Part shown: positions 1 to 64,000 of the stretch, one piece after another
How the letters are laid out: each line of letters opens with the position of its first letter
Numbering within the stretch: position 1 is the first letter of the stretch
From: Actinophytocola algeriensis
Lineage (GTDB): Bacteria > Actinomycetota > Actinomycetes > Mycobacteriales > Pseudonocardiaceae
Assembly: GCF_014203735.1 (NCBI RefSeq)
Contig: NZ_JACHJQ010000011.1
Location: 310,001-374,000, forward strand
Direction: 5' to 3'
Length of the DNA stretch: 64,000 bases
Program-made: the position numbers and the translations under genes
Notes under the pieces: model-generated
Databases searched by the model: none
What the model saw: only the letters and a program-made list of their open reading frames with translations
Told to the model about the DNA's origin: nothing

Positions 1-117
1 CAGGGCGGCCGCGGTCACGCCGACGGCTTCGAGAATCGGTCCTCGATTTCGCGTGTACCCGCCGCGCTCGATGAGGCTGTTGAGCATCTCCGCCAGCTTG
101 ACTTCCCTGTGGTCCAC
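1..117 (-). CDS. XRE-family helix-turn-helix regulator, N-terminal part (cut by window edge)
   Basis: Only the first 39 codons are present; the gene runs off the left edge. A GTG start at 117 is preceded on the minus strand by AGGGG five bases upstream. The peptide begins VDHREVKLAEMLNSL and continues through IERGGYTRNRGPILEAVGV to TAAAL at the edge. This resembles the first helices of actinobacterial XRE repressors that continue with SQYE/SQYT and a VSLDYL segment, which I recall from the family and cannot see here. It is divergent from the TIR gene, with 255 bases between the two starts, so it may regulate that gene. Identification rests on a short fragment. Confidence 0.55.
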   Translation of the reverse strand, partial: MDHREVKLAEMLNSLIERGGYTRNRGPILEAVGVTAAAL

Positions 118-372
118 TTGATCCCCCTAGGAGGAGGACCGCTTAACTCACGCCTTGTTCGGTTCGTTATTTAGGTGAGCTTTACAAGGCTGTAGTAGAG
201 CTGCACGGCCACGCTGGACATTGACGTTATCTGGCCTAATATAAACCAGCAGGCAAGCCAAACTACAGGGTCCACCAGGGATGGGTGGCAATTGTCAGTC
301 GCCGCCGCCCGCTGAGCTTGATTGACAAAAGTGGGACATCGTTCCGGGAGTATTTGTCTGGAGGGCGGATCG

Positions 373-2016
373 ATGATGGTAAGTGGCGACAACGAACACG
401 GAATCCATGTTGCGTCCAGGAATGATGCGTCCACGGTCAGGAACGACCTCTGTCGCGTCTTTGTTTCCTACGCACGGGTCGACGAGCCGCACCGGGTCCG
501 GTTGAACGTGCACCTCGCACCGTTGGTGCGGGAAGGGCTCATCGACCTCTGGAGCGACCGGGCCATCGCGCCCGGATCCGACTGGGAGCGGGACATCGAG
601 CGTGAGGTGGCCGTCGCGGACATCGTCCTGCTGTTGGTCACGCCGGATTTCGTCGCGTCCGTGTACTGCTTCGAGAAGGAGCTGGCCGAGGTGCTGCGCC
701 GCCACGAGGAGGACGGGGTGCTGATCCTCCCGGTGCTGGTGAAGCCGGTCGACCTCGCCACCATGCCGTTCGCGAAGTTCCAGGCGTTGCCGCTCGACCT
801 GCGGCCCGTCAGCGCGTGGCCGGACCCCGACGAGGCCTGGCTGCAGGTGGCGCGCGGCATCCGCCAGGCCGTCGACGACATCTCCCGCGGCCGCGTGTCC
901 TTCCCGGCCCAGCGCACCGACGAACCGCGGACGACCCTCGGTCGCGAACCGCACGCCTACTACGGCACCGGCAATTGCGTCGTGGACGGGCCGGTCGCCG
1001 ACGTCGAATGGGTGCCGCTCAACGAGGACGTCGACGACACGCGGTTCGACAACCTCGTCCCGCTGAACCGCCGCCACCGGGCGCGGTCGGACGGGCCGCG
1101 GCGCGCGCACTTCCGGTTCGGGATCGACCTCATCGCCGAGAACCTGTTCCACAGTGCCCGCAAGCACTTCCACGCCGGCGTGCCCGCGCTCGCGTTCGGG
1201 TGCGCACGCCTGGGTGACGTGCTCGCGTCCCATTACCCGTACGCGTTCGAAGCGCACGAAGGGGACGAGTGGGCCTTCCTCGCCCAGTCCCTGTTCTACC
1301 TGCCCTACCGGCAGAACAAAGCGCTGCTCGACGCCACCCTCCAGCGCATCCGCAAGCGGCTCGCCATCAACAGCAACTGTCCCGACGCCGGCCGGGCAGC
1401 GCTGCTGCTGGCCGTCGCGAACCTCTACCAGGACCTCGGCAAGTGGGCCACCGCTGAGGAGCTGTACGACCAGGTGCTCGCGCACAAGCCGGCGCCGTTC
1501 ATGCAGGTGGCGGCGATCCGGCGGCGGGCGGTGGGGCGGATCTTCCGCGGCGCGACCCACCAGGCGATGGAACGTGACTTCCGCCGTGTCGGCGACTACG
1601 AGACCAGCGCCGACCTGGCCGTCTCCCTCGCCATCTCGCAAGGCTGGTGGCACCTCGCGCACGCACGCCCAGAACAGGCGCTCCGGCTGCTGGAGCCGTT
1701 CGACGACGACGAGGCCGTGCACAGCCCGCACAACTCGATCGAGTTGAAGCTCACCCAGGCGTCCGCGCTGATCGCGCTCGGGCTGGGCTGCGGCGCGCAG
1801 CTGCGGTTCGTCGAGGAGCGGGCCAGGGGAACAGCTCACCTGCGGCCGGTGTTCACCGAGTACATAGCGCCGCTGATACTCAGCACGCGGCTGGCCGACG
1901 CGGTCGAGTCGCACGCCGGAACCGTGGTCGCGCCCGCTGGGCTGGACGCCACGGCGGACGCGTTGCTCACCGCGCGGGGGACGACGGTCGCGGGGCGGCC
2001 GATCTGGGTGGACTGA
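373..2016 (+). CDS. TIR-domain protein with TPR-like C-terminal region
   Basis: 547 aa from ATG 373, which has GGAGGG seven bases upstream; an in-frame TTG at 322 has no ribosome site. Residues about 28-165 are a TIR domain: the first strand reads VFVSY (near residue 30), then a SPDF-like loop (VTPDFVASVYCFEKE) that places a conserved Cys and Glu (E101 or E103) where TIR NADases keep the catalytic Glu. Residues about 240-500 are helical, with TPR-like stretches (AALLLAVANLYQDLGKWATA). Bacterial TIR domains are known NAD-cleaving effectors or scaffolds; which applies here is not visible. It lies directly upstream of groES, where related genomes as I recall carry tsaD, and next to an XRE regulator, so the pair looks like an inserted accessory module. 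No transmembrane segment is seen. Confidence 0.75.
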   Translation: MMVSGDNEHGIHVASRNDASTVRNDLCRVFVSYARVDEPHRVRLNVHLAPLVREGLIDLWSDRAIAPGSDWERDIEREVAVADIVLLLVTPDFVASVYCFEKELAEVLRRHEEDGVLILPVLVKPVDLATMPFAKFQALPLDLRPVSAWPDPDEAWLQVARGIRQAVDDISRGRVSFPAQRTDEPRTTLGREPHAYYGTGNCVVDGPVADVEWVPLNEDVDDTRFDNLVPLNRRHRARSDGPRRAHFRFGIDLIAENLFHSARKHFHAGVPALAFGCARLGDVLASHYPYAFEAHEGDEWAFLAQSLFYLPYRQNKALLDATLQRIRKRLAINSNCPDAGRAALLLAVANLYQDLGKWATAEELYDQVLAHKPAPFMQVAAIRRRAVGRIFRGATHQAMERDFRRVGDYETSADLAVSLAISQGWWHLAHARPEQALRLLEPFDDDEAVHSPHNSIELKLTQASALIALGLGCGAQLRFVEERARGTAHLRPVFTEYIAPLILSTRLADAVESHAGTVVAPAGLDATADALLTARGTTVAGRPIWVD

Positions 2017-2036
2017 TTGTCACGCGAGCACCCTCG

Positions 2037-2071
2037 TTGCACGGTTAGCAGTCGCATGGGTAGAGTGCCAA
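2037..2071 (+). promoter_or_regulatory. groESL promoter with CIRCE operator (HrcA site)
   Basis: TTAGCAGTC (2045-2053), nine bases, GAGTGCCAA (2063-2071) matches the CIRCE inverted repeat TTAGCACTC-N9-GAGTGCTAA at 16 of 18 arm positions. It overlaps a plausible sigma-70-type promoter: TTGCAC at 2037-2042, 18-base spacer, TAGAGT at 2061-2066. HrcA binding here would repress groES-groEL without stress. The operator is seen directly; HrcA control is known for actinobacterial groESL. Confidence 0.85.
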
Positions 2072-2180
2072 ACGTACGGCGCCGACACCGCCCCGGCACC
2101 CGCGACGGCGGGGTGGCAGGAGCCGATAGCACAACTGGTAACTGCCAACGCTTTCGAAAAGACCCGTGGAGGTCATCGCG

Positions 2181-2474
2181 GTGAGCGTGAACATCAAGCC
2201 GCTCGAGGACAAGATTGTTGTCCAGGCGAGCGAGGCCGAGGCCACGACTGCCTCGGGCCTCGTCATTCCGGACACTGCCAAGGAGAAGCCCCAGGAGGGC
2301 AAGGTCCTGGCTGTTGGCCCGGGCCGAATCGACGACAACGGCAACCGCGTCCCCCTGGACGTGGCAGTCGGTGACGTCGTCATCTACTCCAAGTACGGCG
2401 GCACCGAGGTCAAGTACAACGGTGAGGACTACCTGATCCTCTCCGCCCGCGACGTGCTGGCCGTCGTCAACTGA
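2181..2474 (+). CDS. groES: Co-chaperonin GroES
   Basis: 97 aa from GTG 2181, with GGAGG eight bases upstream. The protein starts [15 protein letters not shown] and has the mobile-loop region ([22 protein letters not shown]) and the roof/C-terminal motif [14 protein letters not shown]. It caps the GroEL cage during ATP-driven folding in the cytoplasm. The length is normal for the family. It heads the groES-groEL operon under the CIRCE operator, 82 bases before groEL, with a strong hairpin in the gap. Confidence 0.97.
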
Positions 2475-2490
2475 CGCCTGGCGTTAGTCA

Positions 2491-2539
2491 CACACTGCGC
2501 CCCGGTGGCCCCCTTCCGGGGGTCCCGGGGCGTTGTGTG
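2491..2539 (+). terminator. Intercistronic hairpin between groES and groEL
   Basis: CACAC (2491-2495) pairs with GTGTG (2535-2539), GCCCCGG (2499-2505) with CCGGGGC (2525-2531), and an inner GCCCCC/GGGGGT stem closes over TTCC. There is no T-run, so it is more likely an mRNA-stability or partial-termination element that sets the groES:groEL ratio than a full terminator. Confidence 0.6.
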
Positions 2540-2553
2540 TCCGAGAAAGGTAG

Positions 2554-4194
<1,641 letters not shown>

Positions 4195-4213
4195 TCCCGT
4201 AGTACCTGGCAGA

Positions 4214-4272
4214 ACACGAAGAACGCCGCGTCCCGGTCGCTTTCCCCCGACCGGACGCGGCGTTCTTCGTGT
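4214..4272 (+). terminator. Bidirectional terminator between groEL and whiB
   Basis: A near-perfect long inverted repeat: the arm from ACACGAAGAACGCCGCGTCC (from 4214) is matched by its reverse complement ending at 4272, with loop TTTCCCCC. It lies 19 bases after groEL and 15 bases beyond the end of the convergent whiB gene, so it can stop transcription from both sides. Confidence 0.85.
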
Positions 4273-4287
4273 GTTCCGCAGTCCCTG

Positions 4288-4587
4288 CTAGTTCGCCACA
4301 GCCAACGTGCGCTTCTCCAACTTGATGATGGCTTCCCGCTCACCCTCGGAGAGGCCACCCCAGATCCCGTACGGCTCGTGCACCGCCAGCGCGTGGCGCC
4401 GGCACAACTCCAGCACGGGGCAGGCCTGGCAGACCGCCTTCGCTCTGGCTTCGCGCCGGGCCCGTGCCGGGCCGCGTTCACCGTCCGGGTGGAAAAAGAA
4501 CGCACTGTCCATGCCGCGGCAAGAACCCTCGAGCTGCCAGTCCCACACGTCTGCGTTGGGACCCGGGAGCCTCCGAGTGTCTGCCAT
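4288..4587 (-). CDS. whiB3: WhiB-family iron-sulfur regulator, WhiB3/WhiD type
   Basis: 99 aa. The four cluster cysteines are C23, C53, C56 and C62 (AVCQACPVLELC), followed by the turn motif GIWGG at 74-78. The N-terminal run LPGPNADVWDWQL and the segment FFHPDGERG match what I recall of mycobacterial WhiB3 and Streptomyces WhiD. Such proteins hold a [4Fe-4S] cluster sensitive to NO/O2 and act with sigma factor region 4. The position, convergent to groEL1 and upstream of bldM/sigD, is the conserved one for this orthologue. Synteny supports the name strongly. Confidence 0.92.
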   Translation of the reverse strand: MADTRRLPGPNADVWDWQLEGSCRGMDSAFFFHPDGERGPARARREARAKAVCQACPVLELCRRHALAVHEPYGIWGGLSEGEREAIIKLEKRTLAVAN

Positions 4588-4810
4588 GGTGACCGCCTCC
4601 CTCGCCGGATGTTCGCACTACCGGCTACTCCATTCGGTGCAGCGGGACCAACGCTAGAACCGCGCCAAAGCTTGTTCAAGGGTGATCGACTCATTGATCA
4701 GGCATTTCAGCCGATCGGTGCACCACCTCCACGCTGCGTATTCGTCGATCCAGTTGCCGGACACCCGTGATCACCCGACGATGGGAGGGTTGGCGACGAA
4801 GGAGGCGTCC

Positions 4811-5776
4811 GTGGGCGATCATGGCCGAGTCCTTGACGCGGTCATCGGGTCGACGGCACAGCAGGAGGAGGAGACGCTTCCTGTCGCGGCCGTCGCCCGC
4901 AGGCTCGGGGTGGCACCCGCGACCCTGCGCACCTGGGACCGCCGCTACGGCATCGGGCCGCGCGCACACACGACGGGCAGGCACCGCAGGTACACCCACG
5001 CGGACATCGGCAGGCTGGAGCTGATGCAGCAGGCGCTGCTGCGCGGCGCCACGCCGGCCGAGGCCGCGTCCTACGCACTGCGTGCGACCGCGCCACCCGA
5101 CCCGCCGGAGGTCGTGGCGCCCAGGGAGGGCGGCACGTCGCTGCTGCGCGAGTTCAGCACCCGGTCGGCGTCGGTGCTCGGCCTGTCCCGCGCCGCGATG
5201 GCCATGGACACGGTCGCCACCCAGCAGCTCATCGCCGACAGCATCGACGCGCTCGGGGTCGTGGCGGTGTGGAACGACGTGCTCAGACCCGTGCTGGCGG
5301 CGCTGGCGAGCCGGTGGGAGCAGTCGGGGGAGTGCGTCGAGGTCGAGCATCTCGTCCACGAGTGCACGCTGGCCGCGGTGATCGGCGCGACCCCGATGGT
5401 GACCGCCCCGCGCAACCCGCGGCCGGTGCTGCTGTGCTGCGCGCCGGACGAGCAGCACAGCCTTCCCCTCTATGTACTGCGCGCGGCGCTCGCCCGCGAG
5501 GGGATCGGCACGCAGATGCTGGGCGCGGCGCTGCCGGCCTCGGCCCTGGCCGCGGCGGTGCGCCGGACCGGTCCGGCCGCGGTGGCGGTGTGGGCGCAGC
5601 TGCCGGGGCTGGCGCGGGCGTCGCTGTTCGACGAGGTGCCGAGGACACGACAGCGGGTGCGGCTGTTCGCGTGCGGGCCGGGCTGGTTCACGACGGATCT
5701 GCCGGACCGGGTCGACCGGCTGGAGGACCTCGCGGACGCGGTGGGCCGGATCGAGTCGCTCGTTGGCGCCGGCTGA
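4811..5776 (+). CDS. MerR-type regulator with cobalamin-binding-like domain (CarH/LitR-like)
   Basis: 321 aa from GTG 4811, which has GAAGGAGG five bases upstream; an ATG at 4781 is an alternative. Residues about 20-90 are a MerR DNA-binding domain (LPVAAVARRLGVAPATLRTWDRRYG). The C-terminal part resembles the B12-binding unit of CarH photoreceptors: it has the W-x9-E-H signature (W169, E179-H180) and an E-x-H motif (E214, H216) where the lower axial His of the corrin site sits; the usual Gly after it is Pro (EQHSLP). Cobalamin binding and light sensing are therefore plausible but unproven. No carotenoid or photolyase genes lie nearby. It sits between whiB and the TPR gene, a position that I do not recall being occupied by a MerR gene in Mycobacterium. 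Confidence 0.75.
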   Translation: MGDHGRVLDAVIGSTAQQEEETLPVAAVARRLGVAPATLRTWDRRYGIGPRAHTTGRHRRYTHADIGRLELMQQALLRGATPAEAASYALRATAPPDPPEVVAPREGGTSLLREFSTRSASVLGLSRAAMAMDTVATQQLIADSIDALGVVAVWNDVLRPVLAALASRWEQSGECVEVEHLVHECTLAAVIGATPMVTAPRNPRPVLLCCAPDEQHSLPLYVLRAALAREGIGTQMLGAALPASALAAAVRRTGPAAVAVWAQLPGLARASLFDEVPRTRQRVRLFACGPGWFTTDLPDRVDRLEDLADAVGRIESLVGAG

Positions 5777-6026
5777 AGATCAGGACCGGTCCCGGGGCCG
5801 TCCGGTTAGCGTCCGGTCACCCGCTGGGGGTGTCGTGAAGGGCGCGTTCCAGACGCGCTTTCAAGGCGTCCGGCGGGTCCCCACAGCTCCTGACCAGTCG
5901 CGTGGTCCCTGGCCGGAGCCGGACGCCCGGAATTGTCGGTGCTGCCCGATACGCTGGATTCCTGGGCAGGCGGCGCCCACCACGGTGCCCACCACAAGCC
6001 CGCCCACCACAAGACTGGGGAGCTTC

Positions 6027-6806
6027 GTGACCACGCTCGAGCAGGCGGCGTTCGGCGACCGGCCCGACCTCGTCGTGACCGCCACGCCGGCACTGCCCCG
6101 CGACCGGTGGCTGGCCGCGGTGGTGCTCGGCGCGCAGGGCCACTACGCGCGCGCCGCGACCCTCCTGCACGACCTCACCCGCCGCCCCGACGACCTCGGC
6201 GCGCTGGCCTCGGCGACCCTCGCCTCCCACCGCCGCCAGCTGGGTGGCCACGCGGCCGCCAGAAGGCACGACGCGCGGGCCATCGCGACCGCGACCACCG
6301 ACGAGGCCAGAGCCGACGCGCTGCTGGGCCTCGCCGCCGACGCCGTGGGCACGGGAAGGCTCGGTGAAGCGCGGAAGCTCGCCGACCGCGTCCCGCTGAC
6401 GACCTGGCGCGCCAGGGTCCGCCACGGCTGGGTCTCGGCCGAGATCTGCTTGAGCGCCGGTGGAGCGGCGCTGCCCCACGCGGAGCGGGCGCTCGGTGAG
6501 TCGAAGGCCATCCGGCACCGCGTCAAGTCCGAGATCGTGCTCGCCGCCGCGCTGTCCGGTACTGAACCGGTCATGGCCCGAAAGCTGGTCACCCGCGCGC
6601 GGGACGACGCTACGGATCTGCACCTGTCGTCGCTGGTCTGGCCCGCGTCACTGCTCCTGGCCGAGGTAGACCCGTCCGAGTCATCCCGGCACACCCGTAA
6701 CGCGGCACTCGTCTTGCACGGTCTGTTACTGAGGACCGATCCACGTGGGCGTGAGCTCGCCGAACGCTCTCCGTGGGTACCCGACCCCGCTGGCCCAACC
6801 GGGTGA
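6027..6806 (+). CDS. TPR-like protein of the whiB-sigD region (Rv3415c-type)
   Basis: 259 aa from GTG 6027 with GGGGAG just upstream. It is all-helical and Ala/Arg-rich with repeated degenerate TPR-like helix pairs (LAAVVLGAQGHYARAATLL; ADALLGLAADAVGTGRLGEA). It has no signal peptide or membrane segment and no catalytic motif. A hypothetical protein of similar size lies at this place next to whiB3/sigD in mycobacteria (Rv3415c, from memory). It ends 121 bases before bldM. Function unknown. Confidence 0.8.
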   Translation: MTTLEQAAFGDRPDLVVTATPALPRDRWLAAVVLGAQGHYARAATLLHDLTRRPDDLGALASATLASHRRQLGGHAAARRHDARAIATATTDEARADALLGLAADAVGTGRLGEARKLADRVPLTTWRARVRHGWVSAEICLSAGGAALPHAERALGESKAIRHRVKSEIVLAAALSGTEPVMARKLVTRARDDATDLHLSSLVWPASLLLAEVDPSESSRHTRNAALVLHGLLLRTDPRGRELAERSPWVPDPAGPTG

Positions 6807-6927
6807 CGGCGGTCGCTCGGACATCTGGGCGAACTGGTCAGCAGATTTACCACCAGATCGTGTCAAGGTTCGCCCCGAAGCGTCCGATAGGGAGTAGTAC
6901 GTCACTCGGCTGCAGGAAGGAGTCCCC

Positions 6928-7524
6928 GTGACGACGGTCTTGATTTGCGACGACCGCCGCGGCGTGCGGGAAGGATTGACCCGTGTCATGTCCGCGGTTC
7001 CAGGGGTTAGTCGCATCGACTGCGTAGCGCACGGTGACGAGCTGCTCGCCCGCTTCTCCCGTGCGCCGGTCGACGTCGTGCTCGTCGGCACCCAGCGTGC
7101 GGTCCCCACAGGTGTGGAGGCAACCCGGCGCCTGGTCTCGGCGAACCCGGCGGCGAACGTCATCGTGTTCGGTGCACCGGACGACGCGGGCAGCATCGCG
7201 GCCGCCATCGCGGGCGGTGCGCGTGGTTACCTCCGGTGGGACGCCTCCCGTCCCGAGCTGGTCGCCGCGCTCGCGCACACGCTGGCGAGCACGTCGGTGC
7301 CCGCACCCCGGCAGCCGTCCGACCCCGGTGTCCAGCTCACCGACCGGGAGCTGCAGGTGCTGCGCGGCATGGCGATGGGCAAGAGCAACGGTCAGATCGG
7401 GCGGGAGCTGTACCTGTCCGAGGACACGGTGAAGACGCACGCGCGTCGCCTGTTCCGCAAGCTCGGCGTGCGGGACCGGGCGCAGGCCGTGGCGCACGGC
7501 TTCCGCCGGGGGCTCGTCTCCTAG
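6928..7524 (+). CDS. bldM: BldM-type atypical response regulator (LuxR HTH)
   Basis: 198 aa from GTG 6928 (AAGGAG upstream). It has an N-terminal receiver-like domain (1-120) and a C-terminal LuxR/FixJ HTH (about 130-195; LTDRELQVLRGMAMGKSN, then LSEDTVKTHARRLFRKLG). The HTH and the gene order whiB-bldM-sigD-guaB match Streptomyces BldM, which controls development as a homodimer or with WhiI. The acidic pair D8-D9 is present, but the phosphoacceptor position 54 is Gly (VVLVGTQRAVP) and the conserved Lys is absent (RWDASRP), so phosphorylation is not expected. Control is probably by abundance or partner binding. Confidence 0.9.
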   Translation: MTTVLICDDRRGVREGLTRVMSAVPGVSRIDCVAHGDELLARFSRAPVDVVLVGTQRAVPTGVEATRRLVSANPAANVIVFGAPDDAGSIAAAIAGGARGYLRWDASRPELVAALAHTLASTSVPAPRQPSDPGVQLTDRELQVLRGMAMGKSNGQIGRELYLSEDTVKTHARRLFRKLGVRDRAQAVAHGFRRGLVS

Positions 7525-7534
7525 GCTCTGCTGT

Positions 7535-8206
7535 GTGACGTCAGTCGGTGGGTCCGGTGCGACCGGGCCAGGTGGGACCGGAGTGCGTGGAAACGGGTCT
7601 GGCGACAGGGATGGGTCTGCCAGGCCCTCTTCCGCTGATGAGGGGTCAGCGGACGTCGCGAGGGGCGAGTACGACCAGGACGAGTACGGCGAGTACGTCG
7701 TGCGGCCGTGGTGGGCCAGGACGTCGACGCTCGTCGTCGCCGTCGTAGTCCTGTTCGTCGTGTCCGGGGCAGTCACCGCGTGGTTGCGGATCTCCGACCT
7801 GCGAGAACAGGTCGACACCCTCGAAGCGCAAACGTTTGCGGCCGAGTCCGCCCGGCAGGACGCGATCCTCCTCGCGGAGGACCTCGCCACCTACGACTAC
7901 CGCGACCTCGGGGGTAATTTCCGCCACGTCGCGGCACGCGCCACCGACCGGTTCGCGGGCCAGCTCAGCACGCTGACCGAAGAGCTGGGCCCCGAGCTGC
8001 AGCAGACCCGCGCGGTCGCGACAGCCACCGCCCGGTCGGCCGGGGTGGTACGCGCCGACACCGCGAAAGCCGTGGTCATGGTGTTCGTCGACCAGACCGT
8101 CACCAACACGAAGTCGCCAGAGCCCAGGGTGGAGCGGAGCAGGATGGAGCTCACCCTGGTCCGGGACGACGGTGTGTGGCGGTTAGACCAGGCGGGGGAA
8201 CTCTGA
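7535..8206 (+). CDS. Single-pass membrane protein, Mce-associated (Mas)-like
   Basis: 223 aa from GTG 7535; no clear ribosome site, so the start is approximate. It has a cytosolic acidic and Gly-rich N-terminus (1-60), one transmembrane segment (about 64-86, TLVVAVVVLFVVSGAVTAWL), then a coiled region and a compact extracytoplasmic domain ending MELTLVRDDGVWRLDQAGEL. This layout is that of the two Mce-associated proteins at 62.6-63.7 kb, which share the VxVFVDQ...V...R...L pattern and the W-x-(I/L) ending. It lies between bldM and sigD, away from any mce gene. Role unknown; it may stabilise an envelope complex. Confidence 0.75.
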   Translation: MTSVGGSGATGPGGTGVRGNGSGDRDGSARPSSADEGSADVARGEYDQDEYGEYVVRPWWARTSTLVVAVVVLFVVSGAVTAWLRISDLREQVDTLEAQTFAAESARQDAILLAEDLATYDYRDLGGNFRHVAARATDRFAGQLSTLTEELGPELQQTRAVATATARSAGVVRADTAKAVVMVFVDQTVTNTKSPEPRVERSRMELTLVRDDGVWRLDQAGEL

Positions 8207-8322
8207 CGTGTCCCTTCCGGCCGCAAGGGCGCCGATTGTGTTGCGCGGTACGGTGGGTGACACCTCCGTGAGTGACGGCACAGTCCCCTCGGGGTGTGAC
8301 ATGGAACTGACCGTACCTGCAC

Positions 8323-8348
8323 GTAACGTTGAGGCTGCTCGCTGCGAT
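8323..8348 (+). promoter_or_regulatory. Possible SigD-type promoter at the sigD start
   Basis: GTAACG (8323-8328), 16 bases, CGAT (8345-8348) fits the SigD consensus I recall from M. tuberculosis (GTAACG-N16-CGAT), suggesting autoregulation. The CGAT overlaps the ATG at 8347, so if used the mRNA would start downstream of that ATG and the real start codon would be TTG 8356 or later. Confidence 0.35.
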
Positions 8349-8919
8349 GACCACATTGGGGGACGGACTGGACGCTTCTGTAGGCGCTGCCGTCGACGGT
8401 GATCCACGTGCCATTGACCGTGTGCTTGCGTCAATCCGGCCCCTTGTCGTGCGGTATTGCCGCGCGCGGGTAGGCAGGCAGGAGCGATCCTTCGCTTCGG
8501 CGGACGACGTCGCACAGGAGGTGTGTCTCGCGGTGCTAACGGCATTGCCCAGCTACCGCGACCAGGGACGACCGTTCCTGGCCTTCGTGTACGGCATCGC
8601 CGCGCACAAGGTGGCTGACGCGCACCGTGCGGCAGGGCGTAACCGATCCGAGCCCGTTGCCGACGTACCGGATGAGCCCGAGACCGACGCCGGGCCCGAG
8701 CAGCGTGCCATGCAACAGGACCTGAGCCGCCGGATGCGGGACCTGCTCGACGTACTACCCGACAAGCAGCGTGACATCGTGCTGCTGCGAGTGGTGGTCG
8801 GGCTCTCGGCCGAAGAGACAGCGGAGGCGATCGGCTCCACCCCGGGTGCGGTACGGGTGGCTCAACACCGGGCCCTCGCCCGGTTGCGGAAGACTCTGTC
8901 AGCGGAGGAGGTGGTCTGA
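8347..8919 (+). CDS. sigD: ECF-type sigma factor SigD
   Basis: 190 aa from ATG 8347. Region 2 spans about 30-95 (IRPLVVRYCRARVG, then DDVAQEVCLAVLTALPSYRD and FVYGIAAHKVADAHR). Region 4 spans about 125-180 (LPDKQRDIVLLRVVVGLSAE, then STPGAVRVAQHRALARLR). These match recalled M. tuberculosis SigD closely, as does the N-terminal MTxxGxxLDA. It directs RNA polymerase to stationary-phase/chaperone-type promoters in mycobacteria. It is immediately followed (no gap) by its anti-sigma factor gene. ATG 8347 is chosen by homology; see the overlapping promoter entry for the alternative. Confidence 0.93.
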   Translation: MTTLGDGLDASVGAAVDGDPRAIDRVLASIRPLVVRYCRARVGRQERSFASADDVAQEVCLAVLTALPSYRDQGRPFLAFVYGIAAHKVADAHRAAGRNRSEPVADVPDEPETDAGPEQRAMQQDLSRRMRDLLDVLPDKQRDIVLLRVVVGLSAEETAEAIGSTPGAVRVAQHRALARLRKTLSAEEVV

Positions 8920-9879
8920 GTGAGTGATCGAAGAGATCAGCCCGAGTTCACGGACTTCGACGAGAACGCGGACACCGAGGCCATCGACCTCGCGCTGGTA
9001 CATGCCGACGACGAATTCCTCGACCTGCTCGGCGGTGCCCGGATGGCCGACGACGACGACCCCCTCGGCGAGTTCGGCGACGAACGGCTCACCGAGCTGC
9101 TCATGTCGTGGCGCCGGGACGTGGACGCCGAGCCCATCGGCGACCTCGTCGACACCAAGCTCGCGACCGTGACCGTGCAGGCGGCGAAGATGCGCAGGAA
9201 GCGCAGACCGCGGCTGCTCGTGCCGGTCGCCGCCGCCGCTGCCGTCCTGGCGATCGCGTTCGCAGGCGTCGGCCTCGCGGCCAGGGACGCCCAGCCCGGC
9301 GACACACTCTGGGCCCTCTCGAAGGTCCTCTACGCGGAGCGCGCCCGCTCGGTCGAGGCCGCCGAGACCGTCAAGCAGGACCTCGCGCAGGCACGTGCCG
9401 CGCTGACCGAAGGCAACGTCGAGGTCGCCAAGTCCAAGCTCGAGGACGCCAGCACCGCGCTGCCGACCGTCATGAGCGAGGACGGCAAGGACGAGCTGCT
9501 CCAGCAGCACCGCTCGCTCGTCGCACAGCTGCCCGGCACCCCCTCCGGTGACCCGGGCGCGCCACCCAGCCCGGAGCCGTCGACACAGCCGGACCCCGGC
9601 ACCGGCAGCTCCAGCGGCGGGGACAGCGGCTCGAGCGACCCGTCGGCGACCGACCCGACGGGCACCACGTCGCCGAGCACTCCGCCGGACGAGAGCCAGA
9701 CCTCGCCGCCGCCGACGAGCACCACCAGCGAACCGCCGCGCAGCGACACCGGTACGCCGAGCGGTGAGACCGGCGGCGAACCCGCGGGCGGCGAGCCCGC
9801 GGGCGGTGAACCCGCGGGTGGTGAACCCGCGAACGTCGAGGGCGCGGTGGCCGACGCGGGCACCGGCGCGGTGAACTGA
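8920..9879 (+). CDS. rsdA: Anti-sigma-D factor, RsdA-like membrane protein
   Basis: 319 aa from GTG 8920, starting on the base after the sigD stop, so translation is coupled. The acidic cytosolic N-terminus holds the sigma-binding segment (VHADDEFLDLLGG near 25-40; RLTELLMSWRRDVDAEP near 55-72). One membrane span is at about 98-120 (LLVPVAAAAAVLAIAFAGVG), followed by a helical region and a low-complexity Pro/Ser/Thr tail ending in four GGEPA-type repeats. Orthologues (Rv3413c) hold SigD inactive until the membrane protein is cleaved and degraded. The extracytoplasmic tail is longer and more repetitive than the core needs and probably spans the wall. Confidence 0.88.
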   Translation: MSDRRDQPEFTDFDENADTEAIDLALVHADDEFLDLLGGARMADDDDPLGEFGDERLTELLMSWRRDVDAEPIGDLVDTKLATVTVQAAKMRRKRRPRLLVPVAAAAAVLAIAFAGVGLAARDAQPGDTLWALSKVLYAERARSVEAAETVKQDLAQARAALTEGNVEVAKSKLEDASTALPTVMSEDGKDELLQQHRSLVAQLPGTPSGDPGAPPSPEPSTQPDPGTGSSSGGDSGSSDPSATDPTGTTSPSTPPDESQTSPPPTSTTSEPPRSDTGTPSGETGGEPAGGEPAGGEPAGGEPANVEGAVADAGTGAVN

Positions 9880-9901
9880 CGCCCGGGTACGCTGCCACGC
9901 C

Positions 9902-10081
9902 ATGACAGCGGGCCACGTGTACAGCCAGGCCCCTCGCTGCTCCCGCTGCGAGGGACGGGCCTTGCTGACCAAGGAAGCAGCGCAGGCCCTCGCCGACGAG
10001 TCACTGGGCAGGCTGACGGTCGCGTCGTGCCCCGCCGAGGACGGCTGGCACCTGTACGCCCCGCCACAGGACGCCGAGTAG
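9902..10081 (+). CDS. Small Cys-rich protein, putative zinc ribbon
   Basis: 59 aa from ATG 9902. It has a CSRC motif at 13-16 and a lone CP at 43-44 followed by GWHLYAP. The C-x2-C ... C-P ... WH layout resembles small treble-clef/zinc-ribbon peptides, but a fourth ligand would have to be a His. It starts 23 bases after rsdA and may be the last gene of that transcript. Too small to classify further; conservation in the same place in relatives would confirm it. Confidence 0.55.
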   Translation: MTAGHVYSQAPRCSRCEGRALLTKEAAQALADESLGRLTVASCPAEDGWHLYAPPQDAE

Positions 10082-10205
10082 CGCGTGTCCTGTGGATCTT
10101 CGTGCAGAGTCTGTCCTGACCAGCAGTTACCTCAGGGGAACGTGACCGCACTCAGCCACCAGCCACCTGCGGTCCGCCGGTGTCGCTGGGTCAGGACCAG
10201 AACTT

Positions 10206-12205
<2,000 letters not shown>

Positions 12206-12216
12206 GCCGAGCCGCA

Positions 12217-12238
12217 GGTTCGCTCCGCAAGCTCCGCC
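12217..12238 (-). repeat. Dispersed GAGCTTGCGGAGCGAA element, reverse copy
   Basis: Reverse complement of the first half of the dispersed element described at 56013 and 60334 (core GGAGCTTGCGGAGCGAA). It lies in the guaB-guaB3 gap in the opposite orientation to transcription and carries no second half. Confidence 0.7.
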
Positions 12239-12252
12239 AGAAAGGAACTCCC

Positions 12253-13386
12253 GTGCCGGATCTTGTCGAGATCGGCATGGGGCGAACCGCCCGCCGCGGC
12301 TACGCGCTGCACGAGGTGGAGATCGTCCCGTCCCGCAGGACCCGGTCGTCGCAGGACGTGTCGACCGAGTGGAAGATCGACGCGTACCGCTTCGACATCC
12401 CGCTGCTGACGCACCCGACCGACGCGGTCGTGTCGCCGTCGGTGGCGGTGGAGGTCGGCAAGCTCGGTGGTCTCGGCGTGCTCAACGCCGAGGGCCTGTG
12501 GGCCCGGCACGCGAACGTCGAGCAGGTGCTCGAGCGGATCGTCGCCACCCTCGACGACCTGGACCACACCGCGCTGACCCGGCTGCTGCAGGAGCTGCAC
12601 GCGGCGCCGATCAAGCCGGAGCTGATCACCGAGGCGGTCAAGCGGGTCGCCGAGGCCGGGGTGACGGCCGCCGCGCGGGTGAGCCCGCAGCGGGCCGCGG
12701 AGCTGACACCCGCGCTGCTGGCCGCCGGGGTGGAGATCCTGGTCGTGCAGGGCACGATCGTGTCCGCGGAGCACGTGTCGCGCGACGGTGAGCCGCTGAA
12801 CCTGAAGTCGTTCATCGCCGAGCTGGACGTGCCGGTGATCGCCGGTGGCGTGCACGACTACCGCACGGCCATGCACCTCATGCGCACCGGCGCGGCCGGT
12901 GTCATCGTCGGCTACGGCACGGGTGTCGCGACGACCACGGACAGCGTGCTGGGCATCGGTGTGCCGATGGCGACGGCGATCGTCGACGCGGCCGCCGCAC
13001 GCCGCGACTACCTCGACGAGACCGGTGGCCGGTACGTGCACGTCATCGCCGACGGCGAGGTCGACGGCAGCGGCGACATCGCGAAGTCCATCGCCTGCGG
13101 CGCGGACGCGGTCATGCTGGGCAGCCCGCTCGCCACCGCCAAGGAGGCCCCGGGCCGGGGTCTGTACTGGACCGCGGCCGCCGCGCACCCGTCGCTGCCG
13201 CGCAGCCGGGTCATCCCGGCGGCCGTCGAGGAGGAGATCACCGACCTCCGCACGCTGCTGTTCGGCCCGTCGTCGGACCCGGACGGTGTGATCAACCTGT
13301 TCGGCGCCCTGCGGCGCGCGATGGCGAAGACCGGCTACTCGGACCTGAAGGAGTTCCAGAAGGTCGGCCTCTCGGTACGCGGATGA
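12253..13386 (+). CDS. guaB3: GuaB3 family IMP dehydrogenase-related protein
   Basis: 377 aa from GTG 12253 (AAAGGAA upstream). It has the IMPDH/GMPR barrel without CBS domains. The N-terminus (EIGMGRTARRGYALHEVEIV) is typical of actinobacterial GuaB3. In the loop equivalent to the GuaB active site (GYGTGVATTTDSVLGIGVPM) I see no cysteine, so ordinary IMPDH chemistry at that residue is not expected. Its role in actinobacteria is not settled. It is in operon with guaB, and its TGA overlaps the next ATG (ATGA at 13383). Confidence 0.9.
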   Translation: MPDLVEIGMGRTARRGYALHEVEIVPSRRTRSSQDVSTEWKIDAYRFDIPLLTHPTDAVVSPSVAVEVGKLGGLGVLNAEGLWARHANVEQVLERIVATLDDLDHTALTRLLQELHAAPIKPELITEAVKRVAEAGVTAAARVSPQRAAELTPALLAAGVEILVVQGTIVSAEHVSRDGEPLNLKSFIAELDVPVIAGGVHDYRTAMHLMRTGAAGVIVGYGTGVATTTDSVLGIGVPMATAIVDAAAARRDYLDETGGRYVHVIADGEVDGSGDIAKSIACGADAVMLGSPLATAKEAPGRGLYWTAAAAHPSLPRSRVIPAAVEEEITDLRTLLFGPSSDPDGVINLFGALRRAMAKTGYSDLKEFQKVGLSVRG

Positions 13387-13410
13387 GCGAAGCTTGCGGA
13401 GCGAACATCG
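13383..13410 (+). repeat. Dispersed micro-ORF element, half copy fused to the GNAT gene
   Basis: It begins with ATGAGC overlapping the guaB3 stop and continues AGCTTGCGGAGCGAACATC, identical to the first half of the dispersed element. Here the micro-ORF (MSEACGAN) reads on in frame into the acetyltransferase. The element supplies GGAG eight bases before GTG 13410. Confidence 0.75.
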
Positions 13411-14951
13411 TGGCTGGAGAGATCGTTGCCGCACGGGACGGTGTGGGGCTCGCCGAGCTGACCGACGACGACCGCCGGGTGCTCGACGAGCAGGGCGACG
13501 GCGCCTACGACGTCGACCCGGACGACCGCCCGGCACTGCACTTCACGTTCGAGGTACACCGGCTCGCGATCGTGGCCGCCGAGACCGGCGCCGTGCTCGG
13601 TTCGGTCAACTGGCACGCCGTCGGCTACGGCCGCACCGCCGCCTGCACCGCGTGGAACATCGGCATCGGCCTGCTGCCCGCCGCACGCGGCAAGGGCGCA
13701 GGCGTGACGGCATTGCGCCTGCTCATCGAGCACCTGTTCGCGACCACCGAGGTGGACCGGATCGAGGCCAGCGCCGACGTCGGGAACGTGCGGTCGCAGA
13801 AGGCGCTGCGCAAGGCGGGCATGCGGCGCGAAGGCGTGCTGCGGGGCGCGCAGCGGCGCGGCGGCGAGCGGCGCGACATGGTCGGGTTCGCGATCCTGCG
13901 GTCCGACCTGCCCGACCCGGACGCAGTCCGCGAGATCGTCGCGACCGGCGACGGCATCGCGCTCGCCGTCCCGCTGCCCGGCGACGCCGAGGCGATGGGC
14001 GAGCAGCGGTACGCGAGCGACTTCGACCTCGATCCCGACGACCGGCCGCTGCGCCACCACCCGACCTCGGAGCGGCTCGTCGTGCTCGACCGGGCCACCG
14101 AGCAGCTGCTCGGCGCCATCAGCTGGCACGCCGTCGGCTACGGCCCGACCGCGGCCTGCGAGGCGTGGAACATCGGGCTCGCGCTGGTGCCGGAGGTGCG
14201 GGGTCGTGGCGCGGGCACGACCGCGACCCGGTTGCTCGCCGAGTACCTGTTCGCGTCCACCGACATCGACCGGATCGAGGCGAGCACCGACCGGGAGAAC
14301 GTGCCGGCTCAGCGCGTGCTGGCGAAGGCGGGGTTCCGGCCGGAAGGCCTGATCCGCGGTGGTCAGCTGCGGGGTGGGCGCCGCCGCGACATGCTGTCCT
14401 ACAGCCTGCTGCGCACCGACGCCATCGAGGACGCGGAGTCCGCGGACCGGCACGTCGTGATCGAACGCGACGGCGTGGTGCTGGCCGAGCCGGGCCCTGG
14501 CGACCGCGAGGCGTTCTACGTGGCGGCGGCCGGGGACTTCGCCGTCGACCCGGACGACCGGCCGCGGGTCGCCGGGCCTGCGCGGACGTCGCTGTTCAGC
14601 GTGCTCGACGCCGGGACCGGTGACCTGCTCGGCGGCGTCAGCTGGCACGCGGTCGACTACGGCGGCACCGTGTCGTGCTCGGCGTGGAACATCGGCATCG
14701 GCTTGCTGCCGGCCGCTCGCGGCCGGGGCATCGGCACGGCCGCGCAGCGGTTGCTGGTGGAGCACCTGCTGGCCACGACCGAGCTGGACCGCGTCGAGGC
14801 CAGCACCGACATCGACAACGTCGCCGAGCAGCGGGCCCTGGAGAAGGCCGGTTTCCGGCGGGAGGGCGTGCTGCGGGGCGCGCAGCTGCGCGGCGGTGTC
14901 CGGCGGGACCTGGTGCACTACGGGCTGGTCCGGAGCGACGTCGAGGCCTAA
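13383..14951 (+). CDS. Triple-domain GNAT acetyltransferase
   Basis: 522 aa from ATG 13383; GTG 13410 (513 aa) is an alternative that excludes the element-derived MSEACGANI. Three tandem GNAT domains of the RimJ/RimL type lie at about 12-175, 190-350 and 360-520. Each has the same order: a DPDDRP motif, a SWHAVxYG core, an AWNIGxxLxPxxRGxGxGTxAxRLL acetyl-CoA loop and an EASxDxxNVxxQxxLxKAG(F/M) end. All three keep the acyl-CoA loop, so all may be active. Single-domain homologues usually acetylate amino termini or small amines; the substrate is unknown. It is coupled to guaB3 by an ATGA overlap. Confidence 0.85.
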   Translation: MSEACGANIVAGEIVAARDGVGLAELTDDDRRVLDEQGDGAYDVDPDDRPALHFTFEVHRLAIVAAETGAVLGSVNWHAVGYGRTAACTAWNIGIGLLPAARGKGAGVTALRLLIEHLFATTEVDRIEASADVGNVRSQKALRKAGMRREGVLRGAQRRGGERRDMVGFAILRSDLPDPDAVREIVATGDGIALAVPLPGDAEAMGEQRYASDFDLDPDDRPLRHHPTSERLVVLDRATEQLLGAISWHAVGYGPTAACEAWNIGLALVPEVRGRGAGTTATRLLAEYLFASTDIDRIEASTDRENVPAQRVLAKAGFRPEGLIRGGQLRGGRRRDMLSYSLLRTDAIEDAESADRHVVIERDGVVLAEPGPGDREAFYVAAAGDFAVDPDDRPRVAGPARTSLFSVLDAGTGDLLGGVSWHAVDYGGTVSCSAWNIGIGLLPAARGRGIGTAAQRLLVEHLLATTELDRVEASTDIDNVAEQRALEKAGFRREGVLRGAQLRGGVRRDLVHYGLVRSDVEA

Positions 14952-14960
14952 TCTCGACGC

Positions 14961-16655
14961 ATGGGTGAACTCGCGAGTAGGACTTCCGGTAACACCCACG
15001 ACTACGACGTCGTGATCGTGGGTTCCGGGTTCGGCGGCAGCGTCGCCGCGCTACGGCTCACGGAGAAGGGCTACCGGGTCGCGGTCGTCGAGGCGGGCAG
15101 GCGGTTCGCGGACGACGAGTTCGCCACGACGTCGTGGAACCTGCGGCGTTACCTGTGGGCGCCCGCGCTCGGGTGCTTCGGCATCCAGCGGATCCACCTG
15201 CTCAACGACGTGATGGTGCTGGCCGGGTCGGGGGTCGGCGGTGGGTCGCTGGTGTACGCGAACACGCTGTACCGGCCGCTGAAGCAGTTCTACGCGGACA
15301 AGCAGTGGGCGCACATCACCGACTGGGAGGCGGAGCTGGCGCCGCACTACGACCAGGCCTCGAGGATGTTCGGCGTGGTCGAGAACCCGACGATCACCCC
15401 GGCCGACGAGGTGATGCAGAAGGTCGCCGCGGACATGGGTGTGGCCGACTCGTTCCACCCGACACCCGTTGGTGTCTTCTTCGGCACGCCGGGCTTCGAG
15501 GTCCCGGACCCGTTCTTCGGTGGCGCGGGCCCGTCCCGCACGGGCTGCACCGAGTGCGGCTCCTGCATGACCGGGTGCCGCGTGGGCGCGAAGAACACGC
15601 TGGTGAAGAACTACCTGTACCTGGCGGAGCAGCACGGCGCGAAGGTCATCCCACTGACGACGGTGACCGCGGTCCGCCCGCTGTCCGATGGCTACGCGGT
15701 GGACCTGCGCCGCACCGGCCGCCGGGCCAGGGCGACGATCACGGCCGGGCAGGTGGTGCTGGCGGCGGGCACGTGGGGCACCCAGCGCCTGCTGCACACG
15801 ATGAAGGACCAGGGTGTCCTGCCTCGCCTGTCCCGCCGCCTGGGCGAGCTGACCCGCACCAACTCGGAAGCGATCATCGGCGCCGGCCGCACGTCGGTCG
15901 ACCCGGAGCGCGACTTCAGCCGCGGTGTCGCGATCACGTCGTCCATCCACCCGGACGAGACCACCCACATCGAGCCGGTCCGGTACGGCAAGGGCAGCAA
16001 CGCCATGGGCCTGCTGCAGACGATCGCGACGGACGGCGCCGCGGCGGCCCCCAGGTGGCTGCAGGCGGCGTGGTTCATGGTCCGGCACCCGGTGCGGACG
16101 GCGCGGCTGCTGCGGACGCGCCGGTGGAGCGAGCGGACCGTGATCCTGCTGGTGATGCAGAGCCTGGACAACTCGATCACGACCTACACCCTGCGCGGCC
16201 TGTTCGGCAGGCGGAAGTACACGTCCCGCCAGGGCCACGGCGACCCGAACCCGGCCTTCATCCCGGCGGGCTACGAGGCGAACCAACTGGCCGCGAAACA
16301 CATCGACGGCATCGCGGGCGGCACGTGGGGCGAGATCTTCAACATCCCGCTGACGGCCCACTTCATCGGCGGCTGCCCCATCGGTGCCACCGAGGAGGAC
16401 GGCGTGATCGACCCGTACCACCGCGTCCACGGCTATCCGGGCCTGTCGATCGTGGACGGCTCGGCGATCTCGGCCAACCTGGGCGTGAACCCGTCGCTGA
16501 CGATCACCGCACAGGCGGAGCGCGCGTTCTCGTTCTGGCCCAACAAGGGCGACCCCGACCCGCGCCCGGCGGCTGGTTACGAGCGGCTGACACCGGTGCC
16601 ACCGCGGGCTCCCGCGGTCCCGGAGAACGCCCCGGCCGCACTGTGGATCCGCTGA
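14961..16655 (+). CDS. choD: GMC-family FAD oxidoreductase, ChoD (cholesterol oxidase)-like
   Basis: 564 aa from ATG 14961. It has an N-terminal dinucleotide-binding motif DVVIVGSGFGGSVAALRL, the GSGVGGGSLVYANTLYRP segment and the GMC C-terminal end GLSIVDGSAISANLGVNPSL. A Cys-rich loop GCTECGSCMTGCRVGAKN lies near 190-210, as in the ChoD-like subgroup. The position directly after guaB3 is that of M. tuberculosis choD (Rv3409c), and the length is similar. Members oxidise a hydroxyl on a hydrophobic or sterol-like substrate, but true cholesterol oxidase activity of this subgroup is uncertain. No signal peptide is seen. Confidence 0.8.
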   Translation: MGELASRTSGNTHDYDVVIVGSGFGGSVAALRLTEKGYRVAVVEAGRRFADDEFATTSWNLRRYLWAPALGCFGIQRIHLLNDVMVLAGSGVGGGSLVYANTLYRPLKQFYADKQWAHITDWEAELAPHYDQASRMFGVVENPTITPADEVMQKVAADMGVADSFHPTPVGVFFGTPGFEVPDPFFGGAGPSRTGCTECGSCMTGCRVGAKNTLVKNYLYLAEQHGAKVIPLTTVTAVRPLSDGYAVDLRRTGRRARATITAGQVVLAAGTWGTQRLLHTMKDQGVLPRLSRRLGELTRTNSEAIIGAGRTSVDPERDFSRGVAITSSIHPDETTHIEPVRYGKGSNAMGLLQTIATDGAAAAPRWLQAAWFMVRHPVRTARLLRTRRWSERTVILLVMQSLDNSITTYTLRGLFGRRKYTSRQGHGDPNPAFIPAGYEANQLAAKHIDGIAGGTWGEIFNIPLTAHFIGGCPIGATEEDGVIDPYHRVHGYPGLSIVDGSAISANLGVNPSLTITAQAERAFSFWPNKGDPDPRPAAGYERLTPVPPRAPAVPENAPAALWIR

Positions 16656-16794
16656 AGTAGGGCGGCCGCCGGGGATCCGGCCGGGCGCGACGAGACCCGC
16701 GGCGTCCCGACGGCGCCCTCATCGTTTGCTGTCGGGCGACTGATCCAGTGGGTACGCTCCGTTCGCAGGTGGTCACGACGGAGTGGGGTACGAG

Positions 16795-17748
16795 ATGGCG
16801 TTCGCGTCCAGTGGGGATCTCGCCGCCAAGGAGGAGACGTTCGCCGAGTTGGCGCCCGGGGTCTACGCGCTGACCGCGGAGGGCGACCCCAACGTCGGCG
16901 CCATCGAAGGCCCCGACTTCGTCGTCTGCTTCGAAGCCCGCGCGACGCCCGTCGCCGCGCGGCGGTGGCTCGGCAGGCTGCGGGAGCGGACCGACAAACC
17001 CGTGCGCTACCTGGTGCTGAGTCACTACCACGCCGTCCGCGTCCTCGGCGCCAGCGCGTTCGGCGCCGCCGAGATCATCGCCCACACCGAGACGAAACGC
17101 CTCATCGCCGAGCGCGGGCGGGAGGACTGGGCGTCCGAGTTCGCCCGCATGCCGCGGCTGTTCGAGGACCCCGACTCCATTCCCGGCCTCACCTGGCCGA
17201 CGCTCACCTTCACCGACCGCATGGTCATCCCGCTCGGCGGCGACCGCGAACTGGTGCTCGTGCACTGCGGGCGCGGCCACACCGCGGGGGACATCGTGGC
17301 GTGGCTGCCGCACGAGCGGATCCTGTTCGCCGGGGACCTCGTCGAGGCGCAGGCCGCCCTGTACACCGGCGACGCGTTCCACACCGAATGGGCATCGTCC
17401 ACTTTGGACAACGTGCAGGGCCTGGGTGCCGAGGTGCTCGTCGGTGGCCGGGGGGCGGTGGCGGCCGGTGCGGACGCGGTGTTCGCCGCCATCGCGCAGA
17501 GCAGGCACTTCCTCGACGAGCTGCGCCGCACGGTCGGTGCCGCCCACGCCGCGCGCGGCACGCTAAAGGACGCGTTCCAGGCCGCACACGACGCGCTCGC
17601 GCCCGAGTTCGGTGGCTGGCCGATCTTCGAGCACTGCCTGCCGTTCAACGTGCAGCGGTACTGGGACGAACTCGACGGCATCGACTGGCCGCGCATCTGG
17701 ACCGCCGAACGCGACCGGGAAGTCTGGGCCGCGCTCAAGGACTCCTGA
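16795..17748 (+). CDS. Metallo-beta-lactamase-fold protein with altered metal site
   Basis: 317 aa from ATG 16795; GTG 16783 is possible. It has the MBL fold with LSHYHAVRVLG where the family has H-x-H-x-D-H: H77 and H79 are kept, but D and H are V81 and R82. The later ligands (VHCGRGHTAGD and LFAGDLVEAQ) are present. A normal dinuclear zinc site is therefore unlikely; one metal may be bound. Its stop overlaps the FAD-monooxygenase start (TGATG), so the two form an operon. A ring-opening or hydrolytic step after hydroxylation is a reasonable guess only. Confidence 0.75.
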   Translation: MAFASSGDLAAKEETFAELAPGVYALTAEGDPNVGAIEGPDFVVCFEARATPVAARRWLGRLRERTDKPVRYLVLSHYHAVRVLGASAFGAAEIIAHTETKRLIAERGREDWASEFARMPRLFEDPDSIPGLTWPTLTFTDRMVIPLGGDRELVLVHCGRGHTAGDIVAWLPHERILFAGDLVEAQAALYTGDAFHTEWASSTLDNVQGLGAEVLVGGRGAVAAGADAVFAAIAQSRHFLDELRRTVGAAHAARGTLKDAFQAAHDALAPEFGGWPIFEHCLPFNVQRYWDELDGIDWPRIWTAERDREVWAALKDS

Positions 17749-19217
17749 TGCGCGTACTGGTCGTCGGCGCCGGGCCGGTCGGGATGACGGCCGCGTTGCT
17801 GCTCGCGCGGCAGGGTGTTCCCGTCACCGTGCTGGAGGCGGCGCCGAGTCGTGAGCTGGTCGGCAGCAGGTCGATCTGCGTGCAACGCGACGTGCTCGAC
17901 GTCCTGGAGCGCGCCGGGGTCGGCTCGCAGGTCGCCGACGTCGGGGTCACCTGGACACGCGGCCGCACCTACTACCGCGAGCACGTCGTCGGCGAGATCA
18001 CGTTCCCCGAGGTGGGCGAGGCCGCGTTCCCGCCGTTCGTGAACACACCGCAGACGATCGTGGAGTTGTTGCTGGAACAGCGAATCGCGGAGGAGCCGCT
18101 CGTCGACCTGTACTACGACCAGGAGGTCGTCGACCTCAGCCAGGACGACGACGGCGTCTCACTGTCCACATCGGACACCGGGTACCGGGGCACGCACTGC
18201 GTCGCGGCGGACGGCCCCCGCTCCGCGGTGCGTGACCTGCTGGGCCTCCCGTTCGACGGGATGTCGTTCGCCGAGCGGTTCCTGATCGCCGACATCCGCG
18301 CGGATCTCGGGTTCGCGCAGCCGGAGCGGCGGTTCTACTTCGACCCGCCGTGGAACCCGGGCAGGCAGGTGCTGCTGCATCCACAGCCCGGCGGGGTGTG
18401 GCGGATCGACTGGCAGGTGCCCGCGGATTTCGACCTGGCGAACGAGGATCTCGACTCCCGGATCCGCGCGATCGTCGGTGACGCGGACTACGAGATCGTG
18501 TGGCTGTCGGTGTACCGGTTCCACCAGCGCCGGGTGCCGAGGATGCGGGTGGGCCGGGTCCTGCTGGCCGGCGACGCGGCGCACGTGATGAGCCCGTTCG
18601 GTGCGCGCGGCCTGAACTCCGGCATAGCGGACGCGGACAACCTCGCGTGGAAGATCGCCCTGGACCGGGAGAACCTGGCCGGCCCGGCGCTGCTGGCTTC
18701 CTACGACGACGAACGAGGAGCCGCGGCGGCGGAGAACCTGCGCATCACGGGCGAGACGATGCGTTTCCTGGTGCCGCGAACCCCGGAGGACCGCGAACGC
18801 CGCCTGGACGTGCTGACCCGAGCGGTCGACGACGAGTCCGCCCGGCCGGAGATCGACTCGGGCAAGCTGGCGACGCCGTTCACGTACACGGACTCCCCAC
18901 TGACGACCACCGGCGGCGGCCTGTGCCCGGACGCCCGGCTGATGTGCGGCAAGCGGTTCCGGGAGCTGGGCACGTTCGTGGTGCTGACCCACTGGTGTGA
19001 CTGGCGCCCTGCGGACGAGTGGGAGCGGTCGGTGGTCGGCGAGGTGATCCCACTGGACCAGGAGGACGACACGGTGCTGGTGGACGCGCTGCGCCTGAAC
19101 CCACGGCAGGCGGTGGTGGTACGCCCGGACGGACATGTAGCGGCGGTGGTGACCGAACCCCAGGGCGGCATAGCACCGCTGATCACGAAGGCCCTGCGCC
19201 GCGCAACGGGTTGGTAA
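17748..19217 (+). CDS. FAD-dependent aromatic monooxygenase (PheA/TfdB/MhpA type)
   Basis: 489 aa from ATG 17748, overlapping the MBL stop by one base. It has an N-terminal GAGPVG FAD motif (7-12), the NAD(P)H/FAD DG motif (VAADGPRSAVRDLLG near 155) and the GD motif RVLLAGDAAHVMSPFGARGL with NSGIADADNLAWK. It lacks much of the C-terminal thioredoxin-like domain of classical PheA. It hydroxylates an aromatic ring with O2 and NAD(P)H in the cytoplasm. Paired with the MBL protein, it suggests a small aromatic-compound catabolic unit; the substrate is unknown. Confidence 0.85.
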   Translation: MRVLVVGAGPVGMTAALLLARQGVPVTVLEAAPSRELVGSRSICVQRDVLDVLERAGVGSQVADVGVTWTRGRTYYREHVVGEITFPEVGEAAFPPFVNTPQTIVELLLEQRIAEEPLVDLYYDQEVVDLSQDDDGVSLSTSDTGYRGTHCVAADGPRSAVRDLLGLPFDGMSFAERFLIADIRADLGFAQPERRFYFDPPWNPGRQVLLHPQPGGVWRIDWQVPADFDLANEDLDSRIRAIVGDADYEIVWLSVYRFHQRRVPRMRVGRVLLAGDAAHVMSPFGARGLNSGIADADNLAWKIALDRENLAGPALLASYDDERGAAAAENLRITGETMRFLVPRTPEDRERRLDVLTRAVDDESARPEIDSGKLATPFTYTDSPLTTTGGGLCPDARLMCGKRFRELGTFVVLTHWCDWRPADEWERSVVGEVIPLDQEDDTVLVDALRLNPRQAVVVRPDGHVAAVVTEPQGGIAPLITKALRRATGW

Positions 19218-19321
19218 CTCGTACAGCCAGGGCCATTTCGTGTTCGGCACCTGACACTCGATCGGGTGGTTCGGACAACCTGTCTCCGCACCACACGTCT
19301 GATCGAACGGGAGGTGTCGGG

Positions 19322-20779
19322 GTGATCGATCGACGGCGTTTCATGGGGGTCGCGGCGATGGGGGCGGTGGCCGCGGCGTGTTCACCCAAACCCGGTGACG
19401 CGTCGCCCACCAGCACCACCAGCACGACGCCACCGCCCGCCACCACCACACAGGCGCCCGTCCCGCCCGACTGGCACGCGCTCCGCGCCCAGCTGCCCGG
19501 CGGCCTCGACCTGCCCGGTGACAGCGGCTACCCGATCTCGGCGCGGTCCTACAACCCGCTCTTCGACAACCGCGAACCCGCCGCCATCGCGCACTGCACC
19601 AGCGTCGCCGACGTGCAGCGTTGCATCGACGTCGCCCGCCTGGCGCGGATGCCGGTCGCCGCGCGGTCCGGTGGGCACAGCTACGCCGGGTACAGCACCC
19701 CCGACAAGGGTCTCGTGCTCGACCTGCGGCCCATGGCCTCCGTCCAGGTCACCGGCGACACCGCGCGGATCGGTGCGGGGGCCCGGCTCATGGAGGTCTA
19801 CGGCGCGCTCGCCGACGCCGGTCGCGCGCTGCCGGCCGGGTCCTGCCCGACCGTCGGCATCGGCGGTCTCACCCTCGGCGGCGGCATCGGCGTCACCGCC
19901 CGCAAGTACGGCCTGACCTGCGACAAGCTCGTGTCCGCGCAGGTCGTCACCGCCGACGGCGAACAGCACACCGTCACCGACGGCGACCTCCTCTGGGCGC
20001 TCAAAGGCGGCGGGGGCGGCAACTTCGGCGTCGTCACCTCGTTCATGTTCGCCACCGAGCCCGCGCCCGACATGACCGTGTTCTCGCTCAAGTACCCCTC
20101 GGGCGCCACCGCCGACGTCGTCGGCGCCTGGCAGGAGTGGATCGCGCGGCAGCCCGACGAGATGTGGTCGAACTGCATCGTCTCCGCGGGCTCACCACCC
20201 ACCTGCCGGGTCAGCGGCGCGCTCGTCGGCGACGAGACCACCTGCAAGGAACTGCTCCGCACCATGCCGCGCGCGTCGTCGGTCCTCATCGCAGGCAAGG
20301 GTTTCCTCGACGCCATGCGCTACTTCGGCGACTGCTCACAGCGCAGCATCGCCCAGTGCAGGCCGGAGTCCGAGGGCGGGCAGCTCGGCCGCGCCTCGTT
20401 CACCGCCTCGTCCCGGATGCTCAACACGGCCGTCGACCCGGCCGCACTCGTGCACCTCCTGGACGGCCGCGCCCGGCTCGACGTCCTGCTCGACGGGCTC
20501 GGCGGCGCCGTCGCCAGGACAGAGCCAGGTGACACCGCGTTCCCGCACCGGAAAGCCCTGGCCTCCGCGCAGATCTACTCGTCCGGCGGCGCCCAGGACG
20601 TGGTCGAGGTGCGGGACGGGCTCGGGCAGCTGGCCGGGCCGCACGGGTACGTCAACTACATCGACGCGACCATGCCGAACTGGGCTGATGCGTACTACGG
20701 CGACAACCTCCCGCGCCTGCGGAAGGTCGCCGCCACGTACGACCCGGACAAGGTCTTCACGTTCGCCCAGGCGGTTTAG
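19322..20779 (+). CDS. Exported BBE-type FAD oxidase, Tat lipoprotein
   Basis: 485 aa from GTG 19322 (GGGAGG seven bases upstream). The N-terminus [20 protein letters not shown] combines a twin-arginine motif with a lipobox Cys at 20, followed by a Thr/Pro linker, so it is probably exported folded and lipid-anchored. The FAD_binding_4 domain carries H119 (SGGHSYAG) and C175 ([10 protein letters not shown]), the pair that attaches FAD covalently in two places in berberine-bridge-type oxidases. The C-terminal BBE segment is [20 protein letters not shown]. It likely oxidises a sugar or polyphenol with release of H2O2. It is convergent with the aldehyde dehydrogenase, and the coding ends overlap by 4 bases. 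Confidence 0.88.
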
Positions 20780-22230
20780 AGCTCCAGCCCGGTGAGCACC
20801 ATGACGCGCTCCTCGGTCATGTCCGCCATCGCGGAACGCACGCCCTCGCGGCCGAACCCGGAGCCCTTCACGCCGCCGTAGGGCATCTGGTCGGCGCGGA
20901 ACGACGGCACGTCGCCGACGATCACGCCGCCCACCTCCAGCTCGGCGCGCGCACGGAACGCGACCTGCACGTCCTTGGTGAACAAACCGGCCTGCAGCCC
21001 GTACTTCGAGTCGTTGACCTGCGCGAACGCCTCGTCCACGCTGTCGACGACCGACACCGACAGGACCGGCCCGAACACCTCCTCGGCCCACACGTTCTGG
21101 TCGAACGGCACCTCGGACAACACGGTCGGCTCGACCGTCGCGCCGTCGCGCTTGCCGCCCGCGAGGAGCTTCGCGCCCGAGGAAACGGCTTCGTTGACCC
21201 ACTTCTCGACGCGTTCGGCCGCGGCCTCGTCGACCAGCGGGCCCACCTCGACGTCCGGGTCGTGCGGGTCGCCGGTGCGCAGCGCGCCGATCGCGTCCAG
21301 GAGCTTCGGCAGGAACTCCTCCGCCACCGGGCGTTCGACGATCACCCGCTGCACCGCGATGCACGACTGGCCGGCCTGGTAGTTGGAGAACGTCGCGATC
21401 CGCTTCGCCGCGAAGTCCAGGTCCTGCCAGTCCGCGCACACGACCGCCGCGCCGTTGCCGCCCAGCTCCAGCACGACCTGCTTGCGCGGCGCGGCATCCA
21501 TCAGCGACCAGCCGACCGGACCGGAACCGGTGAACGACACCACCGGCAGCCGAGGGTCCTTGACCAGCGCCATCGTCTCCTCGTTGCCGACCGTCAGCAC
21601 CGACCACGAGCCTTCCGGCAGGTCGGTCTCGGCCAGCAGCTCACCCAGCAGCAGCGCCGACAGCGGCGTGCGCGGCGCGGGCTTCACGATGATCGGCGCG
21701 CCCGCCGCGAGCGCGGGCGCGATCTTGTGCGCCACCAGGTTCAGCGGGAAGTTGAACGGCGCGATGCCCAGCACCGGCCCGCGCGGCACTCTGCGCACCA
21801 CCGCGAGCCGCCCCTCCGCGTTCGGGTCGGTGTCCAGCCGCTGCAGCTCACCGGAGAAGCGGCGGGCCTCCTCCGCGGCGAACCGGAACGTCGACACCGC
21901 CCGGTTCACCTCGAGTACCGCCCAGCGGAGTGGCTTGCCGTTCTCCGCGGTGATCATCTCCGCGATCTCCTCCGCACGCGCGGCCAGCTGGCGGGACACG
22001 TGGTCCAGCGCGGCCGCACGGACGTGCGCGGGCGTGGTCCGGAAGGTCAGCTGCGCGTCCACGGCCGCCGCGACCGCACGCTCGACCTGTTCGGCGTTCG
22101 GCACACAGACGGTCGCGATCTCGTTCCCGTCGAACGGATGGTGGACGGCGAGGGTCTGGTCACTCTGCTCGGCACGGCCCGCGATCCAGGCAGGACGCGG
22201 GGTAGGCAGGTGCTGCTCGGTCGCGTTCAT
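20776..22230 (-). CDS. Aldehyde dehydrogenase (NAD(P)+-dependent)
   Basis: 484 aa from ATG 22230. Catalytic C290 ([13 protein letters not shown]) and general base E255 (VLELGGNG) are in place, with N160 in IAPFNFPLN and the cofactor loop [12 protein letters not shown]. It oxidises an aldehyde to the acid. The subfamily resembles succinate-semialdehyde/lactaldehyde and general aldehyde dehydrogenases of actinobacteria; the substrate is not visible. It is divergent from guaA with 66 bases between starts and convergent with the BBE oxidase. Confidence 0.9.
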
Positions 22231-22296
22231 ACCCCCACCGTAGTTCCCGGCACCGTGGTTCCGCTGTGGTACTGGGCCTCGTGCGATGCTGTCGCC

Positions 22297-23850
<1,554 letters not shown>

Positions 23851-23851
23851 G

Positions 23852-23895
23852 CACAACGACGAGCTCCCCTCGTGAAGAGGGGCGCTCGTCGTGTG
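23852..23895 (+). terminator. Terminator after guaA
   Basis: CACAACGACGAGCTCCCCTC pairs with GAGGGGCGCTCGTCGTGTG around a GTGAA loop, starting 2 bases after guaA and ending just before the convergent small membrane gene, so it serves both. Confidence 0.8.
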
Positions 23896-23896
23896 T

Positions 23897-24100
23897 CTAG
23901 CGCTTGCCGCGCAGTGACGACGCCAGCAGCAGGATTCCCACCAGCAGTGCGCCGCCGGCCAGCAGCCACGTCGGGTTGGGGATCTCGAACGCGCCGTCTG
24001 TGAGTACGAACGCCGACACCAGCAGCGTCCCGATGCCCGCGAGGCCGGTCAGCAGGTCCGGGAAGCCCCGGCGGGTCTCGTTCTGGTCGCGGTCAGCCAC
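23897..24100 (-). CDS. Small two-helix membrane protein of the PspC locus
   Basis: 67 aa. Charged N-terminus (MADRDQNETRRG), then two hydrophobic spans at about 17-35 and 44-62 and a basic end (LRGKR). Its start overlaps the end of the PspC/toastrack gene by 8 bases, so the two are co-translated. No family recognised; probably an accessory of the envelope-stress system. Confidence 0.7.
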   Translation of the reverse strand: MADRDQNETRRGFPDLLTGLAGIGTLLVSAFVLTDGAFEIPNPTWLLAGGALLVGILLLASSLRGKR

Positions 24101-25445
24101 GACGCACCTCCACGTTCCCCGTGTTCGCTTCGACCTTCAGCTCGATCCGCAGCCCGCCCGGCCCGTCGTTGCCCAGGCTTTCCAGGTCTTCGATCTTCGA
24201 CTCGATGCCGGACTCGCTCGCTTCGAGGCAGCTCGCGTTGCCACGCTCCGTCTCGCACGTCAGGACCACGTCCGCGTCCGCGGGCACGATCACCTCGACG
24301 TTCCCGATGTCGGTGCGCGCCTTGACCTCCAGCACCTCATCGGCCGTTGCCGAGGACGCCGGCAGCTGCGTCAGGTCGACGGTCACGTTGCCGACCGATC
24401 GCTCGTACTCGCGTTCCACCTGTGACAGCGCCATCGGCTGCGCGGTCAGGTCGCCGAAGCCGCGGTACTCACCGGGCGTCACGACCGTCAGCGCCAGCCC
24501 CGCCACCGACAGGGGCACCGCCAGTGCGATCAGGCCGCGGCCGCCGCGGACGAACGCGCCGGCCACCATGCCGAGACCGAGGATCGCCAGGACCACACCC
24601 ACGATGTGCTGCGGCGTGATCCACCCGCCCATCGCGAACGCCATGCCCGCCGCGGCCACCAGCGCCAGCCCGACCGTCATCGTGCCGACCCGCGACCTGC
24701 GCTTCTTGACGGGCGGCTCCGACGGCTCCTCCGGCTCCGGCGCGGCAGGCTCCGGCAGGTCCCACGCGAACGGCGCCGCGCCAAGCGGGTCCCACGCGGG
24801 TGGCGTGGTGCGGTCGTCCACCGGCGGTGTCACGTCGACCGGCGCACCGGCCAGCGGCGTGAACGGCACGTCGGCCCGTGCCGCGGCGGGTGGCGTCGGC
24901 ATGGGGGGCGGCATCGACATCGGCATCGACATCGGCGCCGACGTCATCGGCATCGTCGGCATGGCCGTTTCCGCCTGCGGCGCCGAGGGCCGAGGGCCGA
25001 GGTGGCCGCGGCTCTGGTGCAGCAGGTACAGCAGCCCGCCGATCACCACGAGGCTCATCCACGTCGGGAAGGTCCCGATGGGCGAGCCACCGAAGAACCA
25101 GCCCAGCACCGGCACCAGCACGATGCCCAGCAGGATGGTGAACCCCGACGACGTCGAGCTGCGGCCCTTGCCGAGCAGCGACTCCGCGGGCGACACCTCG
25201 TCGTCCTCCTCGGGCAGGAACAGCCAGCCGAGCAGGTAGAACAGGATCCCCGCACCGCCGTAGATGGTGGCCACGACGAACCCGACCCGCACCAGCACCG
25301 GGTCGATCCGGTACCGGTTGGCGATGCCCGCGGAGACGCCTGCGATCTTCCGGCCGCGTCGCGGTCGCCGCGGTCGGGTGGCCCAGAAGTCCTTGACCGC
25401 GTCCTCGGCGCGCATCGCGCCGCCCGGTCTCTGTGTCGCACTCAC
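24093..25445 (-). CDS. PspC-domain protein with LiaF-like (toastrack) C-terminus
   Basis: 450 aa from GTG 25445 (VSATQRPGG); ATG 25457 is an alternative. The PspC domain is at about 12-75 (RGRKIAGVSAGIANRYRIDP, then IYGGAGILFYLLGWLFLP), followed by several membrane spans and a low-complexity Met/Pro linker (MPMTSAPMSMPM) near 165-200. After further spans the C-terminal about 120 residues (SVGNVTVDLTQLP; VKARTDIGNVEVIVP) look like the beta-rich domain of LiaF-type anti-kinase regulators. Two cysteines (VVLTCETERGNASCLE) could form a disulfide. It is divergent from a PspC-containing histidine kinase and likely inhibits or tunes it. Confidence 0.8.
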   Translation of the reverse strand: MSATQRPGGAMRAEDAVKDFWATRPRRPRRGRKIAGVSAGIANRYRIDPVLVRVGFVVATIYGGAGILFYLLGWLFLPEEDDEVSPAESLLGKGRSSTSSGFTILLGIVLVPVLGWFFGGSPIGTFPTWMSLVVIGGLLYLLHQSRGHLGPRPSAPQAETAMPTMPMTSAPMSMPMSMPPPMPTPPAAARADVPFTPLAGAPVDVTPPVDDRTTPPAWDPLGAAPFAWDLPEPAAPEPEEPSEPPVKKRRSRVGTMTVGLALVAAAGMAFAMGGWITPQHIVGVVLAILGLGMVAGAFVRGGRGLIALAVPLSVAGLALTVVTPGEYRGFGDLTAQPMALSQVEREYERSVGNVTVDLTQLPASSATADEVLEVKARTDIGNVEVIVPADADVVLTCETERGNASCLEASESGIESKIEDLESLGNDGPGGLRIELKVEANTGNVEVRRG

Positions 25446-25558
25446 GGTAGACAGCATGCGTCGGCACCCCGGTCCAGCACATCCGGGAATCACCCTGAAC
25501 CCCACGGTCCGGGTTTTTCCCTGATGGAGCGCGCGCGGACCCGTGTGACGATGGCACA

Positions 25559-26881
25559 GTGACTGTGCAGGCCGAGATACGAGAGCCGGTGGTGGACGCG
25601 GACCTCGAACGCGTGGCGCGGGACCAGGCCGACGACGACCTGAAGGTGCGTCGCCGGCGGACCGGTCGTGCCGTCGCGGGGGTCGCGGGCGGGATCGCCG
25701 ACCACCTCGGCATCGGCGTCCTGTGGACCCGCATGGCGTTCGCGCTGCTCGCGGCGTTCGGCGGCGCCGGTGTGCTCGCCTACGGCCTGCTGTGGGTGTT
25801 CGTCCCGCAGGCCCGCAACGAGCCGAAGCCCGTCGAGGTCACCGTCAAGGAGAAGCAGCAGGCCCGCGGCCTGCTCGCGATGGGCATCGGCCTCGCCGTC
25901 GGTGTCGGCGCGCTGTCGGGGATGCTCAACGGCTGGGTCGCCGGTGGCATCGCGGTCACCCTGGTCGGTGCCGCACTGGTCTGGCGGGAGGCCGACGAGC
26001 AGCAGCGCCGCCGCTGGACCAAGTCCGGTGTCGTCGGCGCGGTCGTCGGGTCCGGCGGCCGGTCCGCGCTGGTGCGGGTGCTGACCGGTGGGATGCTGGT
26101 CGTCACGGGGATCGTGGTGTTCCTGGCCCGCAGCGTGAACCTCGACCAGATGCAGTTCGCGCTGGCCGCCGTGCTGGCCGCGCTGGTCGGCGTCGCGGTG
26201 CTGACCGTCCCGTTCTGGCTGCGGCTGGTCCGCGACCTCGGCGAGGAGCGCACGCAGCGCATCCGCACCGAGGAACGCGCCGAGATCGCCGCGCATCTCC
26301 ACGATTCCGTGCTGCAGACGCTCGCGCTGATCCAGAAGCAGTCCGAGGCGCCGCGCGAGGTGCTGCGCCTGGCGCGGGGCCAGGAACGGCAACTGCGCAG
26401 CTGGCTGTACGGCCCGTCCGGCTACGGCCGCGGCCGTCCCGTCGAGGGCGCGCAGGCCGGTGGCGCTGGTGGCACCCCGGAGGCCACGTCGCTGTCCGAG
26501 GCGATCGAACGGGCCTGCGGTGAGGTCGAGGACCAGTTCGCGGTCAAGGTCCAGCACGTCGTCGTCGGCGACTGCCAGCTCGACGAGCGGCTGACCGGCC
26601 TGGTGTACGCGGCCCGTGAGGCGGCGGTCAACGCCGCCAAGCACGCCGGGGTCGGCGAGGTCAGCGTGTACGCCGAGGTCGAGCCGGAAACCGTCGAGAT
26701 CTTCGTGCGTGACCGCGGCAAGGGCTTCGATCCGGACACCGTTCCCGCCGACCGGCATGGCCTCGCCGACTCCATCCGGGGCAGGATGGAGCGCAACGGC
26801 GGTGAGCTGCGCCTGCGGACCGCGCCCGGCGAGGGCACAGAGGTGCAGCTGCGCATGCCGCGTGTCAGTGTCGGTTCGTAA
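25559..26881 (+). CDS. PspC-fused histidine kinase (HisKA_3/NarL-type)
   Basis: 440 aa from GTG 25559. It has an N-terminal PspC domain (about 30-90; RAVAGVAGGIADHLGIG, FGGAGVLAYGLLWVFVP), further membrane segments to about 220, then a HisKA_3 dimerisation helix with phospho-His H248 (AEIAAHLHDSVLQTLALIQ). The HATPase_c domain has the N-box AAREAAVNAAKHAG and G-box DRGKGFDP. It senses envelope or membrane state and phosphorylates the downstream LuxR-type regulator (27 bases on). Together with the divergent LiaF-like protein it forms a three-component system of the LiaFSR plan. Confidence 0.9.
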   Translation: MTVQAEIREPVVDADLERVARDQADDDLKVRRRRTGRAVAGVAGGIADHLGIGVLWTRMAFALLAAFGGAGVLAYGLLWVFVPQARNEPKPVEVTVKEKQQARGLLAMGIGLAVGVGALSGMLNGWVAGGIAVTLVGAALVWREADEQQRRRWTKSGVVGAVVGSGGRSALVRVLTGGMLVVTGIVVFLARSVNLDQMQFALAAVLAALVGVAVLTVPFWLRLVRDLGEERTQRIRTEERAEIAAHLHDSVLQTLALIQKQSEAPREVLRLARGQERQLRSWLYGPSGYGRGRPVEGAQAGGAGGTPEATSLSEAIERACGEVEDQFAVKVQHVVVGDCQLDERLTGLVYAAREAAVNAAKHAGVGEVSVYAEVEPETVEIFVRDRGKGFDPDTVPADRHGLADSIRGRMERNGGELRLRTAPGEGTEVQLRMPRVSVGS

Positions 26882-26908
26882 CTGCCGGTTCGTAGAGGGG
26901 TGTCAGCG

Positions 26909-27568
26909 ATGGCGGAGAAGCCCGTAAGGGTGTTCCTGGTGGACGACCACGGCCTGTTCCGGGCCGGGGTGCGTGCCGAGCTGGACTCCATCACCGACGA
27001 GGTCGAGGTCGTCGGTGAGGCGGGCACGGTCGGTGAGGCGGTCGCCGGGATCGCGCACAAGAAACCGGACGTGGTGCTGCTCGACGTGCACATGCCCGAC
27101 GGCGGCGGCGCCGAGGTGCTGCGCCGGTCGCGGCCCGACAACCCCGAGGTCGTGTTCCTGGCGCTGTCGGTGTCCGACGCGGCCGAGGACGTCATCGCGG
27201 TCATCCGGGCCGGTGCGCGCGGGTACGTCACCAAGACGATCTCCAGCCACGAGCTGGTCCGCGCGGTCGTGCGGGTTTCCGAGGGCGACGCGGTGTTCTC
27301 CCCGCGCCTGGCGGGTTTCGTGCTGGACGCGTTCGCCGACCGGCCCGGCGCCGCACCGATCTCCGACCCGGAGCTGGACCTGCTGACCCCGCGCGAACGC
27401 GACGTGCTGCGGCTGCTCGCCCGCGGGTACGCGTACAAGGAGATCGCGGCGGAGCTGTTCATCTCGGTGAAGACGGTGGAGACGCACGTGTCGAGCGTCC
27501 TGCGCAAGACGCAGCTGTCGAACCGGTACGAGCTGTCCCGCTGGGCTTCGGACCGACGGCTTGTCTGA
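26909..27568 (+). CDS. LuxR-family response regulator of the PspC system
   Basis: 219 aa from ATG 26909 (AGAGGGG eight bases upstream); GTG 26900 lies inside that ribosome site. Receiver domain: acidic pair D12-D13, phosphoacceptor D59 (VVLLDVHMPDG), and Lys in YVTKTIS. C-terminal HTH: LTPRERDVLRLLARGYAYKE and ISVKTVETHVSSVLRKTQLS. Unlike BldM in this window the phosphorylation site is complete. It is the cognate partner of the upstream kinase by operon position. Confidence 0.93.
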   Translation: MAEKPVRVFLVDDHGLFRAGVRAELDSITDEVEVVGEAGTVGEAVAGIAHKKPDVVLLDVHMPDGGGAEVLRRSRPDNPEVVFLALSVSDAAEDVIAVIRAGARGYVTKTISSHELVRAVVRVSEGDAVFSPRLAGFVLDAFADRPGAAPISDPELDLLTPRERDVLRLLARGYAYKEIAAELFISVKTVETHVSSVLRKTQLSNRYELSRWASDRRLV

Positions 27569-27629
27569 GCGGAGCTTGCGGAGCGAACATCGTCATTGTC
27601 GAGCTTGCGGAGCGAACATCGTCATTGAC
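27566..27629 (+). repeat. Dispersed element, tandem 29-bp duplication
   Basis: The first half of the dispersed element (TGAGCGGAGCTTGCGGAGCG) overlaps the regulator stop. The 29-bp stretch 27572-27600 is then repeated at 27601-27629 with one difference, TTGTC in the first copy and TTGAC in the second. The end of the second copy supplies the -35 box of the following MerR promoter. Confidence 0.8.
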
Positions 27630-27655
27630 TCTCACACGGTGTGAGGTCATAGACC
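27625..27655 (+). promoter_or_regulatory. MerR-type promoter with 19-bp spacer and operator palindrome
   Basis: TTGACT (27625-27630), a 19-base spacer, TAGACC (27650-27655). The spacer holds the palindrome CTCACACGGTGTGAG (27631-27645). The over-long 19-bp spacer with a dyad inside it is the hallmark of promoters activated by DNA distortion by MerR-family proteins. The MerR start is only 11 bases downstream, so the gene is probably autoregulated with a very short leader. Confidence 0.8.
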
Positions 27656-27665
27656 TGGGCCCGTC

Positions 27666-28472
27666 ATGTTCAGTATCGGAGACTTCGCCAGACACGGCCG
27701 CGTGTCGGTCCGCATGTTGCGGCACTACGACGCGATCGGCCTGCTGCGGCCCGCACGCGTGGACCCGCATTCGGGGTACCGCGGGTACGAGGCCGGGCAG
27801 CTGTCGCGCCTGAACCGCATAGTCGCCTTGAAGGACCTGGGTTTCACGCTGGAGCAGGTCGCGACGATCATCGACGACAAGGTCGGGATCGACGAGCTGC
27901 GTGGCATGCTGCGGCTGCGGCAGGCCGACCTGCAGACCCGGATCGTGGCGGACCGGGCCAGGCTGACGGCCATCGAGGCGAGGCTCCGTTCGATTGAGAC
28001 GGAGGGCGCCATGCCGGTCCAGGATGTGCAGGTCAAAAAGGTTCCGCCGGTGCGGGTCGCGGAGGTCACGGGGGTGGCCGCGAGCTTCGAGCCGGGGTCG
28101 GTCGGCCCGGTGATCGGGCCGCTGTACGACGAGCTGCACGGCTATCTGCAGGCGGCCGGGGTCGAGCCGGTGGGCCCGGGGATCGCTTACTACGAGGACG
28201 CCGAGGACGGCGGGGTGCTGGTGCACGCCGCGTGCCCGGTCAACGTCCCGGCGGTGGACGGCGCGACCGTGGTGGACCTGCCGGGCATCGAACGCGCGGC
28301 GACGATCGTGCACCACGGGGACATGGACAACGTGCTGTCGACCATCCAGACGCTGGCGACGTGGATCGAGGAGAACGGCCACACGTCGGCGGGCTACAAC
28401 CGCGAGGTGTACCTGGAGGCGATGGGCGACTGCTCGACATGGGTCACCGAACTGCAGGAACCGCTGAAGTAG
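27666..28472 (+). CDS. MerR-family regulator with GyrI-like ligand domain (BmrR-type)
   Basis: 268 aa from ATG 27666. The N-terminal MerR DNA-binding domain (MFSIGDFARHGRVSVRMLRHYDAIG), a dimerisation helix (about 75-115) and a C-terminal GyrI-like/effector-binding domain (about 125-265; VKKVPPVRVAEVTG, then YEDAEDGG and AATIVHHGDMDNV). BmrR-type proteins bind cationic hydrophobic drugs. No efflux gene follows directly: 620 non-coding bases and an inverted repeat intervene. Probably autoregulatory through the adjacent operator. Confidence 0.9.
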   Translation: MFSIGDFARHGRVSVRMLRHYDAIGLLRPARVDPHSGYRGYEAGQLSRLNRIVALKDLGFTLEQVATIIDDKVGIDELRGMLRLRQADLQTRIVADRARLTAIEARLRSIETEGAMPVQDVQVKKVPPVRVAEVTGVAASFEPGSVGPVIGPLYDELHGYLQAAGVEPVGPGIAYYEDAEDGGVLVHAACPVNVPAVDGATVVDLPGIERAATIVHHGDMDNVLSTIQTLATWIEENGHTSAGYNREVYLEAMGDCSTWVTELQEPLK

Positions 28473-28540
28473 GGGCGGCCGCCGGCCCCCGGTCACCACG
28501 CTACGGCACAGCACCGACATCCCGGCCCGGCGCGACCCGA

Positions 28541-28661
28541 GTTGTCCACAGCCGACCCGGTTGTCCACAACTGGGCTGACGCGCTGGATTTCGCCACCTC
28601 CAGCTGGTAGACTGGCAAGGCGGGACGCCCCCGGGACAGGGTGGGGGTTGCGTTCCGGCCG
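28541..28661 (+). repeat. 120-bp inverted repeat, copy 1, with two DnaA-box-like sites
   Basis: Starts with GTTGTCCACA (28541) and a second TTGTCCACA (28561-28569), then GCGCTGGATT, CTGGTAGACTGGCAAGGCGG and a GACGC...GCGTTC hairpin ending near 28661. The reverse complement of 30901-31023 aligns along the whole length at roughly 80-85% by eye, with a core of about 55 bases almost identical. TTGTCCACA is the preferred actinobacterial DnaA box. Confidence 0.8.
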
Positions 28662-28697
28662 GTTTCGGTTCTGCGGGCGCCGCGGAGCGGCGGTTTG

Positions 28698-28752
28698 TGC
28701 CCTGAAAGACGCTTTCGTGACGCTCAGTGCCCCAAAAGCGTCTTTCAGGGCA
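28698..28752 (+). terminator. Perfect 18-bp hairpin
   Basis: TGCCCTGAAAGACGCTTT (28698-28715) is exactly complementary to AAAGCGTCTTTCAGGGCA (28735-28752), with a 19-base loop. A related AGCGTCTTTC hairpin follows uvrD at 40784. Either a terminator without a T-run or a member of a dispersed hairpin family. Confidence 0.6.
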
Positions 28753-29092
28753 TCGTCGGCGGCGCGGCGGCCACGGACGGGTGCGTGAAAGCCGTGCCCT
28801 GACTTTGCCGGTGTCCTCGGGTCCCCGTGTGGCGTCGCCGGTCTGGACCATCTCCAGTCTTGGCTGGTTCAATGGCCGGGTGCCGCGTGGCCTCGCCAGC
28901 ACAAGGGCGAGGGTGGGCGAGCACCCAACTTTCCAAGGGGATGATGTCCGTGGCCAACCACAACATCGGCGCCGCCTGACCGCTGACGCCCGCGCGGTCA
29001 TCCCCTCCTCCCTGCACAGCTCTGTCCTTTTGGCGATCGGGAGACGCCGCGCACTCGCCTGTGCTCGTTCACCCGAACCCGGAAGAGGAACT

Positions 29093-29836
29093 TTGATCAT
29101 TTCGTTGACCACGACCGGCGCGCGCAGCGGCCGGTCCCACACCGTCGAGATCGGCGCGGTGCCCGACGGCGACACGTTGCTCGTCGTCGCGTCCGCGGGC
29201 GGGGCGTCGCGGCACCCGGCCTGGTTCCACAACCTGAAGGCCAACCCGCGCGTCACCGTCGACGGCCGTCGCACCGCGATCGCCGTGGCCGCGGCCGAGG
29301 AGGAACGTGACCGGCTGTTCGACGTGGTACTCGACACCGCACCCGGCTACGCCGACTACCAGCGGCAGACCAGCCGGGTGCTGCCGGTCGTCGTGCTGCA
29401 CCCGGAGGACCCCGACGTCGTGCGCGTCCGGGCGGCGGGCGACGAGCTCGTCGCGCTGCACGGCTGGTTCCGCCAGGAGCTGGCCGCGTTGCGGTCCGGC
29501 GCCGAGGTCGAGTTCACCGACGACCTCCGCAGCAACTGTCTCGCGTTCTGCGTCGGCCTGGAGCGGCACCACATGGGCGAGGACTACGCCGTGTTCTCGT
29601 TCCTGCAGCAGCGTTTCCCCGAGCTGGGCCCGGTCCTGGAGCAGTTGCGGGCCGAGCACGTGAAGGTCGCGCGGCTGCGTGGTGAGCTGTCGGTGCTCGC
29701 GGCACAGGACAGCCCGTCCCCGGACGATTTCGACCGTCTGGACGTGGCACTGACCGCGCACCTGGATCGTGAGGAGGCGCTGCTGGTGCCGCTGCTGAAC
29801 GCGTTGCCGGACGTGCCGTGGCCTAAGGTCGGCTGA
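29093..29836 (+). CDS. Deazaflavin-dependent nitroreductase-hemerythrin fusion, short N-terminus
   Basis: 247 aa from TTG 29093 (GGAAGAGGA upstream). Residues 1-105 are a Ddn-type F420-dependent domain (SLTTTGARSGRSHTVEIG; RHPAWFHNLKANPRVTV). Residues about 115-240 are a hemerythrin domain with H/E ligands in ALHGWF, ERHHMGED, AEHVKV and AHLDREEALL. Family members usually have about 30 more residues before LTTTG, and nothing homologous is visible upstream in this frame, so the gene may be 5'-truncated or has a reduced N-terminus. The F420 domain suggests quinone or nitro-compound reduction, the diiron domain O2 or NO handling. It is convergent with, and overlaps by 14 bases, the EamA gene. 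Confidence 0.75.
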   Translation: MIISLTTTGARSGRSHTVEIGAVPDGDTLLVVASAGGASRHPAWFHNLKANPRVTVDGRRTAIAVAAAEEERDRLFDVVLDTAPGYADYQRQTSRVLPVVVLHPEDPDVVRVRAAGDELVALHGWFRQELAALRSGAEVEFTDDLRSNCLAFCVGLERHHMGEDYAVFSFLQQRFPELGPVLEQLRAEHVKVARLRGELSVLAAQDSPSPDDFDRLDVALTAHLDREEALLVPLLNALPDVPWPKVG

Positions 29837-30746
29837 CCGCGACGACCGGGGTCGGCGCCGCCGGTATGGGCCGCCGGCGCCGCACCCTGGTCAGCGACAC
29901 CCCGCCGAGCACCACGACCATGCCCGCGATCACGTGCGGTGTCAGGGTTTCGTCGAGGAACAACGCGCCAAGCAGGACGGACACGACCGGCAGCAGGTAG
30001 CCGACGGTGGCCGCGTTGGTGGGCCCTTCGTCGGTGATGAGCCGGTAGCTGAGGGCGAACGCGAACCCGGTGCCGAAGATCCCGAGGATGAGGACCGCGA
30101 TGGCCGCGTCCCAGCGCAGGTGGATCGGCGCGAACCCGTCGAAGGGCAGGGCGAGCGCCATGAGCCCGGTGGCGGCGAGGATCTGCGACGCGGACAGCGC
30201 GATCGGCGCGACCCCGCGCCCGGACACGAACCTCCCGATGTAGGCGAAGCTGATCGAGTAACAGATCGCGGCGACGAGGATGATCAGCGCGCCCCAGCTC
30301 GCGACCTCCGCCTCCCACGGCGAGAAGATCAGCAGGGTACCGACGAACCCGAGCACGAGCCCGCTGATCTTCGCGGCGGACAGGTCCTGTTCGGACCGCA
30401 GCACGATCGCGATGAGCAGCACCCACAGCGGGGTCGTGGCGTTGAGCACCCCGGCGACCCCGGAGTCGACGGTCTGCTCACCGATACCGAACAGCGTGAA
30501 GGGAATGGCGTTCCCGATCAACGCGGCGACGGTGAGGTGCCCCCACAGCCGCCGGTCGCGCGGCAGCCTGCGCCGACCACCCCAGCAGAGCGTGACGAGC
30601 ACGGCCGCCCCGAGCACGAGCCGCACGAAGGTCATCTGGACCGGCGTGAAACTGGCGAGCCCCATCTTGATCCAGAGAAAACTGGACCCCCAGAACAACG
30701 CCAACAGCCCCATGCGAACGAGCGTCGCACCACCACCACGGATCAC
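29823..30746 (-). CDS. EamA/DMT-family transporter
   Basis: 307 aa from GTG 30746; ATG 30713 and GTG 30755 are alternatives without clear ribosome sites. It has ten hydrophobic segments in two EamA repeats (LLALFWGSSFLWIKMGL; later NAATVGYLLPVVSVLLGALF). Drug/metabolite transporters of this type export amino acids, nucleosides or drugs through the inner membrane; the substrate is unknown. It is transcribed towards the nitroreductase-hemerythrin gene, and both lie between the arms of the 120-bp inverted repeat. Confidence 0.85.
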   Translation of the reverse strand: MIRGGGATLVRMGLLALFWGSSFLWIKMGLASFTPVQMTFVRLVLGAAVLVTLCWGGRRRLPRDRRLWGHLTVAALIGNAIPFTLFGIGEQTVDSGVAGVLNATTPLWVLLIAIVLRSEQDLSAAKISGLVLGFVGTLLIFSPWEAEVASWGALIILVAAICYSISFAYIGRFVSGRGVAPIALSASQILAATGLMALALPFDGFAPIHLRWDAAIAVLILGIFGTGFAFALSYRLITDEGPTNAATVGYLLPVVSVLLGALFLDETLTPHVIAGMVVVLGGVSLTRVRRRRPIPAAPTPVVAVSRP

Positions 30747-30900
30747 GAGACCCACGGTGCACTCGGCGGCCCGGTAGGACAAGCAAATAGAAGCACACTG
30801 ACGCGTTAGCAAAACTGAAAGATCAGAAGAGGTCCCCGGCGATCCCCGAAGCAGCCGGAGCCGGCCCAACCACGCACCCGACCTGCACAAACTCCGCGAA

Positions 30901-31023
30901 CCAGCCGGAACGCAACCCCCACCCTGTCCCGTGGGCGTCCCGCCTTGCCAGTCTACCAGTTGACGGCGGCAGAATCCAGCGCGCGAGCCGAACTGTGGAC
31001 AACTCACCCTGCTGTGGACAACT
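30901..31023 (-). repeat. 120-bp inverted repeat, copy 2
   Basis: Reverse-oriented partner of 28541-28661, including the hairpin core and two TGTGGACAA sites (31013-31022 region and near 30994). It lies in the 376-base gene-free gap between the EamA start and the first kinase stop; outside it that gap shows only AT-poor sequence and a GCGGCCGCC near 31082. The core hairpin keeps pairing between copies through a CCCCC/GGGGG to CCCAC/GTGGG change. Confidence 0.8.
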
Positions 31024-31122
31024 GCCCTCGCGGCGACCGTCGTTGTCGGTGCGCGCCGCTACGCTGGTGATCGGGGGCTGGCGGCCGCCCCAAGCACAAC
31101 AACAGGACCAGGACCGGACGGC

Positions 31123-32709
31123 TCAGCCGTCGTCCTCGTCGTCCTCGTCGGACGCGTTGCCCAGCTTCTTGTAGGAGTCGATCAGCAGCTCGTCGTCCTG
31201 TTCGACAAGCGTCAGCCGGTACTCCTCAGTGGACGTCCGGTCCCGCTTCGTCACGAACTCGAGCGTCGCGTCGACGACGGCGCCCGACGCGGTCGTCGAC
31301 ACCACGTCCACCGACTCCACGGTTTTCCAGAACCGCTTGTACGCCCGCACACCGCCGGACTTCTCCTGCGCGTTCGCCGTCATCATCGCCCACGCCGCGT
31401 CCACGTCGTCCGGGAGCCGGTCGTAGTAGTCCCGGACCGCCGCCTCGTAGTCCTCCGGCGTCGGCTCCTCGGAGGTGGCCGACGTGGCAGAGGTCGCCGA
31501 CGTGGCAGAGGTGGCCGACGGTGATGGCGCCGCGCCGTTGTCGTCGTTGGTGTTCGCCAGCAGGCTCGCCACCAGGATCCCCACCAGCGCCGCCGCGATG
31601 ATCGCCAGCACCGTCAGCACGATCGACCGCACCCGCGAGGCACCCGGGGCCGCCGCGGGCCGCTGCTGCGGCGGGGGCGGCGTCTGCTCCCGCATGATCG
31701 GGCCGCTCGGCACCGGCTCCGCGAACGGGTGCACGTCCAGCCGCGTGCCCTCGTGCGGGGGCGCTGCCACCGGCGGAGGCGGCGCGGACCACCTCGGCGG
31801 GGTGGGCGGCGGGACGGGCGGACGCGCGGGCAGCCGGTTGCCGGCGATCCGGTCGGTTGGCGCCGCGGCGGCGCTGAGCGTCGGCTGCCTGCCGTCGGCG
31901 ACCGCCAGCAGGCTGTCCCTGGTCACGGTCAGCGACGGCCGCTCGGACGGTTCCACCCGCAGCAGCTGCATCAACAGCGCGGTCAGCGGACCGGCCTGCC
32001 TGGGCGGCGTGATCTTGCCCGCCGCCACCGCGTACAGCAGCGCCAGGGTGTTCTCGCTCAGTCCGAACGGGGAGTGGCCCTCGATCGCCGTGTACAGGGT
32101 CGAACCCAGCGAGAAGACGTCCGCCGCGGGCTTGGGGTCCTCGCCCTTCGCGACCTCGGGGGCCAGGTACGCGGGGGTACCGGCGAGCATCCCGGTCGCG
32201 GTGACCGTCACGTCACCGGTGGCGCGGGAGATGCCGAAGTCGGTGATCTTCACTGTGCCGTCGTCGCCGAGCAGCACGTTCGCCGGCTTGATGTCGCGGT
32301 GCACGATGCCCGCGGCGTGTGCGGCGACCAGCGCCGACGCCACCTGCGCGCCGATCCGCGCGACCTCGGTGGGTGGCAGGGTGCCCTGTTCGGTCAACAC
32401 CGTCGCGAGGCTCTTCGACGGCAGGTACTCCATGATCAGCCACGGGTCGCCGTCGTGTTCCGCGACGTCATACACCGTGATGGCGTTGGGATGCGTCAGT
32501 CGTGCCGCGATCCGCCCTTCCCGCATGCATCTTCGGCGCGCCTCCTCGGCCTGCGCGGCCGAGAGACCGGGCTGCAGCAGCAGCTGCTTGACGGCGACCG
32601 TGCGGTGCAACCGCTCGTCGTGCGCCTGCCACACGATGCCCATCGCGCCGCTGCCGATCTGGCGGCCCAGCTGGTATCGCCCGGCGACGAGCGCACCCTC
32701 CGCCGTCAT
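31123..32709 (-). CDS. Membrane Ser/Thr protein kinase with NTF2-like extracytoplasmic domain
   Basis: 528 aa from ATG 32709. Kinase domain 10-270: GSGAMGIVW loop, VAVKQ lysine, catalytic HRDIKPANVLL, ITDFG, and APE in AYLAPE. A Pro-rich linker follows (270-370), then one membrane span (about 372-395, IVLTVLAIIAAALVGILVAS), a linker with four Ser-Ala-Thr repeats encoded by a 15-bp tandem repeat (31480-31530), and an outer domain (YEAAVRDYYDRLPDDVDAAW; AYKRFWKTVESVDVV; ATLEFV). It has no PASTA repeats, unlike PknB. The outer domain resembles those of the two membrane proteins upstream and may sense a ligand. It is second in a kinase pair, 25 bases after the first. Confidence 0.9.
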   Translation of the reverse strand: MTAEGALVAGRYQLGRQIGSGAMGIVWQAHDERLHRTVAVKQLLLQPGLSAAQAEEARRRCMREGRIAARLTHPNAITVYDVAEHDGDPWLIMEYLPSKSLATVLTEQGTLPPTEVARIGAQVASALVAAHAAGIVHRDIKPANVLLGDDGTVKITDFGISRATGDVTVTATGMLAGTPAYLAPEVAKGEDPKPAADVFSLGSTLYTAIEGHSPFGLSENTLALLYAVAAGKITPPRQAGPLTALLMQLLRVEPSERPSLTVTRDSLLAVADGRQPTLSAAAAPTDRIAGNRLPARPPVPPPTPPRWSAPPPPVAAPPHEGTRLDVHPFAEPVPSGPIMREQTPPPPQQRPAAAPGASRVRSIVLTVLAIIAAALVGILVASLLANTNDDNGAAPSPSATSATSATSATSATSEEPTPEDYEAAVRDYYDRLPDDVDAAWAMMTANAQEKSGGVRAYKRFWKTVESVDVVSTTASGAVVDATLEFVTKRDRTSTEEYRLTLVEQDDELLIDSYKKLGNASDEDDEDDG

Positions 32710-32734
32710 GGAGTGACCCCCCGAAAGTGCACCA

Positions 32735-34003
32735 TCAGCCTTCGGCTCCGACCGTCGTGGTCGTCACCGGCGGCTGTGTGGTCGTGGTGGTCGTCGGCTC
32801 CGGCTCTTCCTCGACCGTCGTCGGCTCGGATGACGTGGTCAGCTCTGACGTCGGTACGACCTCACTCGACTGGGTCTGCTTCGTCTGGCTCGGATCGGTC
32901 GTCGGCGTCTCGTTGTTGTCCCGGCCGGACATCAGGAACGCCACCGCCGCGATCACGGCCACCAGCGCCAGCCCGGCACCCACCACGATCGGCGCGCGGG
33001 ACTTCTTCGGCCGAGGAGGCGGCGGGCCCACCCGCGATGCGCGCACGGCCCGGGTCCGGTCGTCGGTGCCGACCATCTGCGTGGCCGAGTCGCCGTAGTA
33101 CCCGTCGTCGTAGTCGTCGTAGTCGTCGATCAGCTCGGTCTGGCGGGTACCCGAGGCCATCGGCAGCGGGACGTCCGGCACCTCACCCATGGCGACCGAA
33201 TGCAGCAGGTCCCTGGTCCGCGACGTCGTCGGCCGCTGCTCCGGCTCGGCCGCGAGCATCGCCACCAGCACACCGGTGAGCGGGCCCGCCAGCTGCGGCG
33301 GGTTGATCCGGCCGGCCGCGACCGCGTGGAGCAGCTGCAGCGTGTTCTCCGTCAGCCCGAACGGCGGCTCGCCCTCGACCGCCGCGTACAGCGTCGAACC
33401 CAGCGAGAACACGTCCGACGCGGGCGTCGGGTCGTTGCCGACCGCGGCCTCCGGCGCCAGGTAGGCGGGCGTGCCGGCGATCATGCCGGTCTTGGTGACC
33501 GTCACGTCGTCGCTGGCCCGCGAGATGCCGAAGTCGGTGATCTTCACGGTGCCGTCGTCGCCGAGCAGGATGTTGCCCGGCTTGACGTCCCGGTGCACGA
33601 TGCCCGCCGCGTGCGCGGCCGCCAGCGCGGCGGCCGACTGGGCGCCGATCCGCGCCACCTCACGGGCGGGGAGCGGGCCGCGCTCCGACATCACCATCGC
33701 GAGGGACTTCGACGGCAGGTACTCCATGATCAGGCAGGGCGCGCCGTCCTCGTCGACCACGTCGAACACCGAGATCGCGTTCGGGTGGTGCAGGCGGGCG
33801 GCGATGCGACCCTCGCGCATGCACCGCGCGACGGCTTCGGCCTGCTCCTCCGGCGGGAGGCCGGGCTGGAGCAGCAGTCTCTTGACGGCGACGGTGCGGT
33901 TCAGTCTCTCGTCGTGCGCCGTCCACACGACGCCCATGGCACCGGTTCCGATGCGGTGCACCAGGCGGTAACGGCCGGCGACCAGGCGACCTTCATCGGT
34001 CAT
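32735..34003 (-). CDS. Membrane Ser/Thr protein kinase, paralogue with short outer tail
   Basis: 422 aa from ATG 34003. The kinase domain is strongly similar to the downstream kinase (GTGAMGVVW, VAVKRLLLQPGLP, HRDVKPGNILL, ITDFGISRA). An acidic Asp/Tyr stretch (DDYDDYDDGYYGD) near 290 could be a phosphorylation or docking site. One membrane span (about 340-358) is followed by a Thr/Pro/Glu tail ending TTTTTTQPPVTTTTVG, without a folded outer domain. It arose with the next gene by tandem duplication; only the partner has the NTF2-like sensor. Confidence 0.9.
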   Translation of the reverse strand: MTDEGRLVAGRYRLVHRIGTGAMGVVWTAHDERLNRTVAVKRLLLQPGLPPEEQAEAVARCMREGRIAARLHHPNAISVFDVVDEDGAPCLIMEYLPSKSLAMVMSERGPLPAREVARIGAQSAAALAAAHAAGIVHRDVKPGNILLGDDGTVKITDFGISRASDDVTVTKTGMIAGTPAYLAPEAAVGNDPTPASDVFSLGSTLYAAVEGEPPFGLTENTLQLLHAVAAGRINPPQLAGPLTGVLVAMLAAEPEQRPTTSRTRDLLHSVAMGEVPDVPLPMASGTRQTELIDDYDDYDDGYYGDSATQMVGTDDRTRAVRASRVGPPPPRPKKSRAPIVVGAGLALVAVIAAVAFLMSGRDNNETPTTDPSQTKQTQSSEVVPTSELTTSSEPTTVEEEPEPTTTTTTQPPVTTTTVGAEG

Positions 34004-34207
34004 CGCGCCGAGTCCCCCCTGCCTGCAGGTGATCGGTGTACATGCCGACTCCGGGATTATTTTGGGAACGGCTGTCTGGCCCCGCGTGCGCCAACCCGCA
34101 CCAGGCTAGGCGTTCACTCTGCGCGCACGAACAGGGACCACATCGTGCACACCGGAAACGTGCTTGGTATTGCGGGCTGAATGAGCAGGGGGTCGCAGGC
34201 TACCGGT

Positions 34208-35080
34208 TCAGTTGCGTTGCGCTGACAGGAGCTGTACCCCGACGATCCGACGGGGGCTTTCCGCGACCGTGAGCAGTTGCTGGATGCGCAGGTGCCCGCC
34301 GCCCAGCAGGCGCATACGCACAGTGGCGAGCACGCCGTCGGCCTGCTGGACCAGCTCGAGCGAGTCGATCGCGACGACCAGCGACCACGACTGGAGGAAC
34401 TCGCCAAGGCTGCTGTTCAGCAGTTCCGGGGACAGGAGCTGGAACGCGGCGGCGGGCGCGCCAGGCAGGTTCTCGTAGAACTCGCGCACCAGTGCCAGGT
34501 CGTTCGCCGGGCCGGCCTCGTCGTCGTCCGTGTTCGCGCTGGCGGTCGTGCCGCCGGGCGGCGCGTGCACGGGCGTGACGGGTGCCGAGGGCGGAGGGGT
34601 CGTGCTCGGCGCGGCGGTCGCCGCACTCGCTCCATCGGTGGGCGGGACCTGCCGCGGCGACTCCGCCGGGACGTAGGCCCTCGGCAGTCCCCGGTCGAGC
34701 CGGTCGGGCAGAAGTGCCTGGTCACCGGTGATCTGGACCGCGGGTCTCACCGCGGACTGCGCGTTCTCGCGTCGCTGTTGGTAGATCATCGACGACACGG
34801 TGACCGCGCCGCACAGCACCACGCCGGCGACACCGATGCTCGCCAGTTTGGCGAACTGGGTGTTCCGTGCGGGCGGTCGCCGGTGCGAGGCCGGGGCGAC
34901 CACCGGGATCGTGTCGGTGATGTCGTCCGGCTCTGCTGGGGAGCTGTCGGTGCAGCGCGCTGGTGACGCCTGTCTGATGAGCAGCTCCGTGACGGTCACC
35001 GAGCCGGCGCGTGCGTGCCGCCGACCGGTCGTCAGTCGGTCCACTGTGTGATGGCCTCCGTGCGTAGCGTTAGGGGCCAC
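34208..35080 (-). CDS. Single-pass membrane protein with NTF2-like outer domain
   Basis: 290 aa from GTG 35080 (GGAG five bases upstream); GTG 34999 is possible. Cytosolic N-terminus of about 75 residues rich in Thr/Arg, a membrane span (about 78-98, LASIGVAGVVLCGAVTVSSM), a Pro/Thr linker, and an outer domain about 190-290 (LALVREFYENLPGAPAAAFQ; EFLQSWSLVVAIDSLELV; VRMRLLG). The domain pattern matches the outer domain of the kinase at 31123. No catalytic residues; possibly a co-sensor or kinase substrate. Confidence 0.75.
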   Translation of the reverse strand: MAPNATHGGHHTVDRLTTGRRHARAGSVTVTELLIRQASPARCTDSSPAEPDDITDTIPVVAPASHRRPPARNTQFAKLASIGVAGVVLCGAVTVSSMIYQQRRENAQSAVRPAVQITGDQALLPDRLDRGLPRAYVPAESPRQVPPTDGASAATAAPSTTPPPSAPVTPVHAPPGGTTASANTDDDEAGPANDLALVREFYENLPGAPAAAFQLLSPELLNSSLGEFLQSWSLVVAIDSLELVQQADGVLATVRMRLLGGGHLRIQQLLTVAESPRRIVGVQLLSAQRN

Positions 35081-35182
35081 TGGTACTCCGGTCCGCTGTC
35101 CTGGCGCTAGTCAATCGAAGTGGATCACCCGAACGGGGTTGCTTGACGGCGGGATCTTCACTCGAATGGAGTATGATCTAGG

Positions 35183-36481
35183 TCACTCTGTAGTGGTTTC
35201 GCCGGTGATCTTCGGGTCGCCACCCCAGGTGAAGGTCAGCTGGCGGTGCTCGACGGTCTCCGTGCCGTCCTTGTGGACGACCTTGACCTTGGACGTGGTG
35301 ATGGCCTCGTTGCGGTCGATGGTGATCTCCTGGACCTCGATCCGCTCGACGCCGTCGTAGCGCGCCGCGATGCCGTCCGCGCCCTCGCGGGCCATGCTGC
35401 CGGTGGTCATCGCGTGCGCGGCCGCCGGGTCGGTGGTGACCAGCTCGAAGTACTCCTGGGTGCGGTCGCCCATCTTCGCCGGGTCGGTCGGCGTCACGGC
35501 GGCGAGACCGACGGTCCGCCGCGTCGGTTCGCTGGGCGTGGTCGGCGGCGGGGTGGTCGCGCCCTCGCTCGGCGGCTCGGTCGGCACGACCGACTCCTCA
35601 CCGGTGGTGCTGCCGATGACCGTGTCCCGAGGCGGGCTGTCCTGGGACGCCGGCGTGGTCGCGTCCCCCGGACCCGGCCTGTCGCTCGGCCTCGATGGCG
35701 TGGCGGTGGTCTGCGCGTCGGACGTCGTCGCCTCGTGGGGCAGCTCGGCCAGCGTCAGCGGTCCGGTCGGATAAGCAGGCAGCGCGTCGATCAGCGCGCC
35801 GTCGTTGACCGGCCTGCTCATCAGCTCGGTCGTGGCGACGGTCAGGCCCAGTGCCACCGCGGCGGACGTGCTGACGGCGAACCAGGCGGCCTTGCGCCAG
35901 CTCCTCGGCGGCGTGACCGAGGCGGGCACGGTGCCGAGGTCGAACTTGCGCAGGCCGGTCACCGGCGCCTCGGGCAGCGCGTACGCGACGGCGCCGGACT
36001 CCGCGTCGGGCGGCTCGCCCATGCTGTGCCGTGCCCCGCGGCCGATGGGCACGGTGTCGGCCATGTCCGGCTCGGCGTGCCGGGGCGGCGGCGCGGGGAC
36101 GTTCCGGCCGACGATGGGCTCCCGCAGGAAGCTCGGCGGGGACTGCGCCGGCCTGGGCGACAGCGGGCCGCGGGGTACGCGGGCCAGGCCCAGCTCGGCG
36201 CGGTGCCGGGGCGCGGGCCACGCGGGTGCGTCGGTCGCCGTCCGGGCCTTCGGCACCTCGGGGTCCGCAGGCCAGCCGGGGCGGCGGGTCAGTACTTCAC
36301 TGGTCGGCCACGCGGACGGCGGGCCCGTGTCCGCCGGCCGGAAGGCGGACACGCCGTCGTACCGCGCGTGGGCCGGGGTGGAGTCGGTGGGGCGCACCGT
36401 CGGCGTCCATGCCGCACCCGTCGCGCCCTGACGGTGCCGCCCATGACGTTGGTCCTGGCTGTACCAGCCCCCGCTTGTCAT
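35183..36481 (-). CDS. Single-pass membrane protein with NTF2-like outer domain, long cytosolic part
   Basis: 432 aa from ATG 36481. A disordered, Arg/Pro-rich cytosolic region of about 195 residues carries Thr-rich stretches suited to Ser/Thr phosphorylation (ADTVPIGRG, SEVLTRRP). A membrane span (about 203-222) is followed by a Pro/Thr linker and an outer domain at about 335-430 (QEYFELVTTDPAAAHAMTTG; YDGVERIEVQEITI; VKVVHKDGTETVEHRQLTFT) of the same type as in the neighbouring kinase and membrane protein. It is likely part of the same signalling locus. Confidence 0.72.
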   Translation of the reverse strand: MTSGGWYSQDQRHGRHRQGATGAAWTPTVRPTDSTPAHARYDGVSAFRPADTGPPSAWPTSEVLTRRPGWPADPEVPKARTATDAPAWPAPRHRAELGLARVPRGPLSPRPAQSPPSFLREPIVGRNVPAPPPRHAEPDMADTVPIGRGARHSMGEPPDAESGAVAYALPEAPVTGLRKFDLGTVPASVTPPRSWRKAAWFAVSTSAAVALGLTVATTELMSRPVNDGALIDALPAYPTGPLTLAELPHEATTSDAQTTATPSRPSDRPGPGDATTPASQDSPPRDTVIGSTTGEESVVPTEPPSEGATTPPPTTPSEPTRRTVGLAAVTPTDPAKMGDRTQEYFELVTTDPAAAHAMTTGSMAREGADGIAARYDGVERIEVQEITIDRNEAITTSKVKVVHKDGTETVEHRQLTFTWGGDPKITGETTTE

Positions 36482-36535
36482 GACTGTGTGACTCCGCTCC
36501 CTCCGGTTCGTGACGCGCTGCGACCGACTGATCAC

Positions 36536-37252
36536 CTAACGGCTGGTGTCGACGAGCTGGAACGCTTCCGCGAGACGGCCCTCATCCAGCCCGAACTGGG
36601 CCGCGGTGGCCGCGTGGTACTGCCGGAGGTCCTGCTCGATGGCCTCGCCCGCGGGACCCGCCTGCGACGAGTGGGAGCGCAGCGCGGCCATCTTCTTGTC
36701 GAACGCGGCGGTGATGTCGACCGGCTGGTTCCGCAGGTGCAACGGCCCGTCGGCCAGCCACAGCTCACGCACGGACCACGGCTCGAGACCCTCATCGTCG
36801 AGGAGCGACCGGTGCGCGTACGGGTTGCGGGCGTCCGGGTACACGGCCGCGAACGCGGCCTCGCCGACCGCGCGGTGGTCGGGGTGCGAGGTGGGCACGA
36901 AGTCCCAGTTGATCTCCGGCGACCAGGTGAGCACCCGGCCGGGGCGCACGCGGCGGATCACCCGGGAGATGTCGCGGCGCAGCTCGAGCGACGCCGTGAC
37001 GGCGCCGTCCGGGTAACCCAGAAAGGTGACGTCCTCGACGCCGACGTGTGCGGCGGCGGCCCGCTGCTCGGCCTCCCGCACCGCTGCCATGCCCGGCGAG
37101 CCGTCACCACTGGCCTCGCCGGACGTGCAGATGCAATAGGAAACCTCGATCCCGGCCGACGTCCACACCGCGACCGTGCCGGCGGCGCCGAAGTCGACGT
37201 CGTCAGGATGTGCGGTGACCACCAGCGCCGACCGAACGTTCGCGGTACTCAC
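36536..37252 (-). CDS. PIG-L family deacetylase (MshB/Mca-like)
   Basis: 238 aa from GTG 37252. Zinc site: AHPDDVDFG near 13-21 and SHPDHRAVGE near 121-130 give the His-Asp-Asp ... His set, and CICTSGEASGD follows strand 2. It hydrolyses an N-acetyl group from a glucosamine-type substrate in the cytoplasm. Actinobacteria have several, including MshB (mycothiol synthesis) and Mca; this copy is shorter than either and probably belongs to the uncharacterised group. It is on the same strand as the chorismate mutase and small membrane gene. Confidence 0.88.
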   Translation of the reverse strand: MSTANVRSALVVTAHPDDVDFGAAGTVAVWTSAGIEVSYCICTSGEASGDGSPGMAAVREAEQRAAAAHVGVEDVTFLGYPDGAVTASLELRRDISRVIRRVRPGRVLTWSPEINWDFVPTSHPDHRAVGEAAFAAVYPDARNPYAHRSLLDDEGLEPWSVRELWLADGPLHLRNQPVDITAAFDKKMAALRSHSSQAGPAGEAIEQDLRQYHAATAAQFGLDEGRLAEAFQLVDTSR

Positions 37253-37348
37253 CCAAGCCAGGGTATGTGGTTGCGGTCGGTGTGAAGGGCTGGGTGCGCA
37301 TGTCCCCAACGTGTCACCCCATCGGGTGGCGTGCGCACGCCCCGCAAC

Positions 37349-37657
37349 CTATTCGCCGGTGCGGTACCGCTGCTGCGTCGACTGGAGCGCCTTCACGGCG
37401 ACCCCGCCCGACCCGGCAGCGAGCAGGATCGCCAGCACGTCGGCGAACCCGGTCCCGTTCGTCAGGATCCACGCGAGCAGCGCGCCGGCGGTGGTGACAC
37501 CGGCGATCGGCCACCGGCTGCGGACGTACTGGGCGACAGGCGTGCCGCCTGCCCGTTTGGCGGCGGCGGAGGTGAGCATCGCGAGGTATCCGGCGTGTCC
37601 GAGGGCAGCCAGGACCGATGCGATGGCGATGAGGACCGCGATCAGGTTGAGCACCAT
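37349..37657 (-). CDS. Small three-helix membrane protein
   Basis: 102 aa from ATG 37657. Hydrophobic segments at about 3-30, 50-68 and 72-90 (GFADVLAILLAAGSGGVAVKA). No family recognised. It lies 62 bases downstream of chorismate mutase on the same strand and may be read from the attenuated promoter. Confidence 0.65.
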   Translation of the reverse strand: MVLNLIAVLIAIASVLAALGHAGYLAMLTSAAAKRAGGTPVAQYVRSRWPIAGVTTAGALLAWILTNGTGFADVLAILLAAGSGGVAVKALQSTQQRYRTGE

Positions 37658-37719
37658 GTCACCAGTGTGCCCGCGTCCGGCACCTCCCGGATCGGTGGGA
37701 ACCCTGAGATTCGCAATGG

Positions 37720-38040
37720 TTATCTGCCGAGCGGTCCCCGGCCGAGCGCGAGCAGGGCCATCGCGATCTTGCGACCCTCCGGACCGAGGTCCCGGTAGCG
37801 CGCGAGCACGTCCATCTCCCGGTTCACCACGATGCGGGTGCCACCCGCGGCCATCCTGGTGGCGCCGATCGTCTGCGAGACCTCGGCCCTGCGTTTGACC
37901 AGCCGCAGGATCTCGGTGTCGAGCCAGTCGATCTCCTTGCGCAGCTCGGCGATGTCGTCGACCGGGGTGCCGGCGGTGTCCTCTGTGCCCGCGGCGTCAG
38001 TGGTGCCGGTGGTGTCGTTCGCGGAGGTGGTGGGGGGCAT
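37720..38040 (-). CDS. Chorismate mutase (AroQ-delta type)
   Basis: 106 aa from ATG 38040 (GAGGAA six bases upstream); ATG 38058 (MSEEHD) is possible. A Thr-rich N-terminal stretch is followed by the helical AroQ core: IAELRKEIDWLDTEILRLVKRRAEVSQTIG with catalytic-site Arg and Lys, then EMDVLARYRDLGPEG and the end LLALGRGPLGR. The C-terminal GRG(P/R)LG is the segment by which actinobacterial mutases dock on DAHP synthase (AroG) to become fully active and feedback-regulated. It makes prephenate for Phe and Tyr. Preceded by a leader-peptide attenuator. It corresponds to Rv0948c next to uvrD1. Confidence 0.93.
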   Translation of the reverse strand: MPPTTSANDTTGTTDAAGTEDTAGTPVDDIAELRKEIDWLDTEILRLVKRRAEVSQTIGATRMAAGGTRIVVNREMDVLARYRDLGPEGRKIAMALLALGRGPLGR

Positions 38041-38084
38041 GTCGTGTTCCTCGCTCATGTGGCGGAATCCCTCTGGCCCCGAGC

Positions 38085-38169
38085 AAAAAGCCCCGGGTCC
38101 GAGGACTCCGGGGCTTCGATGGTCGTTTCGCGCGCTAGACAACCACGGGAGCCGGAGTCCGGGTCCCGT
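38085..38169 (-). promoter_or_regulatory. Transcription attenuator before chorismate mutase
   Basis: On the minus strand: terminator stem AAGCCCCGG (38116-38108) / CCGGGGCTT (38096-38088), extended by an inner GTCC/GGAC pair and followed by five U (38089-38085). Its 5' arm CCGGAGTCC (38111-38103) is perfectly complementary to GGACTCCGG (38160-38152), which gives an antiterminator. That segment is in turn enclosed by ACGGGA/TCCCGT (38169-38164 with 38150-38145), the pause hairpin. The alternatives are mutually exclusive, as in ribosome-mediated attenuators, and the leader peptide covers the pause-hairpin segment. Confidence 0.78.
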
Positions 38170-38197
38170 AAAAAAACACGAAGTTGTGGTCGCGCAC
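38135..38197 (-). CDS. Leader peptide of the Phe/Tyr attenuator
   Basis: 20 aa: VRDHNFVFFY followed by GTRTPAPVVV, GTG 38197 to TAG 38137-38135. Three Phe and one Tyr codon within six positions (F-V-F-F-Y) precede the pause hairpin. There is no ribosome site; the GTG lies about where transcription should start from the promoter at 38205-38234, so the leader is probably leaderless. Stalling at Phe/Tyr codons would free the antiterminator and allow chorismate mutase expression. Confidence 0.7.
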   Translation of the reverse strand: MRDHNFVFFYGTRTPAPVVV

Positions 38198-38204
38198 GTC
38201 ATCG

Positions 38205-38234
38205 ATTCTGCACTGCCCGCCATGAACCTGTCCA
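38205..38234 (-). promoter_or_regulatory. Promoter of the chorismate mutase leader
   Basis: Minus strand TGGACA (38234-38229), 18 bases, CAGAAT (38210-38205). This puts +1 near 38197-38199, at the leader GTG. Confidence 0.5.
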
Positions 38235-38287
38235 CCCGGCCCGTCATGCGCCTCGTTGTCGGTGGGGGCCGGTAACGTGGACGCATC

Positions 38288-38368
38288 ATGAGCGCAGCTT
38301 GCGGAGCGAATCATCAGACACAGGGCGACCGCGAGCGGCTCCCCGGAGCCTGCGAGGGGGAGTCGTGA
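38288..38368 (+). repeat. Dispersed micro-ORF element, full copy before uvrD
   Basis: A 26-codon micro-ORF reading MSAACGANHQ ... LPGACEGES, whose TGA overlaps the uvrD GTG (GTGA at 38365). The 3' part gives the uvrD ribosome site GAGGGGGAG. Both conserved halves are present (GCAGCTTGCGGAGCGAATC and GGAGCCTGCGAGGGG). Here it is the first ORF of the transcript rather than lying between two genes. Confidence 0.8.
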
Positions 38369-40749
38369 GCACTCTGTTCGAATTGCCATCTCCCCAGACG
38401 TCCCCGCAGCCCCGGCGCAAGGCAGGGGCTGAGCTGCTCGACGGCCTCAACGACCAGCAGCGACGCGCCGTGCAGCACGCAGGCACGCCGCTGCTCGTGG
38501 TCGCGGGCGCCGGGTCGGGCAAGACGCGGGTGCTGACCAGACGGATCGCCTACCTGCTGGCCGAACGGGACGTGCACCCCGGCCAGATCATGGCGATCAC
38601 GTTCACCAACAAGGCCGCCGCCGAGATGCGCGAGCGCGTGGTCGAGCTGGTGGGCAGGCGCGCCAACGTCATGTGGGTGTCGACGTTCCACTCCATGTGC
38701 GTGCGGGTGCTGCGCCGCGAGGCCACCACGCTGGGCATGAAGTCGAGCTTCTCGGTCTACGACGCGGACGACACGCGCAGGCTGATCACGCTCGTGTCCC
38801 GCGACCTGGACATCGACCCGAAGCGGTACACCCCGCGCGGGCTCGCGTCGGCCATCTCGAACCTCAAGAACGAACTGATCGACCCGGAGAGCGCGAAGGA
38901 CAAGGCGGCCAACGACTTCGAGCGTCGCACCGCCGAGGTCTACGTCGAGTACCAGCGGCGCCTCGGGCTGGCCAACGCGTTCGACTTCGACGACCTGATC
39001 ATGCGCACGGTCGAGCTGCTGCAGACGTTCCCGGCCGTCGCCGAGTACTACCGGCGCCGGTTCCGGCACGTGCTCGTCGACGAGTACCAGGACACCAACC
39101 ACGCGCAGTACACGCTCGTCCGCGAGCTGGTGGGCACCGGGGAGAACGGTCTCGAGCCGGGCGAGCTGTGCGTGGTCGGCGACGCGGACCAGTCGATCTA
39201 CGCGTTCCGCGGCGCGACCATCCGCAACATCGTGGACTTCGAGTCCGACTACCCGCAGGCCACCACGATCATGCTGGAGCAGAACTACCGCTCCACGCAG
39301 ACGATCCTGTCCGCGGCCAACGCGGTCATCTCGCGCAACCCCAACCGGCGCGACAAGCGACTGTGGACCGCGCTCGGCGACGGCGAGAAGATCGTCGGCT
39401 ACGTGGGCGACAACGACCACGACGAGGCCGCGTTCGTCGCGCGCGAGATCGACAGCCTCATGGACGGTGGCGACACGGGTGAGGTCAAGTACAGCGACAT
39501 CGCCGTCTTCTACCGCACCAACAACCAGTCCCGTGTGTTCGAGGAGATCTTCGTCCGCATGGGCCTGCCGTACCGCGTGGTCGGCGGCGTGCGGTTCTAC
39601 GAGCGCAAAGAGGTCCGCGACGCCCTGGCCTACCTGCGGGTGCTCGCCAACCCGGACGACGCGGTCAGCCTGCGGCGGATCCTGAACGTGCCCAAGCGCG
39701 GCATCGGCGACCGCGCGGAGGCCTGCGTGTCCGCGCACGCCGACAAGCAGCGGATCTCGTTCAACGACGCGCTGCGCGACGCCGTGGACGACAAGGTGCC
39801 GATGCTCAACGCCCGGTCCCGCAACGCGATCGTCGGCTTCGTCGAGCTGATCGACGACCTGCGCGGGCTCGTCACGGACGGGCACGAGACCGCGGACATC
39901 CTGGAGTCGGTGCTGGAGCGCACCGGCTACCGCGCCGAGCTGGAGGCGTCCGACGACCCGCAGGACGAGACGCGGGTGGAGAACCTGACCGAGCTGGTCA
40001 CCGTGGCCCGCGAGTTCGCGCACGAGCTGCCGCCAGAGGACCCCGACGGTGACGGTGACGGCGCGGCCGACGAGGGCCTGGTCGAGCCGGGCTCACTGGC
40101 CGCGTTCCTGGAGCGGGTGTCGCTGGTGGCGGACGCGGACCAGATCCCGGACGAGGACAGCGAGGCCACCGGCGTGGTCACGCTGATGACGCTGCACACC
40201 GCGAAGGGCCTCGAGTACCCGATCGTGTTCTGCACCGGCTGGGAGGACGGCGTGTTCCCGCACATGCGGGCGCTCGGCGACCCGACGGAGCTGGCGGAGG
40301 AGCGGCGCCTGGCGTACGTGGGCATCACGCGGGCACAGCAGCGGCTGTACCTGTCGCGCGCGATCGTGCGGTCCGCGTGGGGCCAGCCGATGACCAACCC
40401 GCCGTCCCGGTTCCTGGACGAGATCCCGGCCGACCTCGTCGACTGGCGCCGCGTGCAGCCGGAGCGCTCCGCGCCCAGCGCGCCGACCACGGGCTGGGGC
40501 CGCCGGTCCTTCGGTGGTGGCTCCGGCGGCGGCTCGTCGGCGCCGTCGTTCGGCCCCGCGAAGGGCTGGAAGGACACCCCGGCGCTGTCGCTGAACGTGG
40601 GCGACCGCGTCACACACGACAAGTACGGCCTCGGCACCGTGGTCGCCACGGACGGCGTCGGCCCCCGGGCGACCGCCACGATCGACTTCGGCACCGCGGG
40701 TTCCATCCGGCTGATGTTGATCGGCAGCGTGCCCATTCAGAAGCTCTGA
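38365..40749 (+). CDS. pcrA: ATP-dependent DNA helicase UvrD1/PcrA
   Basis: 794 aa from GTG 38365. SF1A helicase motifs: Q motif LNDQQRRAV, Walker A VVAGAGSGKTRVL, motif Ia TFTNKAA, Walker B LVDEYQDTN, motif III GDADQSIYAFRGA, motif IV QNYRST, motif V TLHTAKGLEYP, and motif VI VGITRAQQRLYLSRA. The C-terminus has a Gly-rich linker and the Tudor-like RNA-polymerase-binding segment (VGDRVTHDKYGLGTVVATDG). A 3'-5' helicase of nucleotide-excision repair and transcription-coupled processes. Its neighbours (chorismate mutase, M23 peptidase, sucCD) match the uvrD1 locus of mycobacteria. Confidence 0.96.
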   Translation: MSTLFELPSPQTSPQPRRKAGAELLDGLNDQQRRAVQHAGTPLLVVAGAGSGKTRVLTRRIAYLLAERDVHPGQIMAITFTNKAAAEMRERVVELVGRRANVMWVSTFHSMCVRVLRREATTLGMKSSFSVYDADDTRRLITLVSRDLDIDPKRYTPRGLASAISNLKNELIDPESAKDKAANDFERRTAEVYVEYQRRLGLANAFDFDDLIMRTVELLQTFPAVAEYYRRRFRHVLVDEYQDTNHAQYTLVRELVGTGENGLEPGELCVVGDADQSIYAFRGATIRNIVDFESDYPQATTIMLEQNYRSTQTILSAANAVISRNPNRRDKRLWTALGDGEKIVGYVGDNDHDEAAFVAREIDSLMDGGDTGEVKYSDIAVFYRTNNQSRVFEEIFVRMGLPYRVVGGVRFYERKEVRDALAYLRVLANPDDAVSLRRILNVPKRGIGDRAEACVSAHADKQRISFNDALRDAVDDKVPMLNARSRNAIVGFVELIDDLRGLVTDGHETADILESVLERTGYRAELEASDDPQDETRVENLTELVTVAREFAHELPPEDPDGDGDGAADEGLVEPGSLAAFLERVSLVADADQIPDEDSEATGVVTLMTLHTAKGLEYPIVFCTGWEDGVFPHMRALGDPTELAEERRLAYVGITRAQQRLYLSRAIVRSAWGQPMTNPPSRFLDEIPADLVDWRRVQPERSAPSAPTTGWGRRSFGGGSGGGSSAPSFGPAKGWKDTPALSLNVGDRVTHDKYGLGTVVATDGVGPRATATIDFGTAGSIRLMLIGSVPIQKL

Positions 40750-41161
40750 GCGCGCCTCCGCGGGCTGGCGCGGTGCGTAAGGGCGCTTCAGGGCACTCAA
40801 CGCCCTGAGAGCGTCTTTCGGGACCTGACCCACCCAGGCCGGGTGCAGGGTGCGCGAAGAGACCTTCAGCGTCCCCAACGCGCCCTCACGACGGGACCCG
40901 TCATGTCTGGGACGTCTTCGCCTTGTCCTGCCTGTCCGCCCCGGCCCCCTCGGCTCGCCCTCGCCTCTCCTGCGCCTCCTGTGAGCCCGTCGGCGCCCTC
41001 CCGACACCCCCGAAACCGTCGCTTGCCCGCCCTCCGCCACTTTCGGGTGAATCCCGCTTCTCATGGTCGAACGGGTGTGCGAAACTGTCGGTGCCATCCG
41101 GTTGACTAATCATCGCGCGGGACCACACGGGTCCCGCCTGGTGAGGCAGGGGGTCCTAGAT
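40750..41161 (+). other. Gene-free stretch after uvrD
   Basis: 412 bases. It holds the hairpin at 40784-40812 and, further on, a C-rich stretch (40920-41050) that codes for nothing convincing. The next gene has a GGGGG ribosome site at its end. Confidence 0.55.
40784..40812 (+). terminator. Hairpin after uvrD (AGCGTCTTTC family)
   Basis: TCAGGGC (40788-40794) pairs with GCCCTGA (40802-40808), with partial extension CGCT/AGCG, followed by GTCTTTCGGG. It shares AGCGTCTTTC with the 28698-28752 hairpin and is the likely terminator of uvrD. Confidence 0.55.
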
Positions 41162-41407
41162 GTGGACGAGGTGTTGTTCGGTGTGCTCGCCGAGAACATC
41201 GGCAAGTACCTGGACGGAGTCGACCGGCGCGCTGAGCACTCGGAAGAGCTGCGGTTGCTCGTCGCCGCGTGGCGGGCGCTGCTCGACCTGCACCGGCCGG
41301 AGGGCCGTCGAGGGAGCTGCGCGGGCTGCGCCGCGGCTCGTCATCGCAAGGGCGGCATGTGCAGCGTCTGGCGGGTCGCCAACGCGTTCTTCGTCCGCGG
41401 CGGCTGA
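41162..41407 (+). CDS. Small Cys-containing protein of unknown function
   Basis: 81 aa from GTG 41162 (GGGGG about nine bases upstream). Helical start DEVLFGVLAENIGKYLDGVD, a basic middle, then C-x2-C (GSCAGCAAARHRKGGMC) with a third Cys and a nearby His, which could form a zinc site. It is convergent with the M23 peptidase (55 bases between ends). Not recognised as a named family. Confidence 0.6.
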   Translation: MDEVLFGVLAENIGKYLDGVDRRAEHSEELRLLVAAWRALLDLHRPEGRRGSCAGCAAARHRKGGMCSVWRVANAFFVRGG

Positions 41408-41462
41408 ATGGCTGGCGGAGCGGTGGCGTGTAGTCCTGGAGTCGGGTGGGTACCCGCAGGGA

Positions 41463-42287
41463 TCAGATGACCACGCCGTGGTCGAGGAGCCAGGTACGGG
41501 GGTTGATCTTGCGGGTGCCTTCGTCCCAGACCTCGAAGTGGAGGTGCGGGCCGGTGGACTGACCGCGGTTGCCGATGCGGGCGATCTGCTCGCCGGCCTT
41601 GACCCGCTCGCCCTCGCTGACCGAGTAGTCCTGCATGTGGCCGTAGACGGTGATCGTGCCGTCGTCGTGCTGGATGCGGACCCAGAGGCCGAAGCCGCTG
41701 GCCGGGCCCGCCTCGATGACCACACCGTCGGCGGCGGCGTAGATCGGCGTGCCGATGCTGTTGGCGATGTCGATGCCGAGGTGGCTGCCACCCCAGCGGG
41801 CACCGAAACCGGAGGTGAACCGGCCCTCGGCCGGCCGTACGAACTTGGGCCGCTCAGCCTCGGCCCTCGCCGCCGCGGCGGCCGCGACACGGGCCTGAAC
41901 GATCTGGTTGGTGGAGGCGATCTTCTGCGCCTCGACCGGGGCGGTGGACATCTTCGCCACCGTCAGCACCTCTGGCGCGGCGGCGGATGACGACTGGCCA
42001 CCGATGCCACCGCCGAGCTGGGCGGAGGCGTTCTTGGCGTCCGCGAGCGGAGCGATGTCGTCGGACGAGGACTCTCCGGCCTTGAGCGTCTGACCAGCCG
42101 TGGCGGCAGCGAACGCACCGATCGCGACAGCGGCGACGACCACCCGCCCACGAAGCTGGGACGAAGGTGGGCTCATCCGGTGTTGCGCGGCACGGATACG
42201 GGCGGAGCTGTTGCGTTCAGCCAACGCAGCATCGAGCGCTGCGCACTCCCGTGTGGTGTCGCCGCCGGGGGAGCGGTGTCGAGACAA
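41463..42287 (-). CDS. M23 family metallopeptidase (LytM), secreted or membrane-anchored
   Basis: 274 aa from TTG 42287, preceded by GGAAGGG six bases upstream; ATG 42176 is an inner alternative. The basic N-terminus is followed by a hydrophobic segment (VVVAAVAIGAFAAATAGQTL) near 46-66 acting as signal/anchor, a helical region and an M23 domain at about 155-265: zinc ligands in HLGIDIAN and the HLHFEV end (GPHLHFEV). It cleaves peptidoglycan cross-bridges or regulates amidases outside the membrane. Corresponds to Rv0950c between uvrD1 and sucC. Its 5' flank is unusually long (see 42288-43543). Confidence 0.88.
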   Translation of the reverse strand: MSRHRSPGGDTTRECAALDAALAERNSSARIRAAQHRMSPPSSQLRGRVVVAAVAIGAFAAATAGQTLKAGESSSDDIAPLADAKNASAQLGGGIGGQSSSAAAPEVLTVAKMSTAPVEAQKIASTNQIVQARVAAAAAARAEAERPKFVRPAEGRFTSGFGARWGGSHLGIDIANSIGTPIYAAADGVVIEAGPASGFGLWVRIQHDDGTITVYGHMQDYSVSEGERVKAGEQIARIGNRGQSTGPHLHFEVWDEGTRKINPRTWLLDHGVVI

Positions 42288-42383
42288 GGCCTGCCCTTCC
42301 GTCTTCGGGGAGTCCGGGCCTCGACATGCGCCTGGCTCGTTGGGGCCGAGCTGTCGGCGTGGACACCGGGCGGGGGATCCCAG

Positions 42384-42422
42384 TTGGACGGAACCAAACC
42401 TCTTGGTTGCCGTCCTGTCCAA
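42384..42422 (-). promoter_or_regulatory. Inverted repeat in the M23 leader
   Basis: TTGGAC...AACCAA (from 42384) pairs with TTGGTT...GTCCAA (to 42422) around ACCTC, about 100 bases before the M23 start. It could be an RNA leader structure or a repressor site; no known riboswitch consensus fits. Confidence 0.4.
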
Positions 42423-43080
42423 TTCGTGACCGGACCGTGACAACGGACCGGGGGAAGATAACGAAGGGGCACCGCTGAGGGCAACTTCCGTGAACCAGGT
42501 CCGCCAAACGGGTGGCGCCAAAACCTTCTGTAACCAGGCCTGATAACCCAAAGTGAATCGAAGGTTACCTACCCGATGTGACCCAAGACACCAATTCCCG
42601 GCCCGCAACCAGCGGTCCAGGACCACCCAACGGCCGCCCCGCGAGGTGTTCCGTAACCAAACCCGAGCCCCGCGCGGGAGCCACACACCCACAAGGTTCG
42701 GCCTCCAGTCAGGCGAACGACCCAAGAGAGAAGGTCACCAGCACAACCACCAAAAGCACCAACAAGGAAGCGACTTCCGCCCGACGCGGCGCGCACGGCG
42801 GAGCCCGAGCGGACGGCGTGGCCCGAGCACCGGGCTCCCGAAACAGGCCGAGACCCGCAAGCCGAGACCCGCGACATCGGACTCAGGCACGCCGGTTCCT
42901 GGACGCCGGCTGCCTGGCAGCACGCCTGCATGCCTGGTCACTGGTTGCCTGGCCGGCTGAACGCTGACTGCCGGCCTGGCCTCCGGGCGTTGCCCGCCTG
43001 GCCGACGCCCCGACTGGCCCACGCCCGGTGTGGTTGCTGGTGGCTGGCGGGTGGGCTGGCTGCCTGGCCTCTTGGCGTTG

Positions 43081-43336
43081 CCTGCCCGGCCGACGCTCGG
43101 CTGGGCCGCGGCCAGGCTGCTGGCGGGTGAGCAGCCGGCTGGCCACCGCTGGCCGCCGCCTGGCGGGTTGCTGGCGGGTGGGCTGCCTGGCTGCCTGGCG
43201 CTCCCTGCCCGGCCGACGCTTGGCTGGGCCGCGGCCAGGCTGCTGGCGGGTGAGCAGCTGGCTGGCCACCGCTGGCCGCCGCCTGGCGGGTTGCTGGCTG
43301 GCGGGTTGCTGGCGGGTGGGCTGCCTGACTGCCTGA
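43081..43336. repeat. 123-bp direct tandem repeat
   Basis: Unit 1 starts at 43081 (CCTGCCCGGCCGACGCT) and unit 2 at 43204 with the same start. The units differ by a few substitutions and a 10-base insertion of CTGGCGGGTT type in unit 2. A partial third copy precedes at about 43038-43080. Internal shorter repeats of CTGGCGGGT are frequent. Confidence 0.8.
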
Positions 43337-43543
43337 CGACTTGGTGTTGCCTGCCTGCCGGACGCTTTGGCCGGGCCCATGCGCGACCCAGCGCTGCCGT
43401 GAGAGCTGGTCGTTCAGGGTGGTCGGTGAAGCGGGCCCCGGTGCGGTCAGTGGCGGGTGGGCAGGCGCGCGGATGTGCCGTCGGCCGATCAGGGGTGGGC
43501 GCGACATGTGCGGCGGAAGGAGCCTTGCTAGCGTCTTCACACA

Positions 43544-45337
43544 ATGACTGCGCGGACTCCATCAACGCTCGGTGCGGCCGGTGGCCGGGAGCGTGGGACA
43601 CCACAGGACGGCGCGGTAGACCGGCTCGGTTTGGCCGCCTCCCCTCCCCGTCTTCGGGTCGCGCTGCTGGTCTCGCTGGCCGGGGCCGTGCTCACCGTCG
43701 TCGGGGTCGGGCAGGGACTGGTCGTCGACTCGCCGGCGGCCGGGTTCGGCAGTGGGTTCCTTCTCACCGTGCTCGCGGTCGCGCCCACGGCGGCGGCCGT
43801 CCTTTTTGTGCTCTTCGGGCGGGCGATCGTCGGGGCCGGTGTGCTCACCGGCGCCGCGCTGCTCGCGCCCGGGCTGGCGCTCGTCGACGCGCAGTTCCTC
43901 GTCGACGCGTTGCAGGCGGCTCGGCCCGAGATGCTGGTGCCCACCTCGCTTGCCGCGCTCACACCCGGGGCCGGGGCCTACCTGGTGCTCGCCGGGCATG
44001 TCGCCGCTGGGGTCGCCGGGGTGCTCGCCGCGGGGCGGGCCGGGGCCGACCCCAGCTCCGACTACTTCGCCGCCCTCGACAGCACGGCCTCCGTCTCCCG
44101 GCGCGGGGCCGCGGTGGGGTGGGCGCTTGCCGCCGCCACCATCAGCGTCGCCGGGCTGTTCTTCCCGCCGTTCCGGTCTGACAACGCGTTCCTGCTCGCG
44201 CACGACCTCGTCGACAGCCCGGCCCTCGTCCGGTACGGCGGGATCCTGCTCGCGCTGACCCTCCTGGTGGGCTGGGTGGCCGCCGCGGGGAACGCGCGAC
44301 CTCCCACCGCACGCGGGATGTCGGTCGGGTTGCTTCTCGCGCTGGCCTGGCTTGCTCTGCCGCAGGTCTTCGCGGTCGCCGCGATCGACTGGTTGCACTT
44401 CGAGCGGGGTGGCGGGCTGCTCACGCTCGTGCCGCTCGTCGTGCTCGTCGGCATGCTGTTCGTGCTGCGCGGGGATCGGGAGCCTGCCGACGAACCCGCC
44501 GAGCTGCAGCTCGAGACCAGCCCCCTCCACCTCCTCACCGGGGTGCTCGGAGTGCTGACCGGGGTGGCCGCGATCGGCGGTGCTGTCGGTGCGCTCGTGG
44601 TGGTCGAGGGTGGCGACCAGCCCGCGAGCTACGCCAACCGGCAGCTGATCCCCGCCGGGATCGTCGTCATCCTGTTGGGGGCGGCCCTGTTCACCAGGTG
44701 GGCCGGGGCGGTGCGGCCCGCGTTCGTCGTCTCGCTCGGTGCCGTCGCTCTGGTCGGGCTCGCGAGCCTCGACGCCGCGTTCACCGGGACCACCATCCCC
44801 GGCACGGCGTTCAACATGCCGGTCGTCACCGCCGAGGTGCATGTCGGGGCCGGGGTCTGGTTCGCGATCGCCGCGATCGTGCTCGCCGCGTTCGCCGCTG
44901 TCGCCGCCGCGATCGCGGGTGGGGCGGAGCGGGACGACGTGGACCTCAGCGAGCGGAAGCTGCACACCCGGGTCGCCATTCCCGTCGGGGCGGCGATCCT
45001 CCTCGCCGTCGGGGCCTTCGCCGCGCCGATGATCGTCGCGCCGGAGTTCACCGCGCCCGGGATCTTCTCCGAGTTCCGGCTCGCGTCCTGGGGACTGCTC
45101 ATCGGGTTCGCGGTCGTCGCCGGGGCCGCCGCCGTCGCCGCGTTCTCCCGGCCGGTGCGGGCCGCCGGGTTGCTGTTCGGTGGCGCGGTCGTGGTCGGGG
45201 TGCACCTGCTCGAACTGCCGATGACCGGGGACCGGGTCGCGGACGCGTCGGCCGGGCAGGGCACGTGGTTGTCGCTGGCCTGCCTCGTCGCGCTCGTGGC
45301 GGGTGCGGTGGCGGCTATGACCGATCGCACCGAGTGA
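43544..45337 (+). CDS. Large polytopic membrane protein, unknown
   Basis: 597 aa from ATG 43544. A soluble start of about 35 residues is followed by roughly 13-15 membrane segments (LRVALLVSLAGAVLTVVGVG; LLTLVPLVVLVGMLFVL) and short charged loops (RGDREPADEPAELQLE near 310; GGAERDDVDLSERKLH near 465). No transport or catalytic motif is seen. It lies between the M23 peptidase and sucC. Codon composition is as extreme as its neighbours, so no sign of transfer. Confidence 0.75.
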   Translation: MTARTPSTLGAAGGRERGTPQDGAVDRLGLAASPPRLRVALLVSLAGAVLTVVGVGQGLVVDSPAAGFGSGFLLTVLAVAPTAAAVLFVLFGRAIVGAGVLTGAALLAPGLALVDAQFLVDALQAARPEMLVPTSLAALTPGAGAYLVLAGHVAAGVAGVLAAGRAGADPSSDYFAALDSTASVSRRGAAVGWALAAATISVAGLFFPPFRSDNAFLLAHDLVDSPALVRYGGILLALTLLVGWVAAAGNARPPTARGMSVGLLLALAWLALPQVFAVAAIDWLHFERGGGLLTLVPLVVLVGMLFVLRGDREPADEPAELQLETSPLHLLTGVLGVLTGVAAIGGAVGALVVVEGGDQPASYANRQLIPAGIVVILLGAALFTRWAGAVRPAFVVSLGAVALVGLASLDAAFTGTTIPGTAFNMPVVTAEVHVGAGVWFAIAAIVLAAFAAVAAAIAGGAERDDVDLSERKLHTRVAIPVGAAILLAVGAFAAPMIVAPEFTAPGIFSEFRLASWGLLIGFAVVAGAAAVAAFSRPVRAAGLLFGGAVVVGVHLLELPMTGDRVADASAGQGTWLSLACLVALVAGAVAAMTDRTE

Positions 45338-45361
45338 GGGACCTCACGGACGCCGCCCGTC

Positions 45362-45388
45362 GACCCTAAGTCGCTGGTCGCTAGGGTC
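45362..45388 (+). promoter_or_regulatory. Inverted repeat in the sucC promoter region
   Basis: GACCCTA (45362-45368), 13 bases, TAGGGTC (45382-45388), 51 bases before sucC. TAGGGT could be the -10 box, in which case the dyad overlaps the promoter. Confidence 0.35.
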
Positions 45389-45439
45389 TTCTGCGTGCCG
45401 AACCCCCAAGTCGAGCCGTAGATACAGGAGACCGTCGTA

Positions 45440-46618
45440 GTGGATCTGTACGAGTACCAGGCGAAGGACCTCTTCGGGGCCCACGGCGTCCCGGTTCTGC
45501 CGGGGGACGTCGCCGACACTCCCGACGACGCCGCACGCATCGCGGGCGACCTCGGTCAGCGCGTCGTCGTCAAGGCGCAGGTGAAGACCGGGGGCCGCGG
45601 CAAGGCCGGCGGCGTCAAGCTCGCCGACGACGCCGCTGACGCCAAGGCGAAGGCCGAGGGCATCCTGGGCCTGGACATCAAGGGCCACATCGTGCGCCGC
45701 GTCCTCATCGCGCCCGCGTCCGACATCGCGGAGGAGTACTACTTCTCCTTCCTGCTGGACCGCGCCAACCGCACCTTCCTCGCCATGGCGTCCGCCGAGG
45801 GCGGCATGGACATCGAGCAGCTCGCGGTCGAACGCCCCGACGCGCTCGCGAAGGTGCCCGTCGACGCCATCAAGGGCGTGGACCTGGCCAAGGCCAAGGA
45901 AATCCTGACCGCGGGCCGCTTCCCGGAGCCGATCCTGGACGAGGCCGCCGAGGTCGTCGTGAAGCTGTGGGAGACCTTCGTCAGCGAGGACGCGACCCTC
46001 GTCGAGGTCAACCCGCTGGTCCGCGACCCGCAGGACAAGATCATCGCGCTGGACGGCAAGGTCACGCTGGACGAGAACGCGTCTTTCCGCCACCCGGGCC
46101 ACGCGGCCCTCGTCGACACCGCCGCCGAGGACCCGCTCGAGGCCGCGGCGAAGGCCAAGGACCTCAACTACGTCAAGCTCGACGGCCAGGTCGGCATCAT
46201 CGGCAACGGCGCGGGCCTCGTCATGTCGACGCTCGACGTCGTCGCCTACGCCGGTGAGGAGTTCGGCGGCATGAAGCCCGCCAACTTCCTCGACATCGGC
46301 GGCGGCGCGTCGGCCGAGGTCATGGCCAACGGCCTGGAGATCATCCTCGGCGACCGCGACGTGAAGTCGGTGTTCGTCAACGTGTTCGGCGGCATCACCG
46401 CGTGCGACGCGGTCGCCAACGGCATCGTGCAGGCGTTCCAGCTGCTGGAGTCCCGGGGCGAGCCGGTGAACAAGCCGATCGTGGTGCGCCTGGACGGCAA
46501 CAACGCCGAGGAGGGCCGCCGCATCCTCACCGAGGCCGCACTGGCCGGCCTCGAGCAGGTCGACACGATGGACAACGCGGCACGCAAGGCCGCCGAACTT
46601 GCCTCGAAGGGGGCCTAG
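45440..46618 (+). CDS. sucC: Succinyl-CoA synthetase beta subunit (ADP-forming)
   Basis: 392 aa from GTG 45440 (CAGGAG upstream). ATP-grasp fold: [20 protein letters not shown] start, nucleotide-binding [20 protein letters not shown], metal/power-helix region EVNPLV, and the C-terminal CoA-ligase domain with [10 protein letters not shown] and [10 protein letters not shown]. With SucD it converts succinyl-CoA, ADP and Pi to succinate, ATP and CoA in the TCA cycle. Two bases separate it from sucD. Confidence 0.97.
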
Positions 46619-46620
46619 TC

Positions 46621-47523
46621 ATGGCGATCTTCCTCAACGAGGACAGCAAGATCATCGTTCAGGGCATGACCGGCGCCGAGGGCACCAAGCACACGCGCCG
46701 CATGCTCGCCTCCGGCGCCAACGTGGTCGGCGGCGTCAACGCCCGCAAGGCGGGGCAGAGCGCCGACTTCTCCGACGTCAAGGACGGCCTGACCCTGCCG
46801 GTGTTCGGCACGGTCGCCGAGGCGATGAAGGAGACCGGCGCGGACGTGTCGGTCCTGTTCGTGCCGCCGAAGTTCGCGAAGGACGCGGCCATCGAGGCCA
46901 TCGACGCGGGCATCCCGCTCGCGGTCGTGATCACCGAGGGCATCCCGGTGCACGACACCGCCTTCTTCTGGGCGCACGCCTGCGCCACCGGCAACACGAC
47001 GCGGATCATCGGCCCGAACTGCCCGGGTGTCATCAGCCCCGGCAAGTCCAACGCGGGCATCATCCCCGCGGACATCACCGGCCCCGGCCGCATCGGCCTG
47101 GTGTCGAAGTCCGGCACGCTGACCTACCAGATGATGTACGAGCTGTCGGACATCGGCTTCTCCACCGCGGTCGGCATCGGCGGTGACCCGATCATCGGCA
47201 CCACGCACATCGACGCGCTCGCCGCGTTCGAGGCGGACCCGCAGACCGAGGTCATCGTGATGATCGGCGAGATCGGCGGCGACGCGGAGGAGCGGGCCGC
47301 GGCCTACATCGCCGAGCACGTCACCAAGCCGGTCGTGGGTTACGTCGCGGGCTTCACCGCGCCGGAGGGCAAGACGATGGGGCACGCGGGCGCGATCGTG
47401 TCCGGCTCGTCCGGCACCGCGCAGGCGAAGAAGGAAGCCCTCGAGGCGGCGGGTGTGAAGGTCGGCAAGACGCCGTCCGAGACCGCTGAGCTGGCACGGC
47501 AGATCGTGGCCGCGAAGGCCTGA
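46621..47523 (+). CDS. sucD: Succinyl-CoA synthetase alpha subunit
   Basis: 300 aa from ATG 46621. CoA-binding Rossmann domain ([18 protein letters not shown]), the IGPNCPGVI segment, and the phospho-His site in [20 protein letters not shown]. Partner of SucC. Followed by a perfect 15-bp terminator. Confidence 0.97.
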
Positions 47524-47548
47524 TCTCCCAGCTGACAGGCATGTGACC

Positions 47549-47583
47549 GTGGGGCCGGACGCTGGTGTAGCGTCCGGCCCCAC
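47549..47583 (+). terminator. Terminator of sucCD
   Basis: GTGGGGCCGGACGCT (47549-47563), loop GGTGT, AGCGTCCGGCCCCAC (47569-47583): a perfect 15-bp stem 25 bases after sucD. Confidence 0.85.
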
Positions 47584-47688
47584 GATGGTCTGGTGTTCGG
47601 GGGAACCGCTTCGTACCGCCGGCCGTCGGAAGGTCTGAGTACAAGTATGTCCACCGATCGCGTCGAGTGAGTCGAGGAGAGCAACGCG

Positions 47689-48369
47689 ATGACCTTCCCA
47701 GGCGGGGCTCCGGGTGGTTACCCGGGCCAAGGGCCGCAGCAGCACCAACCCGGTCCCTACGGGCCTCCGCCCGGCGGCGGCATGAAGCTCGGCCTGCCGA
47801 CGATCCTGCACCTGGTGATCCTCGGTCTCGGCTTGATCAACTTCTTCGTCGGCTTCGCGGACGTGTTCGACGGCGGTGACGGCTACTTCGCCAACGCCTC
47901 CACGATCCCGGCACTGTTCCTGCTCGGCGGCCTGTTCTCGCTGCCCGCGATCCTGCCCGGCGACAACAAGAAGCCGGGCATCCCGCCCGCCGCCTTCTCC
48001 GTCGCGGCCATGCTCACGGTCCTGTTCCTCACCTTCTCCACCGACCCGGACGTGGGCACCGGCACCATCCTGATCATGGTGTTCGGCATCCTGCAGGGGC
48101 TCGGCTCGATCGGTGCGTTCCTGCTCGACCAGGGCATCCTCAAGATGCCCGCACCGAACCCGTACGGCCACGGCCAGGCAGGTGGCGCCTTCCCGCCCTC
48201 CGGTCAGTTCCCGGCCCCGCCCCAGCAGCAGCCGGGTCAGCCCGGCCAGTTCGGTGCCCCTCCCGGGCAGCAGACCACCTTCGCGCCGCAGCAGGGCCAG
48301 TTCGGCCAGCCCGGCCAGCAGCCGGGGCAACCCGGTACTCCGCCGGGTGGTTACCCGCAGCAGGGCTGA
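47689..48369 (+). CDS. DUF5336 family membrane protein (34-kDa antigen/Rv0954-type)
   Basis: 226 aa from ATG 47689. Pro/Gly/Gln-rich cytosolic ends flank four membrane segments (about 37-58, 72-88, 100-118, 125-145; LHLVILGLGLINFFVGFADV, TILIMVFGILQGLGSIGAFL). The tail has repeated QPGQ/QFGQPG motifs. In mycobacteria the homologue after sucD is a divisome-associated membrane protein, as I recall. Bounded by terminators on both sides, so transcribed alone. Confidence 0.82.
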   Translation: MTFPGGAPGGYPGQGPQQHQPGPYGPPPGGGMKLGLPTILHLVILGLGLINFFVGFADVFDGGDGYFANASTIPALFLLGGLFSLPAILPGDNKKPGIPPAAFSVAAMLTVLFLTFSTDPDVGTGTILIMVFGILQGLGSIGAFLLDQGILKMPAPNPYGHGQAGGAFPPSGQFPAPPQQQPGQPGQFGAPPGQQTTFAPQQGQFGQPGQQPGQPGTPPGGYPQQG

Positions 48370-48385
48370 GCCCACGCATTTCACT

Positions 48386-48421
48386 CGATGGGGTGGTCGC
48401 CGGACGGCGGCCACCCCATCG
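48386..48421 (+). terminator. Terminator after the DUF5336 gene
   Basis: CGATGGGGTGG (48386-48396) pairs with CCACCCCATCG (48411-48421), with an inner TCGCCG/CGG stem. Confidence 0.8.
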
Positions 48422-48503
48422 ACGTGTGTCGGGCCGTTCACCTGATCCGGTATCGGCGGCGTGGCTCACCCGCCCGGCCAAGTCCACATGCGACCGTGGC
48501 CGC

Positions 48504-49910
48504 ATGGCCCCTGACCTCGACGAACCCGCCCAGCCGGGAGCACTCAGCCACGAACTAGCGGAAGCCGCGGCCAGCGACACGGCCGGTCTCCGGGCCGAGG
48601 CGCCGACGCTGACCAGGATCCGCGTCCTGGCACTCGCCACGCTCGGCCCGCTCCTCACCGGTTACCTCGCGCTCGCCGCGCTGCTCGCGCTCGTCACCGC
48701 GATCGCCACCAACGCGCACGTCACGACCGCCGGCGTGCTGGACGCGGCACTGCCCGTGTGGCTCGCCGCGCACCAGGTGCCGGTGCGGATCTCCGGGCTC
48801 GAACTGGGTGTGCTGCCACTGCTGCCGACCATCGGCCTCGCCGCGCTCACCGCGAAGGCCGCGTCCAGCGCGGCGGCACGGCTGGACCTGCAGAGACCCG
48901 CTCAGGCGGCCAAGCTGATCGCGATCATCGCGGCGGCACACGGGATGGCGGGCATGGTCGTCGCCGCGCTGTCGGCCCACGGGGACGTCACCGCCGACCC
49001 GCTCTCGGCCCTGTACTACCCGGCACTGGTGTCCGCGCTGGCCGCCACCGCCGGGGTCGCGCGCCGCGGCGGCGTGCTCGCCGCGATCGGCCGCCGCGCC
49101 GACCAGGTCGCCGTCGCCGGGCTCCGCGCCGGCGCGCTCGCGGTCGTGCTGCTGCTCGCCGCGGGCGGGGCGCTGTTGACGTTCGGGCTGCTCACGTCCA
49201 TCGCGGCGACCCGCGACATGCTTCCGGCCGGCGCGGGCAACGCGATCGGCATGCTGTTGTTGTCGATCGGGTACCTGCCGAACGCCATGGTCGCCGCGAC
49301 CGGGTTCCTCGCCGGTTTGGGGTTCTCGATCGGCTCGGTCGCGATGTCACCGCTCGAGTTCGACGGTGGGCCGATACCCGCGGTGCCGCTGCTCGCGGCG
49401 TTGCCCGAGCACGAAGCCGTGTGGTGGCCCGTGCTGTTCGTGGTGCCGCTCGCGGTGGGGGTGCTGGTGGGGTGGCGGCTGCGGTTCGTCGACGACGACC
49501 CGCTGGCGCGACTTCGTGGGGTCGCGGTGGCCGCAGGTGTGGTCGCGATGGCGTTCGTGGTGCTGGGCGGCAGCGCGGGCGGGCACCTGGGGCGCGGCCC
49601 GTTCGACCCGGTCAGCATGCGTGCGGCCGCGTTGTCGATTGCGCTCGTGTTGTGGACGGCCGTGCCCGCCGCGGTGGCGGCGTGGTTCGGCGGGCCGCGC
49701 CCGGCCGCGCAACGCCTGCCGGGCCTGATCGATGACGAGCCGGAACCCGTGGTGGTGGACCAGGAAGCGGAACCGGAGGACCGGCAGGAGGACGCCGACG
49801 AGGAACCCGGGGAAGAAGAGGACGAGGCGGAAGAAGCGGACGACGAGCCTGACGAGCTGCCCGGGCCGCGGGACGCGGTCGAGAAGTCCGGCGAGGTGGT
49901 CCGCGACTGA
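48504..49910 (+). CDS. DUF6350 family polytopic membrane protein (Rv0955-type)
   Basis: 468 aa from ATG 48504. About 9-10 membrane segments between residues 38 and 410 (LGPLLTGYLALAALLALVTA; LLLAAGGALLTFGLLTSIAA) with a conserved VRISGLELGVLPLLPT loop near 95-110. The C-terminal about 70 residues are strongly acidic (DEEPGEEEDEAEEADDEPDE). Position between the sucCD/DUF5336 genes and purN equals Rv0955 (perM), which in M. tuberculosis affects cell division under stress. Function here is inferred only from that synteny. Confidence 0.8.
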   Translation: MAPDLDEPAQPGALSHELAEAAASDTAGLRAEAPTLTRIRVLALATLGPLLTGYLALAALLALVTAIATNAHVTTAGVLDAALPVWLAAHQVPVRISGLELGVLPLLPTIGLAALTAKAASSAAARLDLQRPAQAAKLIAIIAAAHGMAGMVVAALSAHGDVTADPLSALYYPALVSALAATAGVARRGGVLAAIGRRADQVAVAGLRAGALAVVLLLAAGGALLTFGLLTSIAATRDMLPAGAGNAIGMLLLSIGYLPNAMVAATGFLAGLGFSIGSVAMSPLEFDGGPIPAVPLLAALPEHEAVWWPVLFVVPLAVGVLVGWRLRFVDDDPLARLRGVAVAAGVVAMAFVVLGGSAGGHLGRGPFDPVSMRAAALSIALVLWTAVPAAVAAWFGGPRPAAQRLPGLIDDEPEPVVVDQEAEPEDRQEDADEEPGEEEDEAEEADDEPDELPGPRDAVEKSGEVVRD

Positions 49911-49957
49911 TGTCCCGACGGTGACCGCCAGGACGTCGAACGTCCCGGCGGCGCCTC

Positions 49958-50758
49958 TCAGGGCAGGTGGGCCAGTTGCCGGATGTCGAACGCGATGTCG
50001 TTCAGCGGGGCCGTCGTGCCGTTCTCGCGGAAGAAGTTCCACAGCTCGAGCGCGTGGTAGAGCCGGTACAGCTCGATCCGTGCGAGCCCGCTGCGCGGCA
50101 GCGGCCCGTACCCCGCCAGCAGGCCCGCGTACTTGGCCGGCGACCGGGACAGCTCGTACTGGATGGTCTTGGCGAGGTCGGTCATCGGGTCGGCGGAGAT
50201 CGCGTTCTCCACGTCGATGAACCCGCTCACCCGCCACCGGTCGCCGTCCGGCTCGACGAGCACGTTCCCCTCGTGCAGGTCGTTGTGGCACAGCACCGCG
50301 CCGGCGCACAGCCCGAACAGGCCCGCCCGCTCCGCCACCCGTTCGGTCGCCAGCTCGTGTGTCGCGGGGTCGCCGCCCAACTCGCGGAACCGGTCGAGCG
50401 TCACGCGGAACTGCCTGCGCATGTAGGCCGTGTTGTGGTGCTCCGGGTCCACGATCTCGGTCGTGATGTACCCGAACTCGGGCTGGGTCAGCTGGTGGAT
50501 GGTGTGGAGCAGCTCGCCGATCTGGCGGTACACGTCGCGGTGGCACTGCGGCGGCACCTGCGCGTCCGACAGCGGCGTTCCCGGCACCAGCGTCATGGTC
50601 GTGACGCCGTCCTCGACGGCCACGACCGACGGCACCCCCGGCACACCCGCCAGCAGCGAGTAGACGTGGACCTCTTTGGCTTGCCGCCACCGCGACTCCT
50701 CGGCGTACCGCTTCCGGATCAGCGGTTCGCCGGGCACGCGCTCGGTGATGTGCACCAC
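49958..50758 (-). CDS. Aminoglycoside phosphotransferase-family kinase
   Basis: 266 aa from GTG 50758. Protein-kinase-like fold: catalytic loop VLCHNDLHEGNVL and metal-binding GFIDVENAISADP. The N-terminus (MVHITERVPGEPLIRKRY) has the Lys region. Homologues phosphorylate aminoglycosides, homoserine, choline or antibiotics; the substrate cannot be told. Divergent from purN. No resistance cluster is nearby, so this may be a housekeeping or cryptic kinase. Confidence 0.8.
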   Translation of the reverse strand: MVHITERVPGEPLIRKRYAEESRWRQAKEVHVYSLLAGVPGVPSVVAVEDGVTTMTLVPGTPLSDAQVPPQCHRDVYRQIGELLHTIHQLTQPEFGYITTEIVDPEHHNTAYMRRQFRVTLDRFRELGGDPATHELATERVAERAGLFGLCAGAVLCHNDLHEGNVLVEPDGDRWRVSGFIDVENAISADPMTDLAKTIQYELSRSPAKYAGLLAGYGPLPRSGLARIELYRLYHALELWNFFRENGTTAPLNDIAFDIRQLAHLP

Positions 50759-50867
50759 GAGAACCTAGTGTGCCCCGAACGTGCCGGGCGACCGGTTTAG
50801 GGCGGGGATCACTGGCCGCCTAAGCTGCGCGTATGACTGGGAGCCACCGCTGAGCGAGCTCATCTCG

Positions 50868-51476
50868 GTGAGACCGGACGTGCCCGCGCGGCTCGTCGTG
50901 CTGGTCTCCGGTTCCGGCACCCTCCTCCAGGCCGTGCTCGACGCGGCCGATCTCCCCGTGCGCGTGGTCGCGGTCGGCGCCGACCGGCCGGGCATCGAAG
51001 GTCTCGCGCGCGCGGAACGGGCCGGGGTGCCGGGTTTCGTGGTGCGGCTGAAGGACCACCAGGACCGCGCCGCGTGGGACCGCGCGCTGACCAAGGCGGT
51101 CGCGGCGCACGAGCCGGACCTGGTCGTGTCGGCCGGGTTCATGAAGATCCTCGGGCCGGAGTTCCTCGACACGTTCGGCGGCCGGGTGATCAACACGCAC
51201 CCCGCGCTGCTGCCCGCGTTCCCCGGTGCGCACGCCGTGGCCGACGCGGTCGCCTACGGCGTGCGGGTCACCGGTTGCACGGTGCACCTCGTGGACGCCG
51301 GTGTGGACACCGGGCCGATCGTCGCGCAGGAGGCGGTGAGCGTGACGCCGGGCGAGGACGTCGGCGCGCTGCACGAGCGCATCAAGGTTGTCGAGCGTCG
51401 GCTGCTGGTCGACGTGATCGCATTGCTGACCCGGCAGGGTTACACGGTGCATGGACGAAAGGTGAGCATCCCGTGA
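50868..51476 (+). CDS. purN: Phosphoribosylglycinamide formyltransferase PurN
   Basis: 202 aa from GTG 50868. A CTG at 50850 with GGGAG six bases before it (LSELIS) is a possible start in the same frame. Motifs: [18 protein letters not shown] at the start, and the catalytic region [20 protein letters not shown] with [18 protein letters not shown] carrying Asn/His/Asp. It transfers formyl from 10-formyl-THF to GAR in purine synthesis. GTGA overlap with purH. Confidence 0.95.
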
Positions 51477-53026
51477 CTGACGAGCGGCGCCCGGTTCGCC
51501 GGGCCCTCATCGGGGTTTCGGACAAGGCGGGTCTGCTGGAACTGGCGACGGGCCTTTCCGCGAACGGCGTGGAGATCGTGTCGACCGGTGGCACGGCCAA
51601 GGTCATCGCGGACGCCGGCGTGCCGGTGACGCCGGTCGAGCAGGTGACCGGGTTCCCGGAGTCGTTCGACGGGCGGGTGAAGACGCTGCACCCGCGCGTG
51701 CACGCCGGTCTGCTGGCGGACCTGCGCAAGCCCGAGCACGTCGAACAGCTGTCGGAGCTGGGCATCGAGCCGTTCGACCTGCTGGTGGTGAACCTGTACC
51801 CGTTCGAGCGGACGGTCGCGTCGGGCGCGTCGCCGGACGAGTGCGTCGAGCAGATCGACATCGGTGGCCCGGCGATGGTGCGCGCGGCGGCGAAGAACCA
51901 CCCGAGCGTGGCCGTGGTCGTGGACCCCGCGCGGTACGACTGGGTGCTGGAGTCGGTGCGGTCCGGCGGGTTCACGCTCGCCGACCGGCAGAGCCTTGCC
52001 GCGGACGCGTACCGCCACACGGCGACCTACGACATCGCGGTCGCGTCGTGGATGGGGTCGGTGCTGGCGCCGGACGCGGAGGTCTTCCCGTCCTGGGCCG
52101 GCGCGAGCTGGGAGCGGCGCAGCGTGCTGCGGTACGGCGAGAACCCGCACCAGAAGGCGGCGCTGTACACGTCCGGCCGTCCGGGCCTCGCGACCGCGGA
52201 ACAGTTGCACGGCAAGGAGATGTCGTACAACAACTACCTCGACTCGGACGCGGCGTGGCGTGCCGCGTACGACCACGAGCTGCCGTGTGTCGCGATCATC
52301 AAGCACAACAACCCGTGTGGCATCGCGGTGTCGGAGACGGAACTCGCGGACGCGCACCGCAAGGCGCACGCGTGCGACCCGGTGTCCGCCTACGGCGGCG
52401 TGATCGCGGCGAACCGCGAGGTGTCGGTCGAGATGGCCGAGCAGGTGGCGGAGGTGTTCACCGAGGTCATCGTGGCCCCCGCCTACGTGCCGGGGGCCGT
52501 GGACGTGCTGATGCGCAAGAAGAACATCCGCATCCTGGTGGCCACGCCGCCGTCGCGTGGTGGCCCCGAGTTCCGCCCGGTGTCCGGCGGGTTGCTGATG
52601 CAGCAGTCCGACATCATCGACGCCCCCGGTGACGACCCGGCGAAGTGGTCCCTCGCCACGGGCACCCCGGTGGACGAGGCGACCCTCGCCGACCTGGCCT
52701 TCGCGTGGCGCACGTGCCGCGCGGTCAAGTCGAACGCGATCGTCCTGGCCGCCGCCGGCGCGACCGTCGGCGTCGGGATGGGGCAGGTCAACCGCGTCGA
52801 CGCGGCCAAGCTGGCGATCGAGCGGGCCGGTGCCCGGGCGAGCGGGTCGGTCGCGGCCTCGGACGCGTTCTTCCCGTTCCCGGACGGGCCGCAGTTGCTG
52901 ATCGACGCCGGTGTCCGCGCGATCGTCCAGCCGGGCGGTTCCGTGCGGGACGCCGAGGTGATCGCGGCCGCGGAGGCCGCCGGGGTGCCGGTGTACCTGA
53001 CGGGCACGCGCCACTTCGCGCACTGA
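51473..53026 (+). CDS. purH: Bifunctional AICAR transformylase/IMP cyclohydrolase PurH
   Basis: 517 aa from GTG 51473, overlapping the purN stop by 4 bases. N-terminal cyclohydrolase (MGS-like; [44 protein letters not shown]). C-terminal transformylase ([40 protein letters not shown]). It performs the last two steps to IMP, feeding guaB. Followed by a strong terminator. Confidence 0.97.
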
Positions 53027-53036
53027 CAAAAACTCG

Positions 53037-53072
53037 AAGGGGGCGCGTCCGGGACACCCGGGCGCGCCCCTT
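53037..53072 (+). terminator. Terminator after purH
   Basis: AAGGGGGCGCGTCCGGG (53037-53053) pairs with CCCGGGCGCGCCCCTT (53057-53072), loop ACA, one bulge. Confidence 0.82.
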
Positions 53073-53231
53073 CCGCGTCGCGCACACCTCATCCGAGCGG
53101 CCTAACCGCGCACCGCCGTCCGACGGCGCCGAGGCGCTTCGCCGACCGTAAGGCGGCCTCCGCGCACGCCGTTTCGCGTATGGTAATAGCCCGAACGGGG
53201 TAATCCTCGGGTTTTCACTCACATCTCCACA

Positions 53232-53278
53232 AATCCGCTGCCGGGAATTGTCACGGCAATCAGAAAAAGCGGCGGATT
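53232..53278 (+). promoter_or_regulatory. Nested inverted repeat upstream of the mce operon
   Basis: AATCCGC (53232-53238) pairs with GCGGATT (53272-53278), and inside it TGCCG (53239-53243) pairs with CGGCA (53254-53258). It lies 74 bases before mkl in the 326-base purH-mkl gap, which otherwise shows a relatively AT-richer stretch (53175-53320) fit for a promoter. A TetR-type or other operator is possible. Confidence 0.4.
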
Positions 53279-53352
53279 GTTGCCTGCCAGAGTGGCCGTC
53301 GTTAGCGTACTCGCCAGTAGATAAGCGGCCTTGGCACCAATGGAGGTGTGTG

Positions 53353-54363
53353 TTGGGAGTCGAGGTCGTGGTCGAGGACCTCTCCAAGTCGTTCGGAAAC
53401 CAGCGGATCTGGCAGGACGTCACGCTGACGCTGCCCGCGGGTGAGGTCAGCGTCATGCTCGGCCCCTCCGGCACCGGGAAATCGGTGTTCCTGAAATGTC
53501 TGATCGGTTTGCTCAAACCCGAATCCGGCAAGATCCTGATCAACGGGATCGACCTGGTCAGATGTTCCGAACGCCAGTTGTACGAAACCAGGAAACTCTT
53601 CGGCGTCCTCTTCCAGGACGGTGCGCTGTTCGGCTCGATGAACCTCTTCGACAACATCGCGTTCCCGCTGCGCGAGCACACGAGGAAAAGCGAGACCGAA
53701 ATCCGGGGGCTCGTGCTCGGCCGGATGGACATGGTCGGGCTCGCGGGCGCGGAGAAGAAGTTGCCCGGCGAGATCTCCGGCGGTATGCGCAAGCGAGCCG
53801 GGCTCGCACGGGCGCTCATGCTGGAGCCGGAGATCATCCTCGTCGACGAGCCGGACTCCGGGCTCGACCCCGTGCGCACGTCCTACATCTCGCAGCTGCT
53901 CATCGACCTCAACGCGCAGGTCGACGCGACGATCCTGATCGTCTCGCACAACATCAACCTCGCGCGGACCGTGCCGGACAACATCGGCATGCTGTTCCGC
54001 CGCGAACTGGTCATGTTCGGCCCGCGCGAGGTGCTGCTCACCAGCGAGGTCCCCGCGGTCAAGCAGTTCCTCAACGGCTCGCGCATCGGGCCGATCGGCA
54101 TGTCGGAGGAGAAGGACGAGGCCACGATGGCCGCCGAGCAGGCACACGCCCAGGCAGGCCACCACGACGGGTCCACAGAGGACGTTCGCGGGGTGGTGCC
54201 GCAGCTGCAGCCGACCCCTGGCCTGCCGTACCGGGAGGCCGTGCGCCGCCGCAAGGACCGCGTCATGCGCATCATCCACACCCTGCCGCCCGAGGCGCGG
54301 CACGGCATCGTGTCCAGCCTCGACGCCGAGGACCGGCTCCGCTACGGCATCGGAGTGCGATGA
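53353..54363 (+). CDS. mkl: Mce transporter ATPase (Mkl/MceG/MlaF-like)
   Basis: 336 aa from TTG 53353 (GGAGG six bases upstream); GTG 53350 is possible. ABC domain: Walker A GPSGTGKS, signature EISGGMRKRAG, Walker B IILVDEPDSGLDP, and His switch SHNINLAR. The C-terminal about 90 residues extend beyond the ABC fold (RRRKDRVMRIIHTLPPEARH), as in actinobacterial MceG. It powers the YrbE permease for lipid/sterol import through the Mce complex. Being first in the operon, not unlinked as in mycobacteria, follows the Streptomyces pattern. Confidence 0.93.
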   Translation: MGVEVVVEDLSKSFGNQRIWQDVTLTLPAGEVSVMLGPSGTGKSVFLKCLIGLLKPESGKILINGIDLVRCSERQLYETRKLFGVLFQDGALFGSMNLFDNIAFPLREHTRKSETEIRGLVLGRMDMVGLAGAEKKLPGEISGGMRKRAGLARALMLEPEIILVDEPDSGLDPVRTSYISQLLIDLNAQVDATILIVSHNINLARTVPDNIGMLFRRELVMFGPREVLLTSEVPAVKQFLNGSRIGPIGMSEEKDEATMAAEQAHAQAGHHDGSTEDVRGVVPQLQPTPGLPYREAVRRRKDRVMRIIHTLPPEARHGIVSSLDAEDRLRYGIGVR

Positions 54364-55145
54364 CCAGGCATGCCACCTTCCCCGGCGCTGCCGCGATGCG
54401 GGAGACCGGTCGCCTCTACGCGCTCGGCCTCGACGTCATCCGCTGCATCCCCAAGCGCCCCTTCCAGTTCCGCGAGTTCATCGGGCAGTTCTGGTTCATC
54501 GCCAGCGTTTCGCTCCTGCCCGCCGCGCTCGTGTCGATCCCGTTCGGTGCGGTCATCGCGCTGCACCTCGGGTCGCTGACGCAGCAGATCGGCGCGCAGT
54601 CGTTCACCGGCGCGGCCAGCGTCCTCGCGATCATCCAGCAGGCCAGCCCGGTCGTCACCGCGCTGCTCATCGCGGGCGCCGGTGGCTCGGCCATGTGCGC
54701 GGACCTCGGCTCCCGCACGATCCGCGAGGAGATCGACGCGATGGAGGTGCTGGGCGTCAACCCGGTGCAGCGCCTCATCGTGCCGCGCGTGCTCGCCGCG
54801 ATGGGGGTCGCCGCGTTCCTCAACGGCCTCGTCTCCGTGGTCGGCGTGCTCGGTGGCTACTTCTTCAACGTGGTCATGCAGGGCGGCACCCCCGGCGCGT
54901 ACCTCGCGAGCTTCTCCGCGCTGGCGCAGCTGCCGGACCTGTGGATCTCCGAGATCAAGGCCGTGATCTTCGGTTTCGTCGCCGGGGTGGTCGCGTCCTA
55001 CCGCGGCCTCAACCCTGGGCGCGGGCCGAAGGGCGTCGGGGACGCGGTCAACCAGTCCGTGGTGATCACGTTCCTGCTCCTGTTCCTGCTCAACCTCATC
55101 CTCACGACCCTGTACCTGCAGGTCGTGCCGCCGAAGGGGGCGTGA
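54360..55145 (+). CDS. yrbEA: Mce permease subunit YrbE-A (MlaE family)
   Basis: 261 aa from ATG 54360, ATGA overlap with mkl. MlaE-family permease with 5-6 membrane segments and the conserved EEIDAMEVLGVNPVQRLIVPR loop that contacts the ATPase. Integral membrane; pairs with YrbE-B. Confidence 0.94.
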   Translation: MTRHATFPGAAAMRETGRLYALGLDVIRCIPKRPFQFREFIGQFWFIASVSLLPAALVSIPFGAVIALHLGSLTQQIGAQSFTGAASVLAIIQQASPVVTALLIAGAGGSAMCADLGSRTIREEIDAMEVLGVNPVQRLIVPRVLAAMGVAAFLNGLVSVVGVLGGYFFNVVMQGGTPGAYLASFSALAQLPDLWISEIKAVIFGFVAGVVASYRGLNPGRGPKGVGDAVNQSVVITFLLLFLLNLILTTLYLQVVPPKGA

Positions 55146-55146
55146 A

Positions 55147-56016
55147 GTGGCCCTCCTCAGTGACAAGGCGACGGACAGACCCAAGGCGGACAAGGCCTTC
55201 CTGAAGGCAGTGGACCGGCGGTTCACGTTCCTCGACGTCCTCGGCGACCAGATCTTCTTCTTCCTCAAGGCGATCGCGTGGATCCCGCGCGCGATCCGCC
55301 GCTACGGCAAGGAGATCATGCGCCTGATGGCCGAGGTCAGCTTCGGCTCCGGCGCGCTCGCGGTCATCGGCGGCACCATCGGCGTGATGGTCGGCATGAC
55401 CGCGTTCACCGGTTTCGTCGTCGGCATGCAGGGCTACTCGGCACTGAACCAGGTCGGCACGCCCGCGCTCGCCGGGTTCATCTCCGCGTACTTCAACACC
55501 CGCGAGATCGCGCCGCTCGTCGCGGGCATCGCGCTGTCGGCCACGGTCGGCTGCGGGTTCACCGCACAGCTGGGCGCCATGCGGATCTCCGAGGAGATCG
55601 ACGCGCTCGAGGTGATGGGCGTGCCGAGCATCCCGTACCTCGTCACCACCCGGATCATCGCCGGGTTCCTCGCGATCATCCCGTTGTACGCGATCGGCCT
55701 GCTGACCTCCTACGTCGCGTCCAGACAGGTGACGATCTGGTTCTTCGGCCAGTCGGCGGGCACGTACGACCACTACTTCCACCTCTTCTTGCCGCCTATC
55801 GACGTGCTCTACTCGTTCGGCAAGGTGCTGGTGTTCAGCATCGTCGTCGTGCTCGCGCACTGTTACTACGGCTTCCGCGCGACCGGCGGGCCCGCGGGCG
55901 TGGGTGTCGCGGTGGGCCGGTCGGTGCGCACGTCCCTGGTCGCGGTCAGCGTGATCGACCTGTTCCTGAGCCTCGCGCTGTGGGGCGCCACCACGACGGT
56001 GCAGGTGGCGGGATGA
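55147..56016 (+). CDS. yrbEB: Mce permease subunit YrbE-B (MlaE family)
   Basis: 289 aa from GTG 55147, one base after yrbEA. Same family: GFTAQLGAMRISEEIDALEV plus MGVPSIPYLVTTR coupling loop and 5-6 membrane segments (GGTIGVMVGMTAFTGFVVGM). Its TGA overlaps the ATG of the following micro-ORF element. Confidence 0.94.
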   Translation: MALLSDKATDRPKADKAFLKAVDRRFTFLDVLGDQIFFFLKAIAWIPRAIRRYGKEIMRLMAEVSFGSGALAVIGGTIGVMVGMTAFTGFVVGMQGYSALNQVGTPALAGFISAYFNTREIAPLVAGIALSATVGCGFTAQLGAMRISEEIDALEVMGVPSIPYLVTTRIIAGFLAIIPLYAIGLLTSYVASRQVTIWFFGQSAGTYDHYFHLFLPPIDVLYSFGKVLVFSIVVVLAHCYYGFRATGGPAGVGVAVGRSVRTSLVAVSVIDLFLSLALWGATTTVQVAG

Positions 56017-56081
56017 GCGGCGCCTGCGGAGCGAATCATCGAGCACAGTCGCCGCTCGGAGCCTGCGAGGAGCGGTCATGA
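56013..56081 (+). repeat. Dispersed micro-ORF element between yrbEB and mceA
   Basis: A 22-codon micro-ORF reading MSGACGANHR ... LGACEERS. Its ATG overlaps the yrbEB stop (ATGA at 56013) and its own TGA overlaps the mceA ATG (ATGA at 56078). The 3' half provides GAGGAG as mceA ribosome site. The two halves each carry G-A-C codons in the same frame, an internal direct repeat. Confidence 0.85.
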
Positions 56082-57310
56082 CCGGCAAACTCGTCAGACG
56101 GTCGGCGGGGATCGCGTTCCTGCTGGTGATGGCCGTGCTCGCGTGGCTGTCAGTGCAGGTGTACGAGGAAGCGTTCTCCGACGACGTGCTCGTGACGCTG
56201 AAGACCGACCGGATCGGCAACCAGCTCAACGAGGCGTCGCAGGTCAAGGCGCGCGGTGTGGTCGTCGGTGACGTGCGCGCGGTGCGCGCCGGGCCGGACG
56301 GCGCGACCATCGAGCTGGCCATGAAGGCGGAGACCCTGGAACGCCTCCCCAAGGACGTCACCGCGCTGCTGATCCCGAAGACCCTGTTCGGTGAGCGGTA
56401 CGTCCAACTGTCCATTCCGGACGACTCGGTGGCGGACCCCCTCGAAGGGGGTGACGTCATCCGCCAGGACCGGTCGCGGAACGCGATCGAGCTGGAGCGC
56501 GTGTTCGACGACCTGATGCCGGTGCTGAAGGCCGTGCAGCCGGAGAAGCTCGCCACCACGCTCACCGCGATCGCCACCGCACTCGAAGGTCGCGGCGAAC
56601 AGCTCGGCCGCACGATGGTCGACACCGCCACGTACCTGGAGGAGTTCAACCCGAACCTGCCGACGCTCACCGACGACCTGCGTGCCCTGGCGGAGGTCAG
56701 CGAGCTGTACGGCGACATCGCGCCCGACCTGCTCGACTCGCTCACCGACTCGTCGGTCACCCTCAACACCGTCGCCGACCAGCGCGTCCAGCTCACCGAC
56801 CTGTACGCGCAGGTCACCAGGTCCGCGCAGGACGTCACCGTGTTCCTGCGCAACAACTCCGAGAACCTGATCCGGCTGGCCGCGTCGAGCCGCGCACCGC
56901 TCGAGATCGCCGCCGAGTACTCGCCGAGCTTCCCGTGCACGCTCGAGGCGCTGACCGACCTGAAGCCGTCGGTGGACAACCTGTTGCGTGACGGCGGTGT
57001 GCACGTCGACCTGGTCGTCACCGAGGACCGCGGCAAGTACGTCCCCGGCCGCGACGACCCGGTCTACGACGCGACCGGTGGCCCCCGCTGCTACCCGAGC
57101 GGGGTCGCGCCGACGCAGGGCACGGTCGCGGCACCGGCCGGTGGCGCGGGGCACCCGCTGCTGTCCGGCGACGACCTCGGGCTCGCGAACTCGCCGCAGG
57201 AACAGGAACTGATCGGCACCCTGCTGGCGCCCGCGATCGGCGAGGTGCCCGGCTGGTCGAGCGTGCTCGTCGGCCCGCTCTACCGCGGCACGGAGGTGAC
57301 ACTGCGATGA
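56078..57310 (+). CDS. mceA: Mce family protein MceA
   Basis: 410 aa from ATG 56078. N-terminal anchor (AGIAFLLVMAVLAWLSVQVY), MCE/MlaD domain about 35-115 (ASQVKARGVVVGDVRAV; LFGERYVQLSIPDDS), then the long helical region (LERVFDDLMPVLKAVQPEKL) and a Cys pair towards the C-terminus (SFPCTLEALT; GPRCYPSG). Forms part of the hexameric lipid-conducting tube spanning the envelope. Confidence 0.93.
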   Translation: MTGKLVRRSAGIAFLLVMAVLAWLSVQVYEEAFSDDVLVTLKTDRIGNQLNEASQVKARGVVVGDVRAVRAGPDGATIELAMKAETLERLPKDVTALLIPKTLFGERYVQLSIPDDSVADPLEGGDVIRQDRSRNAIELERVFDDLMPVLKAVQPEKLATTLTAIATALEGRGEQLGRTMVDTATYLEEFNPNLPTLTDDLRALAEVSELYGDIAPDLLDSLTDSSVTLNTVADQRVQLTDLYAQVTRSAQDVTVFLRNNSENLIRLAASSRAPLEIAAEYSPSFPCTLEALTDLKPSVDNLLRDGGVHVDLVVTEDRGKYVPGRDDPVYDATGGPRCYPSGVAPTQGTVAAPAGGAGHPLLSGDDLGLANSPQEQELIGTLLAPAIGEVPGWSSVLVGPLYRGTEVTLR

Positions 57311-58311
57311 GGAAACTGGCCGCGCCGCTGATCAAGGGCCTGATCTTCGTGCTGGTCACCGGCCTCGCCACGGCCGTGCTCGCGATCTCGATCGGCAACG
57401 GGGGCGTCGGCGACACGCTGACCTACTCGGCCCGGTTCACCGATGTCACGTCGCTCAACCCCGGCGACGACGTGCGGATCCACGGCGTGCGTGTCGGGCA
57501 GGTCGACGAGATGTCCGTTGTGGACGGTCACCTCGCGCTCGTGACGTTCTCGGTCGACAAGTCCAAACCCCTGCCCGCGGACGTCACCGCGACCATCAAG
57601 TACCGCAACATGGTCGGGCAGCGGTACATCGCGCTCGAACGCGGCGAGAAGCTGTCGGCGGCCCTCCTCGCCGAGGACGACGAGATCCCGCTCGATCGGA
57701 CCCGGCCCGCCCTGGACCTGACCGACCTGTTCAACGGCTTCAAGCCGCTGTTCCAGGCGCTGTCGCCGAAGGACGTCAACGACCTGTCCGGCGAGATCGT
57801 CCAGGTGCTGCAGGGTGAAAGCGGCACGGTCGACTCGCTGCTCGCCCACACCGGTTCGCTGACCACCACGCTCGCCGACCGCGACCAGGTCATCGGTGAC
57901 GTGATCACGAACCTGAACTCGGTCCTCGCCAACATCAACGGGCAGGGCGACGCACTGTCCACACTGGTCGGCACGCTGCAGCGGCTGGTGTCGGGCCTCG
58001 CGGGCGACCGGGCCGCGATCGGCGACGCGATCCAGGGCATGGCCGACCTGACCGGCGCCACCGCCGGCCTGCTCGAACAAGCCAGGGCACCGCTCAAGCA
58101 GAGCATCTCCGGCCTCGGGATGCTCGCGTCGAACCTGGTCACCGGCCAGGAAGCGCTCGAACAGTTCCTCACGGCCACCCCGGCCAAGTTCGAGGCGGTC
58201 GGCCGCACCGCGTCCTACGGGTCCTGGCTCAACTTCTACCTGTGCGAGGCGATCCCCATCGGCCACGAGGAGCACAGCTACGTCAGCGGCGCGGCGAGGT
58301 GTGACTCGTGA
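57307..58311 (+). CDS. mceB: Mce family protein MceB
   Basis: 334 aa from ATG 57307, 4-base overlap with mceA. Membrane anchor (LIFVLVTGLATAVLAISIGN), MCE domain (DVTSLNPGDDVRIHGVRVGQ; MVGQRYIALERGEK), helical tail and C-terminal Cys pair (LNFYLCEAIP; GAARCDS). Confidence 0.93.
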   Translation: MRKLAAPLIKGLIFVLVTGLATAVLAISIGNGGVGDTLTYSARFTDVTSLNPGDDVRIHGVRVGQVDEMSVVDGHLALVTFSVDKSKPLPADVTATIKYRNMVGQRYIALERGEKLSAALLAEDDEIPLDRTRPALDLTDLFNGFKPLFQALSPKDVNDLSGEIVQVLQGESGTVDSLLAHTGSLTTTLADRDQVIGDVITNLNSVLANINGQGDALSTLVGTLQRLVSGLAGDRAAIGDAIQGMADLTGATAGLLEQARAPLKQSISGLGMLASNLVTGQEALEQFLTATPAKFEAVGRTASYGSWLNFYLCEAIPIGHEEHSYVSGAARCDS

Positions 58312-59303
58312 GGAAGTCCTTCCGCGAACGCAGGCCGGGGCCGATCGGCGTCATCGGCACCGTGGCACTGCTCGCGATCACCGCGCTCGTGTACTTCTGG
58401 CCCGACCTGCCCGGCATCAACGGCTCCACCTACGAGGCCGAGTTCTCCGAGGCCGCCGGGCTGCGGCCGGACGACGAGGTGCGGGTCGCCGGCATCAAGG
58501 TCGGCGAGGTCACCGGGGTCGAGCTGGACGTGGACCGGGTGCTGGTCACGTTCCGCGTCGAGGACACGTGGATCGGCGACCACACCACCGCCGCCATCAA
58601 GATCAAGACGTTGCTGGGCCGCAAGTTCCTCGCCCTGCACCCGACGGGCGGCCGCGACCAGGACCCGGACGTGCGCATCGGGCTGGACCGCACGGTCACG
58701 CCCTACGACGTGACGCAGGCGTTCGAGGGCCTCGCCGACACCGCGGGCGCCATCGACACCGACCAGCTCGCCGAGAGCTTCCGCACGATCTCCGACACGT
58801 TCGCGGACTCGCCGACACACGTCCGGTCCGCCCTAGACGGGCTGACCTCCTTGTCCCGCACCATCTCCTCCCGCGACGACCAGCTCGCCGAGCTGCTGCG
58901 CAACACCCGCCAGATCACCTCGACGCTGGCAGGCACCAACGAGGAGTTCGACAAGCTGCTCGACGACGGCGAGCTGCTGCTGACCGAGCTGGCGGGCAGG
59001 CGCGACGCCATCCACGACCTGCTGACCGGTACCACCGACCTCGCGAAGCAGCTGTCCGGGCTGGTGGCCGACAACTCCGAGCAGCTCGACGGCGCGCTCA
59101 CCCAGCTCGAGGTCGTCACCGACGTGCTCACGCGCTACGGCGCCCAGCTCGACCGCGGCCTCCAGCTCGCGGGCCCGTACTTCCGCGTGATCAACAACGC
59201 GACCGGCAGCGGCCGCTGGCTCGACACCTACGTCTGCGGTCTGGTCGAAGAGAACCGCGAACCCTGTACGCCGCCACGACTTCCGCAAGGGGGACCCCGG
59301 TGA
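58308..59303 (+). CDS. mceC: Mce family protein MceC
   Basis: 331 aa from GTG 58308, 4-base overlap with mceB. Anchor (GVIGTVALLAITALVYFW), MCE domain (EAAGLRPDDEVRVAGIKVGE; LLGRKFLALHPTGG), helical region and C-terminal Cys residues (DTYVCGLV, REPCTPP). Confidence 0.93.
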   Translation: MRKSFRERRPGPIGVIGTVALLAITALVYFWPDLPGINGSTYEAEFSEAAGLRPDDEVRVAGIKVGEVTGVELDVDRVLVTFRVEDTWIGDHTTAAIKIKTLLGRKFLALHPTGGRDQDPDVRIGLDRTVTPYDVTQAFEGLADTAGAIDTDQLAESFRTISDTFADSPTHVRSALDGLTSLSRTISSRDDQLAELLRNTRQITSTLAGTNEEFDKLLDDGELLLTELAGRRDAIHDLLTGTTDLAKQLSGLVADNSEQLDGALTQLEVVTDVLTRYGAQLDRGLQLAGPYFRVINNATGSGRWLDTYVCGLVEENREPCTPPRLPQGGPR

Positions 59304-60337
59304 ACGACACGAGGGCCCGCCGCCGTCTCGGCCGGATGGTCGCGCTGGCCACGGTGCTCGCCGTGGTCGCCGCGGGCGTGCTGTGGTGGGTGTTCGGCGG
59401 CGACGACCAGAAGCGGATCACCGCGTACTTCTCCCGCGCGGTCGGCGTGTATGCGGGCTCGGACGTGCAGGTGCTCGGCGTGCGGGTCGGTGCGGTCGAG
59501 TCCGTGACCCCGCGCGGCGACCGCGTCGAAGTCGTGTTCACCGTGGACGGTGAGGTCGGGGTGTCGCCAGGCACGAAGGCGGTCGTCGTCGCGCCGAGCG
59601 TCGTGTCCGACCGGTACGTGCAGCTCACCGACCTGTCCCGCGGCGGCCCCGTGATCGCCGACGGCGCCGTGATCCCCGAGTCGCGCACCGCGACCCCGGT
59701 CGAGCTGGACGAGCTGTACGCGAGCCTGAACACGCTGGTCTCGGCGCTGGGCCCGGACGGGTCGAACTCCGACGGCGCGCTGTCGGAGCTGCTCGACACC
59801 GGTGCCGCGAACCTCGAGGGCAACGGCGAGGCGTTCAACGAGAGCGTCCGCAACTTCGCCGAGGCCGCGCGCACGCTGTCCGGCTCGGCGGGCGACCTGT
59901 TCGGCACGGTCGACGAGCTGCAGAAGTTCACGACCATGCTCGCCACCAACGACGACCAGGTCAGGGGCGTGAACACCCAGCTCGACCAGGTGTGGCGCAC
60001 CCTGGCCGCCGACCGCGACGAGCTGAGCACGGCACTGGGCACGCTCGCGTCCGCGCTCGCCGACATCCAGGCGTTCATCCGCGACAACCGCACCGCCATC
60101 AAGTCCAATGTGGACAAGCTGGCGCGGACGACCCAGCTGCTGGTGGACAACCGCGCGTCGATCGCGGAGGCGCTCGACGTGGTACCGATCGCGGCGACCA
60201 ACGTGGTGAACGCGTTCGACCCGGCGACCGGGACCCTCCAGGGCCGCGGGATTCTCCTCGAGTACCTGGCCGGCTCGGACGCGCCGGTCGTCCCGCTGCC
60301 GTTCACGGACGGCATGCCGTTGGAGGGACCGCGATGA
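59300..60337 (+). CDS. mceD: Mce family protein MceD
   Basis: 345 aa from GTG 59300, 4-base overlap with mceC. Anchor (MVALATVLAVVAAGVLWWVF), MCE domain (RAVGVYAGSDVQVLGVRVGA; VSDRYVQLTDLSRGG) and helical tail; it lacks the C-terminal Cys pair of its neighbours and ends PLPFTDGMPLEGPR. Its TGA overlaps the following micro-ORF ATG. Confidence 0.93.
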   Translation: MNDTRARRRLGRMVALATVLAVVAAGVLWWVFGGDDQKRITAYFSRAVGVYAGSDVQVLGVRVGAVESVTPRGDRVEVVFTVDGEVGVSPGTKAVVVAPSVVSDRYVQLTDLSRGGPVIADGAVIPESRTATPVELDELYASLNTLVSALGPDGSNSDGALSELLDTGAANLEGNGEAFNESVRNFAEAARTLSGSAGDLFGTVDELQKFTTMLATNDDQVRGVNTQLDQVWRTLAADRDELSTALGTLASALADIQAFIRDNRTAIKSNVDKLARTTQLLVDNRASIAEALDVVPIAATNVVNAFDPATGTLQGRGILLEYLAGSDAPVVPLPFTDGMPLEGPR

Positions 60338-60405
60338 GCGGAGCTTGCGGAGCGAATGCTCAAGCACAGCGGCGCCCCGGAGCCTGCGAGGGGGCGGCGA
60401 CATGA
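60334..60405 (+). repeat. Dispersed micro-ORF element between mceD and mceE
   Basis: A 23-codon micro-ORF reading MSGACGANAQ ... PGACEGAAT. ATGA overlaps at both ends (60334 with the mceD stop, 60402 with the mceE start). GAGGGGG in its 3' half is the mceE ribosome site. It differs from the copy at 56013 in the third and fourth codons only by synonymous changes (GGA/GGC, GCT/GCC), and in length by one codon. Confidence 0.85.
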
Positions 60406-61427
60406 GGCGCGTTCTCGCCGCCTGTGCCGCGGTCCTCGCGCTCGCCGGGTGCACCGCGACCGGCACGAACGGCATCTACGACGTGCCGCTGCCCGGCGGC
60501 GCGGACCTCGGCGACCACCCGTACCGGGTCACCGTCGAGTTCGCCGACGTGCTCGACCTCGTGCCGCAGGCGGCGGTGAAGGTCAACGACGTGGTCGTCG
60601 GCCGGGTCGAGTCGATCGAGCTGGGTGGCGCGGACCGGTGGACACCGCAGGTCGTGGTCGCCGTCAACGGCGACGTGGCGCTGCCCGCCGACGCGCGGGC
60701 GAGCCTGCGCCAGTCGAGCCTGCTCGGGGAGAAGTTCGTCGAGCTGTCCGCACCCGATGGCAGCACCGGCGCGAAGAAACTGGCCGACGGCGCGGTGATC
60801 ACCGCCGACCGCACGAACCGGCACACCGAGGTCGAGGAGGTCTTCGGCGCGCTGTCGCTGCTGCTCAACGGTGGTGGCATCGGGCAGCTGCGGACCATCA
60901 ACCAGGAGCTGACGAAGGCGCTGTCGGGCAACGAACCGGAGATCAAGGCCTTCCTGTCCAATGTGGACGAGCTGGTGACGAACCTCGACGAGCACCGAGG
61001 TGACATCACCGCCGCGCTCGACGGGCTCAACCAGCTGTCGGCCACGCTGGCGAGCCGGGACGAGCAGATCCGCGGCGCGCTCACCGACCTCACCCCTGGC
61101 CTCGCCGCGCTGACCGAGCAGCGCAGCGCACTCGTCACGATGCTGCAGTCGCTCGACACGCTGTCGGACGTCGCGGTCGACACGATCAACCGCAGCCGCG
61201 ACGACATGGTCGCCGACCTGAAGGCGCTCGCGCCGATCCTCAACCAGCTCGCCGCCGCGGGCCAGGACCTGCCGCAGGCGCTGGAGATCCTGCCGACGTT
61301 CCCGTTCACCGACTCGGTGCTCGACGCGACGAAGGGCGACTACATCAACATCTTCCTGCACATCGAGGTCGACCCGGACTTCACCGAGCCGCTGCCGCCC
61401 CTGCCGATCCCGGAAGGGGGCAACTGA
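60402..61427 (+). CDS. mceE: Mce family lipoprotein MceE (LprK-like)
   Basis: 341 aa from ATG 60402. Lipoprotein signal MRRVLAACAAVLALAGC with lipobox LAGC, Cys at 17. MCE domain (DLVPQAAVKVNDVVVGRVES; LLGEKFVELSAPDGS) and helical tail ending LPPLPIPEGGN. Lipid-anchored member of the hexamer, as in all actinobacterial mce operons. Confidence 0.95.
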   Translation: MRRVLAACAAVLALAGCTATGTNGIYDVPLPGGADLGDHPYRVTVEFADVLDLVPQAAVKVNDVVVGRVESIELGGADRWTPQVVVAVNGDVALPADARASLRQSSLLGEKFVELSAPDGSTGAKKLADGAVITADRTNRHTEVEEVFGALSLLLNGGGIGQLRTINQELTKALSGNEPEIKAFLSNVDELVTNLDEHRGDITAALDGLNQLSATLASRDEQIRGALTDLTPGLAALTEQRSALVTMLQSLDTLSDVAVDTINRSRDDMVADLKALAPILNQLAAAGQDLPQALEILPTFPFTDSVLDATKGDYINIFLHIEVDPDFTEPLPPLPIPEGGN

Positions 61428-62638
61428 TGCTCACCAGGACGGTCCGGGTGCAGGTCCTCGCGTTCGTGGTGCTCGCGTTCGCCGCGGTCGCGTTCGTCGG
61501 CGCCAACTACGCCGGGCTTGACCGGTTGTTCGGCGGCGGCACGTACACCGTGCGGCTGCAGCTCGACGACGGCGGCGGCCTGTTCACCAACAGCGAGGTC
61601 ACCTACCGCGGCGTCGCGGTCGGGCGGGTCGGCGAGCTGCGGCTCACCGACGACGGCATGGAGGCCGACCTGCTCCTCGACGAGGACGCGGCCCGCATTC
61701 CTGTCGACGCGCGAGCCGTGGTCGCCAACCGGTCCGCGATCGGTGAGCAGTACGTCGACCTGCAACCACGCGGCGAGGGCGCGCCGTACCTGGAGAACGG
61801 GTCGGTGATCCGCAAGGAGTCGACGTCCGTCCCCATGCCGGTCACCACTCTGCTCGGCAACCTGAGCGACTTCAACCAGTCGGTGCCGACCGAGTCGCTG
61901 CGGGTGGTGGTCGACGAGCTGTACACGGCGTTGCACGACACCGGCCCGAGCCTGAGTCTGCTGCTCGACTCGACCATGTCGTTCACCGACGAGGCCCGCG
62001 AACACCTGCCGCAGACCACGATGCTCATCGACGACGGCGCGACCGTGCTGCAGACACAGCTCGACTCGTCCGCCGCGTGGCGGTCGTTCGCCGGCAACGC
62101 CAAGCTGTTCGCCGACGAGCTGGCGAACGCGGACGGTGATCTGCGGGAGCTGATCGGTGCCGCACCCGCCGCCGCGACCCAGCTGTCCGCGCTGCTGTCC
62201 GACACGAACCCGGGCCTGTCGGTGCTGGTGGCGAACCTCGTGACCACGTCGGAGATCTTCGAGTCGCGGATCGCGGGCATGCGGCAGCTGTTCGTGAACG
62301 TGCCGAAGGCGGTCGCCGCCACGTCGACGTCGATCCGGCCGGACACCGCCAACCTGTCGATCGTCCTGAACTTCACCGACCCGCTGCCGTGCGTGGCCGG
62401 CTACCACACGCCCTACCGCATGGGCGAGGACGTGACACCGTTGCCGTTCGACACCACCACCGCGTGCACGCTCCCGTACGGCGACCCGCGGCTCGTGCGC
62501 GGTTCACAGAACGTGCCGGACGGTGGCGTGCCGGTGCCCACGGTGCCGGGTGGCGGCGTGCACCTGCCCGGCCCGCTCGGCGCACCGGACCTGCCGGTGG
62601 TCTCCGACCTGGAGGGGTTGCTGTGGCTCGAGAAGTGA
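61427..62638 (+). CDS. mceF: Mce family protein MceF
   Basis: 403 aa from ATG 61427 (TGATG overlap with mceE). Anchor (VQVLAFVVLAFAAVAFVGAN), MCE domain (GGGLFTNSEVTYRGVAVGRV; AIGEQYVDLQPRGE), helical region, and two Cys (LPCVAGYHTPYR; TACTLPYGDPR) before a Pro-rich end. Confidence 0.94.
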   Translation: MLTRTVRVQVLAFVVLAFAAVAFVGANYAGLDRLFGGGTYTVRLQLDDGGGLFTNSEVTYRGVAVGRVGELRLTDDGMEADLLLDEDAARIPVDARAVVANRSAIGEQYVDLQPRGEGAPYLENGSVIRKESTSVPMPVTTLLGNLSDFNQSVPTESLRVVVDELYTALHDTGPSLSLLLDSTMSFTDEAREHLPQTTMLIDDGATVLQTQLDSSAAWRSFAGNAKLFADELANADGDLRELIGAAPAAATQLSALLSDTNPGLSVLVANLVTTSEIFESRIAGMRQLFVNVPKAVAATSTSIRPDTANLSIVLNFTDPLPCVAGYHTPYRMGEDVTPLPFDTTTACTLPYGDPRLVRGSQNVPDGGVPVPTVPGGGVHLPGPLGAPDLPVVSDLEGLLWLEK

Positions 62639-63126
62639 AGGTGATGCTGGGCGTCGTCGTGCTGGCGCTCGCGTTCGCCGGCTGGGGCGGCTTCACGTGG
62701 TGGCAGGCGTCCCGCGACGACTCGCTCTCCTACGCGACCGCCCGCGACGAGGTGCTGGCCGCGGGCCGCGCGCAGGTCGCCACACTGACCACTTTGGACT
62801 ACCACGACGTGGACGCGGGCATCGACAAGTGGCTCGCGGTGTCGACCGGTGGCCTGCGGGACGAGCTGGCCGCCACCGACTCCGCGACTCGCAGGCAGCT
62901 GGCGGCGAACGCCACCGTCGCGACCGGCCGGGTGCTCGACGCGGCCGTCAGCGAGCTGGACACCCGCGCCGGGTCGGCGAAGTTGCTGGTGTCCGTGGAG
63001 ATCTCGGCCGCCACGGACGGCTCGCCACCGACCGCGAAACGCAACCGGTTCGTCGCCGGGATGTCGCGTGTGGACGGTGAGTGGAAGCTGTCCGCCCTGG
63101 ACCAGGTGCCGTTGGGGGAGCGATGA
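62623..63126 (+). CDS. Mce-associated membrane protein 1
   Basis: 167 aa from GTG 62623 (GGAGGGG five bases upstream), overlapping mceF by 16 bases. One membrane span (about 8-27, MLGVVVLALAFAGWGGFTWW), then a helical stem (LTTLDYHDVDAGIDKWLAVS) and a beta-rich end (RVDGEWKLSALDQVP). Mas proteins are thought to stabilise the Mce complex. Confidence 0.88.
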   Translation: MAREVKVMLGVVVLALAFAGWGGFTWWQASRDDSLSYATARDEVLAAGRAQVATLTTLDYHDVDAGIDKWLAVSTGGLRDELAATDSATRRQLAANATVATGRVLDAAVSELDTRAGSAKLLVSVEISAATDGSPPTAKRNRFVAGMSRVDGEWKLSALDQVPLGER

Positions 63127-63731
63127 CCACACAGCTGGACGACGACATCACCGAAGATGTGACGGAAGAAGCGGACGTCGACCCGCCCGACGACGACGTC
63201 GATCCACCGGAGCGCGCCGGGTTCTTCCGGCCCAGGCGGGTCGCCGTGGCACTCGGTGTGCTGGCGGCGCTCCTGGTCGGTGCTGGCACGTGGGCGCTGG
63301 TGACCGCGAACGACCTGCGCTCGTCCGGCGCCGCGCAGAACAGCGCGCTGGTCGACACCGGCCGCACCGCCGAGGTGAGCGCGGCCGTCAGCAGCGCGCT
63401 CAACCAGATCTTCTCCTACTCCTATGACAAGACCGAGGTGACGGAGGAGGCCGCCGCGGCCGTGCTCCGCGGTGAGGCGCTCGAGGTCTACGACAAGCTC
63501 TTCGCCGAGGTCCGCGACAAGGCACCCGCGCAGAAGCTCGTGCTCACCTCACGTGTCGTGTATTCGGCCGTGCAGTCGCTGGAAGGCGACCGGGCGAGGC
63601 TCCTGGTGTTCCTCGACCAGTCCGCGACCCGCGTCGACACGAACACCACGAACGGCGCGGCCGCCCAGTTGTCCGTAACGGCCAAACGCGAAGGCGGACA
63701 TTGGGTGATAACCGACATGGCGCCGCGCTGA
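63123..63731 (+). CDS. Mce-associated membrane protein 2
   Basis: 202 aa from ATG 63123, ATGA overlap with the previous gene. Acidic N-terminus (DDDITEDVTEEADVDPPDDD), membrane span (about 42-62), stem (IFSYSYDKTEV) and a C-terminal domain ending EGGHWVITDMAPR. Similar plan to the Mas-like protein at 7535. Last gene of the mce operon. Confidence 0.88.
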   Translation: MTTQLDDDITEDVTEEADVDPPDDDVDPPERAGFFRPRRVAVALGVLAALLVGAGTWALVTANDLRSSGAAQNSALVDTGRTAEVSAAVSSALNQIFSYSYDKTEVTEEAAAAVLRGEALEVYDKLFAEVRDKAPAQKLVLTSRVVYSAVQSLEGDRARLLVFLDQSATRVDTNTTNGAAAQLSVTAKREGGHWVITDMAPR

Positions 63732-63917
63732 ATTATCGGGAAGTGACAAGAAAATTGACCCGGACTGTTCGTTCTGGAGAACGGAGAAAGATAGACATGA
63801 TCCTTTTGCGGTAGGCAATTGTGCTTCCTGTTACTGGCAGGTAACGTCATTTGTGCGAGGGCTTCGAAAAGCCGAAATTGCCTTCCGTAGTAAATCTTCA
63901 CGGAAAGGAACGATCGA

Positions 63918-64000
63918 ATGCGTGGACGATTGATTGGCGCCATTGCCACCGGTGCGGCTCTGGTCGCGACGACCGTGTTCGCGGGGACCGCCTCGGCCCT
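63918..64000 (+). CDS. Secreted protein, N-terminal part (cut by window edge)
   Basis: 27 codons are visible from ATG 63918 (AAAGGAA upstream). MRGRLIGAIATGAALVATTV then FAGTASA: a classic signal peptide with an AxA cleavage site (TASA). The mature part is outside the window. The 186-base gap after the mce operon probably holds its own promoter. Confidence 0.7.
   Translation, partial: MRGRLIGAIATGAALVATTVFAGTASA

Follow-up and report, generated by a model that had tools for sequence, protein, structure and literature searches.

A MIRU-like mobile repeat with two covarying hairpins at stop–start overlaps in Actinophytocola

Results and Discussion

The Actinophytocola genome (9.73 Mb) contains 66 strong full-length matches (at least 48.4 bits) of a short repeat which is very probably a non-autonomous MIRU-like mobile element, inserting at overlapping stop and start codons and carrying a micro-ORF that could pass ribosomes on. 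Direct support comes from the presence or absence of the element at existing junctions, the conservation of its reading register, the sense orientation of the full copies and two covarying helices; translation of the micro-ORF, unfolding of the hairpins by ribosomes, a low fitness cost and a moving enzyme are presumed. The first-pass annotation had taken the repeat for a spreading spacer of gene junctions. By sequence comparison that reading appears largely right, and its principle has been described before, for the MIRUs of mycobacteria (PMC12548453).

Copies in the 64-kb window

The window, that is, the whole 64-kb stretch of DNA analysed, contains three full copies, all on the forward strand, as are the genes on both sides of the copies at 56013 and 60334. 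The copy at 56013–56081 (65-type) is a micro-ORF of 22 codons between an MlaE permease gene (55147–56016) and a Mce protein gene (56078–57310); it starts on the ATGA at the stop of the former and ends in the ATGA at the start of the latter (ATG at 56078). The copy at 60334–60405, with 23 codons, is placed in the same way between two Mce protein genes (59300–60337 and 60402–61427), with an ATGA at its start and a second ATGA start (60402) at its end. The third copy, of the 77-type (38288–38368, 26 codons), has a stop overlapping the GTG start (38365) of a gene for a UvrD/PcrA-type helicase, and its own start does not overlap a previous stop. The positions 38288, 56013 and 60334, the peptides of 22–26 amino acids whose stops overlap the next start and the two copies starting on a previous stop had all been described in the first-pass annotation and were found again.

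The half copies described there were recovered as well. A 5′-half unit (13383–13412, plus strand), which begins at the closing ATGA of an IMPDH-family gene (12253–13386), is fused in frame to a GNAT gene and forms the N-terminal tail of its protein (ORF 13383–14951), which suggests the repeat as a source of new N-terminal tails. The tandem pair noted at 27566 and 27601 corresponds to two 5′-half units (27565–27622, plus strand; cores at 27574–27587 and 27603–27616) which follow a stop (CTGA, 27565–27568) with no start overlap, and the reverse copy noted at 12217 corresponds to an antisense 5′-half core (12219–12232, minus strand) between the ORFs 10604–12205 and 12253–13386.

Position of the copies in the genome

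Searches of the whole genome gave 279 matches to the 5′ core with up to one mismatch (13 for a reversed control), 64 to the 3′ core (2 for the control) and 20 to the strict full pattern (0 for the control). A covariance model recovered more relatives than the strict pattern, which understated the family (2 of 80 relatives).

A DTGA stands at the 5′ end of 62 of the 66 matches and is lacking in the other four. In 55 of these 62 copies the stop of the micro-ORF and the downstream start share 4 nt, in the called frame of that gene; overlap on both sides, with the upstream stop and the downstream start, is found in 42 copies, and the upstream overlap is absent in 16 of the 62. The seven other 3′ ends comprise two 8-nt overlaps, two TAATG or TAGTG junctions, one end running into the next tandem copy, one with an ambiguous strand call and one broken copy (C1:1014441) with a stop after nine codons. 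Two copies are fused in frame with the next gene in place of coupling. Copies out of frame, with internal stops or off the junctions, named beforehand as the mark of an ordinary repeat, are by these counts the exception genome-wide. The dispersal over start/stop junctions that had been claimed holds for the full copies; the half units lie also elsewhere, and at 5 of 15 loci with such units only they are outside stop–start junctions.

The element would insert at junctions with overlapping stop and start (DTGA and similar). Its left end would turn the target DTGA into the start of the micro-ORF, and its right end would bring a new stop–start overlap (RTGA) at which the downstream gene now starts, with putative Shine–Dalgarno bases of the GAGG type just 5′ of it. 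A ribosome finishing the upstream gene would then reinitiate at the micro-ORF, translate across the two hairpins and reinitiate once more at the downstream gene. The cost of an insertion to the operon should therefore be small. A route for a parasite into operons without polar effects is thereby suggested.

Two covarying hairpins

The element has a hairpin at each end, as established by covariation. In the copy at 56013 the 5′ hairpin (56013–56036) pairs DT..GC with GC..AY around a 12-nt loop, and the 3′ hairpin (56049–56078) carries the loop GGAGCCTGCGAG; both covary. The downstream start codon forms the foot of the 3′ stem, and may therefore open only on translation of the micro-ORF. The corresponding hairpins are at 60334–60357 and 60370–60399 and at 38288–38311 and 38336–38365, all on the plus strand. 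In an alignment of 57 of the 59 eligible own copies (one identical tandem copy and locus L183 were left out; eligibility required at least 47 bits and no 9-nt duplication), 89.8% of the helix positions were paired and covariation was 0.428, versus 0.185 in shuffled alignments (0/500) and at most 0.107 when the helices were slid. A second alignment of 35 sequences across genera, composed of 12 hand-picked own copies, three named loci and 20 of the 29 loci L125–L153 (nine with unclear ends were dropped), gave 90.5% pairing and a covariation of 0.554, versus 0.204 shuffled and at most 0.121 slid. The loops are conserved in the helices at both ends. Of the minimum-energy folds of 23 copies, only 8 contain the 3′ hairpin with the 12-nt loop and none contains the proposed 5′ helix, and folding z values for four copies were −0.24 to −2.26. 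The two-helix anatomy can be modelled and searched.

Hairpins at both ends and high copy number are also features of REP and REPIN sequences with RAYT and of mini-elements derived from IS200/IS605, and insertion 3′ of a tetranucleotide is a possible further likeness. It is conceivable, as a less probable alternative, that a pair of hairpins mobile at the DNA level is tolerated at junctions, the micro-ORF being a residue left after operon-breaking copies were purged. The covarying helices with conserved loops at both ends would fit, as would a peptide that is not conserved, solitary half units partly outside junctions and a variable DTGA base which pairs internally in a manner reminiscent of IS200/IS605. 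REPs, however, occur in both orientations and the full copies do not: they were sense by coding-frame call to the upstream gene in 68 of 72 cases and to the downstream gene in 71 of 72. This sense orientation within operons and the conserved register distinguish the repeat from both groups, as does the Y1 transposase (PF01797), no match to which was found among the 26 genomes searched in the Actinophytocola genome (draft, 98% complete), in five congeners or in the element-bearing Mycobacterium genomes. The three PF01797-positive genomes of the 26 have no element match at E ≤ 0.01, and 5 of 14 control genomes were positive. With 0 matches in the element-bearing genomes among these 26, a Y1 transposase was rejected as the mobiliser. 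The difference between a DNA-level hairpin pair and the ribosome-passing element is mainly one of emphasis.

Filled and empty sites

The element is mobile and inserts at start codons and overlapping stop–start sites. Sister genomes bear out the spread proposed earlier: when five filled sites were compared with five congeners, the element was absent in 24 of the 25 comparisons and a related element was present in one. At the 56013 site it was absent in four of the five congeners, the fifth having the related element, and at the 60334 site in all five. In A. oryzae both flanks of the 56013 site join at one single ATGA. Two of the five sites differ in that their element-free junctions are for the most part TGATG or TAGTG, not DTGA overlaps. 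The insertions number in the dozens and some have empty counterparts, which makes them natural material for tests of termination–reinitiation in operons.

Pairing of the first base

Base 1, the variable position of the 5′ DTGA, forms a Watson–Crick pair (A–T or G–C) with the internal base 24 in 48 of 57 own copies. The same holds for 86 of 88 distinct elements from Mycobacterium, and no other column comes close to column 24 as a partner for column 1. Near-identical copies differ at this pair, which does not track the ancestry of the rest of the copy. The 3′ D does, also with its own pairing partner excluded (P 0.003), but only weakly with the whole 3′ hairpin excluded (P 0.07). Control pairs 5–20 and 55–76 likewise do not follow ancestry, and the copies are therefore mosaic or poorly resolved.

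In IS200/IS605 transposons a guide pairs with the target, and the pairing of the DTGA base is reminiscent of this. The pairing counts and the behaviour of the pair relative to ancestry would fit a guided mini-transposon, finding its insertion site by pairing of the presumably target-derived DTGA base with Y24 followed by a T–A pair, with the stop–start junction as target word and a mobilising enzyme other than a detectable Y1 transposase. This reading is rather unlikely: the control pairs speak against it, and compensation after insertion accounts for the pairing of bases 1 and 24 as well. A strict 4-bp target duplication is not claimed, because the D bases of the two ends match in no more than 36 of the 62 own copies, though in 82 of 88 Mycobacterium elements. 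The pairing makes the question of a mobiliser for MIRU-like elements testable.

Reading register and peptide

The D-to-D distance varies from 53 to 98 nt and is 2 mod 3 in 60 of 63 measurable copies (53, 56, 62, 65, 68, 71, 74, 77, 80, 83, 86 and 98); the earlier statement that lengths differ by multiples of three stands for these and fails for the other three. Such changes by whole codons are at odds with a family of cis-regulatory RNAs that resemble riboswitches or leaders, encode a short leader peptide and have spread by duplication, for which the covarying stems, the conserved loops and the start codon at the stem foot would speak. Rfam gave 0 matches at gathering score in the window (ARAGORN found no tRNA there), the neighbours of the copies examined are unrelated genes and all but one of the sister-species comparisons were element-free, making this explanation highly improbable.

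Among copies with a length other than 65 or 77, 21 of 24 stay in this register (P about 6e-8, assuming a chance of 1/3 and independent copies; some copies are not independent). Three frame-shifted copies (C3:856952, C9:338259 and C9:204067) still have a stop overlapping the next start, and in copies with GAGCGAGCTTGCGAGCGAA three single deletions sum to one codon. An ordinary non-coding repeat, in frame by chance or by shared descent of two length classes, can hardly be upheld: the lengths 65 and 77 do cover 39 of the 63 measurable copies and the other frames are mostly open too, but ten further lengths are 2 mod 3, and the frame-shifted copies and compensating deletions just described argue against it.

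The other two frames of the element are open in 54 of 64 and 52 of 64 copies; openness is therefore little informative by itself, and it was rejected as evidence. Downstream, at least 60 open codons follow in the right frame in 62 of 65 copies, versus 20 and 39 of 65 in the other frames. Long open frames are common in the GC-rich DNA here.

Over codons 2–8 of the 50 copies without gaps, 59 codons differ, 23 of them synonymously; among possible single changes 24% would be synonymous. Synonymous differences had been put forward in the first-pass annotation; they exist and are weak evidence, and the predominant changes, AAC/AAT and the joint S to N and A to V, are at paired positions. Selection for the peptide was rejected on this ground and because Mycobacterium elements of equal length can have either ACGAN or ACERII. 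The register and the two hairpins are conserved; the peptide sequence is not.

Relation to MIRUs

Mycobacterial interspersed repetitive units (MIRUs; Supply et al. 1997, as cited in PMC12548453, PMC2734929 and PMC4213456) are dispersed repeats of 40–100 bp that occupy 41 sites in M. tuberculosis H37Rv (PMC2734929), with published lengths of 77 and 53 (PMC4213456); a 2025 review describes them as apparently mobile, situated at start codons, with an ORF coupled at −4 spacing and probably of minimal impact on genes, and also treats short upstream ORFs whose translation supplies ribosomes to the next gene through coupling (PMC12548453). This description is close to what is proposed here, and the Actinophytocola repeat is therefore MIRU-like, a variant of a published principle, likened through descriptions of MIRUs and not through their sequence. 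Both are short (about 40–100 bp) dispersed repeats in tens of copies, as the 66 matches and D-to-D lengths given above indicate. They share start-codon sites, apparent mobility and an internal ORF with −4 overlap, which in our repeat is a matter of predicted geometry (55/62). The MIRU lengths 77 and 53 are also 2 mod 3, and tandem copies with a common junction occur in Actinophytocola (C4:739047/738985) and Mycobacterium. In contrast to MIRUs as reported, our repeat has two covarying helices and a target base that pairs internally, and it occurs also as half units and as in-frame tails; it is also order-wide, as compared with a reported host range of mycobacteria, which is not a structural criterion. 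With short coupling upstream ORFs it shares the stop overlapping the next start, but here the short ORF is mobile and repeated.

In the literature searched, mostly papers open without subscription, no account was found of helices or target-base pairing in MIRU-like elements, and no paper on this repeat in Actinophytocola. As far as these searches reach, the covarying hairpins, the pairing to the variable base of the target, the order-wide spread and the in-frame N-terminal tails are new.

Distribution in the Mycobacteriales

Model R1 matched at E ≤ 0.01 in 82 of 298 genomes of Mycobacteriales (own genome included) and 26 of 77 genera, with about 3 genomes expected by chance and the E-values rough. 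Matching elements are present in 157 of 396 Mycobacterium genomes; one Mycobacterium genome (G387) has a weak match (E 0.008). MIRU-type elements are thus suggested as an order-wide class and not a mycobacterial quirk. Of the 81 other matching genomes, 29 were sampled with one locus each, and in 26 of these loci the 3′ end was RTGA. All 27 fetched Mycobacterium loci have 22 codons ending in RTGA, which leads into 62 or more open codons in 24 and into the next tandem copy in three. From 87 loci, 88 distinct Mycobacterium elements were obtained, 86 of them with 22 codons, in a sample of best-scoring matches nearly all of one length; these loci were chosen as ORF-bearing, and none of the matches listed had the motif without such an ORF. 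Tandem repeats in Mycobacterium are spaced by exactly 65.

Copies of the element and gene junctions

The full copies at 38288, 56013 and 60334 and the half copies, consisting of the 5′ unit alone (12217, reverse strand; 13383; 27566/27601), that the first-pass annotation had read from the sequence were all found in the window. In the 9.73 Mb draft genome, where the window occupies C11:310001–374000, the 5′ core (≤1 mismatch) gave 279 matches as compared with 13 for a reversed control, the 3′ core 64 as compared with 2, and the strict full pattern 20 as compared with 0. Searching this genome with a covariance model (R1) that had been trained on 23 strict copies yielded 149 hits at E ≤ 1. All 66 hits of at least 48.4 bits and six weaker, hand-picked ones, including a lone 5′ unit at C1:797651, made up a set of 72 copies; many of the remaining 77 hits lie within 5′-unit arrays. 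Coding frames of the flanks, called from codon statistics trained on long ORFs of the window and not by a gene finder, were in the sense orientation upstream of 68 and downstream of 71 of the 72 copies.

The tetranucleotide DTGA, in which D is a variable base, starts 62 of the 66 copies scoring at least 48.4 bits. The upstream stop is overlapped in 46 of these 62, and the claimed overlap with the next start was borne out as a 4-nt overlap in the called coding frame in 55, with both sides overlapped in 42. Among the seven others an 8-nt overlap was seen twice and TAATG and TAGTG once each, one copy enters the next tandem copy, one has a downstream call on the opposite strand, and one is broken, with a stop after 9 codons. 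The six hand-picked copies showed the 4-nt overlap in three cases and in-frame fusion to the next gene in two, and one fell outside the start rule.

Reading register and encoded peptide

The D-to-D length could be measured in the 63 of 67 copies with a start that carry DTGA at both ends, and was 65 in 14, 77 in 25 and other values in 24. The proposed change of length by multiples of three held in 21 of these 24 copies, which are 2 mod 3 and represent ten different lengths. The exceptions measured 67, 76 and 76; the second 76 (C9:204067) reflects an error of measurement, as this copy has lost its 3′ DTGA (ATGC); its start is at 64, which is not 2 mod 3 either. At a chance of 1/3 this gives P ~6e-8 provided that the copies are independent, and some are not (the identical tandem pair C4:739047/738985 and further length-62 copies with common deletions). 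Neither 9-nt duplications inside the element nor single deletions that compensate one another disturbed the register. The frame of the micro-ORF was open in 64 of 64 copies, which on its own is poor evidence, since the other two frames were open in 54 and 52 of the 64 and the frame stayed open in 87% of cases after shuffling of the spacer.

Synonymous differences were indeed present (23 of the 59 differing codons among codons 2–8 of 50 copies), but the peptide itself looks like filler, the kept features being register and pairing. In the same codons, differences at the first, second and third positions numbered 11, 25 and 28, and the most frequent amino-acid replacements, S to N together with A to V, reflect the two partners of a single base pair. 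In Mycobacterium, elements equal in length have either ACGAN or ACERII at this place.

Paired helices

The 3′ half is predicted to form a stem-loop with loop GGAGCCTGCGAG, covarying arms and the downstream start codon at the foot of the stem; in 23 copies it was 92.8% paired, with a covariation of 0.629 as compared with 0.203 after shuffling. A second, 5′ helix would join positions 1–6 with 19–24, two G·A mismatches being counted as unpaired. Both helices together were 89.8% paired in 57 copies (covariation 0.428 vs. 0.185 shuffled; all slid versions ≤0.107), and 90.5% paired across genera (0.554 vs. 0.204) in 35 partly hand-picked sequences; R1 had in part selected these hits for the 3′ helix, and does not include the 5′ helix.

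Within the 5′ helix, base 24 (Y) is the partner of the D of DTGA, the pair being GC in 29, AT in 19 and GU in one of the 57 copies, with eight unpaired. No other column matched column 1 as well as column 24 did (mutual information 0.488; second-best column 0.126; 0/10000 permutations). The same pair is AT in 75, GC in 11 and AC in 2 of 88 distinct Mycobacterium elements, and pairing of their 3′ arms reached 86%, as compared with 72% after shuffling among 81 elements. Both putative helices are supported by covariation, while energy folding is less favourable: in 23 folded copies the 3′ hairpin with a 12-nt loop appeared in eight and the 5′ helix in none, and the fold z-scores of four copies ranged from −0.24 to −2.26.

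Insertion sites and proposed origin of the junction bases

Five congeners were searched with two DNA queries that together span five filled sites, and in 24 of the 25 site–genome comparisons the element was absent; a related element occurred in one (G005, 56013 site). Element-free junctions in the congeners read ATGA or GTGA at 56013 (MlaE-permease/Mce gene junction), 60334 (between two Mce genes) and C9:270128, and mostly TGATG or TAGTG at C9:271372 and C9:272606. At 56013 the flanks of A. oryzae join at one ATGA, and A. algeriensis has ATGA, 61 nt and ATGA.

The 5′ D would be target-derived and the 3′ RTGA brought by the element. The type of the 5′ pair was common to nearest neighbours, defined by the remainder of the element, no oftener than chance (0.47 vs. 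0.51), whereas length class (0.78 vs. 0.49) and the 3′ D (0.71 vs. 0.51, P 0.002) followed them. The 3′ D signal persisted when its pairing partner was left out (P 0.003); with the whole 3′ hairpin removed it was weaker (0.62 vs. 0.51, P 0.07). Control pairs 5–20 and 55–76 likewise do not follow neighbours, so the resolution of this ancestry test is limited.

The related element in another Actinophytocola species (L195, G005:C6), at the junction equivalent to 56013, is different and shifted by several bases; it may have inserted separately or be an old copy that has diverged. At another position equivalent to 56013 in A. algeriensis (C1:353140 onwards), four tandem 5′ units with period 32 follow a gene whose identity to the end of the MlaE gene (55147) is ~76%, so that equivalent junctions of related operons were hit separately.

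Arrays of the 5′ unit

The lone 5′ unit builds arrays, mostly with a period of 29–33. Unit-only loci were 15 of the 19 inspected, three full copies and one duplicate being left out, and in 10 of the 15 the stop of the upstream gene is the start of the unit. With period 32, unit-to-unit coupling geometry was found at loci L008 and L022 and not at L069. Period-33 arrays give in-frame tails on an M20-type peptidase (L004), a PfkB/cytidylyltransferase protein (L073) and a LuxR-type response regulator (L025), the last with four units ahead of the receiver domain. The start of a PfkB kinase (L193) comes from a shortened full copy, and the half copy at 13383, annotated as fused in frame to a GNAT gene, does supply the start of the GNAT protein. 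That protein (13383–14951) contains three acetyltransferase stretches, its N-terminus being the repeat unit. Further 5′ units are antisense or away from junctions.

Distribution and relation to known repeats

At E ≤ 0.01, R1 matched 82 of 298 genomes of the order (own genome counted) in 26 of 77 genera, with about 3 genomes expected by chance, many matches near the cut-off and rough E-values. Of the 81 matching genomes other than the own, 29 contributed one locus each; RTGA ended 26 of these loci, and TTGA, a gene fusion and an array were seen once each. A model built partly from Mycobacterium copies (R2) matched 157 of 396 Mycobacterium genomes, at most 11 candidates being scored per genome. 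Some Mycobacterium tandem copies are exactly 65 apart with the DTGA common to both.

The closest known system is that of the mycobacterial interspersed repetitive units (MIRUs). These are described as seemingly mobile; they insert at start codons, have an internal ORF coupled to the gene with −4 spacing and likely have minimal impact (PMC12548453), so that the principle is already published. Two further sources give lengths of 77 and 53 bp (PMC4213456) and 40–100 bp at 41 places (PMC2734929). The present element is MIRU-like and occurs in a wider group of bacteria, the likeness being drawn from published descriptions of MIRUs. No description of its additional features was found in the literature searched. 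MIRUs were reportedly first described as having no dyad symmetry; if so, the helices would be a real difference.

The Y1 transposase family PF01797, a candidate mobiliser, was sought in a set of 26 genomes; it had no match in the A. algeriensis genome, in its five congeners or in those Mycobacterium genomes that bear the element, and the three genomes in which it was present had no element match.

Other repeats in the window

A GC-rich tandem repeat at 43037–43338 has a 123-nt unit, with two copies 89% alike and partial copies. Direct repeats ~75% identical and 1294 nt apart (31897–34003) are perhaps duplicated genes. A 193-nt inverted repeat (28472–28664/30899–31091; 79% complementary, 2.2 kb apart) might delimit a mobile unit, and nearly contiguous 46-nt inverted repeat arms at 28679–28771, 74% complementary, could form a long hairpin.
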